Shown here: positions 1 through 64,000 of the stretch, in pieces
Position numbering within the stretch: position 1 is the stretch's first letter
Layout of the letters: every line of letters begins with the position of its first letter
DNA from: Ruegeria denitrificans
GTDB taxonomy: Bacteria; Pseudomonadota; Alphaproteobacteria; Rhodobacterales; Rhodobacteraceae
DNA length: 64,000 bases
Direction: 5' to 3'
NCBI RefSeq assembly: GCF_001458295.1
Contig: NZ_CYUD01000010.1
Coordinates: forward strand, 124,001-188,000
The notes under the pieces: generated by a model
Told to the model about the DNA's origin: nothing
The model's database searches: none
The model's input: the letters and a program-made list of their open reading frames with translations, nothing else
Program-made: the position numbers and the translations under genes

Positions 1-1071
1 CATTGTACAAATCACGACCGTATCGATGAACGGCTCGAGCAGCGACACGAAACCCTCGGTGATCGGCTCTTTGGTCCGTACCGCCGAGTGTGCAATCGCC
101 GCAGAACCAACGCCCGCCTCGTTCGAGAAGGCCGCGCGACGGAAGCCCTGGATCAGAGCGCCAACCATACCGCCTGCGATGCCGAGGCCGGTGAAGGCGC
201 CCGCGAAGATCTGGCCAAAGGCCCAACCAATCTGGTCTGCGTGCATGATGATGATCACCAGCGCCGCTGCCACATACATGACACCCATGAATGGAACGAC
301 CTTCTCTGTCACGCGCGCAATGGATTTCAGGCCGCCCACGATCACGAGGAAGACGATGATCGCAAAGATCACACCTGTGATCCAACCGGGATAATCTCCG
401 GTGATGCCCGCAATTTGCTGGTGCGCCTGATTGGCTTGGAACATATTGCCCCCGCCCAGCGCGCCAAGAATACAGAAGATCGAGAACAGAATAGCCAATA
501 TCTTACCGCCCGGCAGACCCAATTCGTCGAATCCTTTGGACATGTAGTACATCGGGCCACCGGAAACGGTGCCGTCATCGTATTCGTTGCGGTATTTCAC
601 GCCCAGCGTACATTCAGTGAATTTTGATGCCATACCCAGAAGGCCCGCAACGATCATCCAAAATGTTGCGCCCGGTCCGCCGATACCGACGGCAACCGCC
701 ACACCGGCGATGTTGCCAAGACCGACCGTTCCCGACAAAGCCGTGGCCAGAGCCTGAAAGTGGCTGACCTCACCCGCGTCATTGGGGTCGGAATAGTCGC
801 CCTTCACCAGGCTAATCGCGTGGCTAAAGAACCGCAACTGCACAAAGGCAAAATACAGCGTGAATACTGTGGCCGCGACCACCAGCCATCCCACGATCCA
901 CGGGAAACCGGTGCCCGGGAACGGGGCAAAGATAAAGCTAACGAACGGCCCGGTGAAATCAGCAAATGCCTGGTTGATCTTATCGTCCAGACCCGGCGCA
1001 TCCTGGGCCAGTGCGGGCGTGGCGAACAGGGCGGCCGCTGTGGCCATGCCCAGTTGTTTAATCCTATCCAT
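1..1071 (-). CDS. Sodium:alanine/glycine symporter (AGCS family), C-terminus outside window
   Basis: The reading frame is open for 357 codons and runs off the left edge of the window, so only the N-terminal part is visible. The protein is rich in hydrophobic helices and carries typical AGCS segments, such as SGTVGLGNIAGVAVA and a later FSNEAGVGSA stretch. This family imports alanine, glycine or related amino acids with Na+ across the inner membrane. The start at 1071 begins MDRIKQLGMATAAALF, followed by a helix that resembles a signal sequence. It lies 14 bp downstream of the universal stress protein gene on the same strand, so the two are probably co-transcribed. The Lrp-type gene diverging at 1722 is a plausible regulator (inference). 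The exact substrate cannot be read from the sequence. Confidence 0.93.
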   Translation of the reverse strand, partial: MDRIKQLGMATAAALFATPALAQDAPGLDDKINQAFADFTGPFVSFIFAPFPGTGFPWIVGWLVVAATVFTLYFAFVQLRFFSHAISLVKGDYSDPNDAGEVSHFQALATALSGTVGLGNIAGVAVAVGIGGPGATFWMIVAGLLGMASKFTECTLGVKYRNEYDDGTVSGGPMYYMSKGFDELGLPGGKILAILFSIFCILGALGGGNMFQANQAHQQIAGITGDYPGWITGVIFAIIVFLVIVGGLKSIARVTEKVVPFMGVMYVAAALVIIIMHADQIGWAFGQIFAGAFTGLGIAGGMVGALIQGFRRAAFSNEAGVGSAAIAHSAVRTKEPITEGFVSLLEPFIDTVVICTM

Positions 1072-1085
1072 TCTCGTCACTCCCC

Positions 1086-1523
1086 TCAGTTCACAACGGT
1101 GACCGGCACATCGGCATGCATGACCAGATTCTGGGTCGAGCTGCCAAAGATTCGTTTCTTGAATCCGTCCGCCGAAGCGCGCCCGACGACGATCTGAGTG
1201 CCGCCGTTTTCGACCGTGATCGCATTCAGCGTTTCGGCCACGTCACCGTGGCGCACAATACCATGCGCTGTGAAACCGGCCGCGTTCAATGCGTCCACCG
1301 CAGGGGTGACGATCCGTGTCGAGGCCAATTCGACCTCTTCCTCGCGCCGCTTATGGCGCAGGGCATTTTCTTCAGGTGTCTGAAAAGTAAATGGGGACCA
1401 TTCGATCACATAAACCACAAGCAATTCGCATGAATCGATGCGCCCTGCCAAATCTTTGGCAAAGGCGATCGCGCGCTCCCCGGTCTCTGTCCCGTCCAGT
1501 CCTATGACAATTTTTGTTGTCAT
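1086..1523 (-). CDS. Universal stress protein (UspA family)
   Basis: A 145-residue single-domain Usp protein. It opens with the strand MTTKIVIGLDGTETG and ends with the nucleotide-binding loop region VGRASADGFKKRIFGS followed by VPVTVV, the usual C-terminal layout of ATP-binding Usp proteins (G-2x-G-9x-G-[ST] type). The ATG at 1523 is preceded by GGAGA at good spacing; the longer upstream frame lacks a ribosome site and family homology. It is the first gene of a probable two-gene operon with the AGCS symporter. Usp proteins are often linked to transporters in marine Alphaproteobacteria. Its role is cytoplasmic and probably regulatory, and no specific partner is proven. Confidence 0.92.
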   Translation of the reverse strand: MTTKIVIGLDGTETGERAIAFAKDLAGRIDSCELLVVYVIEWSPFTFQTPEENALRHKRREEEVELASTRIVTPAVDALNAAGFTAHGIVRHGDVAETLNAITVENGGTQIVVGRASADGFKKRIFGSSTQNLVMHADVPVTVVN

Positions 1524-1721
1524 GTCGGTTCTCCAATTTTTTTCGTTGGGTCGAGGCCCGTGCCCTCGACAAGACAGCCAAACTTGGAACACATTGACGC
1601 AGCTGCCTTCAGATAAGTATCAGGAATAATCACTAGGAATTGGGGATTATTTTAGTCTATATTCAGTGAAAAATGTCGTCTTACGCTAAAATTTCAGGGA
1701 TTTTTACTGATCGATAGAGAA

Positions 1722-2165
1722 TTGGACAAAATAGACCAACGCATCCTGCAAGAGCTGGAAATCAACGGAAGGTTGTCGATCGTCGATCTTGCGGCACGTG
1801 TCAACCTGACCAATACCCCCTGCTCCGAGCGGGTCAAGCGCTTGGAAAAAAACGGGTACATCAAAGGCTATTGTGCCATCGTCGATAAAGAGCGAATGGG
1901 GCTAGCCTTGGTCACGGTTGTGCAGGTTTCACTGGCCGCGACGGCTGAGCAATCTCTTGGTAGGTTCAATGACGCTGTCCGTAATATTCCAGAAATTGAA
2001 AGCTGCTTAATGGTGGCAGGATCGTTTGATTATCTTCTGACGGTGCGCACCCGAGACATTACACACTTTCGCGATATCCTCGGTGAGAAAATAAATAAGC
2101 TGCCTGGAATTCACCAGACAAGCTCATTTACAGTTATGGAGATCGTGAAAAGCCCAATCTCCTGA
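1722..2165 (+). CDS. Lrp/AsnC family transcriptional regulator
   Basis: 147 residues with the standard architecture. An N-terminal winged helix (residues about 3-60, LDKIDQRILQELEINGR, then NTPCSERVKRLEKNGYIKGY) is followed by a RAM/AsnC ligand domain ending in the beta strand TSSFTVMEIVK. The start used is TTG at 1722. A slightly longer form beginning upstream (CTG at 1707) is possible, because the upstream residues IDREL also look Lrp-like. It diverges from the usp-AGCS pair across about 200 bp of AT-rich DNA. Control of amino-acid import by this protein is therefore a reasonable inference. Lrp proteins act as octamers or hexadecamers in the cytoplasm and bind amino acids. Confidence 0.9.
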   Translation: MDKIDQRILQELEINGRLSIVDLAARVNLTNTPCSERVKRLEKNGYIKGYCAIVDKERMGLALVTVVQVSLAATAEQSLGRFNDAVRNIPEIESCLMVAGSFDYLLTVRTRDITHFRDILGEKINKLPGIHQTSSFTVMEIVKSPIS

Positions 2166-2213
2166 CAAAGGATCTTTCGGCCAAAAGGCGGATTGTACGT
2201 TGACGCGATTCAA

Positions 2214-3659
2214 TCAGCCCGGATCTGTGTTGTAAATCAGGCGTTCGTCACAGGGCGCAATACGCAGAATATTGGTGGTTCCGGGCACGTTGAATGGCAC
2301 CCCAGCGGTCACCACGATCTGATCAGTCTCGGTCGCAAACCCGCTCGCGCGGGCAGTGCGGGCTGCATTGACAACAGCGCCTTTGAAGCGTTCCAACTCG
2401 GGCGTCATCACGCAATGACAGCCCCAGCTCAGGCAAAGGCGCCGTGCGGTTCCGGTGGCGGGCGTCATGGCGATGATGGGCACTCCGGGACGTTCCCGCG
2501 CGGTCAACAGGGCCGTTGTGCCGCTTTGGGTAAAACAGCAGATGGCCTTGATGTCCGTCTTTTCGGCAATCTCACGTGCCGCGGCCACGATCCCGTCGGC
2601 AATCGTTGTGCCTTTGGCGGTGCGCGATGCCGAGATGATCTGGGTATACGTCGGATCAGCCTCGACCTCGATGGCGACCTTGTTCATGGTTTGCACAGCT
2701 TCGATCGGATACGATCCCGCTGCCGATTCAGCGCTGAGCATGATGGCATCGGTGCCCTCATATATGGCAGTCGCCACGTCCGAAACCTCGGCCCGCGTGG
2801 GCATCGGGCTTTCGATCATGCTTTCCAGCATTTGTGTGGCCACGATCACCGGCTTGGCCGCTGCTCGACACCGTCTTACCAGCCGTTTCTGGATCGGCGG
2901 CACGGCCGAAACCGGCAGTTCGACCCCCAGGTCGCCGCGGGCCACCATGATCCCGTCTGACGCATCAAGGATTTCTTCAAACGCTTCAACCGCCGCAGGT
3001 TTTTCAATCTTGGACAGGATCGACGCGCGGCCATCGGCCAGCGCGCGGGCTTCGAACACGTCCTTGGCGCGCTGCACAAAGCTTAGCCCCAGCCAGTCGA
3101 CGCCCAACTGGCAGACAAACTCCAGATCGTCCCGGTCCTTAGCCGACAGCGCAGCCAAAGGCAGAACGACATCAGGCACGTTCACACCTTTACGGTCCGA
3201 GATTGTGCCCCCGACCTCGACCGTGCAATTTGCATGATCCTGACCGCAATCCTGAACGACCAGACGGATTTTACCGTCATTGACCAGAAGGCGCGCGCCT
3301 GGTTCCAACGCAGCGAAGATTTCGGGATGCGGCAGACACACGCGGCTGCCGTCGCCCAGCGCCGGGTCCAGATCCAGACGAAACGCTGCGCCCTCTTCCA
3401 GTTCTTCCGCGTCATTGGCGAATTCACCGACGCGTAGCTTGGGTCCCTGCAGGTCGGCCAAAATGGCAATCGGACTGTCCAGATCCTTTTCAACCTGCCG
3501 GATGATCTGGTGACGTTCCCGGATCTCGTTATGGCTGCCATGGCTCATGTTCAGGCGGAACACATCCGCACCTGTCTCGTGCAGTGCGCGAATGGTGTCA
3601 TAATCATTAGACGCCGGTCCCAGCGTCGCCACGATTTTCACATTTCTCAGGCGTCGCAT
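2214..3659 (-). CDS. pyk: Pyruvate kinase
   Basis: 481 residues, full family length. It converts phosphoenolpyruvate and ADP to pyruvate and ATP in lower glycolysis. The N-terminus RNVKIVATLGPAS, the substrate loop ADLQGPKLRVG, the active-site signature SILSKIEKPAAVE with its catalytic lysine, and MVARGDLGVELP are all present. The C-terminal allosteric-type domain includes TARERPGVPIIAMTP. The ATG at 3659 is preceded by AAGGAG. It converges with the Lrp gene (48 bp between stops) and diverges from the N-formylglutamate amidohydrolase-type gene. No defect is visible. Confidence 0.98.
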   Translation of the reverse strand: MRRLRNVKIVATLGPASNDYDTIRALHETGADVFRLNMSHGSHNEIRERHQIIRQVEKDLDSPIAILADLQGPKLRVGEFANDAEELEEGAAFRLDLDPALGDGSRVCLPHPEIFAALEPGARLLVNDGKIRLVVQDCGQDHANCTVEVGGTISDRKGVNVPDVVLPLAALSAKDRDDLEFVCQLGVDWLGLSFVQRAKDVFEARALADGRASILSKIEKPAAVEAFEEILDASDGIMVARGDLGVELPVSAVPPIQKRLVRRCRAAAKPVIVATQMLESMIESPMPTRAEVSDVATAIYEGTDAIMLSAESAAGSYPIEAVQTMNKVAIEVEADPTYTQIISASRTAKGTTIADGIVAAAREIAEKTDIKAICCFTQSGTTALLTARERPGVPIIAMTPATGTARRLCLSWGCHCVMTPELERFKGAVVNAARTARASGFATETDQIVVTAGVPFNVPGTTNILRIAPCDERLIYNTDPG

Positions 3660-3792
3660 AGGTCTTGCTCTCCTTAGGTCTTCACTCGATTTCGCGCAAA
3701 TGTTACCGCAAACATTACTTCAGGTCGCTTATTGCGCAATTCCCTTTCCGAAGCAACTGCCCTACACCTGCGACAAACTAGATGACAGGCTT

Positions 3793-4530
3793 ATGACGTA
3801 TTCCCCGTTTTTTATCCATGGCGCTGATCGCCCTTCGCGCTGGCTGATCACATGCGATCACGCTACCAACACGGTGCCGCCCGAAATCAACGGCGGAGAC
3901 CTCGGCCTGCCGCGCGAGGACATGGAGCGTCACATCGCCTATGACGTCGGCGCTTATGAGGTCTCAAAGCACTTGGGAGAAATCTTGAACGCGCCTGTTA
4001 TTGCCGCCAATTTCTCACGACTGGTGATCGACCCGAACAGAGGCGAGGATGATCCGACCCTGCTGATGAAGCTGTATGACGGCTCGATCATCCCCGGCAA
4101 CCGCCACGCCGACGCAGTCGAGCGCGAACGGCGTCTGTACATGTGCTACCGCCCCTATCACGAGGCGCTGGAACGTATGGCGGGGCTGCCGCATGCGGTG
4201 ATCGTGTCGATGCACTCTTTCACCCGCCAGTTGCGGGGCCGCGACCCGCGCCCGTGGCATATCGGCGTGCTGCACACCCCGGATGAACGGTTTTCGCGCC
4301 CGTTGATCGACCGGCTTGAGGCCGAAGCGGACCTGTGTGTCGGCGTCAACGAACCCTACACAGGTGTGCTGCCCGGTGACGCAATTGATCGGCACTGTAC
4401 ATCGCATGGCCGCCCTAACGCCCTGATCGAGCTGCGCAACGATCTGATTGCAGACAACGCCGGACAGCGTGAATGGGCCGAACGTTTGGCCGTGATCCTA
4501 CAGGACGCTTTGGGCGAAAGCGGCCTGTGA
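3793..4530 (+). CDS. N-formylglutamate amidohydrolase family protein
   Basis: 245 residues from the ATG at 3793. An in-frame extension to 3700 has no homology-like content. Family hallmarks include WLITCDHATNTVPPE near the N-terminus, RHIAYDVGAYEVSKHLG, NFSRLVIDPNRGEDD and the HSFT motif at about residue 137. These are the zinc-binding and catalytic segments of the HutG/N-formylglutamate deformylase fold (PF05013). The canonical reaction hydrolyses N-formyl-L-glutamate to formate and glutamate in histidine breakdown. No hut gene lies nearby, so the actual substrate may be another N-acyl compound. The gene diverges from pyk. Confidence 0.88.
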   Translation: MTYSPFFIHGADRPSRWLITCDHATNTVPPEINGGDLGLPREDMERHIAYDVGAYEVSKHLGEILNAPVIAANFSRLVIDPNRGEDDPTLLMKLYDGSIIPGNRHADAVERERRLYMCYRPYHEALERMAGLPHAVIVSMHSFTRQLRGRDPRPWHIGVLHTPDERFSRPLIDRLEAEADLCVGVNEPYTGVLPGDAIDRHCTSHGRPNALIELRNDLIADNAGQREWAERLAVILQDALGESGL

Positions 4531-4617
4531 CGTGGGGTCAAACAAGGTCGATTCAGAACCTCACGTCGTTGTGAGGTTGCTCGGCGACCCCCATATATTA
4601 GGGGAAAGGAGACGACC

Positions 4618-4857
4618 ATGACTCAGGAATTCCTGACGACCGTCTTCGGTTGGATGACGGTCCTTAACTTTGCCCTTTTAGCACTGTCTACACTGTTGAT
4701 CGTAGCCCTGCAGGACTGGGCCGCCGGCATACACGGCCGGATGTTCCAGATGGAGCCGGGCGATGCGAAAAGGGCCTATTTCCGGTATCTGGCGAACTAC
4801 AAGATCCTGACAATCGTTTTCTGCTTGATGCCGTGGCTGGCCTTGAAACTGGCATAA
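4618..4857 (+). CDS. Small two-helix membrane protein
   Basis: 79 residues with two predicted membrane helices (about residues 13-33 and 61-77) and a central soluble stretch, GIHGRMFQMEPGDAKRAYFRYLANYK. It looks like the short proteins catalogued as DUF6868 in proteobacteria, though I cannot confirm the family here. AAAGGAG lies 7 nt upstream of the ATG at 4618. The function is unknown. A strong intrinsic terminator follows immediately, so this is probably a monocistronic unit. Confidence 0.78.
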   Translation: MTQEFLTTVFGWMTVLNFALLALSTLLIVALQDWAAGIHGRMFQMEPGDAKRAYFRYLANYKILTIVFCLMPWLALKLA

Positions 4858-4875
4858 AACCGAAATCCATCGCCG

Positions 4876-4908
4876 GGAAGGGCCTGTTGGCCCTTCCTGT
4901 TTGTTGTA
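4876..4908 (+). terminator. Intrinsic terminator
   Basis: A perfect 9-bp stem (GGAAGGGCC / GGCCCTTCC) with a TGTT loop is followed by a T-rich tail (TGTTTGTTGT). It sits 18 bp after the stop of the small membrane protein gene. Confidence 0.85.
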
Positions 4909-4962
4909 ACAATGCTTTCGGATTGTTAGGTCAGGCAAACGACACTTTGTGGGAGCCCGACA

Positions 4963-5277
4963 ATGGATAAGCAAACCGAAATCGAACTTCAGGCCGCCGC
5001 GTTCCGCCGGTTGCAAAAGCACCTGATGGACGACCGCACCGACGTTCAGAACATCGACATGATGAATCTGGCCGGGTTCTGCCGCAACTGCCTGTCGCGC
5101 TGGTATCAGGAAGCCGCCAACGAAAAGGGGATCGAGATGGGTAAGGACGAAGCCCGTCAGATTTTCTATGGCATGACCATGGATGAATGGAAGGCCAACT
5201 ATCAGACCGATGCCAGCCCCGAGAAACAGGCCGCCTTCAAGGTCGCATTTGAAGAAAATGTCGGGAAAAAGGACTAG
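4963..5277 (+). CDS. DUF1244 family protein
   Basis: 104 residues, the whole length of this conserved small family (PF06844). It contains AAAFRRLQKHLMDDRTDVQN, the signature FCRNCLSRWY with two cysteines, and the segment EARQIFYGMTMDEWK. It is probably a compact helical cytoplasmic protein. The family is widespread in Alpha- and Gammaproteobacteria, but its biochemical function is not established. GGGAG lies upstream of the ATG at 4963. It stands alone between two terminators, and the downstream one is shared with the convergent aminotransferase gene. Confidence 0.92.
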   Translation: MDKQTEIELQAAAFRRLQKHLMDDRTDVQNIDMMNLAGFCRNCLSRWYQEAANEKGIEMGKDEARQIFYGMTMDEWKANYQTDASPEKQAAFKVAFEENVGKKD

Positions 5278-5290
5278 CGTCCAGATTTGA

Positions 5291-5319
5291 AAAAGGCCCG
5301 CCAATTCGGCGGGCCTTTT
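5291..5319. terminator. Bidirectional intrinsic terminator
   Basis: A perfect 12-bp inverted repeat (AAAAGGCCCGCC / GGCGGGCCTTTT) encloses a 5-nt loop. It has an A-tract on one side and a T-tract on the other, so it can terminate both the DUF1244 gene (+) and the D-amino-acid aminotransferase operon (-). Confidence 0.92.
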
Positions 5320-5321
5320 CT

Positions 5322-6182
5322 TTAGATCGCTGCCTTGCGGCTTTCGTCCAGATAAATCTCGCGTAGCCGCTTGGCGATCGGACCCGGGGATCCATCACCC
5401 AGTGTCACGCCGTCAATTTCAACCACAGGCATGACAAAGGCACTCGCCGAGGTAGTAAAGGCTTCGTCCGCATCTTTCGCCTCATCAATGGTGAACAGGC
5501 GTTCTTCGACCTCCATCTGCGCCTCAGCCGCCATGCGCAGCACGGCCTTACGCGTGATGCCGTGCAGAATGTCGGTCGACAGCGGTCGGGTGACGATCTT
5601 GCCGTCTTTGACGTAGTAGGCGTTGTTGCTGGTGCCTTCGGTGACATAACCGTCTTCGATCAGCCACGCGTCGTCACAGCCCGCTTTCTTGGCCATCATC
5701 TTGCCCATCGACGGGTATAGCAGCTGCACGGTCTTGATGTCGCGACGGCCCCAGCGGATATCCTCGATCGAGATGATCTTGGCACCCTTTTTCGCCGCTG
5801 GGCTGTCGGCCAGGCCCGGCTTGTTCTGGGTGAACAGCACCAAGCTGGGTTTGGTATCCGCTGAAGGAAACACAAAATCCCGGTCGCCATCCGATCCGCG
5901 GCTGACCTGCAGGTACACAAGACCTTCTTCGATGCCGTTCAGCTCAACCAGCTTGCGGTGAATGTCCAGCAGTTCGTTCTTGGTGCAGGGCTCGGCCATC
6001 TCCAACTCGTCCAGAGACCGCTTGAGGCGCACGGCATGCCCTTCGAAATCAATCAGCTTGCCATCCAGAACGCTGGTGACTTCGTAAACGGCGTCTGCGA
6101 ACAGGAAACCACGGTCAAAAATGGAAACCTTGGCTTCGGTTTCGGGCAGGTATTCGCCATTCACGTAAACGGTGCGGGTCAT
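5322..6182 (-). CDS. D-amino-acid aminotransferase-like protein (class IV, PLP)
   Basis: 286 residues of fold-type IV PLP aminotransferase. Visible elements are the N-terminal strand VYVNGEYLPETEAKVSIFDRG, the Schiff-base lysine at about K150 (RRDIKTVQLL) and VTEGTSNNAY with the pyridine-N-binding glutamate. The arrangement and length match D-alanine/D-amino-acid transaminases rather than branched-chain enzymes. The ATG at 6182 lies 11 bp after the dgcA stop and is preceded by GGAG. As third gene of the dgcN-dgcA operon it could channel D-amino-acid nitrogen to or from D-glutamate (inference). It ends against the bidirectional terminator. Confidence 0.88.
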   Translation of the reverse strand: MTRTVYVNGEYLPETEAKVSIFDRGFLFADAVYEVTSVLDGKLIDFEGHAVRLKRSLDELEMAEPCTKNELLDIHRKLVELNGIEEGLVYLQVSRGSDGDRDFVFPSADTKPSLVLFTQNKPGLADSPAAKKGAKIISIEDIRWGRRDIKTVQLLYPSMGKMMAKKAGCDDAWLIEDGYVTEGTSNNAYYVKDGKIVTRPLSTDILHGITRKAVLRMAAEAQMEVEERLFTIDEAKDADEAFTTSASAFVMPVVEIDGVTLGDGSPGPIAKRLREIYLDESRKAAI

Positions 6183-6193
6183 ATTATGTCTCC

Positions 6194-7159
6194 TCAGCCC
6201 CAAAGTTCCGCCTTCGGCGGGTGCACTCCGGCATCATCAAAATTCAGCGGGTTGTCGCGGTCTTCGGCCAACAGAAGCGGGCCGTCAAGGTCCGTTACCA
6301 TCGCACCCTGCGCCAGAAGGGTCGCAGGAGCCATCGCCAAAGAACTGCCAACCATGCAGCCAACCATCACACGATAGCCTTCGGCTAGCGCCTGTTCACG
6401 TAGAGCCAGCGCCTCGGTCAGGCCGCCGGTCTTGTCTAGCTTGATGTTGACCACGTCATACTTGCCTTTCATCGCAGGCAGGCTGCTGCGGTCGTGGCAG
6501 GATTCATCAGCACATACCGGCACCGGGCGATCCATCCCGATCAGCGCGTCATCTTCCCCAGCGGGCAGAGGTTGTTCGACCAGCGCAACACCCAACCGCA
6601 CCAGATGCGGTGCCAGATCGGCATATACGTCTGCCGACCAGCCCTCATTGGCGTCGACGATGATCTTGGCGTTAGGCGCACCAGCGCGCACGGCTTCCAG
6701 ACGGGGCATGTCGTCTGGCGTGCCCAGCTTGATCTTCAACAACGGCCGGTATGAATTCTCGGCCGCCTGTGTCTGCATCTTTTTCGGCGTGTCCAGCGAC
6801 AAGGTGTATGCGGTGATCTCTGGGCCGGGCGCGGGCAGTCCGGCCAGCTCCCATGCACGTTTTCCGGCGCGCTTCGCCTCAAGATCCCACAGCGCACAAT
6901 CCACCGCGTTGCGGGCTGCGCCAGCAGACAGCAAATTCATCAACTGTGTACGATCAAACGTGTCCGGAAGGCCGGCGATCTCGGCCTCGACCGACTCCAA
7001 TGTCTCATTATACCGCGCATAGGGCACGCATTCGCCCCAGCCCTGATGCGCGCCATCTGACACGCGTACGGTCAGCACATTCGCTTCGGTCCGCGACCCG
7101 CGCGAGATCGTAAAGACCTGCGCCAGTCGAAATACATCACGAGAGACGTCAATCTGCAC
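6194..7159 (-). CDS. dgcA: Dipeptide epimerase-like enolase, probable N-acetyl-D-glutamate racemase DgcA
   Basis: 321 residues of the muconate-lactonizing/enolase superfamily. Visible are the catalytic KxK (LLKIKLGTPDD), metal ligands in IIVDANEGW, VALVEQPLP and VPVCADES, and the opposite lysine in VVNIKLDKTGG, which is the Lys-Asp-Glu-Asp-Lys set of L-Ala-D/L-Glu epimerases. The placement directly after a DUF1611 gene matches the described DgcN-DgcA route: DgcN acetylates D-glutamate and DgcA epimerises N-acetyl-D-glutamate to the L form, which feeds L-glutamate or arginine metabolism. The enzyme is full length. The start at 7159 (MQIDVSRDVFRL) follows a plausible AGGAG. Confidence 0.9.
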   Translation of the reverse strand: MQIDVSRDVFRLAQVFTISRGSRTEANVLTVRVSDGAHQGWGECVPYARYNETLESVEAEIAGLPDTFDRTQLMNLLSAGAARNAVDCALWDLEAKRAGKRAWELAGLPAPGPEITAYTLSLDTPKKMQTQAAENSYRPLLKIKLGTPDDMPRLEAVRAGAPNAKIIVDANEGWSADVYADLAPHLVRLGVALVEQPLPAGEDDALIGMDRPVPVCADESCHDRSSLPAMKGKYDVVNIKLDKTGGLTEALALREQALAEGYRVMVGCMVGSSLAMAPATLLAQGAMVTDLDGPLLLAEDRDNPLNFDDAGVHPPKAELWG

Positions 7160-7222
7160 GCACCCGCTCCTTTATCTATTCGAAGTTTCCCCGCCAGAGG
7201 GTTCTCTGACGGGGTCCTTTGA

Positions 7223-8224
7223 TCACATTGCGGCCAGCGCGTCGACCAGCTTGCCCGAGCCAAAACGGAACGGATCGGTTGCAGGCAGACCCATGTCCGC
7301 CTCAACCTTGGCCAGATAATCGACCGCGTCCGCTTCGCTCATGTGTTGGGTATTGACCGAGATGCCCACGACCTGACAGTCCGGATTTGCTACTTTGCCC
7401 AGCGCCAGCGTGGTGTCGCGCAGAGTCTCCAGCGAAGGCAGCTGATAGGTCGGCAGCCCGCGCATATGCTCACGAGTGGGCTCGTGGCTCAGGATCAGCG
7501 CGTCCGGCTGTCCACCGTGGATCAACGCCATGGTGACGCCGGAATAGGAGACATGGAACAGCGAACCCTGTCCCTCGATCAGGTCCCAGTGGTCGTCGTC
7601 ATTGTCCGGTGTCAGCCATTCGACCGAGCCTGCCATGAAATCAGCAACAACAGCGTCCAGAGGCACACCGTCACCGGTGATCAGGATGCCGGTCTGACCC
7701 GTGGCACGGAAAGTGGATTTCATACCACGCTTGCGCATCTCGGCATCCATTGCCATCGCGGTGTACATCTTACCAACCGAGCAGTCGGTGCCCACGGCCA
7801 GGCAGCGCTTGCCTTTGCGCTTGATGCCATTGGCGATCGGATAGTCGACCTCGGGCACGCGCACGTCATGCAGCTTGCGGCCGGTGGCCTCGGCCACTGC
7901 GACCAGATCGGGTTCGTCACTCAGCAAGTTGTGCAGGCCCGACGCCAGGTCAAAACCTTCCTCAAGCGCCATCACCAGAACCTTTTTCCATTCCTGGCTG
8001 ATCACGCCGCCACGGTTGGCCACGCCGATGACCAGGGTTTTGGCCCCGGCCTCTTTCGCCTCGGTCAGGGTCATGTCAGTCAGGCCCAGATCAGCCTTGC
8101 AGCCGTCCATCCGGTATTGGCCCACAGCATTTTCCGGGCGCCAGTCTTTAATTCCAACTGCCACTTTAGCCGCTAATTGGTCGGGCGCATCGCCCAAAAA
8201 CAACAGGTACGGTGTCTCGATCAT
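7223..8224 (-). CDS. dgcN: DUF1611 family protein, probable D-glutamate N-acetyltransferase DgcN
   Basis: 333 residues, full DUF1611 length. The N-terminal half is Rossmann-like (YLLFLGDAPDQLAAKVAVGIKDWRPE). The C-terminal half has a P-loop-like motif, GTDCSVGKMYTAMA, and the conserved segment STFRATGQTGILITGDGVPLDAVVADF. The family was formerly known only as DUF1611; in marine bacteria and haloarchaea it is described as the acetyltransferase that starts D-glutamate catabolism with DgcA. It is the first gene of a three-gene minus-strand operon (63 bp to dgcA). Its promoter must lie in the 295-bp divergent region shared with mcl1. Confidence 0.9.
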   Translation of the reverse strand: MIETPYLLFLGDAPDQLAAKVAVGIKDWRPENAVGQYRMDGCKADLGLTDMTLTEAKEAGAKTLVIGVANRGGVISQEWKKVLVMALEEGFDLASGLHNLLSDEPDLVAVAEATGRKLHDVRVPEVDYPIANGIKRKGKRCLAVGTDCSVGKMYTAMAMDAEMRKRGMKSTFRATGQTGILITGDGVPLDAVVADFMAGSVEWLTPDNDDDHWDLIEGQGSLFHVSYSGVTMALIHGGQPDALILSHEPTREHMRGLPTYQLPSLETLRDTTLALGKVANPDCQVVGISVNTQHMSEADAVDYLAKVEADMGLPATDPFRFGSGKLVDALAAM

Positions 8225-8446
8225 TGCGGTTCACTCCTTTGATTCCGGCACAACCTAGGTGACGCTCTTGGCGAGTGCTTTGCATTTTCACCCGGCATAA
8301 TCATTGTTGATAGAATAATTTCGCGCCTGTTCGCCATATTCCGCGAGTTTCTTTCAAGTTTTCATAGTGATTAATCTTTAATCACCATTCTGATCACCTC
8401 AGACGGCAAATGCTGCGATTGCATTGCCGCAGATGCATAAAGATGC

Positions 8447-8464
8447 TTGCGCATGCGTGCGCAA
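8447..8464. promoter_or_regulatory. Inverted repeat, candidate operator upstream of mcl1
   Basis: TTGCGCA, 4-nt spacer, TGCGCAA: a perfect 7-bp dyad 56 bp upstream of the mcl1 start, in the region shared with dgcN. The two-half-site, 4-nt-spacer layout resembles sites of short-chain acyl-CoA-responsive regulators of the ScfR/PccR type in Rhodobacter, but the half-site sequence is not identical. The assignment is therefore tentative. Confidence 0.4.
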
Positions 8465-8519
8465 TTTAATACCTCAATGAGCAGGAAAATTGTAATTTCA
8501 TTTCTCGCACGAGGTCCAG

Positions 8520-9482
8520 ATGAGCTTTCGCCTTCAACCTGCCGCCCCCGCCCGCCCCAACCGGTGTCAGCTTTTCGGGCCGGGATCGAACACCAAGCTG
8601 TTTCCGAAAATGGCCGCGTCTGCGGCGGATGTGATCAACCTTGATCTTGAGGACTCGGTGGCACCGTCGGACAAAGACATTGCCCGCGCCAACGTGATCG
8701 AGGCGCTGAACACCGTCGATTGGGGCAACAAGCACATGTCCGTGCGCATCAACGGTCTGGACACCCCCTATTGGTATCGCGACGTTGTGGATCTGCTGGA
8801 ACAGGCCGGCGACCGGCTGGATCAGATCATGATTCCCAAGGTCGGTTGTGCAGCCGACGTCTATGCCGTTGACGCACTCGTCACTGCGATCGAGCGCGCC
8901 AAAGGCCGCAGCAAGCCGATTTCCTTCGAGGTGATCATCGAATCCGCCGCTGGCATTGCCCATGTCGAAGAAATCGCGGCTTCCTCGCCACGGATGCAGG
9001 CGATGAGCTTGGGTGCTGCAGATTTCGCAGCCTCAATGGGGATGCAAACAACCGGCATCGGCGGCACGCAGGAAAACTATTACATGCTGCGCGACGGCGA
9101 AAAGCACTGGTCCGATCCGTGGCACTGGGCACAAGCTGCAATTGTTGCCGCTTGCCGCACCCACGGCGTGCTGCCGGTGGACGGGCCATTTGGCGATTTC
9201 TCGGATGATGAGGGTTATATTGCGCAGGCCAAACGCTCGGCCACTCTGGGGATGGTCGGCAAATGGGCGATCCACCCCAAACAAATCGCGCTGGCCAATC
9301 AGGTCTTCACTCCGTCGGACGAGGCCGTATCCGAGGCGCGCGAAATTCTGGCGGCAATGGAACAGGCCAAGGCGAATGGCGAAGGCGCGACAGTCTACAA
9401 AGGGCGTCTGGTCGATATCGCATCAATTAAACAGGCCGAGGTGATTGTGGCGCAGGCGGAACTGATCGCCGCCAACGGCTGA
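8520..9482 (+). CDS. mcl1: L-malyl-CoA/beta-methylmalyl-CoA lyase
   Basis: 320 residues of the HpcH/HpaI (CitE-like) aldolase superfamily, the size of Rhodobacter Mcl1. The enzyme cleaves (3S)-malyl-CoA or beta-methylmalyl-CoA to glyoxylate plus acetyl-CoA or propionyl-CoA in the ethylmalonyl-CoA pathway. Key features are RPNRCQLFGPGSNTKLFPKM, the acidic pair LDLEDSV, the metal ligands in FEVIIESAAGIAHVEEI and MSLGAADFAASMG, and the C-terminal GKWAIHPKQIA. The start at 8520 (MSFRLQPAAPARPNR) matches the family N-terminus and is preceded by GAGG. It stands alone and is closed by a terminator. Confidence 0.95.
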   Translation: MSFRLQPAAPARPNRCQLFGPGSNTKLFPKMAASAADVINLDLEDSVAPSDKDIARANVIEALNTVDWGNKHMSVRINGLDTPYWYRDVVDLLEQAGDRLDQIMIPKVGCAADVYAVDALVTAIERAKGRSKPISFEVIIESAAGIAHVEEIAASSPRMQAMSLGAADFAASMGMQTTGIGGTQENYYMLRDGEKHWSDPWHWAQAAIVAACRTHGVLPVDGPFGDFSDDEGYIAQAKRSATLGMVGKWAIHPKQIALANQVFTPSDEAVSEAREILAAMEQAKANGEGATVYKGRLVDIASIKQAEVIVAQAELIAANG

Positions 9483-9491
9483 TGGCCAAAA

Positions 9492-9516
9492 AAGGCGCCC
9501 AGCGGAGCGCCTTCTT
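9492..9516. terminator. Intrinsic terminator between mcl1 and the PA14-like gene
   Basis: Stem AAGGCGC / GCGCCTT with an 8-nt loop directly follows the mcl1 stop. The 3' side reads CTTCTTAATT, and an A-tract precedes the stem, so it may work in both directions. Confidence 0.7.
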
Positions 9517-9518
9517 AA

Positions 9519-10097
9519 TTACCGCCCAAAGATGTCGTTGGGCACCCAGGTGAGCTTTTCACCTTGTTTGCCCGACTTCATCATCAGGCAAGAGGATCCT
9601 AGTTTTTGGAAATAGACAATCTTCAATGGATACCAGCCCGCCTTGGGCACTTCAACTTCGATACGTTGATTGGCTTCACAGCCTTGAATGCCGGTTACTC
9701 GGCCAATCTGTTGGCCGCCAACCGAGGCCTCAATCCCGTCATTTGACCACGTTTCCAACTCGTAAATCCCTGGCGAGTCAAACCGCATATACCCCGTAAC
9801 TTCGGCGGCAACGTTATAAGCGCCGTCGAACGTCATAACATCCTCGCCTTTGCTGGTGTCTCTGTAGTCCAACCCCCGTAACGGTTTTCCGGGCTGTGCT
9901 TGAGACAGCAGGCTCTTTGCCTGGCTTAGATCTCGGATCTTCTTGTGTTGATTGCCTGTACCAAAGTATTTCACATTTAACCCGGCCTGCGGGCTGGGTT
10001 GTGGGTTTGCGGGTTGCAGCTTAAGCGGCGCTGACATTACCGCTCCGGCAATCAATGCCATGGCTGCGGCAAGCGCACCGGCTTTGATAAGTTTCAT
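9519..10097 (-). CDS. Secreted PA14-like domain protein
   Basis: 192 residues from the ATG at 10097. A Sec signal peptide (MKLIKAGALAAAMALIAGAVMSA) is followed by a proline-rich linker. A beta-rich domain comes next, with GLNVKYFGTG, a central MRFDSPGIYELETWSNDGIEA and a C-terminal GWYPLKIVYFQKLGSSCLMM. This pattern (a 'GxY.F...SDDGx..W' sandwich) resembles PA14 carbohydrate-binding or adhesion domains. Two cysteines could form a disulphide in the periplasm or outside. Its function is unknown; surface or glycan binding is inferred from the fold only. It is monocistronic and converges with mcl1. Confidence 0.75.
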   Translation of the reverse strand: MKLIKAGALAAAMALIAGAVMSAPLKLQPANPQPSPQAGLNVKYFGTGNQHKKIRDLSQAKSLLSQAQPGKPLRGLDYRDTSKGEDVMTFDGAYNVAAEVTGYMRFDSPGIYELETWSNDGIEASVGGQQIGRVTGIQGCEANQRIEVEVPKAGWYPLKIVYFQKLGSSCLMMKSGKQGEKLTWVPNDIFGR

Positions 10098-10213
10098 GAT
10101 CGTCTCCCTGTGACGGCATAAGAGGGGTTTGTCCCCATTTTGGTTTTCCCATTGCTGTGACACTAGGATGTGAGGAATTTCCCTGCAAGACGGTTACAAT
10201 TCACATTTCCCTG

Positions 10214-10666
10214 TCAGGCGCGCAAATCCTTGGGTGAATCCATCACCACGTAGGAGGTGATCGACGTCACATGCGGCAGGGTTCCCAGCACCTCTGTGTG
10301 AAAGGTTTTGTACGCGGCAAGATCAGCGCATTCCACACGCAGCAAGTATTCGATGGTGCCTGTGATATTGTGGCATTCGATCACTTCGGGCGCATGTTGC
10401 ACTGCCCGTTCAAAACCTTCCTGCGCGGCTTTGGTATGCTCTCCCAATCCAACGCCGATGTAGCCCACGAACCCTACGCCCAGTTCTTTCGGGCTCAATA
10501 CCGCGCGGTAGCCGGTGATCACGCCTGCACGTTCAAGCTCTTGCACGCGACGCAAGCAGGCCGACGGCGACAGGCCAACGCGGTCCGCCAGTTCCAGGTT
10601 GCTGATACGGCCGTCACGTGTCAGCGCACGCAATATTTGCTGGTTTATGTGATCAATCTTCGCCAT
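10214..10666 (-). CDS. Lrp/AsnC family transcriptional regulator, likely controller of the adjacent LysE exporter
   Basis: 150 residues. The N-terminal winged helix (MAKIDHINQQILRALTRDG, SACLRRVQELERAGVITGY) is followed by an AsnC ligand domain with ECHNITGTIEYLLRVE and TSYVVMDS. The start at 10666 is the family-typical one; the longer frame crosses the divergent promoter. It diverges from a LysE-type exporter with 73 bp between starts. This is a common arrangement in which the Lrp protein senses an amino acid and activates its exporter. The cognate amino acid is not predictable from sequence. Confidence 0.9.
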   Translation of the reverse strand: MAKIDHINQQILRALTRDGRISNLELADRVGLSPSACLRRVQELERAGVITGYRAVLSPKELGVGFVGYIGVGLGEHTKAAQEGFERAVQHAPEVIECHNITGTIEYLLRVECADLAAYKTFHTEVLGTLPHVTSITSYVVMDSPKDLRA

Positions 10667-10739
10667 TAATTGTGAAATTACCTCAAAAACGCACAAAACC
10701 GCAATTTCATTTGCTGTTTCATCAGTGATTATCCGCGCC

Positions 10740-11336
10740 ATGACCTATGACATCTTATTGGCCCTGATCGCTTTCGCTTTCGTCTCGTCCATCACGCCTG
10801 GGCCGAATAACCTGATGCTGATGGCCTCGGGGGCCAATTTCGGGTTTCGAAGGACCATCCCGCATATGCTGGGTATCGGGCTAGGGTTTACTGTCATGGT
10901 CCTACTGGTTGGTGCCGGGCTGGTGCAGGTGTTTGACAGCTACCCGATCAGCTACACGGTGCTGAAACTCGCCTCGGTCATTTACCTGCTGTATCTGGCG
11001 TGGAAGATCGCGCATGCGGCCCCGATAAAAGGCAAGGATGCTGAGGGGGATCCCATGACCTTCCTGCAGGCCGCAGCCTTTCAATGGGTCAATCCCAAGG
11101 CCTGGGCGATGGCTCTGACGGCCACCACGGCCTACACGCCGGACCACACGTTGCAGGCCATTGTCATCGTAGCGCTGATTTTCGGAGTGGTGAACCTGCC
11201 ATCGGTCAGCACCTGGACCATATTGGGCCAGCAAATGGCGCGAATCCTGACGAACCCGCGCCGTTTGATGGTCTTCAACTGGACCATGGCGGTGCTGTTG
11301 GTGGCCTCGCTCTATCCAGTCTTGTGGCCGAGCTAA
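10740..11336 (+). CDS. LysE family amino-acid exporter
   Basis: 198 residues with six predicted membrane helices. The family signature SITPGPNNLMLMASGANFG lies near residue 20, and AFQWVNPKAWAMAL lies near the middle. These inner-membrane proteins export amino acids such as lysine, threonine, homoserine or cysteine derivatives. The start at 10740 (MTYDILLALIAFAF) is chosen over an in-frame codon 15 nt upstream on homology. It is divergent from an Lrp regulator, which supports substrate-induced export. Confidence 0.92.
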   Translation: MTYDILLALIAFAFVSSITPGPNNLMLMASGANFGFRRTIPHMLGIGLGFTVMVLLVGAGLVQVFDSYPISYTVLKLASVIYLLYLAWKIAHAAPIKGKDAEGDPMTFLQAAAFQWVNPKAWAMALTATTAYTPDHTLQAIVIVALIFGVVNLPSVSTWTILGQQMARILTNPRRLMVFNWTMAVLLVASLYPVLWPS

Positions 11337-11529
11337 CCACTTTCCGCGCTAGGCAGACTTCGTCCGCAATGGCATTGGCGACATCTGCCTCCCGCAGCTT
11401 TCAAGGCTGGCTGACATTGCCATCCCCTTCGTAACCGAGGCCGCAATTGCCGCATCCACAATTCTTGTCGAGTTGCATCCCGCGCAACCACGCGTCATAT
11501 AGCAGGGAACTTCCGCGTTGAGAGGCGTC

Positions 11530-12492
11530 ATGACCCAGTATCTGGATTTCGAAAAACCGCTGGCCGAAATTGAAGGCAAGGCAGAAGAACTGCGCGCGCT
11601 GGCCCGTGCCAATGAAGAGATGGACGTGGCCGAAGAAGCCGCTGCGCTGGACGCCAAGGCCGCCAAACTTTTGGAAGAGCTGTATGGCGATCTGACCCCG
11701 TGGCGAAAATGTCAGGTTGCACGTCATCCGGACCGCCCTCATTGCCAAGACTACGTCAAAGAGCTGTTCACTGAATTTACCCCATTGGCTGGCGACCGGA
11801 ACTTTGCCGACGATCTGGCCGTTATCGGTGGTTTGGCCCGGTTCAATGATCAGCCGGTGATGGTGATCGGTCATGAAAAGGGTTCGGACACCAAATCGCG
11901 GATCGAAAGGAATTTCGGCATGGCCCGCCCCGAAGGGTATCGCAAGGCCGTGCGCCTGATGGAAATGGCCGGCCGCTTTGGCCTGCCCGTGATCACTCTG
12001 ATCGACACGGCGGGTGCCTACCCAGGCAAAGGGGCCGAGGAACGCGGCCAGTCTGAGGCAATCGCGCGCTCGACCGAGATGTGCCTGAAGATCGGCGTGC
12101 CGTTGGTGTCGGTGATCATCGGCGAAGGTGGGTCCGGCGGGGCTGTGGCCTTTGCCACGGCGAACCGTGTCGCGATGCTGGAACATTCGGTCTATTCGGT
12201 GATCTCGCCCGAGGGATGCGCCTCGATCCTGTGGAAAGATGCCGAAAAGATGCGCGAGGCCGCCGAAGCGCTGCGCCTTACCGCACAAGACCTGCACAAG
12301 CTGGGCGTCTGTGACCTTATCATCCAGGAACCCAAAGGCGGTGCCCATCGCGATCGCCCCGCCACTGTCGAATCCGTTCGGGACGCCATTACCCTGATGC
12401 TGAAAGAGCTGGACGGCAAAGATGCGGCGGCCCTGATTCAGGACCGCCGTCAGAAATTCCTGGATATCGGCTCGAAAGGGCTGGCGGCGTAA
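11530..12492 (+). CDS. accA: Acetyl-CoA carboxylase carboxyltransferase subunit alpha
   Basis: 320 residues, full length. AccA and AccD form the carboxyltransferase that moves the carboxyl group from carboxybiotin to acetyl-CoA, giving malonyl-CoA for fatty-acid synthesis. Visible are the N-terminal [19 protein letters not shown] helix, [38 protein letters not shown] and the oxyanion-hole region [13 protein letters not shown]. The C-terminal [19 protein letters not shown] is typical. The ATG at 11530 has GAGAGG upstream. It stops 4 bp before the stop of the convergent transglycosylase gene. Confidence 0.98.
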
Positions 12493-12496
12493 CCCG

Positions 12497-13624
12497 TCAG
12501 CCCCCCAGGCTGCGCAGCAACGCGACCGAGGGTTCTCCGGTGACCGGCATGCCGCTGGCGCGCTGATAGGCGCTGATGGCGGATTTGGTGTTGTTGCCGA
12601 TCAAACCATCTGCGCCTTGAGTATCATAGCCAGCCGATGTCAGACGAGTCTGGAGTTCCTTGCGGTCTTCCAGCGTAAGACCCGTCGCATCCGGCCCGAA
12701 CGAGGCCTGAAATGGCGCACCGCCCGCGATCCGGTCAGACAAATGCCCGACGCCAATCGCATAGCTGTCCGAGTTATTATAGCGTTTGATGACCTGAAAA
12801 TTGCGGAACACCGCGATGCGGGGTCCCGGCTTCTGCGGCTGCAGAACCGCAAGGGGCGTGCCGGATACAGTGCCGGCCTCACCGCCCCAAGGCTGCCCCC
12901 GCACCCAGCCCGCGCGTGCCAGATAGGCCGCGGTCGAGGCCAGAGAATCCGTAGGGTTCTCGGACCAGATATCCCGCCGCCCGTCGCCGGTGAAATCCAC
13001 CGCATAGGCCAGATAGGATGTGGGAATGAACTGCGTGTGCCCCATTGCCCCGGCCCAACTGCCGGTCATGTTGGCGGGGCTTGTGTCGCCTTCCTGAATG
13101 ATCCGCAAGGCTGCGATCAGTTGCTTTTCAAAGAACGCGCCGCGCCGCCCGTCATAGGCCAGCGTTGACACGGCAGACACCACCGGCACATCCCCGCGCC
13201 GCGCGCCATAGCGGCTTTCCAAGCCCCAGACGGCTACGATCACTTCTTTGTCGACCCCATACTTGGCTTCGATCTGCGACAGGGTGCCTGCATGGCGCAC
13301 CAACATCTGCTTGCCGGTTGCGATCCGCTCATCCGAAGCCGCAATAGCCAGATAATCCTCGAGTGAGCGTTTGAATTCGACCTGATTGCGGTCCCTCTCA
13401 ATCACCTCGGGCAGATAGCCTGCGCCCTGAAAGGCCAGGTTGAGAGTTGTCTGCGAAATCCCCTGTGACGCGGCGCGGCCCTTGAAGCCGGCGACCCAGG
13501 CATCCCACCCGGCGTTGGGCACAGGCCGCATCCTCGTTGCCGGGGCGCTGGTGGGGGCACCCGTGGAACAGGCCGTCAACAGGGCCGACCCGAGCCCCAA
13601 AGAAAATATCCGTCGATTGATCAT
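12497..13624 (-). CDS. Lytic murein transglycosylase lipoprotein (MltB/SLT_2 type) with peptidoglycan-binding domain
   Basis: 375 residues. A signal peptide with lipobox LLTAC (acceptor Cys19) suggests membrane anchoring. Residues about 37-300 form the MltB-like SLT_2 domain, with the catalytic glutamate at about E136 in VWGLESRYGARRG. AMGHTQFIPTSYLAYAVDFTGDGRRDIW is also characteristic of the family. The C-terminal 60 residues (LTLEDRKELQTRLTSAGY to GEPSVALL) are a PG_binding_1 module. The enzyme cleaves glycan strands to 1,6-anhydromuramoyl ends in the periplasm. It is intact and convergent with accA. Confidence 0.94.
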   Translation of the reverse strand: MINRRIFSLGLGSALLTACSTGAPTSAPATRMRPVPNAGWDAWVAGFKGRAASQGISQTTLNLAFQGAGYLPEVIERDRNQVEFKRSLEDYLAIAASDERIATGKQMLVRHAGTLSQIEAKYGVDKEVIVAVWGLESRYGARRGDVPVVSAVSTLAYDGRRGAFFEKQLIAALRIIQEGDTSPANMTGSWAGAMGHTQFIPTSYLAYAVDFTGDGRRDIWSENPTDSLASTAAYLARAGWVRGQPWGGEAGTVSGTPLAVLQPQKPGPRIAVFRNFQVIKRYNNSDSYAIGVGHLSDRIAGGAPFQASFGPDATGLTLEDRKELQTRLTSAGYDTQGADGLIGNNTKSAISAYQRASGMPVTGEPSVALLRSLGG

Positions 13625-13735
13625 GGCTGAAATCTGCTCTTGTTGTGATTTGGTTCAGATTAGCCCAGAGCCAATCTCCAAACCAGAACGACAACGCCAA
13701 TCAGATGCAAATTCCCGACTTCGGCAACAAGCCGC

Positions 13736-14383
13736 TCAGCTCACCAGCAACCGCAGACCCTGCGTCACGTCCGAGCGGACGGCCAAGCGCAGTCCGGGCT
13801 CATCCCCGGCCTGCAACGCAGCGATGATCAGCTTATGGTTATGAGGGGGGTCAGTCCGCCGTAACCGACCGTATAGCGCGCGCATGGTAGGTCCAAGCTG
13901 CAGCCACACAGTTTCCGCAATCGCCAGCATCGCCGGAGCCTGCGCGCGCAGATACAGCGTGCGGTGAAATTCAAGGTTCGAGCGGATGTAGCCGACGGCA
14001 TCGCGCTTAGTGACCATCTCGGCCACGGTCATGTTGATGGTTTGCAGCCGGTCGATCAGCGCCATATGCGCCCGCGGCAGGGCGCGGCTGGCCAGCTCGA
14101 CTTCAAGCAGCGCGCGCAAGGCGGCCAGTTCCTCGATCCGATCATTGGTTAGCTCGGGCGTCGAAACCCGCCCCGAGGTGGACAGAAACAGCGCCCCTTC
14201 GGCGGCCAACCGACGCACGGCCTCGCGTGCGGGGGTCATTGAGACACCGAATTCCTTTCCAACCCCGCGCAGGGTCAGCGCCTGCCCCGGCGCCATTTCA
14301 CCGTGCATGATACGCGCGCGCAGTACGCGATAGACCCTGTCATGTGTGGCGGTGTGGGATTCTGTGGGGCGTGCGGTCAACAT
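13736..14383 (-). CDS. GntR family regulator (FadR/FCD subfamily)
   Basis: 215 residues. The N-terminal winged helix (residues about 13-75, VYRVLRARIMHGEMAPGQALTL, then MTPAREAVRRLAAEGAL) is followed by an all-helical FCD effector domain. That domain keeps the histidine and acidic metal-binding pattern (EFHRTLYL and PPHNHKLIIAALQAGD). Such proteins repress catabolic genes and are released by carboxylic acids. The target is unknown; the metallopeptidase gene upstream on the same strand (30 bp gap) is not an obvious catabolic target. Confidence 0.9.
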   Translation of the reverse strand: MLTARPTESHTATHDRVYRVLRARIMHGEMAPGQALTLRGVGKEFGVSMTPAREAVRRLAAEGALFLSTSGRVSTPELTNDRIEELAALRALLEVELASRALPRAHMALIDRLQTINMTVAEMVTKRDAVGYIRSNLEFHRTLYLRAQAPAMLAIAETVWLQLGPTMRALYGRLRRTDPPHNHKLIIAALQAGDEPGLRLAVRSDVTQGLRLLVS

Positions 14384-14413
14384 ACCCCCATGTGATCACA
14401 AATAGACCCGGGG

Positions 14414-15109
14414 TCAACTCGCACCGGTATCAAATCTGTATTGATGCAATTGCGCCCCGTTGTCGCGCAGCCAACGCCGCTGATCGCGATAGTCGCCAAA
14501 AATCCGCTCGACCTGCGCCCAAAAGGCGGCAGAGTGGTTCATCTCAACCAGATGCGCCACCTCATGCGCTGCGACATAGTGCAGGATCTCGGACGGCGCC
14601 AGGATCAACCGCCACGAGAACATCAGCCCGCCAGCGGAACTGCACGACCCCCAGCGCGACCGCGTATCGCGCATGGTCAGGCTAGAGTATGACCGCCCGA
14701 GCATCTCAGCATATTCATCGCAGGCCCCTGTCAGCCGATCACGCGCCAATTCTTTGAGAAATCGTGCCAGACGGCGCGCCTCGGCCCCTTCGGGCACTGC
14801 GACCTCATCACCTCGCAACAGCACGCGTCGCCCGCTGGCAGGCACGATTCGCCGCTCGATGCCTTCAATCGGGATGGACTGGCCGAACTGAACCACTGCC
14901 GGATCAGGACGATCCAGCAGATGCTGACGTATCCACTCTTCCTTGGTGCGGGCAAAACTCAGCGCTTCGGCCTCGGGCACACCTTGCGGATAGGTCAGCG
15001 TAACCCGCCCATCCAACTGGGAAATCCGCAAGCTGATCCGCCGCGCCCGCGCCGATTTGCGCAACCTCAGCGGCACCGGTGGCGTCCCGGGCAGTGCGTG
15101 ATCTCCCAT
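14414..15109 (-). CDS. YgjP-like zinc metallopeptidase domain protein (former DUF45)
   Basis: 231 residues from the ATG at 15109. The zinc motif HEVAHLVEMNHSAAFW (HExxH with a third histidine) sits about 50 residues from the C-terminus, and is preceded by the conserved RDTRSRWGSCSSAGGLMFSWRL split here as RDTRSRWGSCS and GLMFSWRLI. This is the M48-related YgjP/WLM family, thought to be cytoplasmic proteases of unknown substrate. The N-terminal third is the beta-rich region typical of the family. An in-frame extension to 15154 is possible, but its content is poor. Confidence 0.88.
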   Translation of the reverse strand: MGDHALPGTPPVPLRLRKSARARRISLRISQLDGRVTLTYPQGVPEAEALSFARTKEEWIRQHLLDRPDPAVVQFGQSIPIEGIERRIVPASGRRVLLRGDEVAVPEGAEARRLARFLKELARDRLTGACDEYAEMLGRSYSSLTMRDTRSRWGSCSSAGGLMFSWRLILAPSEILHYVAAHEVAHLVEMNHSAAFWAQVERIFGDYRDQRRWLRDNGAQLHQYRFDTGAS

Positions 15110-15209
15110 ATGCCTGTTTCTCCTGCGCAAAGGCTTTGACAGTGCCCGCTGCATGTGGCACGTGACCTGAATCGTTGATACGACTCACCTGATATCAAGG
15201 GGAATTGAC

Positions 15210-15536
15210 ATGCCCAAGGAAGAATGGGGTGTAAAGCGCGTTTGCCCGACCACCGGTAAGCGCTTTTATGACCTGAACAAGAACCCGATTGTTAGCCCCT
15301 ATACCGGCGAGATCGTGGAGCTTGAAACCGGCAAAAGCCGGATGATCGCCGCGGATGCAGAAGATGCGGCGTCGGCCAAGGCGCGTGAAAACGCGTCGGA
15401 TGAAGAAATAGTTCTGGACGATGACGACAATGTCGATGTCGAGCTGGACGATGATCTGCTGGACGATGATGACGACGACAATGATAACGTCTCGCTGGAC
15501 GATATCACCGACATGTCGTCGGATGAAGAAAATTAA
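15210..15536 (+). CDS. FYDLN-acid/TIGR02300 family protein
   Basis: 108 residues. The conserved N-terminus KEEWGVKRVCPTTGKRFYDL contains the FYDLN-type motif that names the family (KRFYDLNKNPIVSPYTG). The C-terminal half is an extremely acidic, low-complexity tail of Asp/Glu runs, also typical. It is a small cytoplasmic alphaproteobacterial protein of unknown role. A zinc-ribbon-like Cys is present, but only one cysteine is seen. AAGGGGAA lies upstream of the ATG at 15210. It diverges from the metallopeptidase gene. Confidence 0.92.
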   Translation: MPKEEWGVKRVCPTTGKRFYDLNKNPIVSPYTGEIVELETGKSRMIAADAEDAASAKARENASDEEIVLDDDDNVDVELDDDLLDDDDDDNDNVSLDDITDMSSDEEN

Positions 15537-15677
15537 ACCGGTCAGAGGCGGCCTCGCGTCGCCTCATGCCCACCGTCAGACGCGGGTCGGAAACTTTTTG
15601 GCAATTTCTACTTTTGGTCTTGCACTCACCGCCGCCGTCTCATAAACGTCCGTCCACTGCTTCGGCAGTACCTTGAT

Positions 15678-15753
<76 letters not shown>

Positions 15754-15926
15754 AATCCTCGTTGAGTTCATTGCCGTTTAAGCCAGTCTCGGCGTCCCAA
15801 CCCCACACAGACCCCCACATATTACTGAATTCTTCTGACTTCAACTGCTGTCAATTGGGCTAATGAAACCAATTTGGCAGTCTCAAACCTTGCTGTCTCG
15901 TAGCCCTATTACCTTCAACCAGTTAA

Positions 15927-16109
15927 CTAGGCCAAAGTGCGTACAACATTGTGGAATGGAAATTGAGAATTGAGTGGGAGCATCCTAGGTGTATTGCATG
16001 TCTTGGATCGAAGAGGCTGAGCCATGAGCATGTGATACCAGATAGCCTTGGAGGCATCTTCACGTCTCGAATTCTTTACCGGGAATGTAACAGCCGATTT
16101 GGTTCCTAA
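15927..16109 (+). pseudogene. HNH endonuclease fragment
   Basis: An open frame without ATG encodes VEWKLRIEWEHPRCIACLGS, followed by a short linker and then HEHVIPDSLGG and CNSRFGS before a TAA at 16107. The CxxC, EHVIP and CN pattern is the zinc-finger HNH nuclease motif used by phage and mobile-element endonucleases. The stop comes directly after the motif and the N-terminus has no clear start (only GTG at 15951), so I read it as the surviving core of a longer gene. It sits 174 bp downstream of tRNA-Ala, a common integration site. Confidence 0.6.
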
Positions 16110-16241
16110 ATCGAAGGAGCGATAATTCTCGCTTCTGAACTCCGCAACCCACGGGTCAAAACCCAAGGCAGATGACAAGAACGCAAAGTCAGGCTATTAT
16201 GTCAATATTATTGACGTAAAAATGACGACAATCTCGGTTCA

Positions 16242-16777
16242 ATGACTCACGACGAGCCAAAGCCCAAACGCGGTCCAGACGGAAAGTTCCTGCCTGGGCA
16301 CAATCCTCCAAAATCACCCGGTCGACCACGAGGGTCTAAGGGCGATCAGGCGCGGGCATCCAAATTGGCAGGCGAACTTCTTGAAAGATGCTCGGACGCG
16401 CCACAGAAATTATTTCTGACGAACTGCAAGATGGTAATCTCGCAATTGCGCAATGGCTCATCGACCGGGTCCGACCGCCAGGACGATCCGACTATGTGCA
16501 ACTGAATCAAGACATCAGCTTAGATACCGTCGAAGACATTGTCGTTACTTCAGAGCGCATCGCTATGGCGGTATCTCAAGGTGAAATCAGCTTGCAGGAT
16601 TCCAATTGGTTGCAGGAAGCTCTGGGACGACACGTGCAGTTGAAAAGCATAGAGGAACTTTCTGAGCTTCGTGCTCAGGTGGAGAAGCTGCAGCGAAACC
16701 GCAGCGAACAACAGACATTGAACAACTCTCTAGTGCCGAAATGGGGCCGCTTACGTAAGACTGACCAGAAAGACTAA
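16242..16777 (+). pseudogene. DUF5681-type gene with frameshift
   Basis: The first frame (from ATG 16242) encodes a lysine/proline-rich N-terminus, KRGPDGKFLPGHNPPKSPGR, typical of DUF5681 proteins near phage or mobile-element genes. Sense content then moves to a second frame at about 16390-16410 (IISDELQDGNLAIAQWLIDR), which runs to the stop at 16775-16777 with a helical coiled C-terminal part (ELRAQVEKLQRN). The natural protein would join the two frames, so the gene is most simply read as a -1 frameshift mutant. It is not linked to any intact phage gene here. Confidence 0.6.
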
Positions 16778-16857
16778 CCGAAGTTGGATATGGTGTCAGA
16801 TGAGTGATCTGTCTCGCAAACTTGAATACCAAGCGAACTTATGGAACGGACAAATCC

Positions 16858-17004
16858 ATGTCTGACTTAGCGGCAGTTTCGGCTTCGCTGAAAGCCGCTC
16901 AAGAGGCTAAAGCAAGACAGACTGTCGCAATTCGGCACTCGGAGCAGATTGGAGCGCTCCCGCCTAAATTGATGTCCGCGCGGCGAGAACTCTATGAAGC
17001 ATAG
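16858..17004 (+). CDS. Small hypothetical ORF in the tRNA-Ala-adjacent scar
   Basis: 48 codons starting MSDLAAVSASLKAAQEAKAR; the product is helical and polar. It follows the DUF5681 remnant on the same strand and may be a short companion gene or the start of a truncated one. There is no strong ribosome site and no recognised family. Confidence 0.25.
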   Translation: MSDLAAVSASLKAAQEAKARQTVAIRHSEQIGALPPKLMSARRELYEA

Positions 17005-17513
17005 CCGATTGCTGTCCTCAGCCATGTCAAACCTTAAAGAACATAGCCCGTAACAATGGTGGCCAAAAGCGTTGCAGCCGGCGACCGCTAATTGTTCCAG
17101 TGGCTATTTAATGCGACAAAGCCGCCATCTTTGAAGAATGTTCGAACGCCCGTTCAGAGCCCATAGACGACTTAAAGGACCTTTTCAGCATTCCTCACTT
17201 TGGGCGGATTCCGGACATTCGCTGCATTTGAGATAAACGTCTGCAATCCGGGTAAGAGACGAGTATAGAAAACAAAACAGAGTAGGCTTCAGCCTGAAGC
17301 AAATTGGCTGCCCCTTAATTCGCGCGAAGACCACGTGGCTCGTGATCGCGTTGCAATTCACTCTCGAAACAACTCCGCAAATTCACCACAATCTCGATGT
17401 GCCCCTTTTGGGGTACTGCCAAAACAATGGGCATTGGGACTACCCTCGAAGTTGACGCTGCGATCCTGACGTAACTGATGGCAGCCGCCAAGCAACCATG
17501 CGGGGACCAGACC
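17005..17513. other. Non-coding stretch before the ABC transporter operon
   Basis: No convincing gene is seen on either strand. The AT-richer first part belongs to the scar region. TTTGGGCGGATTCCGGACAT at 17200-17219 resembles words found in other degraded intergenic stretches of this window (about 28.05 kb and 32.86 kb). The potA-type gene's ribosome site GGGGA is at the right end. Confidence 0.5.
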
Positions 17514-18605
17514 ATGACCACCTCCCAAGCTGTCGCGATTGACGTGCGGAATGCAGTGAAGCGCTACGGCGACTTCACGGCGTTGAAAAAAATATCACTG
17601 TCAATCAAGGACAACGAGTTTTTTACTCTGCTCGGGCCCTCTGGGTGCGGCAAGACCACCTTGCTGCGCATGATCGCCGGGTTTGAAGATGTGACCGAGG
17701 GAGAGATCTTTCTCTACGGAGAGGAAATCGAAGATCTACCGCCCAACAAGCGCCCAGTGAACACGGTTTTTCAGAATTATGCGTTGTTCCCGCATATGAC
17801 CATTCTGGACAACGTGGCCTTTGGTCTGGAGATGCGGGGTGCGTCGAAATCTGATGCGCGCACTCAGGCCGGTGAGATGCTGGAACTGGTGCAGCTCAGC
17901 CAGTTCTCGACCCGCAAGCCGAGCCAACTCTCTGGAGGTCAGCAACAGCGTGTCGCGCTGGCCCGTGCGCTGGCGCCACAGCCCAAGGTTCTGCTGCTGG
18001 ACGAGCCGCTTTCGGCGCTTGATCTGAAACTGCGCAAGGCGATGCAGTTGGAACTGAAGCATTTGCAGCGGGAAACCGGAATCACCTTTATCTTCGTGAC
18101 CCACGATCAGGAAGAGGCGCTGACCATGTCGGACCGGATTGCGGTCATGTCGGCAGGTGAGATGCAGCAGCTGGGGGCACCCACGGATATCTACGAACGT
18201 CCGCACAACATGTTTGTGGCTGACTTCATCGGGGAAACCAACCTTCTGGAAGTCTCGGTCGATGGGATTGCCGAGGGCCGGGCCGTTTGCCATCTGGGCG
18301 GCGGGCACGAGCTAACCTGCAACGCGCTGGACGGGATCAACGTCGGCTCCAAGGTGCATATGTCGATCCGCCCCGAACGTCTGTTCATGTCGGGTGAGCC
18401 CGAGAAAGACGGCAGCCTGCATGGGCGGGTCAAAGAGAACATCTTTGTTGGTACCGATATTTCCACCATCGTTGAATTGGATGATGGTCCCGATTTTGTC
18501 GTCCGCACCTCGAACTCGGATCGCGGCAACAAGCGGATCTTTGAGCCGGGCACCGAGATGTTCGTCAACATGGAGCTCGGGGCCGCGCGCCTCCTGGTGG
18601 ACTGA
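17514..18605 (+). CDS. ABC transporter ATP-binding protein, spermidine/putrescine type (PotA-like)
   Basis: 363 residues. Walker A GPSGCGKTT is at residues 41-49, the ABC signature LSGGQQQRVALARAL follows, then Walker B LLLDEPLSALD, and a C-terminal TOBE region (about 290-360) with MSIRPERLFM. It energises uptake of polyamines or related cationic amines and amino-acid derivatives. The ATG at 17514 has GGGGA upstream. It is the first gene of a four-gene operon and its stop overlaps the next start (TGATG). No defect is visible. Confidence 0.95.
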   Translation: MTTSQAVAIDVRNAVKRYGDFTALKKISLSIKDNEFFTLLGPSGCGKTTLLRMIAGFEDVTEGEIFLYGEEIEDLPPNKRPVNTVFQNYALFPHMTILDNVAFGLEMRGASKSDARTQAGEMLELVQLSQFSTRKPSQLSGGQQQRVALARALAPQPKVLLLDEPLSALDLKLRKAMQLELKHLQRETGITFIFVTHDQEEALTMSDRIAVMSAGEMQQLGAPTDIYERPHNMFVADFIGETNLLEVSVDGIAEGRAVCHLGGGHELTCNALDGINVGSKVHMSIRPERLFMSGEPEKDGSLHGRVKENIFVGTDISTIVELDDGPDFVVRTSNSDRGNKRIFEPGTEMFVNMELGAARLLVD

Positions 18606-19534
18606 TGGCAGCCGGTGCAGCAAGCGGCGGCAGCGCAACGACAGACACCTACAAAGAGGCCCGGACCTGGCTGTTGATGCCGGCATGGGTGGTGCTTTTG
18701 TTCCTCTCATTGGCGCCAGTGGCGATGATGCTGATTTATTCCTTCCTGACCAAGGAATTCCGTGGCGGCGTGATCTGGGAGTTTAGCTTTGCGGCCTATG
18801 ATCAATTCTTCTGTGACCGTGGCCTGTTCGGCGACGAAGGGTGTACGTTTGAATGGACGTATATGACCATTTTCTGGCGCTCGATCTGGCAGGCTGGTGC
18901 GGCGACGCTTCTCAGCCTCGCGATTGGCTTCCCAACGGCATACTTCATTGCCACGCGGCCCGAGAACGTGCGCCCGCTTTGGGTCTTTCTGATCACGATC
19001 CCCTATTGGGTAAATCTGCTGATCCGCACCGTCTCGATGAAATTCCTGCTGCGCGACAAGGGACCGCTAAATGATTTCCTGATGAGCATTGGTCTGATCG
19101 ACAGCCCCTTGCACATCATCAACACCAATTTTGCGGTGCAGCTGGGTCTGTTCTATTCCTATCTGCCCTTCATGGTGCTGCCGATCTATGCAGCGGTAGA
19201 GCGCTATAACTTCTCGCTGAGCGAGGCGGCGGCGGATTTATATGCCAGCAAGTTCACCACGCTGTGGCGCATCCTGTTGCCAGCGGTCAAGCCGGGCGTC
19301 ATCGCGGGCTGTATTCTGGTCTTCGTGCCTTCGTTGGGATCATTCCTTGCACCGGATCTTCTGGGTGGTGCGAAGAACTTCATGATCGGTTCGCTGATCG
19401 AAGAACAGTTCAAGGGCAACGCCGGCAACTGGCCGTTCGGGGCAGCCGCATCGATGATCCTGCTGAGCCTGGTGCTCGTGATCCTTCTGATCTTTGCACG
19501 CCAGCAGGCCAAAGCTGAAAAGGCGGAGGGATAA
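18605..19534 (+). CDS. ABC transporter permease (PotB-like)
   Basis: 309 residues with six predicted membrane helices. The cytoplasmic EAA-like loop (EAAADLYASKFTTLWRILLP) contacts the ATPase. Between the first two helices there is a longer periplasmic loop with two cysteines (FFCDRGLFGDEGCTF), which is unusual for short PotB loops but common in this marine subfamily. The start overlaps the ATPase stop by one base (translational coupling). It forms the membrane channel with the next permease. Confidence 0.94.
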   Translation: MAAGAASGGSATTDTYKEARTWLLMPAWVVLLFLSLAPVAMMLIYSFLTKEFRGGVIWEFSFAAYDQFFCDRGLFGDEGCTFEWTYMTIFWRSIWQAGAATLLSLAIGFPTAYFIATRPENVRPLWVFLITIPYWVNLLIRTVSMKFLLRDKGPLNDFLMSIGLIDSPLHIINTNFAVQLGLFYSYLPFMVLPIYAAVERYNFSLSEAAADLYASKFTTLWRILLPAVKPGVIAGCILVFVPSLGSFLAPDLLGGAKNFMIGSLIEEQFKGNAGNWPFGAAASMILLSLVLVILLIFARQQAKAEKAEG

Positions 19535-19537
19535 ATC

Positions 19538-20347
19538 ATGGCTAGCAAGCAATTCGATATCAAAACCTATGGCGGCTTCAAGGGTATCACCCTGTTGTGT
19601 CTGGTCGTGCTCTACGCGCCGCTGATCGTGGTGACGATCTACAGCTTCAATGCCTCGCAATCCCTGACCAACTGGGAAGGCTTGTCGCTGCGCTGGTACG
19701 CGGACGTGTTCAGCGGACCGGAAAGCGCCAAGTTCAAAGAGGCGGCCAAGAACAGCTTTGTTATTGCCATCATTGCGGCGGTCGTTTCGACCTCGATCGC
19801 CACGCTGGCAGCCACGGGGATGGTGCGCGGTGGCAAGTTCAAGCTGCGGACCCTGTCCTTTGGCCTGATCAGCCTGCCGCTGATGGTGCCGGAGATCGTG
19901 ACGGCTGTTGCGACGCTGATCTTCTTCAACTCGATCGGCTTTGACCGGGGTCTGATGACCATCGTGCTTGCGCACATCGCGTTTTGCATTCCCTTTGCCT
20001 ATCTGCCGATTTCGGCGCGGATGCAGGGGATCGAGGACAGCTATGAACAGGCGGCTCAGGATCTTTACGCCACCAAACGGCAGGCGTTCACCAAGATCCT
20101 GCTGCCCTTGATGATGCCAGGGATCATCTCGGGGTTCCTCCTGGCTTTCATCGTCAGTCTGGACGACTTCATCATTACCAACTTCGTCAAGGGCGCAGGT
20201 GTCGAGACCCTGCCAACCGCGATCTTTGGATCGGTCAAGCAGGGGATGAAACCCAATATCATGGCGATCTCGACCATGCTGCTGGGCGTGTCCATCGTCA
20301 TGGTCACGATCAGCTACTTCGTCTCGAAATCCGATAACACCAAATAA
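19538..20347 (+). CDS. ABC transporter permease (PotC-like)
   Basis: 269 residues with six predicted helices. The first is at about residues 14-35 ([20 protein letters not shown]), and the EAA loop region is [20 protein letters not shown]. It starts 3 bp after the previous stop. In this family PotB/PotC heterodimers form the inner-membrane pore. It is followed 19 bp later by the binding-protein gene. Confidence 0.95.
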
Positions 20348-20366
20348 CCAACAGAGGACATCACTC

Positions 20367-21404
20367 ATGAAAACCATGCTGAAAACTACTGCCACCGGTA
20401 TGGCCCTGGCATTGACCGCCACAGCGGCCACCGCAGAAGGTGAACTCGTCGTTTACCACTGGTTCGAATACATGCCGCAAGAACTCCTGGACAAATTCAC
20501 AGCTGAAACTGGCATCAAAGTAACGATGGACACCTACGACTCGAACGAAGCCATGCTGGCGTCGCTGAAGGCCGGTGCTTTGGGCACCTATGACGTTGCC
20601 GTTCCAGGCGATTACATGGTGTCGATCTTGGCGGGCGAGGGTCTTTTGGACACCATTGCTGAGGGCGAGTTGGTAAACAAAGGCAATATCGCACCGGAAT
20701 GGGCCGACCCGAGTTTCGATCCGGGCCGCGCCAGCTCAATCCCGTATCAGTGGGGGTCGACCTCGTTCATGGTGGACACCGCCGTCTACGGTGGCGACAT
20801 CGACACCACCGACATCCTATTCAACCCACCGGCAGAGCTTTCGGGCAAGATCAACATGCTCGACAGCCAGGGCGAGGTTCTGGCCATGGCGGCGCTGCAT
20901 CTGGGTATGGAACAATGCTCGACTGACCGCGAAAAGCTGAAGTCGATGAACGCGATGCTGCAGGAGGCCAAGGGTCATTGGGCGTCGTTCAACAGTGACA
21001 CCGCGAAAGAGGTTCTGGTGTCGGGGGATGCTGCCGTGGGCCAGATCTATGACGGGTTCGGCGCCAAGGCCCGGTCGGAACGCGCGAGCCTAAAGTATGC
21101 CTTTCCGACGCAAGGGTACGTTGTCTGGATGGACAATGTCGTCCTGCTGAGAGACGCCCCGAACCGCATCAATGCGCTGAAGTTCATGGACTTCCTGCTT
21201 GAGCCCGAGAACATCGCCGCCGTGTCGAACTATGCTCGCTATGCGTCGGGCGTGTCAGGCACCGCCGACCATCTTGATCCTGAACTGGCCACCCTGCCGG
21301 AATCCAACCCATCAGCTGAAGCAGGCGCAGGTGTGTTCATCGAAGTCTGCGATGAAGCCACTCAGGCGGTTTATGACCAGATCTGGACCAACCTGAAAAA
21401 GTAA
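20367..21404 (+). CDS. Periplasmic polyamine-type substrate-binding protein (PotD/PotF-like)
   Basis: 345 residues with a Sec signal peptide (residues 1-23, ending TAATAEGELVVYHW). The mature protein has the PotD hallmarks VVYHWFEYMPQELLDKF, TYDVAVPGDYMV and IPYQWGSTSFMV, and ends in an aromatic/acidic hinge region. The acidic and aromatic residues of the cleft fit a cationic ligand. The final product of the operon is closed by a terminator. The substrate could be putrescine, spermidine or another diamine; sequence alone does not decide. Confidence 0.93.
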   Translation: MKTMLKTTATGMALALTATAATAEGELVVYHWFEYMPQELLDKFTAETGIKVTMDTYDSNEAMLASLKAGALGTYDVAVPGDYMVSILAGEGLLDTIAEGELVNKGNIAPEWADPSFDPGRASSIPYQWGSTSFMVDTAVYGGDIDTTDILFNPPAELSGKINMLDSQGEVLAMAALHLGMEQCSTDREKLKSMNAMLQEAKGHWASFNSDTAKEVLVSGDAAVGQIYDGFGAKARSERASLKYAFPTQGYVVWMDNVVLLRDAPNRINALKFMDFLLEPENIAAVSNYARYASGVSGTADHLDPELATLPESNPSAEAGAGVFIEVCDEATQAVYDQIWTNLKK

Positions 21405-21416
21405 TCTCCCGAAGAC

Positions 21417-21456
21417 TGCCCCGCCAGTTTGCGACTGGCTGGGCTTTTTCTTTTTG
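21417..21456 (+). terminator. Intrinsic terminator of the ABC operon
   Basis: Stem GCCAGT / ACTGGC is extended by GCCC / GGGC around a C-T mismatch, with a 5-nt loop and the tail TTTTTCTTTTT. It lies 13 bp after the binding-protein stop and just before the LuxR-family gene. Confidence 0.8.
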
Positions 21457-21482
21457 ATGGCAAGGTGATATATGCCGGAGGT

Positions 21483-22325
21483 ATGGCAAAAAATGACACT
21501 GGATACGTGGCTCTGGACGAAGCCGAGTTCAAGCAACTTGCACGGTGCGTCGACACGATTGGCACCCCAGGGTTTCCAGAGGAAATCTGCAGGTTCTGTG
21601 TTGATGTAAGTGACTCTGAAACTGTCTTTCTGAGTGCCTTTTTCGACGATCAGATACCGGTTTCACTGTACGCCAATCACACCGAGGAATCAGACAAGGC
21701 CGCGTTAGACCTGTATCTTGATGTTGCCTATGTCCTTGATCCGTTCTTCCTGCTGTTTCGTGATAAACAGGGCGATCAGGTGGTGAGGTTGCAGCAGATT
21801 GCACCGGACAATTTCAAGCGCAGCCAATACTATCAGAAATTCTACAAGGCGATCCGGTTGCGGGATGAAATCGGGTTGATGATGCATATCGCGGATGACG
21901 CGGCTTTGTTCTTCTCCTTTGGGGTTCAGACGAAAGGGCGCAGAACTGATCCCACAGGTCTGAAAATCGCCTTGCCACTGATCGCATCTCTTGTGCGCCG
22001 ACACTGGACTGTGCTGTCGCCTGAACGAACGGACGGATCAGGACGATTGGCGGCGCATCTCGAAGCGGCATTCGAGGCTTTTGGCGCTTCGGTATTGAGC
22101 CCCCGGGAAGCCGAAATCAGCAGAATGATCCTTAGGGGTCATTCATCGAAATCGATCGCCCGTACCTTTGACAACAGCCCTGAAACGATCAAAGTACACC
22201 GCAAGCGGATCTACACCAAGCTTGGCGTCATGTCGCAGGGGGAACTTCTATCCTTGTTCCTGACGTCGCTTTCGCAAATGCCTCCTACGAAAGCGGGCGA
22301 TCCGTTGCTTTTCCTAAACAGTTAG
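21483..22325 (+). CDS. LuxR family transcriptional regulator
   Basis: 280 residues. The C-terminal LuxR HTH is complete (LSPREAEISRMILRGHSSKS, then SPETIKVHRKRIYTKLGV). The N-terminal 190 residues are a ligand or partner domain that I do not recognise as an autoinducer domain. The ATG at 21483 has GGAGG very close upstream, so the start is a little uncertain. The gene lies between the ABC operon and the hydrolase/aminotransferase pair, and may control both. Its stop overlaps the stop of the convergent hydrolase gene within TTAG. Confidence 0.85.
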   Translation: MAKNDTGYVALDEAEFKQLARCVDTIGTPGFPEEICRFCVDVSDSETVFLSAFFDDQIPVSLYANHTEESDKAALDLYLDVAYVLDPFFLLFRDKQGDQVVRLQQIAPDNFKRSQYYQKFYKAIRLRDEIGLMMHIADDAALFFSFGVQTKGRRTDPTGLKIALPLIASLVRRHWTVLSPERTDGSGRLAAHLEAAFEAFGASVLSPREAEISRMILRGHSSKSIARTFDNSPETIKVHRKRIYTKLGVMSQGELLSLFLTSLSQMPPTKAGDPLLFLNS

Positions 22326-23551
22326 CTGCCCAAATAATCCAAGACGGCCGCCAGAAGAACATTGGCGCCGGCTTCGGCCTGATGGGGTTCGATGTGTTCA
22401 GATTCGTTGTGGCTGATCCCATCGCGGCAGGGCGTGAAAATCATGGCCGTCGGCACTTTGCGGGCCACCATCAATGAGTCATGGCCTGCCCCTGATACAA
22501 TGTCGCAATAACTGTAACCCAGCTCCTTTGCTCCGCGACGTATCGAGGTCACCAGCCCGGCATCGAAAGCAACAACCGGGGAATGCCAGATTTCCTCAAG
22601 GATACTGGTCAATTTGCGATCTTCACCGGTCAGTTCGGAAACGAGGGTCGCCAGATCGTCATGCATGGACTGCAAAACCTGTTCATTGGGGTGCCGTAAG
22701 TCCACGCTCACCACCACCTTGCCGGGAACGACGTTGCGGCTGAATGGTGCGGTATGAACCTGACCAATCGTGGCCCGAGCAGCCTCGTCTCGCGTACCGA
22801 TCTCCAAAATGCCCTGAACCAGAGCGGGCACCAAGCGCATTGGATCATGCCGCATGGCCATGGGCGACGGACCTGCGTGGGTTTCCTGTCCGGTCAGCAC
22901 CACGTCATACCAGCGTATGCCTTGTGCGCCGGTGACCACGCCAACGTCCTTGCCTTCCGCTTCCAGGACCGGACCCTGCTCTATGTGAAGCTCCAGATAG
23001 GCGGCGATGTCCTTGTCTTGCGGGTCGGGGTGACTTGAGTAGCCATGCCGGTCTAGTTCGATTCCGACGGAAATACCTTCCAGGTCGATGCTGGCTCTCA
23101 CCTCGCCCAGATCGAGCATCCCGGCCCAGACGCCAGATCCCATCATGGCGGGTGCAAAACGCGCCCCTTCCTCATTCATCCAGCACGCGATTTCGATCGG
23201 TCGCTCCGGGATGATTTTCTCTTCCACGATACGGGTCATTACTTCGAGCCCCGCCAGCACACCAAGCACGCCGTCATACTTTCCGCCTGTCGGCTGAGTG
23301 TCGAGATGACTGCCAATAACGAGAGGATTCAGGTGGTTGTCGCGACCGTCCAATCGGGCGAACATATTACCAACCGCATCATATTGGATCTGTAAGCCAA
23401 TCTTCCTGCACCAATCGGAAAACAGCGCACGTCCCTTGATATCCAAGTCGGTCAGGGCCTGGCGATTGCAGCCCTCCTTTGCTGTGCCGCCAATTTTGGC
23501 CATTTGCATCAGGTTTTCCCACAGCCGCGCACCATTCACTTTGATCGGCAT
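22322..23551 (-). CDS. M20 family Zn-dependent amidohydrolase (N-carbamoyl-amino-acid hydrolase/HyuC-AmaB type)
   Basis: 409 residues from the ATG at 23551 (CAGGAGG upstream). The dimetal ligand set of this family is visible: GSHLDTQPTGGKYDG, ACWMNEEGARF, ELHIEQGPVLE and C-terminal GISHNESEHIEP. Related enzymes include beta-ureidopropionase, allantoate amidohydrolase and N-carbamoyl-L-amino-acid hydrolase, all cleaving a C-N bond next to a carboxylate. The divergent class III aminotransferase makes an N-carbamoyl-beta-alanine or N-carbamoyl-omega-amine route possible (inference). It is intact. Confidence 0.9.
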   Translation of the reverse strand: MPIKVNGARLWENLMQMAKIGGTAKEGCNRQALTDLDIKGRALFSDWCRKIGLQIQYDAVGNMFARLDGRDNHLNPLVIGSHLDTQPTGGKYDGVLGVLAGLEVMTRIVEEKIIPERPIEIACWMNEEGARFAPAMMGSGVWAGMLDLGEVRASIDLEGISVGIELDRHGYSSHPDPQDKDIAAYLELHIEQGPVLEAEGKDVGVVTGAQGIRWYDVVLTGQETHAGPSPMAMRHDPMRLVPALVQGILEIGTRDEAARATIGQVHTAPFSRNVVPGKVVVSVDLRHPNEQVLQSMHDDLATLVSELTGEDRKLTSILEEIWHSPVVAFDAGLVTSIRRGAKELGYSYCDIVSGAGHDSLMVARKVPTAMIFTPCRDGISHNESEHIEPHQAEAGANVLLAAVLDYLGS

Positions 23552-23689
23552 TTCAACCTCCTGTTTACGGTGAAGCCTGCCTAACTGCTCTGACGGCCCA
23601 TCATCCAGTACCCCCAAGAGGTGACTAAAGACGTCGATCCCTTTGGCTTAGCATCCATGGAGAGAATGACGACAGCAGGAGCACCGGCC

Positions 23690-25054
23690 ATGAAAAATCC
23701 CGACGCCAATTCCGCCTGGGCCAAAGATCGCGACCATGTTCTGCATCCTTACACGGACTTCACCACCTTCAAGGAAGAGGGCAGTCAGGTAATCGAAGGC
23801 GCCAAGGGCATGTATGTGACCGACACGGAAGGTCGCAGGCTTTTGGACGGGATTGCCGGTCTATGGTGCGTGAATGTTGGCCATGGAAGGCGCGAAATGG
23901 CCGATGCCATCTCGGAGCAGGTGTTGAAGATGCAATACTACAACCCGTTCGGCCATTCGAGCAACGTGCCCGCCGCCGAGTTGGGCTATTGGCTGGCCAG
24001 CCATGCGCCGGGCAACCTGAACCATGTTTACTACACCACCGGTGGTTCCACCGCGAATGATGCCGCAATACGGCTCGTGCATTACTACTTCACCATGAAG
24101 GGGCAGCATCGCAAGAAAAAGATCATCTCGCGCAATGATGCCTATCACGGTGCCACCTATGTCGCCGCCGAGTTGACGGGTATTCAAGCTACAAAGAACA
24201 GTTTCGACAAGGTTGGAGAGCACTTCATCAACCACGTGTCGGCTGCGAACATGTATGCCAAACCCGATGATATGTCCGAAGATGCCTATTGCGATTTTCT
24301 GGTGGCCGAATTCGAGAATCGCATTCAGCAGCTTGGCCCGGACAACTGCGCCGCCTTCATCGCCGAGCCGATCATGGGGGCCGGCGGGGTGCTGGTTGCC
24401 CCCAAGGGCTATCACCGCCGCATGTGGGAAGTCTGCAAACGCCACGACATGCTTTACATCGCCGACGAGGTGGTAACTGCGTTTGGTCGACTGGGGGAAT
24501 GGTTCGCTTCGGAAGCCCTGTTTGACTATCAGCCGGATATCTTGGTTTCGGCAAAAGGCGTCACTTCGGGCTACATCCCGCTGGGCATCACCATGATCTC
24601 GGACGAGATCTACGAGGTCATCAGCCGCCCGCAATGCGAGGGCGGAGTGTTCTCTATGGGGCTGACGTATTTCGGCCACCCGGTTGCCTGCACCGCGGCC
24701 TTGAAGAATATCGAGATCATTGAAAACGAAGGGTTGCTACAGAATGCGCGCGATGTTGGCGCCCATTTCCAACAGACGGCGCAGGCTCTGAAAGAACTGC
24801 CGATCGTCGGGGATGTGCGTGGATACGGTCTAATGATGGCGGTAGACTTGGTTGCCGACAAGGCGACAAAGGCCTCATTTCCGGTGACCACCGGTATGGG
24901 CGGCAAGGTTTTCAAGAAATGTGTTGAGAGCGGAGTCATCGTGCGCCCGGTCGGCGACCGCATCGTGCTGTCACCTCCGATTATCATCAACAAGGAAGAA
25001 TGCGACACGATCGTATCGACTCTCGAAAGCGCGATTGGGAATGAATGTGGGTAA
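23690..25054 (+). CDS. Class III omega-aminotransferase (polyamine/beta-alanine:pyruvate type)
   Basis: 454 residues from the ATG at 23690, which has AGGAG at 9-nt spacing; GTG at 23621 and ATG at 23657 are longer in-frame alternatives. PLP sites are clear: GGSTANDAAIRLV, AYHGATYVAAELTG, Asp259 in LYIADEVVTAFGR and Schiff-base Lys289 in ILVSAKGVTSGYIPLG. The protein belongs to the (S)-omega-transaminase group, which takes terminal amines such as putrescine, beta-alanine or taurine and pyruvate. It diverges from the amidohydrolase gene and follows the polyamine-type importer, so it likely breaks down the imported amine. Confidence 0.93.
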   Translation: MKNPDANSAWAKDRDHVLHPYTDFTTFKEEGSQVIEGAKGMYVTDTEGRRLLDGIAGLWCVNVGHGRREMADAISEQVLKMQYYNPFGHSSNVPAAELGYWLASHAPGNLNHVYYTTGGSTANDAAIRLVHYYFTMKGQHRKKKIISRNDAYHGATYVAAELTGIQATKNSFDKVGEHFINHVSAANMYAKPDDMSEDAYCDFLVAEFENRIQQLGPDNCAAFIAEPIMGAGGVLVAPKGYHRRMWEVCKRHDMLYIADEVVTAFGRLGEWFASEALFDYQPDILVSAKGVTSGYIPLGITMISDEIYEVISRPQCEGGVFSMGLTYFGHPVACTAALKNIEIIENEGLLQNARDVGAHFQQTAQALKELPIVGDVRGYGLMMAVDLVADKATKASFPVTTGMGGKVFKKCVESGVIVRPVGDRIVLSPPIIINKEECDTIVSTLESAIGNECG

Positions 25055-25264
25055 TAAGGAAGTACGTGACATTGCATCAGCGAAGCGAACACCTGTGCGG
25101 TGAACTGGAACGCCATCCACGCACCTTCTTGTCTCGGGCGGTTAAACTACGCCAGAAAGAAGATTCCAAAGCATAAAATGATCGTATTGAATTTGACCTG
25201 AATAGCCAAAACTTGACATTAAAATGAGGTCTTCGGAGGTCCGGTTGGGGCCGGCTACGACCAC

Positions 25265-26341
25265 TTAGGCCGAAGCATTGAGTTGTTCGTCCAGTTCTTG
25301 GAACGACGTTGCCCAAAACTCCGCCAGAAACGCCGAAATCTCCCGTTCGGAGGTTTCCAACCTATTGCCCTCGGCATCCGCCGCTTGTCCCATGGTATAT
25401 CGCAAATCGGTGCCATTGTGCGTTTGCGTCAGATGATACGTCTCGGGCAGGCTCACCCCAGAGCGCGCCGGATCATGGATGCAGGTCGAAAAATAGTCGA
25501 AGGGCTCCCAGTCAGTGATGCGATAGAAAAAGTCCGCCAATTCGTGAGAGCAATGATATCCGGACCCGTTGCCGAGGCGTCCTTGTGGGCTGTCGACGGT
25601 GATTTCCTGTACACGGTTCATCCATTTCAGCTTTAGTTCCGGCGCGACCAACGCCTCCCAGACGACTGCGATTGGCGCATCGAAATGATGGCGGAATGTC
25701 CAAACTCCGTCTTCCTCGGTCAGGAAATGACGCTCGCGATTGGCACGCAAACGTTCCCACGATTTAGCCAAATCGTAGACTGACATCGAAACATTGCCAA
25801 AATGCTCGATTTCCTGTGAAAACGGTTCCACTATGCCCTTGATATCCATGGCATTAGCGGCGGCTTCACTGAATAAGGCGTAACTGCGAACACCAGTGGC
25901 TTCAGCAACCTTTGTCTTGGCCATTCGGTGGACCAGAATAATGTCGGTGCCGGAAAAGTCCTTTACCGGGCCAAGCTGCATTTCTTCGAACTGGCCATGA
26001 TGGGCGATAACCTTCAAATCCAGCCCACTGACATTTGCGCAAGCGTTGCAGGTGCAGGTTGTATTCGCAATTATGTCCTGCCGACGAAGTGCAAAGGCGT
26101 TGTAGAGGTTCTCGCAGATGGTCAGGAAGGTCTCGCCGGAGGGGAAATCCTGCCGTGTCGAATATGCCAGAACCGCATCGCCTTCAGTTTTCCAAAAATG
26201 AAGCGGGTCACCCACTTGCTCGATCAACACACCCAACAAAGATTGCAAAATCGGATTGGCATGATCCATTTCTGACGATGTCAGAAATTGGGTGTATCCG
26301 GAAATATCGGCTATCAACAGATATCCAGTTTGAGTTGACAT
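25265..26341 (-). CDS. DUF2652-SRPBCC fusion protein (cyclase-like sensor domain plus lipid/ligand-binding domain)
   Basis: 358 residues. The N-terminal 190 residues resemble a class III nucleotidyl cyclase (GYLLIADISGYTQFL, then WKTEGDAVLAYS and GTDIILVHRM). The transition-state asparagine position is occupied by isoleucine, so catalysis is doubtful. A CxCxxC motif (CTCNAC) sits in the middle. The C-terminal half (TFRHHFDAPIAVVWEALVAP, GSGYHCSHE) is an SRPBCC/START-like pocket. The start at 26341 (MSTQTGY) is supported by GGAG. A broken paralogue lies at 34.9 kb. The function is unknown; ligand sensing is inferred. Confidence 0.82.
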   Translation of the reverse strand: MSTQTGYLLIADISGYTQFLTSSEMDHANPILQSLLGVLIEQVGDPLHFWKTEGDAVLAYSTRQDFPSGETFLTICENLYNAFALRRQDIIANTTCTCNACANVSGLDLKVIAHHGQFEEMQLGPVKDFSGTDIILVHRMAKTKVAEATGVRSYALFSEAAANAMDIKGIVEPFSQEIEHFGNVSMSVYDLAKSWERLRANRERHFLTEEDGVWTFRHHFDAPIAVVWEALVAPELKLKWMNRVQEITVDSPQGRLGNGSGYHCSHELADFFYRITDWEPFDYFSTCIHDPARSGVSLPETYHLTQTHNGTDLRYTMGQAADAEGNRLETSEREISAFLAEFWATSFQELDEQLNASA

Positions 26342-26604
26342 GGCGCCCTCCCCAAAAGAGTGTTTGGCGGGATTATTTTTTCTGTTGCGCTGGCGATTAA
26401 CCCTCAAGGTCAATTGACGCCAGATCTGCGGAATGCTTACGTTTCACAAAGGGCTCAAAACCACTTCGGGCTGTTCCTCGCCATAGACGGTCGTCATGAA
26501 GCGTAGGCTGGGAGCTCAGAGGCTTAGTAGTAGGTGAGAGGTCGAAGTGGTCAACAATTCACGTATCACCGCCCCTAAAAGACGGCGCCACTACAGCGAT
26601 GGCC

Positions 26605-27018
26605 CTACGCCCATCCGAGTTGCTTTAGAGAGTGCCCGTCGTTCCAGATCTTGGTCATTCGGGCGATCTTACCGCCCTCAAATTCCATAACGTAGGCATA
26701 GTTGGTTGCAATTTCCTTGCCTGTGGCAGGAACCGGCCCACCCTCACCGGTTTGTTTGCCGCTGAATATTGCTGTGGCCGTTACGATGTTTCGTTCGTGA
26801 TCAGTCGAGAAAGAGGTGATATCGTAATTGCCATCGGGGATCGGGGTTAAAATTCTTGCCGTCCAGCCAGTATAACCCTCGATTGTCGATATATCAGCCA
26901 ATGCATCTGCCTGACATACAAATGCGGCCCCATCCTGACAGTATGCCTTGCAGACGTTCCAGCCTTTGCCTGTTTCGCACGCATCAAAGAAAGCCATGGC
27001 CGTTTCGGAAATACTCAT
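26605..27018 (-). CDS. SnoaL/NTF2-like fold protein
   Basis: 137 residues from the ATG at 27018 (AGGAGAAA upstream). The alpha+beta-barrel pattern is visible: MAFFDACETGKGWNVCKAYC at the start, TIEGYTGWTARILTPIPDG in the middle and YAYVMEFEGGKIARMTKIW at the end. NTF2-like proteins bind small hydrophobic ligands or act as isomerases or hydrolases, but no catalytic residue can be assigned. It is the gene immediately downstream of the TetR gene on the same strand, with a strong dyad between them, so TetR control is likely. Confidence 0.82.
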   Translation of the reverse strand: MSISETAMAFFDACETGKGWNVCKAYCQDGAAFVCQADALADISTIEGYTGWTARILTPIPDGNYDITSFSTDHERNIVTATAIFSGKQTGEGGPVPATGKEIATNYAYVMEFEGGKIARMTKIWNDGHSLKQLGWA

Positions 27019-27098
27019 CGTGTTTCTCCTATCCCTGTTTCCTTGCGTCCGGCGCTTCGTCGCCGTCATTCTGTTTAGATGGAATAGTTTTAGAACAT

Positions 27099-27126
27099 TT
27101 ATTTTAAAAAAACAATTTTAAAATAA
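27099..27126. promoter_or_regulatory. Perfect AT-only inverted repeat, candidate TetR operator
   Basis: TTATTTTAAAA, spacer AAACAA, TTTTAAAATAA: a perfect 11-bp dyad located between the tetR stop (27140) and the SnoaL-like start (27018). A second palindrome lies just upstream of tetR, so both genes could be repressed by the same protein. Confidence 0.5.
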
Positions 27127-27139
27127 TGAATGGTTGACC

Positions 27140-27718
27140 TCACTCGCGAATTTCTCTCATGATCATGTCGTAGAAATTTGGTATCACGTGCTTTTTTTCG
27201 TCGTGCCGCCCATACAAGACGGTTCCGTGAACGCAAAAAACAACAAAGCTTGCAAGCTGCGCCGTGTCCTTGTCCGGCCCGATGTCTCCCTCCGCCTGGG
27301 CATTGCGAAGAGCGGCTTCAACCAGCGATTCCACCTCTGCACAGAACGCGCCCACCTGTTCAGCGGCCTCAGGACTTATCACATGTTTCTGCGCAAGGTG
27401 GTTCATCATCAGGCAGCCCTTGTATTCCGACTTGGCGGCTCCCAAAAAAACGTTTCGGAGAAACATTTCGACACCCTCTAAATTCGGGTTGTCGATCAGA
27501 ATACGGTAGCGCGGCCCGATGACATGATCACGATAATGATCCAGAGCCGCTGAGAACAATCCCTCCTTGTCCCCAAACTCCTTGTACATGCTGGCCGTAT
27601 TTAGTCCGGTTTCGCGGACGACATCACTTATTGACGTAGCCTTGTAGCCGTTTTGCCAAAAAACACCCATGGCTTTTTCAACCACGGCTTCGCGTGAATA
27701 TGATCTTGGCCTGCCCAT
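27140..27718 (-). CDS. TetR/AcrR family transcriptional regulator
   Basis: 192 residues. The N-terminal HTH (residues about 8-50: REAVVEKAMGVFWQNGYKAT, then TGLNTASMYKEFGDKEGLF) is typical of the family. The C-terminal ligand domain resembles the TetR_C group with YKGCLMMNHLAQ and CVHGTVLYGR. It lies upstream of the SnoaL-like gene on the same strand. The short palindrome AAATGATCATTT just 13 bp before its start suggests autoregulation. Confidence 0.92.
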   Translation of the reverse strand: MGRPRSYSREAVVEKAMGVFWQNGYKATSISDVVRETGLNTASMYKEFGDKEGLFSAALDHYRDHVIGPRYRILIDNPNLEGVEMFLRNVFLGAAKSEYKGCLMMNHLAQKHVISPEAAEQVGAFCAEVESLVEAALRNAQAEGDIGPDKDTAQLASFVVFCVHGTVLYGRHDEKKHVIPNFYDMIMREIRE

Positions 27719-27730
27719 GGGAGAATATTA

Positions 27731-27742
27731 AAATGATCATTT
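27731..27742. promoter_or_regulatory. Palindrome upstream of tetR
   Basis: AAATGATCATTT is a perfect 12-bp palindrome beginning 13 bp upstream of the TetR start. It is a plausible autoregulatory operator; its AT-rich half-site (TTAAAAT) shares words with the 27.1-kb dyad. Confidence 0.4.
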
Positions 27743-28245
27743 AAAAATCGCAACACACACCGTCTGAGCAATATCAGGAAAACCGTTCCGCAGGGTAGAA
27801 TCTTCGTGAGTTGCTGCGGGTGGCCGGTCCCGCAACTGTATCTTGTCAGCACAGCGGGTCAGTTTGGACTACACGATCATGGAGAAAAGGCTCGGGGTGC
27901 CTTATCGACGTCAGATCCGGACCTAGGCGTGCGCCGGTTCTTTGTTTAATAACCCGCAGGCTGGTACGCGATTCTGGATGGGTTTCGCGCTTGCAGCGAA
28001 AGTCCGGAATGACGGGCCGCGACGCAGCGAAGCAAACGCTCGCCAGATGTCTCCTTTGGGCCGTTGCCGAGCTTAGTCCAATAGCTGCGAACGGCAGCTT
28101 TGTCCCGCAATTCGGACATCGATCGATTTTCCCCAAATAACCGCTGCGCGGGACAAAACCGACATTAGCTCTACTTGCCAGAATGACCCCTTAAAGCCCC
28201 GCCGCAGACATTCATATTTCGGTAGATTGTGCGGAATGTGAATCC
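27743..28245. other. Non-coding, degenerate intergenic stretch
   Basis: No credible gene. A 96-codon minus-strand frame (27846-28136) has no family features and no ribosome site. The sequence contains GCAGCTTTGTCCCGCAATTC and CCTTTGGGCCGTTGCCGA, words that look like a decayed dispersed non-coding repeat. Confidence 0.5.
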
Positions 28246-28389
28246 TCAGGCTGTTTCGGCGGTATAAACGCTAGCCGCGCGTACCATCAGCGTCGCGCTT
28301 GCCGCGTTGATGGCCAAGGCAGCAAATACCAGCCAGATGAGCAGAGTGGCTTTTTCTACGCGAAAGAGGTTTGTGGAGGGGGTGGTCAT
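28246..28389 (-). CDS. 47-residue single-pass membrane protein, last gene of the efflux operon
   Basis: The ATG at 28389 is preceded by AGGAG at 6-nt spacing, a near-ideal ribosome site. The product starts MTTPSTNLFRVEKATLLIWL and continues with one hydrophobic helix (about residues 15-37). It starts 14 bp after the MFS stop, so it is the fourth gene of the esterase-HlyD-MFS operon. No family is recognised. A small accessory subunit of the transporter is a reasonable guess (inference). Confidence 0.62.
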   Translation of the reverse strand: MTTPSTNLFRVEKATLLIWLVFAALAINAASATLMVRAASVYTAETA

Positions 28390-28403
28390 GGTGGTCTCCT
28401 ACC

Positions 28404-29666
28404 TTACCGTTTCTGGGTGGGGACGGATTTGAGGCTGGTGGTTTCGGTCGCCTTAAAGTGGGTTTGTTCCGCTCTGGCAGCCGGGGCCACTGTTTTGATC
28501 CTGAAAGCCGTGAAGCCCGCGAAGACGGCCATCGCAAGTACAAGCATCCAGCCCATGACTGCATCGCCAAATACCGCCGAAAGCACGCTGGTCATGAGTG
28601 GGCCTGCAATGCCGCCGATGGTGAAGACAAACAGCATTGTGACAGCGCTGGACGCGACATAGACGGGCACAGTGCGGTCCATCGCGTGAGCCAAAAGCAG
28701 CGAGTAGAGGGTGAGCATCGATCCGCCCAGCAAGATCAATCCCGCGAGCATTGCAATGTATAGTGGTGTACCCACGATGGCGGAGTGGCGTGCACTGTCG
28801 CCAGTGGCGAAAGTGGCGAAGGCCGCAAGGGCGCCGGTTGCGACTGTCGCCGTCACTACAATGACGCGGCGCCGATCCATGCGGTCTGACACAAATCCAA
28901 GCGGATAGAGAAACAGGATACGCCCGACGTAAATCGCAGCGATGCCAATGGCCACATCCGCGGCATCAATGCCAATGACAGCCGCCCGATACGGCACAAC
29001 ATTCATGAACACGGTGGACACGATACCAACGGTGAGCGCGCCGAGGGCGGCAGTGGGCGCGTCTTGAAACAGCGCCTTGAAGCGCACATTTGCCCGTTCT
29101 TTGCCCTCGGGCGGCGCGCTGGGCGTGGCGGCGATCACCACAATGGCCAGACAGTAGAGCAAGGACATCAGCACAAAAGACTGGTTCAGGTCGTCGGGTG
29201 TAACGATGACGAGAACCTGACTGAGAACCGACATCAATCCGAGGATAATGGCAAACACGGCAAGCAATCGGCCCCGCGATTTTTCGTCGACGGTTTCGCT
29301 GATCCAGGCGTCACCGATGGCAAAAAGGCCCGCGGTTGCAACGCCGGTCATCAGGCGCACGATTAGCAGCGTGGGCTCGTTTTCAGTCACGGAAAACAGC
29401 AGGGCGGCAGCGGCACATATGGCCGCCGCCGCAGAAAATGCACGAATATGTCCAATGCTGGTGATCCAGCCTGCAATGTAGAAACAGCCGATAAGGAATC
29501 CCAACGAGTAAGCAGCGGGTGCCAGCGCGGCGATTTCCTGAGACGCGCCGGTTTGGGCAAAATAGAGCGCGACGATGGTGCCCGATGCCGCAGTCACCAG
29601 CTGTATCGCCGCGACCGCGATAAACAGGTATTTCAGGGTGTGGATTTGATCGCTGAACCGGGCCAT
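28404..29666 (-). CDS. MFS transporter (12 TM)
   Basis: 420 residues with about twelve hydrophobic helices in two six-helix halves. The first half contains RLMTGVATAGLFAIGDAWISETVDE-like MFS loop sequence (cut here: GDAWISETVDEKSRGR). The cytoplasmic A-motif of the second half is GFVSDRMDRRR, the classical GxxxDRxxRR. The layout resembles sugar-efflux or YbfB/YcaD-type permeases with the tetra-acid 'SETVDEKSRG' loop. It follows the HlyD-like adaptor by 55 bp on the same strand. The substrate is unknown; export is inferred from the adaptor. Confidence 0.88.
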   Translation of the reverse strand: MARFSDQIHTLKYLFIAVAAIQLVTAASGTIVALYFAQTGASQEIAALAPAAYSLGFLIGCFYIAGWITSIGHIRAFSAAAAICAAAALLFSVTENEPTLLIVRLMTGVATAGLFAIGDAWISETVDEKSRGRLLAVFAIILGLMSVLSQVLVIVTPDDLNQSFVLMSLLYCLAIVVIAATPSAPPEGKERANVRFKALFQDAPTAALGALTVGIVSTVFMNVVPYRAAVIGIDAADVAIGIAAIYVGRILFLYPLGFVSDRMDRRRVIVVTATVATGALAAFATFATGDSARHSAIVGTPLYIAMLAGLILLGGSMLTLYSLLLAHAMDRTVPVYVASSAVTMLFVFTIGGIAGPLMTSVLSAVFGDAVMGWMLVLAMAVFAGFTAFRIKTVAPAARAEQTHFKATETTSLKSVPTQKR

Positions 29667-29721
29667 GGAACTGCTCCAGGAAAGAGAGGAAAAGTGGGCC
29701 GCGCCTGACGCGCGACCTGTT

Positions 29722-30567
29722 TTAGTTTGGGAAGCTGACTTTGACTTCGACGTTCAAGCCGGGAATAAGGCCGCGCTCAAGATTTGGGATTTCCGCCCAG
29801 ATGCGCAGGGTTTCGTCCGCGGCCAGCACGCTTTCAGCAAAAAGCACGCGGCCACCCTGTGCCAGTGGCTGAACGTCACCTGGCAAATGCAAGTCGACCT
29901 GAAAGCGCTCCATCAGTGCACTCAGGCCCTCTGGCGTCGACTGGTCCAGCGCGATCAGGGATTTGTACGGCATTCCGTATACGACGCGGACCGTGTCTGT
30001 GTGCACAATCTGCGCCAGCGCTTGACCGTTTTCTGTGTCCAGATAGGTGCCCACCTGTTTGTGGGCGAGCCCAATTTGCCCCGAAATCGGCGCTCTGATC
30101 TGTGTCGAAGCCAGCTCCAGCTCTGCCAATGCACGGTGCGCCTGCGCCTCTTGCAACGCCACCTTGGCCAGTATCAGCCGGTCCGTAGCGTCTTGAACGG
30201 CCAGTTCGGAAACCACATCGCGCGTGCCAAGTTTCGCCTGCCGTTGCGCCACGGCCTCCGCTGTTGCCAATTCGGCCTCACGACGGCTTTCGACCGCACG
30301 GCTGGCGGCGAGCTTTTGTTCGTAAGCCGGGGCCGCAATTTCAAACAGTAATTGGCCTTTCTCAACCGTATCGCCCGGCTTGAAATGCACCGCCGCGAGG
30401 ATGCCGCTCACCGAATTGGCCACCAGAGCGCTCTCACTGGCCTCTATCCGTCCGGTAAATGTCTCTGCGGCGAGCATGTTGGTGAACTCTTTCACAGGCT
30501 CTGCGTGGGCACTGTGTGTCATCAGAAGACCCAACAACAGAAGCGGGAGTTTTGCAAAAACGGTCAT
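29722..30567 (-). CDS. HlyD/RND-type periplasmic adaptor protein
   Basis: 281 residues with a Sec signal (MTVFAKLPLLLLGLLMTHSAHA). A lipoyl half (AAVHFKPGDTVEKGQLLFEI), a helical hairpin (about residues 95-165), the second lipoyl half (TQIRAPISGQIGLAHKQVG) and beta-barrel regions follow in the usual order. It is shorter than most AcrA-like proteins. No RND pump or TolC gene is adjacent. It is placed between an esterase gene (6 bp) and the MFS gene, so the adaptor may serve the MFS protein, an unusual pairing for a 12-TM carrier. Confidence 0.88.
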   Translation of the reverse strand: MTVFAKLPLLLLGLLMTHSAHAEPVKEFTNMLAAETFTGRIEASESALVANSVSGILAAVHFKPGDTVEKGQLLFEIAAPAYEQKLAASRAVESRREAELATAEAVAQRQAKLGTRDVVSELAVQDATDRLILAKVALQEAQAHRALAELELASTQIRAPISGQIGLAHKQVGTYLDTENGQALAQIVHTDTVRVVYGMPYKSLIALDQSTPEGLSALMERFQVDLHLPGDVQPLAQGGRVLFAESVLAADETLRIWAEIPNLERGLIPGLNVEVKVSFPN

Positions 30568-30573
30568 GATTGG

Positions 30574-31647
30574 TCACTCCAGATGCAGGTCAAAGAAGGT
30601 GTTGAGCTCACGCCAAGCGTCATGAGTCTCCGGCGCGTTCACGAAAAAACCTGCCATGTAGTCGCCGTGTGACTGGCCGTCGTAGACATGCAGATCGGCG
30701 GCAACTCCGGCGGCGCGCAGGGCGCGGTGCATGCGCACCGTGTCGCTCAGCAACAGGTCGCGTGTGCCGGTCAGAAGAACCGTCGGCGGCATGTTGCCCA
30801 GATTGGCGTAGATCGGGGACAGTCGCGGATCGGTGCGGTCGGTACCGTCCGCATAAATGTCAAACGTGCCTTCGATCACACCCTCGCGGGCGCCAAGCGG
30901 ATCCAGACCCTGCAACGTGATCCAGCTGTCCGACGTCTGCGCCAGATCCACAGCGGGCGTGCCTGCCATAATGGCTCCAGGCAAAGGGGTGCCCATGTCG
31001 CGCAGTTGCAAAACCGTCGACAGCGCCAGGTTGCCCCCCGCAGAGGTGCCAAACATCGCCACTTTGGCTGGGTCATGGTCCTTGATAACTTGCTGCCACA
31101 CGGCGATCACATCGTCTGTTGCGGCAGGAAACGGATGCAGCGGTGGGCGGCGATAATCGACGGACACCACCTCAACACCCAAACCATGCGCCATCCAGAT
31201 CGCTTCGGCCATGGCGGCCTCACCACCATTAAAGACAAAGGCCCCGCCGTGCACATGCACAAAAACGGTGTCCGCCCACCGGGGATCAATGGTGGTTGGC
31301 GTGACACGGTAGGTGGTCACCCCCGCCACGTTCTCGATGGCAAATTGAGCGCCGGTCATCTCAAGCAAACGTGCGACCCCTTGCAGGGAGGCAGCGTCAA
31401 ACTCAGCTTGCAACGCAAGCCATTGCTTGGTTGAGGATGGCGTTTCGGCATGCGTACCAACTTGACGGCTTTCGATGAGCCCGGCCAATTCCGGGGACAC
31501 GCCCGCAGGAACCGGTGCGGCCCGTGCCGCCATCGGCAGCCCTTCAATCACGGTTTTTGCGCTGTCTGCGGTGGCGACCGCTGGCACCGAAAGAGCCGCA
31601 ATCAGTGCGCTTGTTAGAACAACTTTCAGGACGGAACGGCGTTTCAT
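30574..31647 (-). CDS. Exported alpha/beta hydrolase (HSL-family esterase)
   Basis: 357 residues from the ATG at 31647 (GGAGACC upstream). An N-terminal twin-arginine-like/Sec signal, MKRRSVLKVVLTSALIAAL, ends near VATADS. The oxyanion motif HGGAFVFNGGEA (HGGG variant), nucleophile Ser in FGTSAGGN, Asp in LLTGTRDLLLSD and His in YDGQSHGDYM complete the catalytic triad of hormone-sensitive-lipase type esterases. It is the first gene of a four-gene operon with an adaptor and an MFS carrier, diverging from an AraC regulator. Confidence 0.9.
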   Translation of the reverse strand: MKRRSVLKVVLTSALIAALSVPAVATADSAKTVIEGLPMAARAAPVPAGVSPELAGLIESRQVGTHAETPSSTKQWLALQAEFDAASLQGVARLLEMTGAQFAIENVAGVTTYRVTPTTIDPRWADTVFVHVHGGAFVFNGGEAAMAEAIWMAHGLGVEVVSVDYRRPPLHPFPAATDDVIAVWQQVIKDHDPAKVAMFGTSAGGNLALSTVLQLRDMGTPLPGAIMAGTPAVDLAQTSDSWITLQGLDPLGAREGVIEGTFDIYADGTDRTDPRLSPIYANLGNMPPTVLLTGTRDLLLSDTVRMHRALRAAGVAADLHVYDGQSHGDYMAGFFVNAPETHDAWRELNTFFDLHLE

Positions 31648-31759
31648 GTTTGGTCTCCAACTTTCAGTTTGGGTCATTCGTTTCGCTAAACTGGAGGTAA
31701 TTTGCGGGGGGAGGCCACGCCACTTCCAAAAGTGATCATTTCACGACAAACTGTCCGTC

Positions 31760-32773
31760 ATGGACACGGTTTTGCACAGCACCTTGGCGTTTCGCCCCGC
31801 GCTTCAAGGGCTTGACCAAATTGCATCGCCGCGGGTGTCCGAACATGCGCTGAAAGAAGCCGGGCTGTCGCGAGCGGTAATGGAAGGCCCGCCGGTGTTC
31901 CTCCCCTATCGGCTTCAGGCGCGGTTCATGCAAGCTGCCAGCCTGAAGATCTCCGAAAAACACATCGGTGCCTATATCACGCAAGACTTCCATTACGCCT
32001 CCTTTGGGGCCTACGCAGACTATGTGCTCGGCGCGCCGAAACTGGATGTGGCCTTGGCGCGGGCCGAAAAAATCCTGCCGTTCCTGCAACGGGGGTCAGT
32101 TTTGCTCACCCGCGTGGCTGGAGACCATTTTGTGCTTGGGTTTGACACCATGCTCGGCGGGGCCGCCGGGGCAAATTTGATCGATCAGGACCTGCCGTTT
32201 GTGCTGCAGTCTGTGGTGCGTGAGTTCTGTGGACGCCGCTGGCGGCCGAGCTGGGTGGAGATGCCAGAGGTGCACCGAGGCACCGAAACCGCGCTGCAGT
32301 ACATCTACAATGCAGAGGTGCGTGTGGGGGGATCCGCCGCCAGCATTGCGATCCCTCTGTCAGAAATCGAAACCCCTAATCCGCGGACAACCGATGAGAG
32401 GCTGGCGATGACGTTGGCAGGCATCCGCGATGTGCGGTCGCGGCAAACGCCCTCAACCACCAAAGAGGTGGTTGGGAACGCCTTGCGCGCGCAACTCGCC
32501 ATGGGGCACGCCGACATCGAAACGGTGGCGGCCACATTGGGTGTCAGCGTACGCAAGCTGCAACGGCAGCTCACTGCAGAGAACACCAGTTTCAAAGAGA
32601 TCCGTGTGGCTGAACAGACAGATCGAGCCAGGTCGCTGTTGTCGGGCACTGACCTTTCTGTCGCGGAGGTTGCCTTCAATCTTGGGTTCAGCGAGGTCAA
32701 CAGCTTCCGCCGCACATTTGCCAGCTGGTTTGGAATTTCACCATCTAAGTTTCGCAAATTGAGCGGTACGTAG
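31760..32773 (+). CDS. AraC family regulator (OruR-like), divergent from the efflux operon
   Basis: 337 residues. The N-terminal 'Arabinose_bd' (PF12625) domain covers about residues 20-205. The C-terminal AraC double HTH shows VAATLGVSVRKLQRQLTAEN and SVAEVAFNLGFSEVNSFRR. The start is ATG at 31760. The divergent arrangement, with 112 bp to the esterase start, points to control of the esterase-HlyD-MFS-small protein operon. This AraC branch often responds to hydrophobic or amino-acid-like effectors. Confidence 0.93.
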   Translation: MDTVLHSTLAFRPALQGLDQIASPRVSEHALKEAGLSRAVMEGPPVFLPYRLQARFMQAASLKISEKHIGAYITQDFHYASFGAYADYVLGAPKLDVALARAEKILPFLQRGSVLLTRVAGDHFVLGFDTMLGGAAGANLIDQDLPFVLQSVVREFCGRRWRPSWVEMPEVHRGTETALQYIYNAEVRVGGSAASIAIPLSEIETPNPRTTDERLAMTLAGIRDVRSRQTPSTTKEVVGNALRAQLAMGHADIETVAATLGVSVRKLQRQLTAENTSFKEIRVAEQTDRARSLLSGTDLSVAEVAFNLGFSEVNSFRRTFASWFGISPSKFRKLSGT

Positions 32774-32977
32774 GTAGCAAGGCCTCAATGGAGCGGCCAT
32801 TGGCGCAATGCGCAGCGAAGGTTCAGTTTCCGCCCAAATTGATGAATGCTGCGTAGCGAACCAGTGTCCACTTTGGGCTCGGAGCGGACTTTCGACTAAA
32901 TTCAGTGAACGACTGCTATGCGGACTTTGCTGCCATTCGTGCGAATGATCTGAATGACCGCTCACAGTGCTAGGCGG

Positions 32978-33856
32978 TCAGGTATCTTCTGCGGAGCGCG
33001 CCGTAAGCCAAGTCATGACATTGACGACCGACTCATTGTTTTTGGCAGATCGCGGCATGAGGACATAGAAGTCATTTCCACCCGTGTCCCAAGCGTTACC
33101 GACCTCGACCAAACGTCCAGCTTCAAGATCATGAGCCACTAGAAACCGGCTTACCAAGGCCACACCTTGCCCGGCGATGGCTGCATCGACCGCAAGAGAC
33201 GTTTGGCTCATACGAAGGTGGCGAGGAGACTGTTCCTGTACGCCCAAGTGCGCAAGATAGCTTGGCCAACGGTCATGGGTGTCATGGACCTTCGGCTTTT
33301 TGGCTAGGGTTTTTGCGTCAAGAGGACTATCACCCATGTCCGCATGCTTTGGCGCAGCGACCGCGATTAGCGATTGCTTGAACAAAAGTGTTACATACAG
33401 TGATGCGCCAAACGGCGGCGATCCTTGGCGCACTGCAAGGTTTATCCCGTCACTATGGAAACTGGAAACTTTTTCAGTGGCCATGATCCGCAAATCAATG
33501 TTCGGGTGTGCTGCAGTGAAGTCCGGTAGATTGGGGATCAGCCATTTGGCAGCAAAGGTCGGAGTGACACTGATAAGGACTTTGTTCGGCTCGGGCTTCA
33601 GTTCGGCAGTTGCGGATCGAAGGTCTGCGAACACCTCAGCGATCCGATTGTGGAAGCTGCGTCCGACCGATGTGAACATCAGGCCCTTAGGAACTCGTTC
33701 AAACAAGACCACATCCAGATGCGCTTCGAGCTGGCGCACTTGTTGCGCAACGGCCCCTTGCGTGACACCCAATTCATCGGCGGCTGAGCGGAAACTGAGG
33801 CGGCGGCCTGCTGCATCGAACGCACGCAAACTATTCAGTGGGGGAATTTCAGTCAT
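32978..33856 (-). CDS. LysR family regulator (GcvA-like)
   Basis: 292 residues. The N-terminal HTH, LNSLRAFDAAGRRLSFRSAA with LGVTQGAVAQQVRQLE, is followed by a periplasmic-binding-protein-like effector domain (ISVTPTFAAKWLIPNLPDF). It belongs to the GcvA-like subgroup by its 'PPLNSLRAFDAAGR' start. It diverges from the SDR gene with 98 bp between the starts and is likely its regulator. The upstream 32.8-33.0 kb stretch shows only degenerate intergenic sequence. Confidence 0.93.
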   Translation of the reverse strand: MTEIPPLNSLRAFDAAGRRLSFRSAADELGVTQGAVAQQVRQLEAHLDVVLFERVPKGLMFTSVGRSFHNRIAEVFADLRSATAELKPEPNKVLISVTPTFAAKWLIPNLPDFTAAHPNIDLRIMATEKVSSFHSDGINLAVRQGSPPFGASLYVTLLFKQSLIAVAAPKHADMGDSPLDAKTLAKKPKVHDTHDRWPSYLAHLGVQEQSPRHLRMSQTSLAVDAAIAGQGVALVSRFLVAHDLEAGRLVEVGNAWDTGGNDFYVLMPRSAKNNESVVNVMTWLTARSAEDT

Positions 33857-33954
33857 TCTGCAATAGTATTTCTACTGTCACGAAACATCAATTCTCAATC
33901 GAACTTTGCCAATTATCGCTTCATATATAAGCCACTCATGAAGGGATACTAGAT

Positions 33955-34659
33955 ATGACAGTAGAAAAAGTAGCTCTGATCACAGCGGGCGGCAGCGGCA
34001 TGGGTGCGGATGCAGCCCGCAAATTGGCAGAAGATGGGTTCAAAGTTGGCATCCTTTCCTCGTCCGGCAAGGGCGAGGCGCTCGGCGGCGAACTTGGTGG
34101 CTTTGGCGTGACTGGCTCTAACCTTGATAGAGAAGCGCTGAACGCTTTGGTCGAGGGTGCGAAGGATCGTTGGGGCCGTATTGATGTCTTGGTGAACTCT
34201 GCTGGCCACGGACCGAAAGGACCGGTTCTCGAAATCAGCGACGACGATTGGCATCAAGGGATGGATGTCTACCTGATGAACGTGATCCGTCCGACAAGGC
34301 TTGTCACACCCTCAATGCAGGAGCACGGCGGCGGGGCGATCATCAATATCTCAACTTTTGCAGCATTCGAACCGGACCCACTCTTTCCAACGTCGGGGAT
34401 TTTCCGTGCTGGGCTTGCTGCATTCACGAAGCTTTATTCGGATAAATATGCGCCAGAAAACATTCGCATGAACAACGTCCTTCCGGGCTTCATAGACAGC
34501 CTGCCTAAAGCCGAAGACCGCAAAGCGCGTATTCCCATGGGACGTTACGGTTTCGCTTCAGAGGTGTCTTCTCTCATTTCGTGGCTCGCCTCGGAAGATG
34601 GCGGGTACATGACGGGACAAAACCTGCGTATAGACGGGGGGCTGACCCGTGCCGTCTGA
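33955..34659 (+). CDS. SDR-fold protein with atypical active site
   Basis: 234 residues. The Rossmann glycine motif is present in variant form (TAGGSGMGADAARKL), as are NSAGHGP (NAG variant) and the C-terminal MTGQNLRIDGGLTR. In the catalytic region, where SDRs carry YxxxK, the sequence reads FPTSGIFRAGLAAFTK, so the canonical Tyr and Lys align to Ser and Arg. It may be a non-classical SDR or a non-catalytic NAD(P)-binding protein. The gene diverges from a LysR gene and overlaps the next small gene by 11 bp. Confidence 0.88.
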   Translation: MTVEKVALITAGGSGMGADAARKLAEDGFKVGILSSSGKGEALGGELGGFGVTGSNLDREALNALVEGAKDRWGRIDVLVNSAGHGPKGPVLEISDDDWHQGMDVYLMNVIRPTRLVTPSMQEHGGGAIINISTFAAFEPDPLFPTSGIFRAGLAAFTKLYSDKYAPENIRMNNVLPGFIDSLPKAEDRKARIPMGRYGFASEVSSLISWLASEDGGYMTGQNLRIDGGLTRAV

Positions 34660-34900
34660 TACCTTGGTCCTTGTATCACCGCGCGAACGGCTTGTATTCG
34701 CGGTCAAGTGGGGCGCATCCGCCGTTCAGATCATAGGATACACCGCGACGGGGTTTGGCTGGACCCCTTGGAACCTCTACCTGTTTCTTGTCGGTGTTGT
34801 GGGGTGGTTCGCTGTCGGCGCGCTATGGAGTGATAAGGCGCTCATGCTTGTCCACCTTGTCGCGTTAGGCGCAATGATTACCGGTATGGTAAGCGGCTGA
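34649..34900 (+). CDS. Small membrane protein co-encoded with the SDR
   Basis: 83 residues from a GTG at 34649, overlapping the SDR stop by 11 bp. Three hydrophobic segments are visible (about 18-35, 42-60, 65-82), with the conserved-looking ALWSDKALMLVHLVAL. It resembles short Rhodobacteraceae membrane proteins listed as DUF6552; this is unverified. Translational overlap suggests a linked role with the SDR, but no function is known. Confidence 0.65.
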   Translation: MPSDTLVLVSPRERLVFAVKWGASAVQIIGYTATGFGWTPWNLYLFLVGVVGWFAVGALWSDKALMLVHLVALGAMITGMVSG

Positions 34901-35022
34901 TTAAGCGAGAGCAAACATTCGGGCACTCTGCAGCATTGGGGAGGTATGGGCTCTAACCGGGTCAGGTATCCCGTATGACCCGTAATATCCGCGATTAGCA
35001 GGTAACCTGTCTGAACAGACAT
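34901..35022 (-). pseudogene. Broken second copy of the DUF2652 gene (N-terminal fragment)
   Basis: From 35022 the minus strand encodes MSVQTGYLLIADITGHTGYL, nearly identical to the start of the intact gene at 26341 (MSTQTGYLLIADISGYTQFL). Similarity then moves to another frame (RAHTSPMLQS versus DHANPILQS) and ends at a stop at 34901, directly behind the small membrane protein gene. One frameshift plus loss of about 90% of the gene make this a clear remnant. Confidence 0.7.
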
Positions 35023-35036
35023 CCAAGCATCCCCAT

Positions 35037-35267
35037 TTGCATTGCGTATCTTCACTGTATCTCTCGCTGTCCCGACATGGCATCTACTACTTCCGTTGGC
35101 CACTGCCCGACACAAGACCAAAACCCCACACCAGGCCAAGTACCACACGTAGGACCCTTCGAGTGTCTTTGCGTACAAGATGCCCTAAAGAGGCTGGTAC
35201 TCTGGCGCGGCGTCTTACAGTGTGCGGCGACACAATAACAAAACACATAGAACATTCGGACATGTGA
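35037..35267 (+). pseudogene. Tyrosine-integrase N-terminal fragment (DUF6538-like)
   Basis: 76 codons encoding SLYLSLSRHGIYYFRWPLP and, further on, RRTLRVSLRTRCPKEAGTLA before a stop. This is the typical N-terminal arm of Rhodobacteraceae phage/island integrases ('R.G.YYFR..P' followed by 'R.SLRT.d..eA...Ar'). The core-binding and catalytic domains are missing. It sits head-to-head with the DUF2652 remnant and at the left edge of the lower-GC copper cassette, marking a likely insertion boundary. Confidence 0.6.
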
Positions 35268-35505
35268 GAGAGCGTGAGAAACTCCCAGAGACACTGATCT
35301 TCATCCTGGAGAGTGATCACCCAGCAGTCACCAAACTAGACCGACTTGCGCTCTATGGCTCACCTCGTAAAAATCCGCAGCCAGCTTGGCACAGTAGGCG
35401 CAAACCTAACGATCTTGGTGTTAAGCCGCAATTGTGAGACCTTCTATCGGGAGAAGAACTGTACGGCGTTGTCACTGGCGCTCCCATGCAGTAGCGTGCA
35501 GCACC

Positions 35506-35871
35506 ATGGTCATCCGGCGATACTCACTTATGCTGTTGATTAGCCTTCTGGTCATTCTGACCGGCATTGGTGGTGTTGCTCACGCGTTGTCAAATGGTTG
35601 CGTAGGCCTTCATTGTGAAGATCATATGCAACCTGCTGAACACTCTGCATTAGCAACGAGCGGCAGTGACGTCTCGACTCCAAGTCATCATCATGACCCG
35701 GAGAGTTCAGGAGCACAAAAGTGCGATCCCTTTGTTTGCCAAACAATTGTATTGCTCCCCCAGAACAGCGAAGCCGCGCAAGGTCAACGTGATATTGAAC
35801 CAGAGTTCCAGATTAGAGCTCAAGCCAAGCTGAATGAACCAGATAGCCCTTACAGGCCCCCTGACCTTTGA
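35506..35871 (+). CDS. Secreted His/Cys-containing protein preceding the copper genes
   Basis: 121 residues from the ATG at 35506. A signal peptide or single membrane helix (LMLLISLLVILTGIGGVAHA) is followed by a mature part with four cysteines and a HHH cluster, for example GLHCEDHMQPAEH and PSHHHDPES, then KCDPFVCQTIVLL and the end DSPYRPPDL. It resembles the small proteins next to copper genes in related bacteria (DUF2946-like), but the family is not certain. Metal binding in the periplasm is inferred from the residues and context. It is the first gene of the cassette. Confidence 0.6.
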   Translation: MVIRRYSLMLLISLLVILTGIGGVAHALSNGCVGLHCEDHMQPAEHSALATSGSDVSTPSHHHDPESSGAQKCDPFVCQTIVLLPQNSEAAQGQRDIEPEFQIRAQAKLNEPDSPYRPPDL

Positions 35872-35967
35872 AGCCGCTTAAATTTTTGCGGACGTAAGCG
35901 ACCAGCACAGGCGGCTGATCGCGATGTGCCGCAGCATTACCAGCTTCCAAAATGTCAGGACCAATCT

Positions 35968-36399
35968 ATGAAAAAAAGTTACTTACTAATTGGCGTATGC
36001 ACCGTCGCTACTGTCGCCGCTTTCATAACTCTTCGGCCCGGTTCAATCCAAGAGGCCGCACCACGGGAGGCACTTGAAGGCGACGCTATGGTCGCAATTC
36101 AGATGCCGCCCATTGAGGGTAATGCCGCAATCGGACAGCGTGTCTTTGAGGTCTCCTGCGCCTCTTGCCACGGTGTCAATGCGGTCGGTGTAGAAGGCGC
36201 AGGACCGCCTCTGATCCACAAAATATACGAACCCAGCCACCACGCTGATGAAGCCTTTCAGAGGGCGGTTTCACAAGGTGTAAGAAGCCATCATTGGCAG
36301 TTTGGCGACATGCCGCCCGCGGAAGGTTTGACGCGAGGTGACGTTGCTATGGTGATCGCTTACATTCGTGAAATCCAACGTGCCAACGGGATACCTTGA
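35968..36399 (+). CDS. Membrane-anchored or secreted cytochrome c
   Basis: 143 residues from the ATG at 35968. An N-terminal helix (KKSYLLIGVCTVATVAAFIT) acts as signal or anchor. One haem c site, CASCH, lies in RVFEVSCASCHGVNAVGVEG, and the distal methionine is probably in FGDMPPAEG. The short class I cytochrome fold is complete. It ends 10 bp before copC on the same strand. It likely carries electrons in the periplasm in the copper cassette; its partner is unknown. Confidence 0.88.
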   Translation: MKKSYLLIGVCTVATVAAFITLRPGSIQEAAPREALEGDAMVAIQMPPIEGNAAIGQRVFEVSCASCHGVNAVGVEGAGPPLIHKIYEPSHHADEAFQRAVSQGVRSHHWQFGDMPPAEGLTRGDVAMVIAYIREIQRANGIP

Positions 36400-36409
36400 G
36401 GACAACACC

Positions 36410-36751
36410 ATGAAAAAGATCATAACGCTCGCACTCATGGCTGCTCTTCCCAGCGTCGTACTTGCGCATTCCAAGGTCGAAGAAACAACCCCTGCTGACG
36501 GAACCACAATAACCGCTGCACCCGCTGAAATTAGCCTCAACTTCTCTAAGGACATCCGGCTGACACGGATAGAAATGGCCCATGAAGAACACTCGGCAGT
36601 AAGCTTGGATTTGGGCGACCATAAAAGTTTTGGTCAGGAGTTCACGATCCCACTGCCGAGCAATGGAACGGGCACCTATGTCATCGAATGGCGTGGCTTA
36701 GGTGAAGACGGCCATGCGATGCAGGGCGAGTTTTCCTTTACCGTGGAATGA
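36410..36751 (+). CDS. copC: Copper resistance protein CopC
   Basis: 113 residues. The signal peptide ends VVLA, so the mature protein starts with HSKVEETTPADG. The N-terminal histidine is the hallmark Cu(II) ligand of CopC. A second histidine, in EDGHAMQGEFSFTVE, and an acidic residue complete the site. The fold is the usual seven-stranded beta-barrel (PF04234). It binds copper in the periplasm and hands it to CopD. It overlaps copD by 4 bp (ATGA). Confidence 0.93.
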   Translation: MKKIITLALMAALPSVVLAHSKVEETTPADGTTITAAPAEISLNFSKDIRLTRIEMAHEEHSAVSLDLGDHKSFGQEFTIPLPSNGTGTYVIEWRGLGEDGHAMQGEFSFTVE

Positions 36752-37620
36752 GCATGCCAGACATTTGGGGTATTGCCGCAATCCTCGCAAAGCTAGGGCT
36801 CTACATCGGCTTTGCGGGCTCCACCGGGCTTATAATTATTAGTTGCCTCTATTCCGGCTTTGTCGCACCGATTAACCACGTGATGAAGCGCCAAGCTAGG
36901 GCCTTGGCGTGCCTTGCTCTCGCCGCAACAGTAGTTGGCTTCATGCTTCGTGGAGCCGCCTTAACGGGCGGGGTTGATGGCATGGTCGATGCAGAGATGC
37001 TTGGTCTACTTTGGCAGACATCCGTGGGCGACGCACTTGTTAAACGCCTTATAGGTGCAGTATTGATCCTTGTAGGGCTTTCTGTTTCTTGCTTTGGGCT
37101 ATGGATCGCGCTGCTGGGTGGCACAGTGGCTCTATGGTCTTTTGCGCAGATCGGTCACGTGCCAGAACTGGAGAGCTTTAGTGTCCAACTATTGCTCCTA
37201 TTGCACCTGCTATGTGTAGCCTTCTGGGTGGGCATCTTTAGCCCGCTGCGGGGTTTGGCTCTCATGCCTGAACACCTTAAAAATGCTGCTGAATTAGGTC
37301 ATAGGTTTGGGCAAACTGCTGCATTGGTTGTGCCGACTTTAATCGGTGCGAGCCTCTGGATGGCTTGGTTGCTTGTCGGCAATCTCCATGGGCTCTTGTT
37401 CTCTGGCTACGGGCAGGCACTGTTGTTCAAAGTGTTTCTTGTGTCGCTGCTGATGATCCTCGCTGCTGCGAACAAGCTCCGATTTGTTCCGGCTATGCAA
37501 AATGGAGAGGCAAAGGCAGCGCAACACCTAGCTCGATCCATCGAGATTGAGGCAATAATCGTATTAGTTGTGCTGGCGACCACGGCGACACTCACGAGCG
37601 TTCTAACGCTTCCGAATTAA
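36748..37620 (+). CDS. copD: Copper resistance protein CopD
   Basis: 290 residues with about eight hydrophobic helices. The C-terminal segment from LMPEHLKNAAELGHRFGQTAA matches the CopD domain (PF05425). Inner-membrane CopD moves copper from CopC towards the cytoplasm. The start overlaps the copC stop (ATGA), or the ATG 6 nt later may be used. It is the fourth gene of a five-gene cassette that lacks CopA-, CopB- and CopRS-type genes, which favours uptake or haem-copper enzyme supply rather than resistance (inference). Confidence 0.92.
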   Translation: MSMPDIWGIAAILAKLGLYIGFAGSTGLIIISCLYSGFVAPINHVMKRQARALACLALAATVVGFMLRGAALTGGVDGMVDAEMLGLLWQTSVGDALVKRLIGAVLILVGLSVSCFGLWIALLGGTVALWSFAQIGHVPELESFSVQLLLLLHLLCVAFWVGIFSPLRGLALMPEHLKNAAELGHRFGQTAALVVPTLIGASLWMAWLLVGNLHGLLFSGYGQALLFKVFLVSLLMILAAANKLRFVPAMQNGEAKAAQHLARSIEIEAIIVLVVLATTATLTSVLTLPN

Positions 37621-37630
37621 GGTAGTAGAG

Positions 37631-38065
37631 ATGAGCAAACACCTACGTGCACTGGCTATATGCAGCATTGGCACCAGCGTCGCTGCAGATCATGAGTTGA
37701 CAGATAGAGACCTTGCGAATGGGCAAGAACTCTACGCAGTGCACTGTGCTTCATGCCATGGAGTTGATCTGGAAGGCCAACCCAACTGGCAAGCACCCGA
37801 TGATGACGGAGTGTTACCTGCACCACCACATGACGTGACAGGGCACACATGGCACCACGATAACCAGCTACTCTTCGAATACACCAAACTAGGTGGCGCA
37901 GACACATTGGAAGCACGCGGTATTAAAGACTTCAACAGTGGCATGCCGGGCTTTAAGGGCATCCTGACTAACGAAGAAATATGGGACGTGCTGGCCTACA
38001 TACGCTCCACTTGGCCAGACGATGTTCAGCAAATGCAGGCCAGTCGCAACCCTCCACACCAGTAA
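37631..38065 (+). CDS. Secreted cytochrome c, last gene of the copper cassette
   Basis: 144 residues. A short, weakly hydrophobic N-terminus (KHLRALAICSIGTSVAA) serves as signal. The haem site CASCH is in YAVHCASCHGVDLEGQPNW, with several HH/HxH residues in the middle (PPHDVTGHTWHHD), and the likely axial Met is in NSGMPGFKG. It is a single-haem class I cytochrome. It lies 10 bp after copD. Its histidine-rich loop suggests possible copper contact (inference). Confidence 0.88.
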   Translation: MSKHLRALAICSIGTSVAADHELTDRDLANGQELYAVHCASCHGVDLEGQPNWQAPDDDGVLPAPPHDVTGHTWHHDNQLLFEYTKLGGADTLEARGIKDFNSGMPGFKGILTNEEIWDVLAYIRSTWPDDVQQMQASRNPPHQ

Positions 38066-38332
38066 AAGACCGCAGTCTGGTGTAGATTTGGGAATACACA
38101 ATTCAACGTAGCAGGTTATGCAATTCTAAGTGTGACACTATGGTGAGACACACAGCAAGCCACCACACAACAATAATTTTTACTATCAGTGCATTAGGCT
38201 TTCGGCTGCGTTTCCCCTATGCTTTACCAAATCCTAGCAGTTCAACTAGATAGTATGCATTGGAGCGGAGCATCACAAGTTGAAGCTGCATACATATTTC
38301 TTGCTGCCCGGTCACAGCGTTTACGTTGGCCG

Positions 38333-39256
38333 TTAAAGCGCGACAATGTGGCGATGTCCCGCTCCTCGGTCGAAATAAAACCGGCATTGGTTCGCGAATT
38401 TACTAACGATACGGCGCGGGTTGGTTTTATCGTACCCGAGCGCTAGCGACAATGGCGGCAATGCGTCCCGGATCGGCAAGGCGGCAAGTTGTTGACCTGC
38501 ATAGCTGACGACCGTCAGAGGCAACATGTTCAGAACGGCACAGCCGTGGCCGGCGCCAACAAGGCTGCGCACCATTTCGGTCGAGTTCACATATGCAATG
38601 GTCTGCGGGTCCTGCCCCGCGTCACCAAACAGCCGCCGATAGTAATCCACCGCCGTCGGACGGTTCAACACGATGAGAGACTCTTGAGCCAAATCCCTAA
38701 GGCTTACGGTTTCCTGTTGGGCCAGCGGGTGATTTGATGCGGTCAGGCAATAGGCTGGCGCCTCGATCAGCACGTCAAAGGTGATCTGAGGAAGGGCAGC
38801 ATCAGAAACAAACAAGATGGCGTCGAACTTGCCGGCAAGCAGCCCCTCTTGCGCGCTGTCATTGTCGCACTCTTCCAGATACAGCGTGATCTGATCATCC
38901 GGCTTCATCAAAGATGTCAGGATCTCTGGCAGAAACGCCGGCGCGACCGGAGCATAATAGCCAACCCGCAACGTGCCCTTCATCGCCTGTTTGAGTTCCG
39001 CGCCTTCCTCCATCACTGCAGCGTATTCCTCAAGAAGATGCGAGAACTTTCGATTGAGGACCCTGCCGCTGGCGGTGGCGGTGATCCCACGTGATCGAAA
39101 CCGATTGATCAGCTTAAGCTGAAACTGATCCTCAATCTTGTCGATTGCAGCCGATACGGCGGATGCCGCCACGTTTAGTTCATCCGCCGCCTTTGAGATG
39201 CTGCCCAGTGACACAGCGGTCGTGAAATACCGCATGGATTGGAAAGAAACGCTCAT
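38333..39256 (-). CDS. LysR family regulator
   Basis: 307 residues. The HTH near the N-terminus is MRYFTTAVSLGSISKAADEL with AASAVSAAIDKIEDQF, followed by the effector domain (LRVGYYAPVAPAFLPEIL). The start is ATG at 39256. It diverges from the fatty-acid hydroxylase gene with 101 bp between the starts, and a 6-bp perfect dyad lies between them, so it is probably the regulator of that gene. Confidence 0.92.
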   Translation of the reverse strand: MSVSFQSMRYFTTAVSLGSISKAADELNVAASAVSAAIDKIEDQFQLKLINRFRSRGITATASGRVLNRKFSHLLEEYAAVMEEGAELKQAMKGTLRVGYYAPVAPAFLPEILTSLMKPDDQITLYLEECDNDSAQEGLLAGKFDAILFVSDAALPQITFDVLIEAPAYCLTASNHPLAQQETVSLRDLAQESLIVLNRPTAVDYYRRLFGDAGQDPQTIAYVNSTEMVRSLVGAGHGCAVLNMLPLTVVSYAGQQLAALPIRDALPPLSLALGYDKTNPRRIVSKFANQCRFYFDRGAGHRHIVAL

Positions 39257-39266
39257 AGTTCCTCTA

Positions 39267-39285
39267 ATAATCAGATGTAGATTAT
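39267..39285. promoter_or_regulatory. Perfect dyad in the LysR/hydroxylase intergenic region
   Basis: ATAATC, 7-nt spacer, GATTAT: perfect inverted repeat 11 bp upstream of the LysR start. Spacing fits a T-N11-A-like LysR box read around it. It is a candidate operator for autoregulation and for the divergent hydroxylase. Confidence 0.4.
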
Positions 39286-39357
39286 CACATCTTTCTGTTT
39301 TTCACAGGAAAGACATCGTGTCAAAGTCAACGTGAAATTCAATTGCAGGGATAACCC

Positions 39358-40338
39358 ATGTCCAATGAGCGGCTAAAGGGCTGGAATCATCAACCTGAAG
39401 TGCCATTAAAAGTGTCGCCGGTATTCACCTGGCCCCTGAACCCGATCACTATTGCAAAATGGTTTTTGAACTCGTGGTTCCTGATCACAGAAAAGCTGAT
39501 CATCGTTGGGATTGCGTTTGCAAGCTACTACTGGTTTCAGCCGCCTCTTGAGGACAGCAAGACTTTCGCCTTTGGCTGGATCGCCCAGATGTATGTGCGA
39601 AACATGCTGCTGGCGCTAGGGGTCGGCGGGGCGCTACATCTGTGGTTCTACACTTTCTCGGCGCAAGGCAAGAAACTGAAATATGACCCCCGCCCATTGA
39701 TGGTGAATGGCAGGCAGTTCACCTTGGGCGGCCAGGTGCGAGACAACATGTTCTGGACACTGGGTAGCGGAGTGTTCATCTGGACCGGATATGAAGTGGT
39801 TCTGTTCTGGGCGCTGGCCAATGGTTACATGCCGATGATCACGTGGGCCGCGAACCCGGTCTGGTACGTCGCGCTGTTCTTCCTGATACCGATCTGGGAA
39901 AGCTTCTATTTCTACCTCATCCACCGGGCGATCCACATCCCGTTCCTCTACAAACACATCCACTATCTACACCATCGCAACATCAACGTGGGCCCTTGGT
40001 CGGGAATGGCACAGCACCCTATTGAGCAGATGATTTTTCTGGGGTCGGTGTTCGTTCATCTTATCGTCGGGGCAAACCCGGTGCACATTCTGTTCCATCT
40101 GCAATATTACTTCCTGACTGCTATGACGACGCATACGGGGTTTCAGGGTTTGCTGGTCAATGACAAGGAACGTCTGGCGCTTGGCACGTTCCACCACCAG
40201 ATGCATCACCGGTATTTCGAGTGCAATTACGGCAGCCTAGAAATTCCGATGGATAAGTGGTTCGGCACGTTCCACGACGGCACAGTCAAGGCGAACGAGC
40301 GTATGCAGGAACGTCGCAAAAGGATCATGGGTAAATAA
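39358..40338 (+). CDS. Fatty-acid hydroxylase/sterol desaturase superfamily protein
   Basis: 326 residues. Three or four membrane helices flank the diiron histidine clusters: HRAIHIPFLYKHIHYLHHRN and, further on, FHHQMHHRYFE (HxxHH and HxxHH motifs of PF04116). These integral membrane enzymes hydroxylate or desaturate alkyl chains. The start is ATG at 39358 (MSNERLKGWNHQ). Divergent from a LysR regulator. The substrate is not predictable; a polar lipid or sterol-like molecule is possible. Length and motifs are normal. Confidence 0.9.
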   Translation: MSNERLKGWNHQPEVPLKVSPVFTWPLNPITIAKWFLNSWFLITEKLIIVGIAFASYYWFQPPLEDSKTFAFGWIAQMYVRNMLLALGVGGALHLWFYTFSAQGKKLKYDPRPLMVNGRQFTLGGQVRDNMFWTLGSGVFIWTGYEVVLFWALANGYMPMITWAANPVWYVALFFLIPIWESFYFYLIHRAIHIPFLYKHIHYLHHRNINVGPWSGMAQHPIEQMIFLGSVFVHLIVGANPVHILFHLQYYFLTAMTTHTGFQGLLVNDKERLALGTFHHQMHHRYFECNYGSLEIPMDKWFGTFHDGTVKANERMQERRKRIMGK

Positions 40339-40780
40339 CAGAGGCGACCATCATAATCCTGAACGCGCCCGTTACGCTCAAGCTGTGCCCGTTACGCATT
40401 TCCAATACGACTTGTCCTGGAGCAAGCATGCCGGCGTCACCGAGGTGTTAGCATGTGAAGGCATCCCCGTGATCTGCCGCGTCGGGCTGGTTTCCCCATA
40501 ACGGCTGGTGCCCGTACTGCGCAGACCACGTCTATTCTGTGCTTGTGCTGATCTTACGACCTGTCAAGCGCATTTGGAGCGGCCCTTTTTGCGCCAACTT
40601 GCTCAATTCACTCTAGGTTTGAATAAGCCCGGGGTTTTCCATATTTCGCACCTCAGGCTTTTCCAGCATGGCAACAAATCCCTGCGTCAATAGAAAAGAA
40701 TTCCGACGGATCGCACGCACGGGTTTGTGCCTGCGTGATGTATAATCAGAAAGTCACACTGGGATAGTTGAACGAGGCAA
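40339..40780. other. Gene-free stretch
   Basis: No credible gene found on either strand. It contains a short direct repeat of GCCCGTTACGC (about 40367 and 40387) and a truncated frame ending in EVLACEGIPVICRVGLVSP, which may be a remnant. Confidence 0.4.
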
Positions 40781-41287
40781 TCAATTGATCCGAGCCGAAG
40801 CTGCCAATGCGCCAACCAGTGCATTCTGAATCTCGCCGGGAAATTCTCGCCCCTTTTCATGCAGCCCTGCAGCAACCCAGCCCACCGTATGCCCCCGGCT
40901 GCCAATGTCGTTCGCCCGCACCACCACAGGAGACGGTTGCGTGTCACTGACCAGCGCCATCGACCGCTCAATCTCACCTTCTGTCAGCACCATTTTGACC
41001 GCGCTGAATATATCCACGGACACCTGCAGAGTTTGATGTTCCAGACGATGCGCAGCGTCCGTTAACAAACGGGTGCAAAAAGCAGACAGGAAATACCAGC
41101 GAAAGATAGAATACACCCGATCCTGCAATCCACCTTGCACGGCCGCTCCATCAATGGCGGTGCGGGCAATCTGCTCAAACGCGGCTTCGGCGGCTTTGGA
41201 TGCCTGACAAATCTGCCGCTCACGCTTTGCGATCGAGATGACACGCGGTGCAATCTCTACTGCAGCTTCGTGAGATTCCAAGTTCAT
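40781..41287 (-). CDS. Hypothetical protein
   Basis: 168 residues, mostly helical and soluble: VISIAKRERQICQASKAAEA, then FRWYFLSAFCTRLLTDAAHR, and a C-terminal part with VGWVAAGLHEKGREFPGEIQ. Coding is supported by consistent codon use and the start at 41287 (MNLESHEAAVEI) with GGAGGAC upstream. I do not recognise a family. It stands alone between two stretches without genes. Confidence 0.6.
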   Translation of the reverse strand: MNLESHEAAVEIAPRVISIAKRERQICQASKAAEAAFEQIARTAIDGAAVQGGLQDRVYSIFRWYFLSAFCTRLLTDAAHRLEHQTLQVSVDIFSAVKMVLTEGEIERSMALVSDTQPSPVVVRANDIGSRGHTVGWVAAGLHEKGREFPGEIQNALVGALAASARIN

Positions 41288-41832
41288 GAAAGTCCTCCAA
41301 CACTAAGGTCTGATGAGGACATGGAAATTCTTAAAGAAATCTGATTGTGATTTAACGCCATAATTCGCCGATATCATCCCATAGTTGGCGCAAGATAAAT
41401 GCCATGGTCGACCATTTAGCACAAACATATATAGTCAGAAGAGAATAAAATTCGGCTCATATGTTAAAAAAGTACACATTAAGAATTTGGGCCCGCTTAG
41501 CATTCTCGGCCAAAAGATACATACATCTGACACGATCTTGTAAAAGTTATGCCCATTTCCGCATCTAAGAATAGTCAATCCTGCTAATCAGTTTACGAGT
41601 TTGAATTTAACGAGGGGGTACGAGCGGGATCAAGGGGGTGAGCGCCTGACCAGCCGGGCTCGCCTACGGACAGAGCTGCTCCCCCCGCCGCCTATGATCT
41701 GTTGATCCCCACCAAGAAACATGTCCAAGGCGGGTCTTTTCTGATCAAGCAGTTCTGGCCTTCAACGGTAAAAGGCCTAATATTCGGATGAGGAAAGCTC
41801 ATCCGACCTCAGGCACTGCTTCGCGGATTTTC
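41288..41832. other. AT-rich gene-free stretch
   Basis: About 545 bp without a supported gene. The right part has a C-rich run and ACGAGGGGGTACGAG (41610-41624), which recurs in slightly changed form at 53559. The promoter of the downstream LysR gene must lie here. Confidence 0.4.
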
Positions 41833-42738
41833 ATGTCTAGACGCCACTATAACCTGCCCCCCCTGACCACATTGTCCGCGTTTGAAGCCGCCGCGCGGCA
41901 TCTAAGCTTCAAAAACGCAGCCGAGGAACTGTCGGTTACGCCGGGCGCGGTCAGCCATCAAATCAAGGCGCTTGAAAGCGATCTGGACACTACCCTGTTC
42001 CAACGCAAACATCGCGGCGTCGATCTGACCGAGGATGGCCAGGCCCTGTATGAGGCGCTGTCTGCTTCGTTCGGGCGTATCTCGAAAGTGCTGACCACGA
42101 TCCGTGACCGCAAATCAGGTGGCAAGGTCACGGTTGGATCGACAACAGCGGTGGCGGCATTGTGGCTATCACCAGCGTTGATCCGATTCTGGCGAGAAAT
42201 GCCAAATGTCAACGTGGATCAACTGACGCAGGATCAACCCTTTCGAAATCGGCCGGATGTAGATTTTTTCATCCGTTACGGACGCGAGGCCGATACCAGC
42301 CTGCCGCATACTCCTCTGTATCGCGATTACCTGATCCCTGTGGCCAGCCCTGAAATCGCCGCCCGCTTGGAGGGTGCCAGCCTTGAAATGCTGGCATCCG
42401 AGCGTCTGATCCATATGGCTTGGGAAGACCCCAGTTGGATCACCTGGCCAGAATGGTTCCAGCATCTGGGATACACCGGCACCATTCCGGTTGAATCCCG
42501 TGTGAACAGCTATTCCGTCGCTCTGCAACTGGCGCGCAAGGGGGCCGGGCTAACATTGTGCTGGAAACGCCTGACCCAGCCTTTGCTACAATCGGGTAAA
42601 TTGGTGACTATTGGCCCGCACGGCCTGACCGCGCCCAGCCTGTTCTACCTTGTTGGCCGCCCGGACGAAGAGCTTTCGGGCAACGCCCGCGCCCTGAAAA
42701 CATGGATCGTTCAAGAGGTTCAAGACGGTTCGGTTTAG
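41833..42738 (+). CDS. LysR family regulator (GcvA-like) upstream of the oxygenase cluster
   Basis: 301 residues from the ATG at 41833. Typical GcvA-like opening, LPPLTTLSAFEAAARHLSFK, with the recognition region TPGAVSHQIKALESDL. The effector domain shows the binding-protein-like pattern VTVGSTTAVAALWLSPALIR. It is followed 99 bp later, on the same strand, by the Rieske oxygenase gene, so it may regulate or be co-regulated with that group. An in-frame extension to 41788 exists but lacks family homology. Confidence 0.92.
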   Translation: MSRRHYNLPPLTTLSAFEAAARHLSFKNAAEELSVTPGAVSHQIKALESDLDTTLFQRKHRGVDLTEDGQALYEALSASFGRISKVLTTIRDRKSGGKVTVGSTTAVAALWLSPALIRFWREMPNVNVDQLTQDQPFRNRPDVDFFIRYGREADTSLPHTPLYRDYLIPVASPEIAARLEGASLEMLASERLIHMAWEDPSWITWPEWFQHLGYTGTIPVESRVNSYSVALQLARKGAGLTLCWKRLTQPLLQSGKLVTIGPHGLTAPSLFYLVGRPDEELSGNARALKTWIVQEVQDGSV

Positions 42739-42837
42739 CTCAGATCATCTAGTGGTGAGGATTTCTGGTATTGAGAAAAGACCACCCAAGCCTCCAATAG
42801 GGACAGGAAAGCATCCAGCAACCTTCAGGAGAGCCCG

Positions 42838-43992
42838 ATGAACAAGCACAGCGCTCTGTCATCCGTTCTGGCCGATGTGACCGTCGCAAACGGCCTACCG
42901 AATGAACACTATATCGACCCGGCCATCTTTGCCGAAGAAAAACGCTCGGTCCTTTATGCCACTTGGTCCGGGATCGGGTTTGGTCTGGATGTCCCCGAGA
43001 AAGGCGATGCCAAACCGGTCGATTTTTTGGGCATGCCCCTGTTGATTGTCCGTGACCGTGATGGAGAGATCGGCGTATTCCAGAACACATGCCGCCACCG
43101 CGGCATGATCCTTGTGGATGCGCCCCGTAAGATCGAAGGCGCGATCCGCTGCCCCTATCACAGCTGGTGCTACAGCCTGAAAGGTGAATTGCGCGCCACC
43201 CCGCATGTGGGCGGCCCCGGCCAGAACAAGCATGAAAACGTCAAACACGAAGAGCTGGGGTTGATGCCTGTCCGTTCGCATGTGTGGCGCGATGTGATCT
43301 TTGTGAACGTAGACGGCAACGCGCCAGACTTTCAAGACGCCCACGGCGCCCTGTTGGAGCGGTGGAAGGAATTCGAACAACCCCTGCATGACGGCGGTGA
43401 GATGGCCTCGTTCAAGCTGGAGGTCAAAACCAATTGGAAACTGGCGGTCGAGAACTATTGCGAAAGCTACCACCTGCCTTGGGTGCATCCCGGTCTGAAC
43501 AGCTATTCCCGGCTGGAAGACCATTATAATATCGAGGCCCGCGGGCACTATTCCGGTCAGGGTACGCTGGTTTACAGACAGTTAAAGGATCAGGACGGGG
43601 CGACCTTTCCTGATTTCGAAGGCCTGAGTGATAAGTGGGATGAAGGCGCGGAATACGTAGCCCTATACCCAAACGTTCTGTTTGGGGTGCAGCGTGACCA
43701 TGCCTTTGCCATCATCCTTGAGCCAGTCGATCACGAACATACCGTCGAACATGTCAGACTGCACTACGCCAAAAGCGTTGAGGACACGCCGCAGTTGGAC
43801 GGGCTTCGCACAACGAACGCGCAACAGTGGCGGGCCATATTCGAAGAGGACGTGTTTGTGGTCGAAGGAATGCAAAAGGGCCGCCACGGGGTGCTGTTCG
43901 ATGGCGGGCGGTTCTCTCCGGCAATGGACGGGCCGACGCATAACTTCCACCATTGGATCGCAACCCAAGTCGAAAATGGGCGCGCGGAATAG
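42838..43992 (+). CDS. Rieske-type ring-hydroxylating oxygenase, alpha subunit
   Basis: 384 residues. The Rieske [2Fe-2S] ligands are Cys85-x-His87 (NTCRHRGMIL) and Cys105-xx-His108 (RCPYHSW). The catalytic domain has the mononuclear iron region NYCESYHLPWVHP (two His) with acidic C-terminal residues in FEEDVFVVEG. Such enzymes hydroxylate or demethylate aromatic, quaternary amine or other substrates with electrons from a reductase; no reductase or ferredoxin gene is adjacent. The start at 42838 follows AGGAG. It is the first gene of a four-gene oxidation cluster. Confidence 0.93.
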   Translation: MNKHSALSSVLADVTVANGLPNEHYIDPAIFAEEKRSVLYATWSGIGFGLDVPEKGDAKPVDFLGMPLLIVRDRDGEIGVFQNTCRHRGMILVDAPRKIEGAIRCPYHSWCYSLKGELRATPHVGGPGQNKHENVKHEELGLMPVRSHVWRDVIFVNVDGNAPDFQDAHGALLERWKEFEQPLHDGGEMASFKLEVKTNWKLAVENYCESYHLPWVHPGLNSYSRLEDHYNIEARGHYSGQGTLVYRQLKDQDGATFPDFEGLSDKWDEGAEYVALYPNVLFGVQRDHAFAIILEPVDHEHTVEHVRLHYAKSVEDTPQLDGLRTTNAQQWRAIFEEDVFVVEGMQKGRHGVLFDGGRFSPAMDGPTHNFHHWIATQVENGRAE

Positions 43993-44024
43993 CGCCGTGG
44001 TCAGCCCATCTGGCGAGAGGCCCA

Positions 44025-44264
44025 ATGGAAAAACATGAGTTGGATCAGCTGCTGCTAAAGGCCCACGAACAAGGTGATCAGCCAGCCTTGATCCGCTTCT
44101 ACACAATGGCTGCGGATGAACGTGAAGCGGCGCAGGATATCGACGCCGCCTGTTTTTATCTGACTCATGCGTTTGTGTTCGCGCTGGAATCCGGCGCGCC
44201 CGAGGCGGATGCCCTGAATGCACGACTCGTCGCCCAGGGTCGGGCGCATCGTCTGGAATTCTAA
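44025..44264 (+). CDS. Small helical protein between the two oxygenase genes
   Basis: 79 residues, acidic and all-helical (KHELDQLLLKAHEQGDQPAL, then AACFYLTHAFVFALESGAPE). GAGAGG lies upstream of the ATG at 44025, 32 bp after the Rieske gene. The repetitive helix pattern recalls a TPR-like or accessory fold. Its placement within the operon suggests an auxiliary role for the oxygenase, but no function is known. Confidence 0.72.
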   Translation: MEKHELDQLLLKAHEQGDQPALIRFYTMAADEREAAQDIDAACFYLTHAFVFALESGAPEADALNARLVAQGRAHRLEF

Positions 44265-44393
44265 GATCAGCTGCGCATCCGAGCGATGCGGTCCAGACCG
44301 TCCTAACCGCATCTGACCCCACGGGAAGCTGTTCACACGTCCCTCTGGTTCTATAGTCAAAGCACCATCACAGTCGCTTTGGAGGGGGCGTGC

Positions 44394-45866
44394 ATGAAAC
44401 ATAGCACGAATATGCTGATCGTTGGTGCCGGGTTCTCGGGGCTGGTCATGGCAATCGAGGCGCGCAAACGCGGGATCAGCGATATCGCCATCCTTGAGAA
44501 AGCGGGCGATATCGGCGGCACATGGCGCGAAAACACCTATCCCGGCGTGGCATGCGACATCCCTTCGCATCTGTATTCAATGGCCACGCATCTGAACCCG
44601 AACTGGAGCCGCGCCTATGCTGGTGGGGCCGAGATTCAGGCGTATCTGCAAAAGGTCTGCCGGGATGAGGGCCTGTACGATCTGTGTCATTTCCACCAGC
44701 AACTAAAATCCGCGCGCTGGGACGGCGAAAGATGGCAGGTGGAAACCGAAGACGGGCGGCACTGGACTGCGCGCTTTCTGGTCTCGGCTATTGGGGCTTT
44801 GCACCTGCCTGACGTGCCCGACATACCGGGTGCCGACAGCTTCCCCGGCCCCGCGTTCCATTCGGCCGAGTGGGATCACGACGTGGTTCTTGCGGGCAAG
44901 CGCATCGCAGTGGTCGGCACCGGCGCATCGGCCGTTCAGTTTGTGCCCGAAATTGCGAAAACGGCGGCTCAAGTCACCATCTTTCAACGGACAGCGCCCT
45001 ATGTCCTGCCACGCCCAGACGGGCCAATCGCGCCCTGGGTGCGCACACTCTATAACCTCATCCCGCTTCTGCCCCGGATACGGCGCAAGCTGGTCTACAT
45101 GATATTTGAATACCGCCACCGGGTGTTTCGCGGCGAGGAACGGATGGTCAACTTTGCCATGAAGATGTGGCGCAACGGGCTGGATAAAGCGATCACCGAC
45201 CCTGTGCAACGCGAACGCCTGACCCCGGATTACAGGATCGGATGCAAACGTATCCTCAGTTCGAATGACTGGTACACAGCCCTCGCGCGGGACAACGTGA
45301 CGGTCATTCCACACGGGGTGGCGACGATCGAAGGAGATCAGATCATCGCGACGGATGGCAGCCGTGTTCAGGCCGACGTACTGATCTGGGGCACTGGTTT
45401 TCATGTGACTGACGTGGTCGAGCGTTTGGACATCACCGGAACCGATGGCGTGACCCTGCGCGACGTCTGGGCCGAAGGTATGCAGGCCAATCTGGGCACC
45501 GCCATTGCAGGCCTTCCGAACTTCTTTATCCTGTTGGGACCGCATACCGGATTAGGTCATAACTCGGTCGTGCTGATGATCGAAGCGCAGGTTCGTCATA
45601 TCGGTCGGGTGCTGGATCAGATGCAGCGCGACAGCTTGCACGCCATCACACCTGACGCTGCGAAACAGGCGGCTTTTACGCAGGAAATGCGGGACCGCCA
45701 CTCAGACAGTGTCTGGCAGGCGGGGGGCTGTACATCGTGGTACCAGGATGCCCAGGGCCGCAACACAACGCTTTGGCCCGGCACTGTATCCGAGTATGAA
45801 AAGCGCATGGCCCAATCCGGGCTAGAGCAATATCACCCTGCCCCACCCCAAGGCGGAGACCGTTGA
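44394..45866 (+). CDS. Flavin-containing monooxygenase of the Baeyer-Villiger type
   Basis: 490 residues. FAD-binding GxGxxG is at residues 11-16 (VGAGFSG) and NADPH-binding GTGASA at 175-180. The BVMO fingerprint FxGxxxHxxxW[D] is complete at residues 150-161 (FPGPAFHSAEWD), which identifies the class that inserts oxygen next to a ketone to give an ester or lactone. The start at 44394 has GGAGG upstream. It is directly followed by an alpha/beta hydrolase (1 bp gap), which fits cleavage of the resulting ester or lactone. Confidence 0.93.
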   Translation: MKHSTNMLIVGAGFSGLVMAIEARKRGISDIAILEKAGDIGGTWRENTYPGVACDIPSHLYSMATHLNPNWSRAYAGGAEIQAYLQKVCRDEGLYDLCHFHQQLKSARWDGERWQVETEDGRHWTARFLVSAIGALHLPDVPDIPGADSFPGPAFHSAEWDHDVVLAGKRIAVVGTGASAVQFVPEIAKTAAQVTIFQRTAPYVLPRPDGPIAPWVRTLYNLIPLLPRIRRKLVYMIFEYRHRVFRGEERMVNFAMKMWRNGLDKAITDPVQRERLTPDYRIGCKRILSSNDWYTALARDNVTVIPHGVATIEGDQIIATDGSRVQADVLIWGTGFHVTDVVERLDITGTDGVTLRDVWAEGMQANLGTAIAGLPNFFILLGPHTGLGHNSVVLMIEAQVRHIGRVLDQMQRDSLHAITPDAAKQAAFTQEMRDRHSDSVWQAGGCTSWYQDAQGRNTTLWPGTVSEYEKRMAQSGLEQYHPAPPQGGDR

Positions 45867-45867
45867 A

Positions 45868-46842
45868 ATGACCACCCTTCTGACCATCGCCTTGCTGATT
45901 GCCGCGTTTCTTATCGGTATGAACTTGTGGACTCGAAACTTGACCCGTGAGGGCCAAAAACGGGTTCCACGGCTTGGGAATATCACACCCGTGAATGGCG
46001 GCCGCATTCACTACGTGGAAAAGGGCGATCCGTCGAAACAAACCCTTGTCATGATCCACGGCCTAACCGGGCAGTTGCAGCATTTCACCTATGCCTTGGT
46101 CGACATGCTGGCCGATGACTATCACGTCATCGCCGTCGACCGACCCGGCTGTGGTTATTCAACCCGCGACAGGGCCGATCTGGGCCGCCTGCCTGAACAA
46201 GCGCGCATGATACAAGAGTTTCTGGACAGCAAGGACATCACCGACGCCATCCTTGTCGGCCATTCCTTAGGGGGCGCGGTCTCGCTGGCCATGGCGCTGG
46301 ACCATCCTGAAAAGATCAAGGCCCTCGCCCTGCTGGCCCCCCTGACACAAGTATTGGCCTCGACACCTCGGGTCTTCAAACCTTTGGAAATCCGCACAGA
46401 ATGGCTGCGGAGCCTGATCGGCAACACAATCGCCGTTCCACTGGCCGCCAAAACCGCGCCACATACTCTGGACATCGTTTTCGCCCCTGATCCTGCGCCT
46501 GCGGATTTTCTGGACCGCGCTGGCGGCGCACTTGGGCTGCGCCCTTCGGCATTCGTCACCGGATCGCAGGATGTTGTGGGGATCGATGACAGCATAACGG
46601 CGCAGGTCGCGCGCTATGGTGAACTGTCCGTACCCGGAAGCATTCTATACGGCACACAAGACGCGATCCTTTCGCCCAAGGCGCACGGCGATCCCATGAC
46701 TCAATTCGGCCTGACAACCGAGTGGATTGATGGGGCTGGTCATATGATCCTGATCACTGCGCCGGACACCTGCGCCGCATTCATCCGCCGGGTCGCGGAA
46801 ACTCCGCATGCCAAGCCCGAGACGGTGACCGAGACGGTTTGA
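45868..46842 (+). CDS. Alpha/beta hydrolase with N-terminal membrane anchor
   Basis: 324 residues. A hydrophobic N-terminus (LLTIALLIAAFLIGMNLW) is followed by the hydrolase core. The oxyanion HGLTGQLQHF, nucleophile elbow GHSLGGAV, acidic residue in YGTQDAILSPK and terminal GAGHM give the Ser-Asp-His triad. It is coupled to the BVMO gene (1 bp), so it probably hydrolyses the ester or lactone made by it (inference). It resembles soluble esterases of PF00561 with a membrane tether. The following 80 bp lead to tRNA-Met. Confidence 0.9.
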   Translation: MTTLLTIALLIAAFLIGMNLWTRNLTREGQKRVPRLGNITPVNGGRIHYVEKGDPSKQTLVMIHGLTGQLQHFTYALVDMLADDYHVIAVDRPGCGYSTRDRADLGRLPEQARMIQEFLDSKDITDAILVGHSLGGAVSLAMALDHPEKIKALALLAPLTQVLASTPRVFKPLEIRTEWLRSLIGNTIAVPLAAKTAPHTLDIVFAPDPAPADFLDRAGGALGLRPSAFVTGSQDVVGIDDSITAQVARYGELSVPGSILYGTQDAILSPKAHGDPMTQFGLTTEWIDGAGHMILITAPDTCAAFIRRVAETPHAKPETVTETV

Positions 46843-46925
46843 GCGGAGAGAAAAAGAATCCGGCTTGGTCCGTGTTTTCCCTCTTGACCCGCCTCAGCCC
46901 CTCGCTTAAATCGCCTCTCACTCAT

Positions 46926-47002
46926 GGCGGAGTAGCTCAGTTGGTTAGAGCAGCGGAATCATAATCCGCGTGTCGGGGGTTCAAGTCCCTCCTCCGCTAC
47001 CA
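46926..47002 (+). tRNA. tRNA-Met (anticodon CAT, elongator-type)
   Basis: 77 nt with CCA encoded. The acceptor GGCGGAG pairs with CTCCGCT, the D-arm is TAGCTCAGTTGGTTAGAGC, the anticodon arm is GCGGA-ATCATAA-TCCGC and the T-arm GGGGGTTCAAGTCCCTC. The anticodon CAT could also mark an Ile tRNA with modified C34, but the sequence fits alphaproteobacterial tRNA-Met. Confidence 0.93.
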
Positions 47003-47299
47003 TCAAACCCACGCAACGCATTGTAAAAAATCGAATTTCATCTTGCATGCGCCCTGATACCCAACATTTTACCCAACAAATTGTTTTTGATGCCGCGTGT
47101 CCTGCGAAGTTAATGGGGTTCAGGTTCCTGACTCTGCCCAGCGCCTATGTCTGCCACATAGAGTGACTGGCCGAATGTCAGGTTTTGTCAGGTTCCACCC
47201 GCCCTCAGATTGAGGATGAGCACTTTCCCTTATCGACAACCGGCAGAAAGTGGCAGAAAGCCCGTTACATCCCGTGAAATCGGAATGAGCCCCACGTCG
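47003..47299. other. Gene-free tail behind tRNA-Met
   Basis: No gene is supported. The repeated ACCCAACA words (47062-47080) and AGGTT/CAGGTT runs (47175-47195) give no clear att duplication of the tRNA end. Confidence 0.3.
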
Positions 47300-47701
47300 T
47301 CATAGCCAAAGCGCGTATGCAGCACTGCCGATGGGGAGAGCAAGATACCAGCCCCAAAGATATAACTGGGCATGTTGCTCAAGACGAGAGGTGGACTTCT
47401 CAAGGTCCCTAGCAGTCTGTGAAATTTTGCCGGCGTATTGGCGCATGTCTCTAATCGGGCGCTGGTCGGCGTCTCTAAGCAAGTTTTCTTGTAACTCGAT
47501 GTAATCTTCAATTCGCAGCGCAAGATGCTCCAGTCTAGAAACTGGTTCACTTGCGTCGTCATCTATATCGCCTTTCGGCACAACTTTGCCCGGGTGGTTC
47601 CATGCCGCGAAACTCTTTACGTCGCCGTACCAGGAAAGAAGGTGGTTCAAACTAAGAAACACGAGAAGAAAATTGGTCACATATTCAATTTTCGCCACCA
47701 C
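47300..47701 (-). CDS. Hypothetical membrane protein with central coiled region
   Basis: 133 residues. It has a hydrophobic N-terminal helix (YVTNFLLVFLSLNHLLSW) and a C-terminal one (LYLWGWYLALPIGSAAYALW). Between them is a charged helical stretch (ISQTARDLEKSTSRLEQHAQ) that looks like a short coiled coil. Not recognised. It lies in the accessory region behind tRNA-Met with other orphan minus-strand genes. Confidence 0.55.
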   Translation of the reverse strand: MVAKIEYVTNFLLVFLSLNHLLSWYGDVKSFAAWNHPGKVVPKGDIDDDASEPVSRLEHLALRIEDYIELQENLLRDADQRPIRDMRQYAGKISQTARDLEKSTSRLEQHAQLYLWGWYLALPIGSAAYALWL

Positions 47702-47750
47702 TATGAACGATTTTATTCCGAAGAAGCCGCATAACTTCTAGGCATCTCAC

Positions 47751-47990
47751 TTACTCTGGGTGAGGCGAAAAGGCGGGCGAGGTGTTCCAATATTTTTCGG
47801 ATCCGGCGACTTCATTTATGTAGATGTATACGGAAACAAGATAGAGGCGCACGAGATGTTGTTGCCAGTAGTCCAAATACCCCTTTGGTTCGTTTCCAAC
47901 GCTGTATTCACGGCCAGCGCTGGAAAACATCAGTGTCTCTAGCTCTGTAATGTGTGAAACATGACGTTTGCTGTCTTCTGAAAAAGGCAA
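47751..47990 (-). CDS. Hypothetical protein
   Basis: 79 residues from a TTG at 47990 with AGGAGA at about 8 nt. Contains VSHITELETLMFSSAGREYS and a hydrophobic segment LVRLYLVSVYIYINEV. No family recognised. Low-GC orphan, coding less certain. Confidence 0.4.
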   Translation of the reverse strand: MPFSEDSKRHVSHITELETLMFSSAGREYSVGNEPKGYLDYWQQHLVRLYLVSVYIYINEVAGSEKYWNTSPAFSPHPE

Positions 47991-48156
47991 GGCAAATTCT
48001 CCTAAGCCGAGCAGTGAATAAAACCATTGTTATTGCTCCAACAATGAAATGCAGAGCAGAGATTTGGCAAACTGGGCTCATGGCCGTAAGTTCTCTGAAT
48101 CGCAAAGACCGCCCATTTATGAGGCGGTCTCTTGGGTGTCTCTACCCAGGGTCGTT

Positions 48157-48513
48157 TCAGATATTCACGTGCCCAAACAGTCTGTCCGCGTCCTCTCGGA
48201 TCAGCCGATGGTGATTGCCATCAACAACGCCATCTGACCGCGCCGATATCCGGCCCTTGATGGCGAGGTCTTTGAAGTCCTGTGATGGTATCTCCATTAT
48301 CTTGTTTTTAAGCGCCATGAACTCATCGCACAAAGGTTCAACGCACTCTTTGTAATGATCCTCCTCCAATCCGTAGCGGTCGGGGTGGTCGTCCGCCTTC
48401 AGCCGCGCAGCAAGAGAATTGTTTTCGTCAATCGCGTTACCGTAGCGGTTCCCAAGCTCTGCCCACTCTGGGTAGACCTTAGCTTGGTTGCTGAAATACA
48501 CGAAGCCATGCAA
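48157..48513 (-). CDS. Hypothetical acidic protein
   Basis: 118 residues, soluble and acidic (NNSLAARLKADDHPDRYGLE, then IPSQDFKDLAIKGRISARSD). No recognisable motif. It is part of the run of minus-strand orphans between tRNA-Met and the cyclase gene. Confidence 0.5.
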   Translation of the reverse strand: MHGFVYFSNQAKVYPEWAELGNRYGNAIDENNSLAARLKADDHPDRYGLEEDHYKECVEPLCDEFMALKNKIMEIPSQDFKDLAIKGRISARSDGVVDGNHHRLIREDADRLFGHVNI

Positions 48514-48601
48514 AGAACACCGTATACCTCGAAACGTGATAAGGAGCGTCTTGCAATTTTGTTTGCTCCATATTTGTAGTTTCTACGCGCGCCTAGGCAG
48601 T

Positions 48602-48796
48602 TCAGTCCGGCAGGTAATTCAGGCGCACCCGACTAATAGCCTGGTAAACCTCCATCATAGCTTCCATCGCGGTCTCAACCTTGGCCGCGATTTCTGGATT
48701 GGCTTCCACCCATGGATGTTCGCCAACGTGTGAACCGTAGCAGTCCATAAGAACATACGCGGTGTGGAGTGCTTCGTGTGCTGAATAGTCGCTCAC
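48602..48796 (-). CDS. Small hypothetical protein with strong ribosome site
   Basis: 64 residues starting with GTG at 48796 (MSDYSAHEALHTAYVLMDCY), preceded by GAGGAG at 8-nt spacing. A longer frame to 48868 has no ribosome site. The histidine pattern HEALH...HVGEHPWVE is visible. No family known. The strong SD makes real translation likely. Confidence 0.55.
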   Translation of the reverse strand: MSDYSAHEALHTAYVLMDCYGSHVGEHPWVEANPEIAAKVETAMEAMMEVYQAISRVRLNYLPD

Positions 48797-48976
48797 TTTA
48801 GGTCTCCTCAAAAAAAAATTGGCCCGGATATCACGCCTCGCTGCTTGCAGCCAAATGAATTTCGTCATTGTGACCTAAATCACTGACGACCCCCAATGCC
48901 GGTGACACTGAATTCATAGATGAGTTCGCGCTGATGTTGAGTTTAGAGCGTTTTTTTCATTATCTTCCCTGTTGAC

Positions 48977-49003
48977 TGGGCGCGCTTGAAGTTGGCGCGC
49001 CCA
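48977..49003. terminator. Strong GC hairpin downstream of the SnoaL-like gene
   Basis: TGGGCGCGC, 9-nt loop, GCGCGCCCA: a perfect 9-bp stem 17 bp from the stop of the minus-strand SnoaL-like gene. No T-tract follows on that strand, so it may be a structured transcript end rather than a classic terminator. Confidence 0.45.
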
Positions 49004-49019
49004 ATTTTGAGACCTGGCT

Positions 49020-49436
49020 TTAACTTGCCGCATCTATTAAGGCGGCTGTGTCGTAATACTCGAAAAACTCAATCATTTTTCCGTCGCGAAATTTGGTGAC
49101 GTCAACTTTGCGCGTATCTGCAATCTTTCTAGTAGCTTTGTTGGTCCAAGCAGTACTTCCCACAGCAATGACAAAGTCCCCCTCCGCTATATAGTGATCG
49201 ACCGTATAGTGTATCATTTCCCACTCATTGGTTAGGTCCCTGAGATAACCATGCATCTCCTTTTTGTTGTTTCGTGGAGCGGTGAAACGAACCGGAGCAG
49301 CGCCTTGGGCGAGCGATCCGAAAGATATGTTTTCTGAGGAGATGTCCAACCAGTGTTGAACGCTGCCGCCTTTGGTTTCATGCCATAGCTGATACGCTTC
49401 GCTAAGAATTGCTTTGTTGTTTTGTTCGGTCGCCAT
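49020..49436 (-). CDS. SnoaL-like polyketide-cyclase fold protein
   Basis: 138 residues. Begins EQNNKAILSEAYQLWHETKG, with central VDHYIAEGDFVIAVGSTAW and C-terminal VTKFRDGKMIEFFEYYDTAA, the pattern of SnoaL_2/NTF2-like proteins. The start is ATG at 49436 with GGAGA upstream. Catalysis is uncertain. Another NTF2-like gene of this window lies at 26.6 kb, but they are not close copies. Confidence 0.78.
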   Translation of the reverse strand: MATEQNNKAILSEAYQLWHETKGGSVQHWLDISSENISFGSLAQGAAPVRFTAPRNNKKEMHGYLRDLTNEWEMIHYTVDHYIAEGDFVIAVGSTAWTNKATRKIADTRKVDVTKFRDGKMIEFFEYYDTAALIDAAS

Positions 49437-49599
49437 ATTAATCTCTCCTGTTCAAATCCAGTTGACTTGGTTGGGCGCAAAGCCACGGTGCGCACCTGTG
49501 TTTCCAAATATCATCGCAGTAATTCTTGCAGTTGGACGCGCCCATTATACACGGGCGTCAACTGCCTTTGACCCGACCGCACCAGAATGCCCTATGTGG

Positions 49600-49944
49600 T
49601 TATGGTATCCATTTCAAAAAGGTGACTAATTTAGCCTGCTCAGAGGCCGGAAGCTTCTTCAACTCATCCAACACCACACCCTTGTCATGTTCGGTGCCCC
49701 TGATGGTGTCTCTGGCTTCCTGTGTGACGCCCTCAGCGCGCGCGATGGCCTCGTTTACCCGGCGCTTAGACATTCCAGTGGCGTCACTGGTGGCCGAAGC
49801 AAAACCCTGCCTTGGGTCCGATGTGGGCGGGTTCCGCCCACTTTGCTTTCGTGCTTCCCAAAGCTCTTTGCGTTTGGCGATATGTTCTGACTGTTGAGTA
49901 ATCGTCAGCTCGGACCGCATCAGGTTTTCGTCAAGCGCTTTCAA
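49600..49944 (-). pseudogene. ParB-like nuclease protein, C-terminal fragment
   Basis: 114 codons. Similarity begins at the first codons with LDENLMRSELTITQQSEHIA and continues through KRKELWEARKQSG, then MSKRRVNEAIARAEG and ARDTIRGT, the middle of ParB/Srx-domain proteins of plasmids and islands. The N-terminal nuclease part and the end are missing. The 5' end abuts the stop of the hydrolase gene. It is a remnant of a mobile element. Confidence 0.65.
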
Positions 49945-50837
49945 AAATCTAAATTCTCTTCGAGGAAGTCGAGCACGTCTCGTTGAGCTCGCTCGAACTC
50001 CAATAATCCGTGTTCGCCAGCCAAATCACTATCCTTGTACACAATGGACTTACTTCCATTTTGGGAACTCAAAAACTCTGAGCAGTCTCCTTCACTCCAC
50101 TTGTTTTGATACCAAGGGTCTCGCGCGCCGACGAGGGTTAGAACGGGTTCACTTTCCGGCGCATTAACCCCTCGGGCTTCCGAAAAAGGTGTATGACATG
50201 TCCAGCCTTCTGCGACCCTGGCCTTCACACGCTGTTGTTCATTTTGGGCTTCGAAGCCTACAGCGGCTACGGCACCTTCGCTGAACCCCATCAGGACAAT
50301 GTTGCTGTCGTCGACAATGGAAAGTTGCCGGGCCATTTCGATGGCATAACCCGCATCGTTTCGGCGCAATACCAAAGTGCCCCGGAACAAGCTGCCTTCG
50401 AGAGTTTCCACATTGCAGGACCGGGGGTATGTTTCCCGCGCTAGACTGGCCGGTGCAATTACCAGATAACCGGCGTCGGACAAAAACTTTATTCGTCTGT
50501 GAGTGCCCGGCCAAATTCCGCTACAACCGTGCAAGTAGATGATTGTTGGTAGCCTTCGTTGGGTGCCGGTATTCTGCCTCCGTAGGTCATCAGTTGTCAC
50601 CTGTTTGGATTGGCCGTCTCCGACTGGAACTCGAACGATGGCGGCTCGCCATGTTCGTTCCAACTCGTTCGGATCATCCCAATCCATCCAAGAGAGATCC
50701 GCAGGGGCTGAGAACACTTTCGAACTATTGTGTAGGCCGTGATCCTGTGAATAAGCAGGAGCTGACAGCACCACTGCCACAAAACCCGCAATCAATCCTC
50801 CAATGATTGTGGCTCTGTTACCCTGACTTGACGGCAA
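49941..50837 (-). CDS. Secreted alpha/beta hydrolase (dienelactone-hydrolase-like)
   Basis: 298 residues from a TTG at 50837 with GGAGG upstream at 8 nt. Signal peptide (GGLIAGFVAVVLSAPAYS). Core motifs are IIYLHGCSGIWPGTHRRIKF, nucleophile LMGFSEGAVA, and further GARDPWYQNKW with YKDSDLAGEHGLLEF (acid and His). Substrate unknown. Exported esterase or lipase activity is inferred. Codon use differs from core genes, matching the accessory region. Confidence 0.82.
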   Translation of the reverse strand: MPSSQGNRATIIGGLIAGFVAVVLSAPAYSQDHGLHNSSKVFSAPADLSWMDWDDPNELERTWRAAIVRVPVGDGQSKQVTTDDLRRQNTGTQRRLPTIIYLHGCSGIWPGTHRRIKFLSDAGYLVIAPASLARETYPRSCNVETLEGSLFRGTLVLRRNDAGYAIEMARQLSIVDDSNIVLMGFSEGAVAAVGFEAQNEQQRVKARVAEGWTCHTPFSEARGVNAPESEPVLTLVGARDPWYQNKWSEGDCSEFLSSQNGSKSIVYKDSDLAGEHGLLEFERAQRDVLDFLEENLDF

Positions 50838-51065
50838 TTGCGCGCCCTCCGTTAGATATTCGCAGGCCTGAATAGCAAACCGGGGCCGTGCACCCAGCTT
50901 TCCCTGCCACCTATATTATCAGGGCCGGGGCAGGGATGTGCAAAAACTCAAAATCAGCCGGATATCCCTGCTACATTTGCTACAAGGGATATTCGCCACC
51001 GTGTCGCAAAACCGGGGTCGCACAGCACGATTCTGCCAGCGGCTAAAAGTGGAGAAAATCTCCAT

Positions 51066-51407
51066 TTACTCAGAGTACGTGCATTTGCAGGCGATACACG
51101 GAAATTCATCGCCAAGGCAGCTTTGGCTAGGCTTGCTTTCCCAAGTTCCTTGGCCTTCGCATGCAACCGCCAAGTCAAAGCAATCCTCGATACCGACACA
51201 GGCCAGCCAAATCGAAAACACGCCCGACTGTGGGCAGGTCCCGGTGTCTTTGTCAGCAAAGCAAAGCGACATCGGTTCTGCGCTAGACGGTAAGTTAGTG
51301 CTACCGACGACATCGCCCTTTGCATCCGCGATGCACAGTTGCTGTATGAGTTTTTTTGTAGTGACGAAGGTCAACAATAGGGAGCAGAATGTCCTCTTCG
51401 CCGACAA
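51066..51407 (-). CDS. Possible cysteine-rich protein
   Basis: 113 codons with eleven cysteines, for example SLCFADKDTGTCPQSGVFSI and ACVGIEDCFDLAVACEGQG, which suggests disulphides. The N-terminus (RTFCSLLLTFV) is a weak signal. An overlapping plus-strand frame (50938-51507) competes but has poorer sense content. Uncertain; no family recognised. Confidence 0.35.
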   Translation of the reverse strand: MSAKRTFCSLLLTFVTTKKLIQQLCIADAKGDVVGSTNLPSSAEPMSLCFADKDTGTCPQSGVFSIWLACVGIEDCFDLAVACEGQGTWESKPSQSCLGDEFPCIACKCTYSE

Positions 51408-51555
51408 AGCTGCCGCTCACCGCGAATTGCGCTTAGGCAATTTGGGAGCGGCTTACAGGCGCTCAAGAAAGATATGCAGTTTGCGAAACCTGACCAGCAG
51501 GGCATAGTCGAGGCCAATGTTGTTTCCATTTAGTACTCGAGGAACAATTCCTACA

Positions 51556-53070
51556 ATGTCCGAACAGCCCAACATTCTAACTCGAAGCGTTGCGTCGATT
51601 GGGCTGTCTGTTCGCTCCAAATTGCTAATCGCGTTTTTAGGAATAACGTGCTTGCTTGTTGGGCTCGCGCTCTTTGGCCTGAACTCTCTACAACAAGCCA
51701 ACAACAGCACCAAATCTATAATCCGAAACCAGGAACGCATCGAATATTTCAACCAAATCCACGCGTATGTCGGAGACCTCATCGTCCTGACGATAGGCCA
51801 TTACATACCCCAATCAGTCGTTGGCCGTGGTCAAGGAACCTTCTTCAGCATTCCCGTAGATGACCGGGTTGACGACCTTCTGCTATTCGTGAACAGAGGT
51901 GTGCGGAATTTTGGCCAACCTGGTATGCCAGATGCTGAACTCATTGCGCGTTTGCAAGCGGGTCTCGAAAATGTCGCGCCCTATGCTGCAGAGACGCAAC
52001 GCTTGCGCGAGGACGAAGGCAAACTGGTCGCTGCACCCTACGCTATGGAAAACCTCCTTGAGCCGCTGAGTGCGATCCAAAGAGACGTTTACACCGTTGT
52101 ACAAAAAATCGAATGGGAAATGAAGGCAAGCGCTAGGTCGACGGCCCAAGCCTTCTTGGCTTCTCGTCAGAATGTCCTTACCGCTGCGCTTATGGCCGTG
52201 GGCATGGCGTTGCTTCTTGGATATTCCCTTTCTTCATCGCTGATTAGGCCAGTCCGGCGTATAGGTCAGGCTCTCGGTATTGTTGCTAGTGGGAACTTTG
52301 ACGCGCGCGTCGCTGTCCCCAATCGCGACGAACTCGGTGAACTTGCTAACAATGTAAACCTCACCAGCGAGCGACTGGGAAATCTCTACGGTAAAGTGGA
52401 GGCTCAACGAGTAGAGTTAGAAGCTGAACATGCTAGGTCTGAAGCGCTATTGTATAGCTTACTGCCTGAAGACATCGCAGCGCGGCTGAAAGTGGAACCC
52501 AACGGCACAATCGCAGATAAACTGCCGCAGGTAGCTATATTGTTCGCTGACATTGTGGACTTCACCCCAAGGGCCGCAAAGCTTCCGCCGGTAGAGGTAG
52601 TTGCCTTTCTGAACAAGATATTCAGTGCATTTGATTCACTTGCTGAAAAGCACGGTTTGGAGAAAGTCAAAACGATTGGAGATGCATATATGGTGGCGGC
52701 AGGAATGCCGAACCCTTGCAACGATCCCATGCGCCGGGTCGCCGAGATGGCCTTGGATATGCAAAGAACTGTAGCCCAGATGTCGCTCGACTTCGCCGAA
52801 GGACTACAAATACGCATCGGGCTGGACGCAGGACCTGTGGTTGCAGGCGTTATAGGCAACAGAAAACCGTTCTACGACGTCTGGGGAGACACGGTTAATT
52901 CGGCCTCAAGGATGGAAAGCAACGGCGAGCCCGGTCGTATTCAGGTGACGTCGGAGGTTATGCAAGAGCTTGTTGATGAATATGAGTTCGAGCTACGAGG
53001 AACTGTCGCAGTCAAGGGAATGGGCGAGGTGGAGACGTGGTGGTTGAATGGAAAACTAATGGCAGGTTAG
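51556..53070 (+). CDS. Membrane-bound class III adenylate cyclase with HAMP domain
   Basis: 504 residues. Helix 1 at about 23-43, a periplasmic sensor region to about 200, helix 2 at 206-228, HAMP at 229-281, then the cyclase domain. Catalytic residues are present: metal Asp332 (FADIVDFT) and Asp376, substrate Lys372 (VKTIGDAYM), and YDVWGDTVNSASRM with the transition-state Asn and Arg. Lys plus Asp is the ATP-specific pattern, so cAMP is the likely product. The start is ATG at 51556 (MSEQPNIL). The periplasmic ligand is unknown. Confidence 0.93.
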   Translation: MSEQPNILTRSVASIGLSVRSKLLIAFLGITCLLVGLALFGLNSLQQANNSTKSIIRNQERIEYFNQIHAYVGDLIVLTIGHYIPQSVVGRGQGTFFSIPVDDRVDDLLLFVNRGVRNFGQPGMPDAELIARLQAGLENVAPYAAETQRLREDEGKLVAAPYAMENLLEPLSAIQRDVYTVVQKIEWEMKASARSTAQAFLASRQNVLTAALMAVGMALLLGYSLSSSLIRPVRRIGQALGIVASGNFDARVAVPNRDELGELANNVNLTSERLGNLYGKVEAQRVELEAEHARSEALLYSLLPEDIAARLKVEPNGTIADKLPQVAILFADIVDFTPRAAKLPPVEVVAFLNKIFSAFDSLAEKHGLEKVKTIGDAYMVAAGMPNPCNDPMRRVAEMALDMQRTVAQMSLDFAEGLQIRIGLDAGPVVAGVIGNRKPFYDVWGDTVNSASRMESNGEPGRIQVTSEVMQELVDEYEFELRGTVAVKGMGEVETWWLNGKLMAG

Positions 53071-53792
53071 GGCTCGCAGCAGACATTCCAAAGTTCACAC
53101 TCGGGATCGCTTGGTATGGCTCATTCGCGCATCGAAGCAGCCATACCGGACTCGCAAAGAAAACCCCGTCGCTTGCGTCGGAACTCAGCGGTTTGCCTTG
53201 ATTTAGCATTAGACTAATTACCCGATAGCCTCCCCGGAAATAGCGAGTGTACCCAAGTTGTCTAACCGGGTGCACTTGGACCACGCTGCCGCCAACAACC
53301 GGAGCTGCCTGTCATATCAACATTGAAGTGATGGGTGGAGCGAGGGGCTGGACGAGGGGGTAAAGCCAGCCCCTCAATCTCGGGGTTTCCCGGAGTTGTG
53401 TGTGGTATCTCCGTTAATTCAAACTTACCAAAACAACTCTGGCCTCGAAATTGGGGGTTTCCCGTATGAGGCGGAACTAATTTCCCAAACACATTTCAAA
53501 CATGTGCTGCAGATATCAAGCCCGTGCGGCGCGTCTCAAGGAGGTTAGTGATTTCTACGAGGGGGCACGAGTAGGGCGCGCCGCGCTTTTAGGAAAAAAT
53601 GATGAACAACATCAGCCAAATTGAAACCCAGGAAAAAGCAGCAGTTAGCGCAAAGAAATAGTTTAACATCAGACCCCACAAACTTACAAAATTACTGACT
53701 ACTAAAACACCGTCTCCGAAACAGAGGAGACGGGCAGCTTAAACGATAGAATTTAAACAAATTGGGAATGCGCTGTTCAGCTTCGGTTAACG
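53071..53792. other. Gene-free stretch before the autotransporter barrel
   Basis: No gene of normal length. It contains two GGGGTTTCCCG-like words (53381 and 53454), ACGAGGGGGCACGAG (53557-53571), a mini-frame 53599-53661 (20 residues, MMNNISQIETQEKAAVSAKK) and a perfect 8-bp hairpin CCGTCTCC/GGAGACGG at 53710-53733. Confidence 0.4.
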
Positions 53793-54731
53793 GTGTCCCG
53801 TCGTTTTGGCGCCGGTTGTTATTCACAGAACTTCTTAAGAAACTGCATCAAGCGTGTGGGCACTGTGACGCAAAGCAACGGGTCCAACGTCTTCATTGCC
53901 AGCCAGGTGCAGACTGAGATGACGACAACCGCGGGGCCATTGTTCTGGGTTGAGGCCGATGGTGAACGCGACAGCTATGATGTCGGTGAAGGCGAGATGA
54001 CGACGAACAGCGGTGGCCTGCGTTATGGCGCAAATTTGCCTTTGGGTGAGGTCGCCGGCGGACAAGTGTTTGGCGGCCTAGAGTTCGATATCAGCAGCCT
54101 GTCATCGAACATCGGCACCAGCTTGGCCAGCGCCAATATCTCGGCCGATGCGTATGATGTAACACTTAGCTCGACTTGGGTTGCGGACAGTCTGTTCTAT
54201 ATCAACGGGCAGCTGCGCTATGGGTATTTCGACGGCAACATACGTCCGGCCGGAGGGGGCACCGTGGATACCGACGGTGGCGGGTATGAGATATCTGTTG
54301 AAATTGGCAAGCTGATCACGCTGCTGAACGAATTGACGCTCACTCCACAAGTGCAGATCATGTACAGCGATATCGACATGAACGATGTCCCAGATCGGGC
54401 CGGTATTGGTCAGATCGGATCCTTGATGGACGGTGATACGTTGACGGCCCGGGTCGGGCTCCGTGCAGAACGGGATTTCGCAAACAATTCAATGCTCTAT
54501 GGTGAAATCGACTTTTATCATACATTCAACAATGAAACCTCAATTGTGTTCGGTCAAAATACAGTGTTCGCCGAGCGAGGTCAGAACACGGCGGCCCTGA
54601 CCATCGGTGGCATTGCCCCCCTGTCAGATCACGCGCAGCTTTATGCTGAGATCACCAGTGAAACCGGTTTAGGAAGCAGCTCGGGCGATTACGCCTTCGA
54701 CTGGAACTTCGGCTTCGAGTTTCAATTTTAA
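53793..54731 (+). CDS. Autotransporter beta-barrel domain protein without passenger
   Basis: 312 codons from GTG 53793; ATG 53919 is another start. The sequence is dominated by alternating beta strands (GPLFWVEADGERDSYDVGEG, NSGGLRYGANLPLG) and ends FDWNFGFEFQF with the C-terminal Phe of outer-membrane barrels (PF03797). No signal peptide or passenger is seen. A full autotransporter would need both, so this is either a 5'-truncated gene or part of a split one. Lies behind the AT-rich stretch after the cyclase gene. Confidence 0.75.
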   Translation: MSRRFGAGCYSQNFLRNCIKRVGTVTQSNGSNVFIASQVQTEMTTTAGPLFWVEADGERDSYDVGEGEMTTNSGGLRYGANLPLGEVAGGQVFGGLEFDISSLSSNIGTSLASANISADAYDVTLSSTWVADSLFYINGQLRYGYFDGNIRPAGGGTVDTDGGGYEISVEIGKLITLLNELTLTPQVQIMYSDIDMNDVPDRAGIGQIGSLMDGDTLTARVGLRAERDFANNSMLYGEIDFYHTFNNETSIVFGQNTVFAERGQNTAALTIGGIAPLSDHAQLYAEITSETGLGSSSGDYAFDWNFGFEFQF

Positions 54732-54891
54732 ATCCTGTTGAATCTGATTTGAACCGATATGCGGATCAGGCTTCATCTTGATGTCTTTTCTCAAAACCTT
54801 GACATGCCATCGCAATAAATCTGAGCCGCCGATTGCCAAATTGGTTTCACACACAGCGTATCGAATACGCTCATTCGAAAGGAGCTAACAA

Positions 54892-55155
54892 ATGAAAAAA
54901 GTGATGATTACAATCGCTACGGCGTTCGCGCTTGCTATGAGTGCCGGAACATCCATGGCCGGCCCGTCGATTGCTCACGGAAAACGCGGGCACGCACACG
55001 ATGTTCGCTCATCTGTCTTGCAGGCGCGTGACCACGTTGATTCAAAATCCAAAAACCACCAAACCACTGAAAGATCAGGCCCAGGCTATGGTATGACATC
55101 ACAACCAGCGGTTTCCGGAGATTGTCAAGATGCATGCAGTGACGCCTATTCATAA
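54892..55155 (+). CDS. Small secreted protein
   Basis: 87 residues. Signal peptide VMITIATAFALAMSAGTSMAG, then a histidine/basic-rich mature part (IAHGKRGHAHDVRSSVLQAR) and two C-terminal cysteines (GDCQDACSDAYS). AAAGGAG lies upstream of the ATG at 54892. No family known. Its signal ends MAGPS, close to SAMAGPR in the second small protein at 56453, with an AraC gene in between. Confidence 0.65.
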   Translation: MKKVMITIATAFALAMSAGTSMAGPSIAHGKRGHAHDVRSSVLQARDHVDSKSKNHQTTERSGPGYGMTSQPAVSGDCQDACSDAYS

Positions 55156-55212
55156 ACATGCCGAACCATTGGGGGCGATTGCTTAAGGCCGTTTTTTTAG
55201 CCAATAAGCATC

Positions 55213-56247
55213 CTAACCAGCACGAACACTGCCCGGAGATTGCCCCGTCCAGGTCTTGTAGGCATTGGTGAACGCAGCCTGATCAGAGTACCCGAGCGCA
55301 AATGCAATCTCAGATAGGCTCAGTTTGGGGTCATCAAGATACTGCTCTGCCAGCCTGTGGCGCGTATCCTGTAGCAAATGCTTGTAGGTTGTGCCTTCTT
55401 TAGTAAGTTTGCGCCCAAGTGTGCTGATACTCATCCCGAGTGTCTTCGCAATGTCATCTTGTGTCGGTGCACTAAAAGACAGTCGAGAAGTTATTTCGCC
55501 TTGCACCAAAGAACTTGTTTCACCGATTTCCGGCGGCAAATCCTTCATCAGATTTTGCACGTGTGTTTCAAGGTGCAACAGCAATGCAGGATCTGTATCC
55601 TTGATCGGAATATCCATCACCGCCCTATCAAACAAGATACCTGGAACGCGTTGACGATGCTTGGCTTTGACTGACAGAACTTCGCCTATTTGAGTTTGTT
55701 TTTCTTCGGTCAATTCATGTGGAAACCGCAACTCAAGGACCGGCAGGGGTGTCTCGGCCGCAATTTGTAAACTGGTCAAAAGAGCTGAAATTCGAAACTC
55801 ATTATGAGCGCCGTCAGCACGCATCAACTTGGCGACGGAATCTATCTCTAAAAACATACCATGCTCTTCTTCATAGAATGACAGCTTGGCAAAGCCTCGC
55901 GCCAAACGGGCGTAAGTCACAGCTTTCTCAATTGCTTCGCCAACGGTCGGCGAGTTCAAAACGACATAGCTGAGAAGTGTTGTCTTTCTGGGATTGAATG
56001 TTTTTCCCGCTGAGATCGCAAACAGGGGGTCCGCGGTCTCTTCAATGGCGAGTTCCAGAAGCCGTAGCTCATTTCGTACATCGACAAAATTCGGCGGGGC
56101 TTCGTGAATGTCCACGGGCAGGTTTGCCGATCTCAGAAGCGCAACAATATCAGATCCACGGTTTTCCAGAAGCTTGGCTATGTGGTGGACGCCAAATCCT
56201 GGTACATTCCAAACATGGCTATCAGAGTTCATTTCATTCGTTTTCAT
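55213..56247 (-). CDS. AraC family regulator (OruR-like)
   Basis: 344 residues. The N-terminal PF12625 domain is followed by the C-terminal AraC HTH pair (IAKTLGMSISTLGRKLTKEG and SLSEIAFALGYSDQAAFTNA). The start is ATG at 56247. Close to the two small secreted protein genes on the opposite strand, which could be targets (inference). Ends 57 bp from the small protein at 54892, convergent. Confidence 0.92.
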   Translation of the reverse strand: MKTNEMNSDSHVWNVPGFGVHHIAKLLENRGSDIVALLRSANLPVDIHEAPPNFVDVRNELRLLELAIEETADPLFAISAGKTFNPRKTTLLSYVVLNSPTVGEAIEKAVTYARLARGFAKLSFYEEEHGMFLEIDSVAKLMRADGAHNEFRISALLTSLQIAAETPLPVLELRFPHELTEEKQTQIGEVLSVKAKHRQRVPGILFDRAVMDIPIKDTDPALLLHLETHVQNLMKDLPPEIGETSSLVQGEITSRLSFSAPTQDDIAKTLGMSISTLGRKLTKEGTTYKHLLQDTRHRLAEQYLDDPKLSLSEIAFALGYSDQAAFTNAYKTWTGQSPGSVRAG

Positions 56248-56452
56248 GCTGACCTGCTGCCTGAGACTGAGGAGCCCAAATTAGCTGGGTCTTTTTCTGT
56301 CAAAGACAACAATAAACAGGGTGCAAAAACCATGCCAAGCGACATCAGGGTAACTTGATGAAAATTATCAAAAACCTGAGCTTCTCTCACAATACCCAAA
56401 GCTGTCGCGTTCCTAGGTTGAAGATGTAATCGCAAGATAGGGAGATCACAAA

Positions 56453-56764
56453 ATGGAACGTTTCGACACACTCAAAAAGCTCATTGTCGCACCAGCTCTG
56501 GAAATCGCATTGACGGCAGGATCGGCCATGGCCGGGCCGCGTCACCACTTTGGCGGCGCTGATTGTCTCGGTGGTGCAATGTCAGATCACATTGCGAGCC
56601 GTCCCGATGCATATCACTTGGCTGATCACGAGTTTCAATTCGGTCATTCGGAACTCGGCGCAACCCGCGAAGTTTATCCGCCTATCAACAAGGACGTAAT
56701 GGCAAAATATATCTATAGCCCAACAGAGGTCGCTTATTTTAAGCAGTTGCTCAGCCAGCGGTAG
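56453..56764 (+). CDS. Small secreted protein, second of the pair
   Basis: 103 residues. N-terminal hydrophobic segment ending AGSAMAGPRHHF suggests a signal peptide, though the core is short. Mature part contains HIASRPDAYHLADHEFQFGH, histidine-rich, and a single cysteine. GGGAG is upstream of the ATG at 56453. Unknown function; diverges from the AraC gene. Confidence 0.6.
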   Translation: MERFDTLKKLIVAPALEIALTAGSAMAGPRHHFGGADCLGGAMSDHIASRPDAYHLADHEFQFGHSELGATREVYPPINKDVMAKYIYSPTEVAYFKQLLSQR

Positions 56765-57296
56765 GCGGTGTGCTCAATTGACCCAACTGATTGAAATAGC
56801 GGGATGAATTGCGCCGGAGTCGACGACGAAAACTCCATAGATATCGACTCGGGCGCGTGGACAAGCCGTAAACATCACCATTCGACTGGTCCAAGTTGAT
56901 TGCGAGTGCACCTTTGCCGTTAGTCCATCGGGATGGTGATTTCATGCGCCGGTCACCTGGTTACCTCACAGTTGAGCCTTCCCAACTGAACTGGTCCACG
57001 CGGGTTACGGAAATTAACCTGAACCAGCCATTCGGCGATTTGGGTCGAATGTCTGGTTCGTCCGCGATCCGTGCATGCGTTCAGACTTTGCAATGGGCCG
57101 AGCCTGCTTTCGAAGACGTCAACTTTTGGCGGCTAATCGCGATAAATTACCCGTTGCATGAAACTGAATTGATGAAAGAATGCTTCAACCAAGACGGTTT
57201 GCGCATTCTTGCGGCATCGCCGACGTTCTGAGCACGGATCTGGAATCGCCCTGTCTTGTGAACAGTCAAAAGGCGCGGATGCGCAGGGGGGAGATT
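56765..57296. other. Gene-free or weakly coding stretch
   Basis: A 111-codon plus-strand frame (56896-57231) containing TRVTEINLNQPFGDLGRMSG has no ribosome site and no family. It may be a remnant. Nothing else is seen. Confidence 0.35.
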
Positions 57297-57665
57297 TTGA
57301 CAAGAGTTCTGTTGGTAGAAGACAATGAAATGAACAGCGATATGCTGTCGCGTCGGATGGAGCGTAAAGGGTTCCAGGTTTTCATCGCGAAGGATGGGCT
57401 GGAAGGTGTATCCATGGCTGGTGAAGTAAATCCAGATATCATTCTGATGGATATGAGCCTGCCCGGCATAGATGGATGGGAAGCAACGCGACGCATCAAA
57501 GCAGCGCCAGAAACAACTTCAATCCCAGTGGTCGCGCTGACCGCGCATGCGATGGCCAGCGACCGGGAAAAGGCACTGGAGGCAGGTTGCGATGACTTTG
57601 ATACCAAGCCTGTGGACCTTGGTCGCTTGCTTGAAATAATGGAAAAACTGCTGTCGGCATCTTAA
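57297..57665 (+). CDS. Single-domain response regulator (CheY/DivK-like)
   Basis: 122 residues from a TTG at 57297 with GGGGGGAG upstream. The receiver domain is complete: VLLVEDNEMNSDMLSRRMER, phospho-acceptor Asp in IILMDMSLPGIDGWE, Thr/Ala in VVALTAHAMASDR and the Lys in FDTKPVDLGRL. No output domain. It converges with the receiver-cyclase fusion gene (14 bp between stops). It probably takes phosphate from the hybrid kinase nearby (inference). Confidence 0.9.
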   Translation: MTRVLLVEDNEMNSDMLSRRMERKGFQVFIAKDGLEGVSMAGEVNPDIILMDMSLPGIDGWEATRRIKAAPETTSIPVVALTAHAMASDREKALEAGCDDFDTKPVDLGRLLEIMEKLLSAS

Positions 57666-57679
57666 AGAAAAATCGACTA

Positions 57680-59281
57680 TCAGGATTTCCGCCCAGTGAT
57701 AAAAAATGTTTTCGCCTGCCCTTTGCCCTTTATCCTTACGTCCATAGGGTCCGATAGGTCAAAGCAATGCGTAACCCGTCTGGCGGTTTCCTCCGAGACC
57801 TGAATGCGGCCTGGTGCGCCTGATGATTCAAGGCGGCTGGCGAAATTTACGGTATCCCCCCAAACGTCGTAGAGAAACCGGTGCGACCCGATTATTCCGG
57901 CAACTACAGGTCCGCTGTGAATGCCAATTCGAATGTGCAGGGGATAATCAAACTCATGGTTCAGCGCCTCGACCTGAGACACCATCTGATGCGCCATTTC
58001 AACGATCACTTTGGCATGGTCGTCCCGGTAATCAGGCACACCGGCGGCAACCATATATGCGTCTCCAATCGTCTTGATTTTTTCTACCTCAAGTTCTGAC
58101 GCAGTCTTGTCAAACCCGGAAAAGACTCGGTTCAGATAGTGAACGACTTGTGCTGGCGGCAAATTCGCCGACATCTCGGTAAAACCAACGATGTCGGAAA
58201 ACAGAACCGTGACATCGTCGTGGCGGTCAGCGATTGTCGTCTCTCCCTCATTTAACCGCGCCACGATCTTTTGCGGCAGAATACTATGTAACAGGTCTTT
58301 GTAATTCTGTTTCTCTATTTCCATCTGCGAAAGGTAGTGCCTTTCCCGTGCTCGCCACTGATTTTTCTCAAGCGCGGCGCGAATACGGGCTTGCAACAAG
58401 ATCGGGTTGAACGGTTTTGGAAGGTAATCCTCGGCTCCGACCTCGATACAACGCGCGACCCCCTCGATCTCATCAAGTGCCGAAATCATGATGACCGGGA
58501 TGTCGCGTAAGTCTTCGCTTTCTTTCAATCGCCTCAGAACGTCGTACCCATTGATGTCCGGCATCATGAGATCAAGTAAAACCAAATCAAAGGCCTGCTG
58601 AGACATTTTTTGCAGGGCTGAATATCCCCCGTCTGCGGTTCGGACTGCGTGCCCCTCCCGCTCGAGCCGCCGAGCCAGCAACGCTCGGTTGGCTTCGACA
58701 TCGTCGACGACAAGTATGGTTCCGGTCAACACTGCGGTTTTCGCTATCGGGTCAATTGAGCGCAGGCTTTGAACAAGATTTGCGAACATCTCAGCACTCT
58801 GCGATCCCTCGTGAGAAGTGAAGCTATTTGCGCTCGAATTGTCGGGCAAGGACGCCAATATATCGATCTGCTTCAAAAGAGCATTCGTATGCTCCAACAG
58901 CCCCAGCAAATCGGCCTCCAGATGACGGGCATTCATATCCTCCAGATCCTCAAGCAGCATCTCGCCGTAACCCCTGATGGCGTTCATTGGCGTTCGCAGG
59001 TCGTGGCGAAGCCGTTTTGCACCTTCGTCGCCGTCACCGGTCAGTTTCACCGCCATGTCGGGATGCAAGAGCTGATCTACATACACGCTTAATTCAGTCG
59101 CAGCCTGTGAAATCCGTTTCAAATCCGTCGCTGCTTCATTCAGGTTCAGGCGACCGGCTTCGCCTTCAAGCAATTCGCAAAGCCCGACTATGGCGCTGAC
59201 CGGCGAGATCAGGTTCTGACGCAGATTTGCCAGCCACACGACCTGAGCTTGCTGGGCCCCGGGATCAGGTAAGTCGCTCAC
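57680..59281 (-). CDS. Receiver-adenylate cyclase fusion with an N-terminal HisKA-like region
   Basis: 533 residues. Two helical dimerisation-like segments are at about residues 15-70 (no His) and 88-140 (His93 in LRHDLRTPMNAIRGYG), but there is no HATPase domain. The receiver is at 188-305 (phospho-Asp237 in LVLLDLMMPDING). The class III cyclase is at 350-530, with Asp363 (FSDIVGFT), Lys403 and Asp407 (IKTIGDAYM), and YDVWGDTVNFASRLES. ATP-specific pattern, so cAMP output. The start is 3 bp from the stop of the hybrid kinase gene, so they are probably translated together. Confidence 0.93.
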   Translation of the reverse strand: MSDLPDPGAQQAQVVWLANLRQNLISPVSAIVGLCELLEGEAGRLNLNEAATDLKRISQAATELSVYVDQLLHPDMAVKLTGDGDEGAKRLRHDLRTPMNAIRGYGEMLLEDLEDMNARHLEADLLGLLEHTNALLKQIDILASLPDNSSANSFTSHEGSQSAEMFANLVQSLRSIDPIAKTAVLTGTILVVDDVEANRALLARRLEREGHAVRTADGGYSALQKMSQQAFDLVLLDLMMPDINGYDVLRRLKESEDLRDIPVIMISALDEIEGVARCIEVGAEDYLPKPFNPILLQARIRAALEKNQWRARERHYLSQMEIEKQNYKDLLHSILPQKIVARLNEGETTIADRHDDVTVLFSDIVGFTEMSANLPPAQVVHYLNRVFSGFDKTASELEVEKIKTIGDAYMVAAGVPDYRDDHAKVIVEMAHQMVSQVEALNHEFDYPLHIRIGIHSGPVVAGIIGSHRFLYDVWGDTVNFASRLESSGAPGRIQVSEETARRVTHCFDLSDPMDVRIKGKGQAKTFFITGRKS

Positions 59282-59284
59282 AAC

Positions 59285-61768
59285 TTATGCACCCCCGGAT
59301 CGCGAAGTTGGCAGAATTTCGTTCAACTGGCCAAGAATAGTTTCGATTTCATCCCCATCCTTGCGGATCAATGCCTGAACCGAGCCATTCAGCAGCGCGC
59401 GGTCCTCGTTGGACAGAGTTTTGGCGGTCACAATGACAACCGGAACGTTTGTCCATTCCGGCGTCTTTCTCATCCTCGTTAGAAACTCGAACCCGTCCAT
59501 CTCAGGCATCATGAGATCCAGCAAAATCACGTCTGGTACAGTTTCAGAAAGACGTTGAAGCGCGTCCAGCCCATTGACCGCCTCGTCAATCTGCCAACCT
59601 TCCTTGCCAAGAACACGGCAGATCAATTCACGCGTCGCTGCTTCGTCCTCGACGATCAGAACGCGTGGAGTTGGCATGGTGGGGCAATGTTCTTTGAGAG
59701 CATTCAGCAACTCGACGGTGTCAATTGGCTTGCCTAGGTATTCGCTGGCCCCCAGTGACAAACCCTTTTTGCGATCTTCTGCGAAAGTCAACATAATCAC
59801 CGGAATGTCTGCCAGTTCGGGATCATCCTTGAACTTGGACAAAACAGCCCAGCCGTCGATTTCGGGCATAAAGACATCCAGCGTGATAGCATCAGGTCGG
59901 TTCGTTCGGGCCAATTCCAACGCTTCTTCGCCATTGGTCGATGCGAGGACCCGATATCCTTCACGAAGCAGCCGTCGACCCAGCAGATCATGCACGGTTG
60001 GATCGTCATCCACCAACAATACCAGCGGCGCATTTGGATCGGTGTTCAATTCATTCTCAGAAAGGCCAGGCTGGCGCACGAGATCTTTAGGCGGATCCTG
60101 GCAGATGCGCGGCAGACGAATTGAGAAGGTGGACCCTTCGCCAAGGGTGCTGTCGCAATGAATCTCGCCCCCCAGCTGTTCACAGAAGGCCTTGGTGATG
60201 GATAACCCCAATCCTGTGCCGCCGTAATTGCGCGTGGTTGAGGAATCAGCCTGAGTGAATGCGTCGAATACCCTGTCGACTTGATCCGGCGACATGCCAA
60301 TGCCACGATCCGTGACTGCGAATTCCAGTTGATCATTCTGGTTCGACTGAACAACCGATAACGTAATCTTTTCTTTTTCTGTGAATTTGCAAGCATTCGA
60401 CAACAGGTTCAGCAAAGCCTGCCGCACCTTGGTCAAGTCACAGACCATTTCGCCGATATCTTCCGGGCAAACGATTTCCAGCGTATTGTGATTCTTCTCA
60501 GCCAAGGGCTGAACCGTCGAGCTGACGTCCTTGATCATCTGGTAGATATCGAATGACTCCAGATCGAACTCCATCTTACCGGCTTCGATTTTGGAGAGGT
60601 CCAATACGTCATTGATCAATGCAAGCAGGTGTTTTCCGGCGGATTGAATCTTTGTCAAATCGCCCAGATTTGCCTCGTCCTTCTGGTCGATGGCTTCTTC
60701 CAGCATCAGTTCGCTATATCCGATAATTGCATTCAACGGCGTGCGCAGTTCATGGCTCATATTGGCGAGGAAAGCGCTTTTTGTCTTGTTAGCCGTTTCG
60801 GCAATGTCGCGAGCTACACGCAACTCGCTTTCAACGCGTTTTTGCCGCGTAATATCCCGACCGTAGATATTCGCGTAGCCGCCTTCCGGAACCGGCCACA
60901 GCAACAGAGAATAGATTTGACCACCAGCCTGATACTTGAAATCTGCCCGTTGATCTTCGTGCAAACCCTTTGCAACCCGCTTGCGCCAACCCGTTCCCAC
61001 TCTGTCACCAACTTTTAGCTGCAGCGCTTCGATCAATGGAGCGCTTGCCTTATTGGCATAAATCAGTTCGCCCTGATTGGTGATACGCAGCACCGGGTTC
61101 GGGTTCTCTTCCGGAATACGCGCCAGTTCTCGTATCCGGTTTTCGGCCTTAAGTTGTTCGTTCAGCGCCTTTGTGTTCGCGAGCGTCAACTTGATACCGT
61201 TGATCGCACTCCTTCTGGTTAAAAACGTGAGCTGAGAAATGACCAGAACCGTGCCCAGTATAGTAAGCGTGTTAAAATACCACTCCAGCGGCCCCCACAG
61301 AAGCATGGACAGCCAAGTTAGAAAAAGAACTGGGCTTGAGAAGCCCCAAGACACCCTGAACGAAAATGTTGTAGAGCCACCAAATACTCCGATAAATGCG
61401 AACAGATACAGAACCATCTGCTCATGCGGTGCCAATACCGGCATCATGAAGAAGTTGAAGCTGCCCCAACCTGTTCCAAGGATCAGTGAGGTGATGAGGA
61501 TAACCTTCAATCGCCGCTTCGAGATTGATTTGGGTCTTGGCTTGTTACGCAAGGCGTAATAGCTTTTTATCCCCATCACATTCATGATCAGCAACATGAC
61601 TAAAGATGCGATCGCGGCCAGCGTCAAATTCGAGGGGCCGATCTGCAATATCATCACAGCAAAAGCCATTAAAAATGACAGTGCAAATACAGGGGTCGTC
61701 GATGCAACATTCAACGCTTCGTAGATGCGCAACTCACCTTCGTAGTCTTGCTCTTGCATATCTTGCAC
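59285..61768 (-). CDS. Hybrid histidine kinase with two receiver domains
   Basis: 827 residues from a GTG at 61768 with GGGGAG upstream. Six or so N-terminal helices (residues 25-185) form an unrecognised membrane sensor, then a PAS-like part (about 215-310) and HisKA with His339 (NMSHELRTPLNAIIGYSEL). The HATPase domain (NLLSNACKFTE, DRGIGMSPDQ, GGTGLGLSI) and two receivers (LDVFMPEIDGW and LDLMMPEMDGF) follow. An inner-membrane sensor kinase that may feed the receiver-cyclase encoded directly after it. No histidine phosphotransfer protein is seen. Confidence 0.95.
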   Translation of the reverse strand: MQDMQEQDYEGELRIYEALNVASTTPVFALSFLMAFAVMILQIGPSNLTLAAIASLVMLLIMNVMGIKSYYALRNKPRPKSISKRRLKVILITSLILGTGWGSFNFFMMPVLAPHEQMVLYLFAFIGVFGGSTTFSFRVSWGFSSPVLFLTWLSMLLWGPLEWYFNTLTILGTVLVISQLTFLTRRSAINGIKLTLANTKALNEQLKAENRIRELARIPEENPNPVLRITNQGELIYANKASAPLIEALQLKVGDRVGTGWRKRVAKGLHEDQRADFKYQAGGQIYSLLLWPVPEGGYANIYGRDITRQKRVESELRVARDIAETANKTKSAFLANMSHELRTPLNAIIGYSELMLEEAIDQKDEANLGDLTKIQSAGKHLLALINDVLDLSKIEAGKMEFDLESFDIYQMIKDVSSTVQPLAEKNHNTLEIVCPEDIGEMVCDLTKVRQALLNLLSNACKFTEKEKITLSVVQSNQNDQLEFAVTDRGIGMSPDQVDRVFDAFTQADSSTTRNYGGTGLGLSITKAFCEQLGGEIHCDSTLGEGSTFSIRLPRICQDPPKDLVRQPGLSENELNTDPNAPLVLLVDDDPTVHDLLGRRLLREGYRVLASTNGEEALELARTNRPDAITLDVFMPEIDGWAVLSKFKDDPELADIPVIMLTFAEDRKKGLSLGASEYLGKPIDTVELLNALKEHCPTMPTPRVLIVEDEAATRELICRVLGKEGWQIDEAVNGLDALQRLSETVPDVILLDLMMPEMDGFEFLTRMRKTPEWTNVPVVIVTAKTLSNEDRALLNGSVQALIRKDGDEIETILGQLNEILPTSRSGGA

Positions 61769-61862
61769 GCGCTTCTCCCCAAAAGCCGTTCAATTTCAAA
61801 TCACAAAATCAGGTGCGGCCGCAATCTGGCAAGGATTCTCTACAGTGCACTGTCGATTGTGT

Positions 61863-61931
61863 TCATTGCGCGTGACCGGACGCCAAGGCCCCTGGCTGTT
61901 CATTTTCATCCGAATATTGTTTCTTGGTCAT
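61863..61931 (-). CDS. 22-codon small ORF with perfect Shine-Dalgarno upstream of the kinase gene
   Basis: ATG at 61931 preceded by AGGAGGTGA with 8 nt from AGGAGG to the ATG, an ideal ribosome site. Product MTKKQYSDENEQPGALASGH plus two residues. The stop lies 94 bp before the kinase start, same strand. It may be a leader peptide or a small regulatory protein; it could also be chance. No family recognised. Confidence 0.45.
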   Translation of the reverse strand: MTKKQYSDENEQPGALASGHAQ

Positions 61932-62135
61932 CTATTTCACCTCCTGTGGCCCTGAAAATTTCAATTTGCACGGCGACGCATTGTTTGAGTTCGTGACCAT
62001 AGGATGACCTTAGTATCGCCCACAAATTGCAATTCGGATACTCGAGACCAAACTTGTCCATCACATCGACAGAATGTTTCAGATCCCGACTGATGCCATC
62101 ACAAATAACGCCAAGTTTTATGTTCTTGCCCTTTC

Positions 62136-62555
62136 TCAGCGATGCAGCTCAGCGCCGACAGTGTCTTCAATCACGCGGGTGCAGGCCCAATTGTCGCCAC
62201 CGGGAAGTTTGGCTTTGCCAGCATGGAAAATCTGCATAGCCGAGGATGCGGTATGCATTGGAACGCCCTGTTCCTCGGCCAGATCCAGCGAGATGGTCAG
62301 GTCCTTGTGCATTATCCCGATACCGGACCCGGTGTTTTCGAATTTACGGTCGATAATGTTCTCCAGCGAAGTATTGGTGCATCCGCAGCCCGCGCCAGAG
62401 GTCGAACAGACCTCTAACAGGTTTTCATCTTTCACGCCCGCCTTGGCCGCAAGAACTGACTCTTCAAGTGTTGCCGAAAAGATCGAGCCAAACAGGGTCT
62501 GCAGGCATGCCTTTACGGTCTGACCCTTCCCAGGCGCGTCACCCACACGGTGAAT
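62136..62555 (-). pseudogene. C-terminal remnant of a 3-hydroxyisobutyrate/threonate dehydrogenase-like gene
   Basis: The frame encodes VGDAPGKGQTVKACLQTLFG, ATLEESVLAAKAGV, then GIGIMHKDLTISLDLAEEQG and SAMQIFHAGKAK. This is the helical NAD_binding_11 half of beta-hydroxyacid dehydrogenases (PF14833), with its catalytic-type Lys in GKGQTVK. The N-terminal Rossmann domain is absent, and upstream codons (to 62669) have no homology. It is a truncated relic. Confidence 0.65.
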
Positions 62556-62924
62556 GGCGGTGGAGACCGTCCAGAGGGAAAATGGCCTCCTTGGTAAAGG
62601 CCTATTTACAGAAAAGAAGTTAAGCGGACATTCACAATTGAGCTTTGCAGGTTCTGAAATGCGCAACATCGCTGCGGCTCATCGGTTTTCGTTGATAGTG
62701 CCGGTTTGATCCCGGAAGTTGCCTTTGGGCTTGAACGAAAAGGGCGCTATGTATGAGCGCTCGTGATATGTCGATTAGCGGCAGGATTTGAGAAGTTCTA
62801 GACACTAAGGCGGCCATTTCTATAGTCGGCGTCTGGACCCAAACGAGCCCACGGTGCCGATGTACATCCCGCGATGTTTAAGGCACACTCATGTCTATAT
62901 GCTTCAGAGATGCGAACATCGCAA

Positions 62925-64000
62925 ATGATCGACGCAAAACCTCAGCGCCGCCTTGCCGCCATTCTCGCTGCTGACGTGGTGGGCCATTCAAGACTCATGG
63001 GCAAGGATGAAGAAGGCACTCTCGCTGCACTGACATCTCATCATGTAGACCTCATCGAACCTTGCATCGCAGAGCATCAGGGCCGTCTAGTGAAGACCAC
63101 TGGTGATGGTTTGTTAGTCGAGTTCGCGAGTGTCGTGGATGCAGTGCGGTGCGCAGTGGCGGTTCAGGAAGGCATGCGACCCCGAAACGCCGAAATGCCC
63201 GAGGACAAGCAGATTCTGTTTTGAATTGGCATCAATCTCGGCGACGTGATCGCGCAAGATGACGACGTCTTCGGCGACGGTGTGAACGTCGCGGCACGAC
63301 TGGAGGGTTTGGCCGATCCCGGCGGAGTCTGCATTTCGCGAGCGGCTCGCGATCAGGTGCGCGACAAGTTTGACTATCCTCTGCAGGACCTGGGCGAGGT
63401 CGAGGTCAAAAACATCTCTCGGCCTGTTTGGGTGTTCAAGGTGCTTTTAGACGGTAGCCCTCCGGCAGCAATCAGCCGTCCTAGTCGAAAGTTGCTTGGG
63501 CGCGCATCAGCCGCCCTTGTAATTATCGGTCTACTCATTGGCGGTAGTCTATTGTGGTGGCATCAAGCCGGGCCGACCGATCCAGCCGACGCAATGTTGG
63601 CGTTGTCCGACAAACCATCAATCGCTGTCCTTCCCTTTGACAATCTGTCTGCTGACGCGGAGCAGGAGTATTTCTCTGACGGTGTTACAGAGGACATCAT
63701 TACCGATCTGTCAAAAATATCCGGGCTTTTCGTAATCGCACCGAATTCGGCCTTCACCTATAAAGGACAGGCAATGAATGTTCGTCAGGTCGCCGCGGAT
63801 CTGGGTGTGCGCTATGTGCTTCAGGGCAGCGTCAGGCGGACCGACGAAAAGATTCGGATCACAACACAGCTCATAGACGCGGCCACCGAAGAGCACCTTT
63901 GGGCCGAGCGCTATGATCGCGACGTCACAGACGTGTTCGCGGTTCAATCCGAGGTCGCGCGGCAGGTGGCAAGAGCCCTGTCGGTAACGCTGAAAGCCAA
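62925..64000 (+). pseudogene. Class III adenylate cyclase with periplasmic/TolB-like extension, interrupted by in-frame TGA
   Basis: From ATG 62925 (MIDAKPQRRLAAILAADVVG) the cyclase domain shows metal Asp17 and VKTTGDGLLVEF. At 63222-63224 there is a TGA where related proteins read an Arg codon (CGA). The same frame continues with IGINLGDVIAQ, FGDGVNVAARLEG, a membrane helix (LVIIGLLIGGSLLWW), then KPSIAVLPFDNLS and LGVRYVLQGSVRR to the window edge. Only one base separates it from an intact gene, so it is a recent nonsense mutant or a sequencing artefact. Confidence 0.75.

Follow-up and report, generated by a model that had tools for sequence, protein, structure and literature searches.

A copper operon of Ruegeria denitrificans encoding CopC, CopD and two c-type cytochromes is probably headed by a leader peptide of the CutF/CruR type

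In two described copper systems, CutF of Rhodobacter capsulatus (PMC9973294, PMC8456105) and CruR of Bordetella pertussis (PMC9426467), a Cys motif together with a proline-rich end controls the next gene, and copper lowers the expression of the CruR operon. CutF-like proteins were filtered for a length of <150 aa, PP in the last 15 residues and a Sec signal peptide, in a survey of 5,334 proteins that may include the leaders considered here (PMC9973294). CopC is listed among the genes in operons with CruR homologues (PMC9426467). In the article text covered, no description of the operon presented below was found.

The window, by which we mean the whole stretch of 64,000 nucleotides that was analysed, holds five genes on the + strand at 35506-38065, an extent that an initial annotation had given correctly. 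In this order, they are the leader, cytA, copC, copD and cytB, where 'leader', cytA and cytB are working names of the present analysis. The leader ORF (35506..35871, +) encodes a Pfam-less, His-rich protein of 121 aa with four Cys residues, which looks exported and ends in EPDSPYRPPDL. Both cytA (35968..36399, +) and cytB (37631..38065, +) encode single-haem c-type cytochromes with one CXXCH motif each and Pfam cytochrome c matches of 49.6 and 55.7 bits, respectively, which bears out the initial claim that two such cytochromes flank CopC-CopD. The genes for CopC (36410..36751, +; PF04234, 83.7 bits) and the copper membrane protein CopD (36748..37620, +; PF05425, 67.9 bits) overlap by 4 nt, and both proteins score above the Pfam cut-offs; under the NCBIfam equivalog models, CopC reached 64.2 and CopD 99.5 bits, below the cut-offs of 95 and 195. 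The ORF list and Pfam revealed no multicopper oxidase, CopB or two-component gene within the cassette, again as initially annotated. The cassette resembles copABCD and pcoABCD in its CopC and CopD, but differs from them in lacking the CopA oxidase, CopB and CopRS and in having two added cytochromes. A plain copABCD operon was rejected because the CopA oxidase and CopB are not among the five genes. Directly upstream of the cassette lies a gene for a DUF6552 protein (34649-34900), with no evident link to it.

CopD gave a single match in its own genome, and its nearest named relatives belong to Ruegeria, with at most 87% identity. In the family, CopD-like matches (E <= 1e-10) were present in 49 of 295 genomes. 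From a scan of named genomes we kept 80 of 135 confirmed CopD loci, some genomes giving two or three loci. The fullest order around these matches was leader-cytA-copC-copD-MCO-cytB, where MCO is a multicopper oxidase. All six genes were found in 24 of the 80 loci, exactly the five genes of the window in 16, and the six-gene set minus a detected leader in 11; the other 29 loci had other or partial gene sets, some of them at contig ends. Since 16 loci have the five-gene order and 24 have it with the oxidase added, this order is not due to chance, and the five-gene cassette is confirmed as a recurring unit. Furthermore, the dN/dS values of the window genes, determined against up to seven Ruegeria relatives, ranged from 0.08 to 0.69 and were mostly 0.1-0.3.

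The first gene had been annotated as encoding a His/Cys-rich secreted protein. Its place and composition were verified, but the role implied by that description missed what the conserved features point to, namely a copper leader peptide. Of 44 aligned leaders, many of which come from close relatives, 41 or more retain each of C32, C37, H40, C73, C78, P112, R117, P118 and P119, and in all 44 a PP (P118-P119 of 121 in the window) lies in the last 15 residues. The distance from the second Cys of the pair (C78) to the RPP is exactly 38 residues in 47 of 48 loci, as counted on 48 of 49 rows with 44 distinct sequences, the 5-residue L082 fragment being left out. The stretch from C37 to C73 spans 28-40 residues, 35 in 34 of 47 loci. 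In two leaders the RPP is replaced by KPP, and one leader (L134) is devoid of the second Cys of the pair. A positive start, a hydrophobic run and a conserved A25-H26-A27, as read from the sequence, give the N-terminus a signal-peptide-like appearance. The gap between leader and cytA measures 96 nt in the window; 41 of 47 loci fall in the range of 94-100 nt, and three of the six other lengths were mismeasured from partial matches. No Pfam family matched the leader at E <= 0.1, DUF2946 included, and the CXXC and RAPP motifs do not occur in it, their counterparts in the window being CDPFVC and RPPD. Membership of DUF2946 was rejected on these grounds. In the locus L085 of Ruegeria atlantica HKCCD9103 (6758-7200), the leader is extended to 130 aa with its PP no longer near the end, the gap is 70 nt and no cytB was found, which suggests that the leader signal is decaying there along with the operon.

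With its 121 aa, the window leader falls within the CutF-like length filter of <150 aa, and the locus shares with cutF-cutO-cutG of R. capsulatus a small leader that looks exported, a Cys pair, a proline-rich end and, as judged from relatives, a structured gap (PMC9973294, PMC8456105). Likewise, periplasmic copper proteins are encoded downstream, and relatives of the window have a multicopper oxidase in the operon. Unlike CutF, which has CxxxC and EGPPPRL, the leaders described here have a CxxxxC pair, preceded in the window by C32/C37, and RPPD or RPPN; moreover, the first downstream gene is a cytochrome gene followed by copC-copD, and the window is without an oxidase. The resemblance to CruR of B. 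pertussis (PMC9426467) lies in the constant spacing between a Cys motif and an Arg/Pro motif close to the end, 45 residues to RAPP in CruR versus 38 to RPP here, and in the position of both at the head of an operon. In contrast to CruR, the window leader has no DUF2946 match and neither CXXC nor RAPP, and it is followed by cytochrome genes. Lacking that match and having neither CxxxC nor RAPP, the leader should be said to work like CruR or CutF rather than to be either of them. On the strength of these sequence features, the first gene probably encodes a copper leader peptide of the CutF/CruR type, and it is this peptide that would sense copper.

Ahead of the leader we identified a predicted sigma-70-type promoter (35469..35497, +) consisting of TTGTCA, a 17-bp spacer and TAGCGT, its end lying 8 nt upstream of the leader's start codon. 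The pattern TTGnnn-N17-TAnnnn, with 6-8 nt between its end and the start codon, was present in 32 of 36 non-redundant loci, in a raw pattern count, and when spacers of 16-20 were tried, 17 alone gave a -10 element starting with TA. CueR-type promoters have spacers of 19-20 bp, and a CueR-type promoter was thus rejected for the window operon. As the promoter ends so close to the start codon, the mRNA is probably leaderless, the transcript beginning at or beside the leader start codon. Visual inspection of the 60 nt preceding the promoter revealed a near-palindrome in the window and part of one in L082, but none in the other sequences compared.

Among the 80 CopD loci, 9 have a divergent CueR gene and a Grx-MauE gene with no detected leader, 3 have both leader and divergent CueR, and 23 have neither; leader absence in the CueR loci was judged by tblastn alone and may reflect divergence. 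This distribution fits, without proving, control after transcription start. In several loci (e.g. L050, 11578-12821, and L069, 1913-4087) cytA is preceded by a gene for a glutaredoxin-MauE fusion together with a divergent CueR gene. The L069 contig of 6690 bases carries CueR, Grx-MauE, cytA and cytB, and neither copCD nor an oxidase was found on it. In 27 of the 80 loci (e.g. L045, 7417-8594), moreover, a Crp/Fnr-type gene and a gene for a 175-aa protein without a Pfam match at E <= 0.01 lie side by side no more than 6 kb downstream of copD; neither was found beside the window cassette.

The gap between leader and cytA coincides with a candidate intergenic RNA element (35869..35970, +) that shows covariation in 21 relatives. 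In the window, a closing helix is predicted to form between 35870-35874, overlapping the leader stop codon, and 35943-35947; the cytA Shine-Dalgarno AGGA lies at 35957-35960. De-duplication left 34 gaps, which were divided into groups A3 (21), A2 (six, including the window) and A4 (five, plus L115), with L123 and L135 in none; pairs were counted on A3 and, by RNAalifold, on A2, while A4 was aligned only. In the 21 relatives of A3, the closing helix, formed by the leader stop region and the segment before the cytA Shine-Dalgarno, was supported together with two hairpins. Indeed, 92.2% of the cells were paired and 10 of 24 pairs showed both-sided changes, 8 of the 10 sitting in the hairpins, compared with 1-4 in slid controls and with 500 shuffles, none of which scored as high. 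In group A2, both-sided change was seen in 1 of 24 pairs.

Searching 49 chosen sources (893,586 bases) with the model R1 resulted in 12 matches at E <= 1, representing nine distinct loci and all located in the leader-cytA gap. The training set included three of these loci, L111, L112 and L136 (= L048). The six outside it were L042 (112 bits), L046 (31.7), L121 (= L043, 27.2) and L126 (25.5) and, more weakly, L083 (= L036, 21.6, E 0.29) and L087 (20.3, E 0.53). At this threshold the 49-source search missed the other leader loci, the window among them, and among 150 of 1455 candidates scored in the window's own genome there was no match at E <= 1. In a 901-base search of the window, R1 scored 15.8 bits with its best hit. 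The fold of the window gap is unexceptional (z -0.57), being matched by 63 of 200 shuffles. The closing-helix arms paired at 4.71 of 6, versus 3.55 (highest 3.92) for shuffled gap interiors; with arms swapped between sequences the mean was 4.53 and the highest 4.73, and the observed pairing thus lay within the shuffles of this second test. When the window's gap is folded, the cytA Shine-Dalgarno stays unpaired, and shielding of the kind known from the cutF-cutO loop is not evident there. An alternative helix between the closing helix's 3' arm and the Shine-Dalgarno showed zero both-sided changes and, by eye, fails in the window's group. A known Rfam element was rejected, since none of 4227 families matched 35300-36200 up to E 1. 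Altogether, an RNA element is weakly supported for the window's own gap.

Conceivably, the first gene could encode an ordinary secreted copper-binding protein, a chaperone or scavenger, in a simple copper-tolerance operon under a distant regulator such as CueR. The Cys and His residues conserved in the leader and the unremarkable fold of the window's own gap would suit such a protein, as would the CueR gene in the genome, which adjoins a Cu P-type ATPase gene ~52 kb upstream of the cassette on the same contig. However, the fixed 38-residue distance in 47 of 48 loci with its near-terminal RPP, the near-fixed gap length with covarying structure in relatives, and the 17-bp promoter spacer in 32 of 36 loci, as opposed to 19-20 bp, make this explanation unlikely. 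We therefore prefer to regard the first gene as a nascent-peptide leader.

In CopC, H20, D100 and H102, which we take to be the Cu(II) site, are invariant (77/77), and H20 is the first residue of the predicted mature protein. CytA has a CASCH haem motif, a conserved M115 and five invariant extra non-haem His residues (84, 91, 92, 108 and 109; 60/60), and a structure model of middling confidence (pLDDT 70) predicts an N-terminal anchor-like helix. CytB has a CASCH haem motif, M105 and an invariant PPHDxxGHTWHH motif (56/56), and a PDB fold search with it gave weak matches alone, the best being cytochrome cL (E 3e-3). By inference only, the His clusters of both cytochromes are candidate copper sites.

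The initial annotation proposed that periplasmic electron transfer may be coupled to copper handling, with the two cytochromes changing the copper redox state specifically for transport by CopD. A copper operon with periplasmic electron carriers is supported, and in favour of the specific coupling, cytA stands upstream of copC in 64 of 80 CopD loci and cytB abuts copD in the loci without oxidase. Nevertheless, among 103 cytB matches with E <= 1e-40 in 295 family genomes, for which oxidase linkage is a lower bound, cytB follows an oxidase gene in at least 69 and is near copD in 19. It stands after an oxidase without copD in at least 55, with both in at least 14, with copD only in 5 (window included) and with neither in 29, among the matches listed. 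In addition, plasmid pP88_b of Phaeobacter inhibens carries a cytochrome-oxidase-cytochrome module near a heavy-metal P-type ATPase, in which relatives of both cytochromes flank the multicopper oxidase; unlike in the window, no copC or copD is annotated in this stretch, and genes for a response regulator and an ATP-binding protein lie upstream. The cytochromes are thus largely conserved apart from copCD. Since both often occur without copCD, mostly beside an oxidase, a coupling specific to CopD is not supported, and we consider this model quite improbable.

The oxidase of the relatives, of ~439 aa, matches three multicopper-oxidase Pfam domains, and its best match in the PDB, and hence the nearest solved structure, is 4f7k, 'Laccase' (E 1.3e-252), presumably the Lac15 laccase from a marine metagenome. 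Its gene follows copD in the relatives, an arrangement that differs from copABCD and pcoABCD, and it is absent from the CopD-cytB junction of the window (37621..37630, +) and of the same-genus relative L036. The window's genome contains two other multicopper oxidases, 49% and 36% identical to a relative's oxidase, both without cytochrome neighbours. In the same-genus genome G043, a second copper island (L067, 4389-12647) comprises genes for a cytA-like protein, a His-rich small protein, cytochrome-like proteins, an oxidase, a cytB-like protein, a DsbA-like protein, a P-type ATPase and CueR, the unlabelled genes being named by eye.

On a tree of 81 CopD rows, built by a quick method and with 33 of its 76 inner branches open, the label 'MCO with cytB' needs at least 13 changes, 7 of them forced by starred branches, and among loci with cytB, presence or absence of the MCO needs 10; such counts have no power to separate gain from loss, which remnants can do. 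Comparing L117 with the oxidase-bearing L115, we found 39/42 matching nt from the copD end into the oxidase start, a 30-nt inner oxidase piece (26/30) and a stretch of 75 nt that runs from the end of the oxidase into cytB (62/75), the oxidase middle being gone. Weak traces of the oxidase start alone occur in L112 (35/43) and L093 (26/34). The remnants in relatives and the patchy occurrence of the MCO across the CopD tree point to its repeated loss from the operon. In the window's own clade, just a few bases after copD resemble an oxidase-bearing junction, so that loss is inferred there. In the window, then, the oxidase gene seems to have dropped out of a conserved copper operon, and the lack of an oxidase, initially seen as a feature of its design, looks secondary. 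That the cassette is a decaying remnant of an oxidase operon with little function left is very doubtful: the oxidase is gone and some Ruegeria relatives are without cytA (L081, L082), cytB (L085) or most genes (L095), but the five window genes are intact with dN/dS well below 1, and 16 of 80 loci keep the five-gene order without the oxidase.

We consider it likely, then, that the operon responds to copper and is controlled by a leader that acts as a nascent peptide. Transcription from a constitutive-type promoter would give rise to a probably leaderless mRNA, and its first ORF would be translated into an exported Cys/His peptide with RPP at its end. Contact of the nascent peptide with copper would change ribosome arrest at the RPP, the changed arrest would shift the structured RNA of 96 nt that adjoins the following Shine-Dalgarno, and this shift, whichever its sign, would set the expression of cytA-copC-copD-cytB. 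CopC would bind Cu(II), CopD would transport copper through the inner membrane, and electron transfer to or from copper may be the task of the two His-rich cytochromes. The cytochromes of many relatives would work together with the Lac15-type multicopper oxidase, the gene for which was apparently lost in the window's lineage. A more speculative idea, and one we hold to be unlikely, is that the cytochromes form an oxygen-independent cuprous oxidase in which Cu(I) at the invariant His residues is oxidised by haem and the electrons pass to the respiratory chain, a route under the control of a leader peptide that would sense periplasmic copper during its own synthesis. If this were true, the multicopper oxidase would be dispensable, which would explain its repeated loss.

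The related operons with and without the oxidase provide sets for a direct test of the job of the cytochromes. If the proposed reading is true, Lac15-type laccases would gain a natural gene context, and nascent-peptide copper sensing would be extended to a cytochrome-CopC-CopD operon of many marine Rhodobacteraceae.
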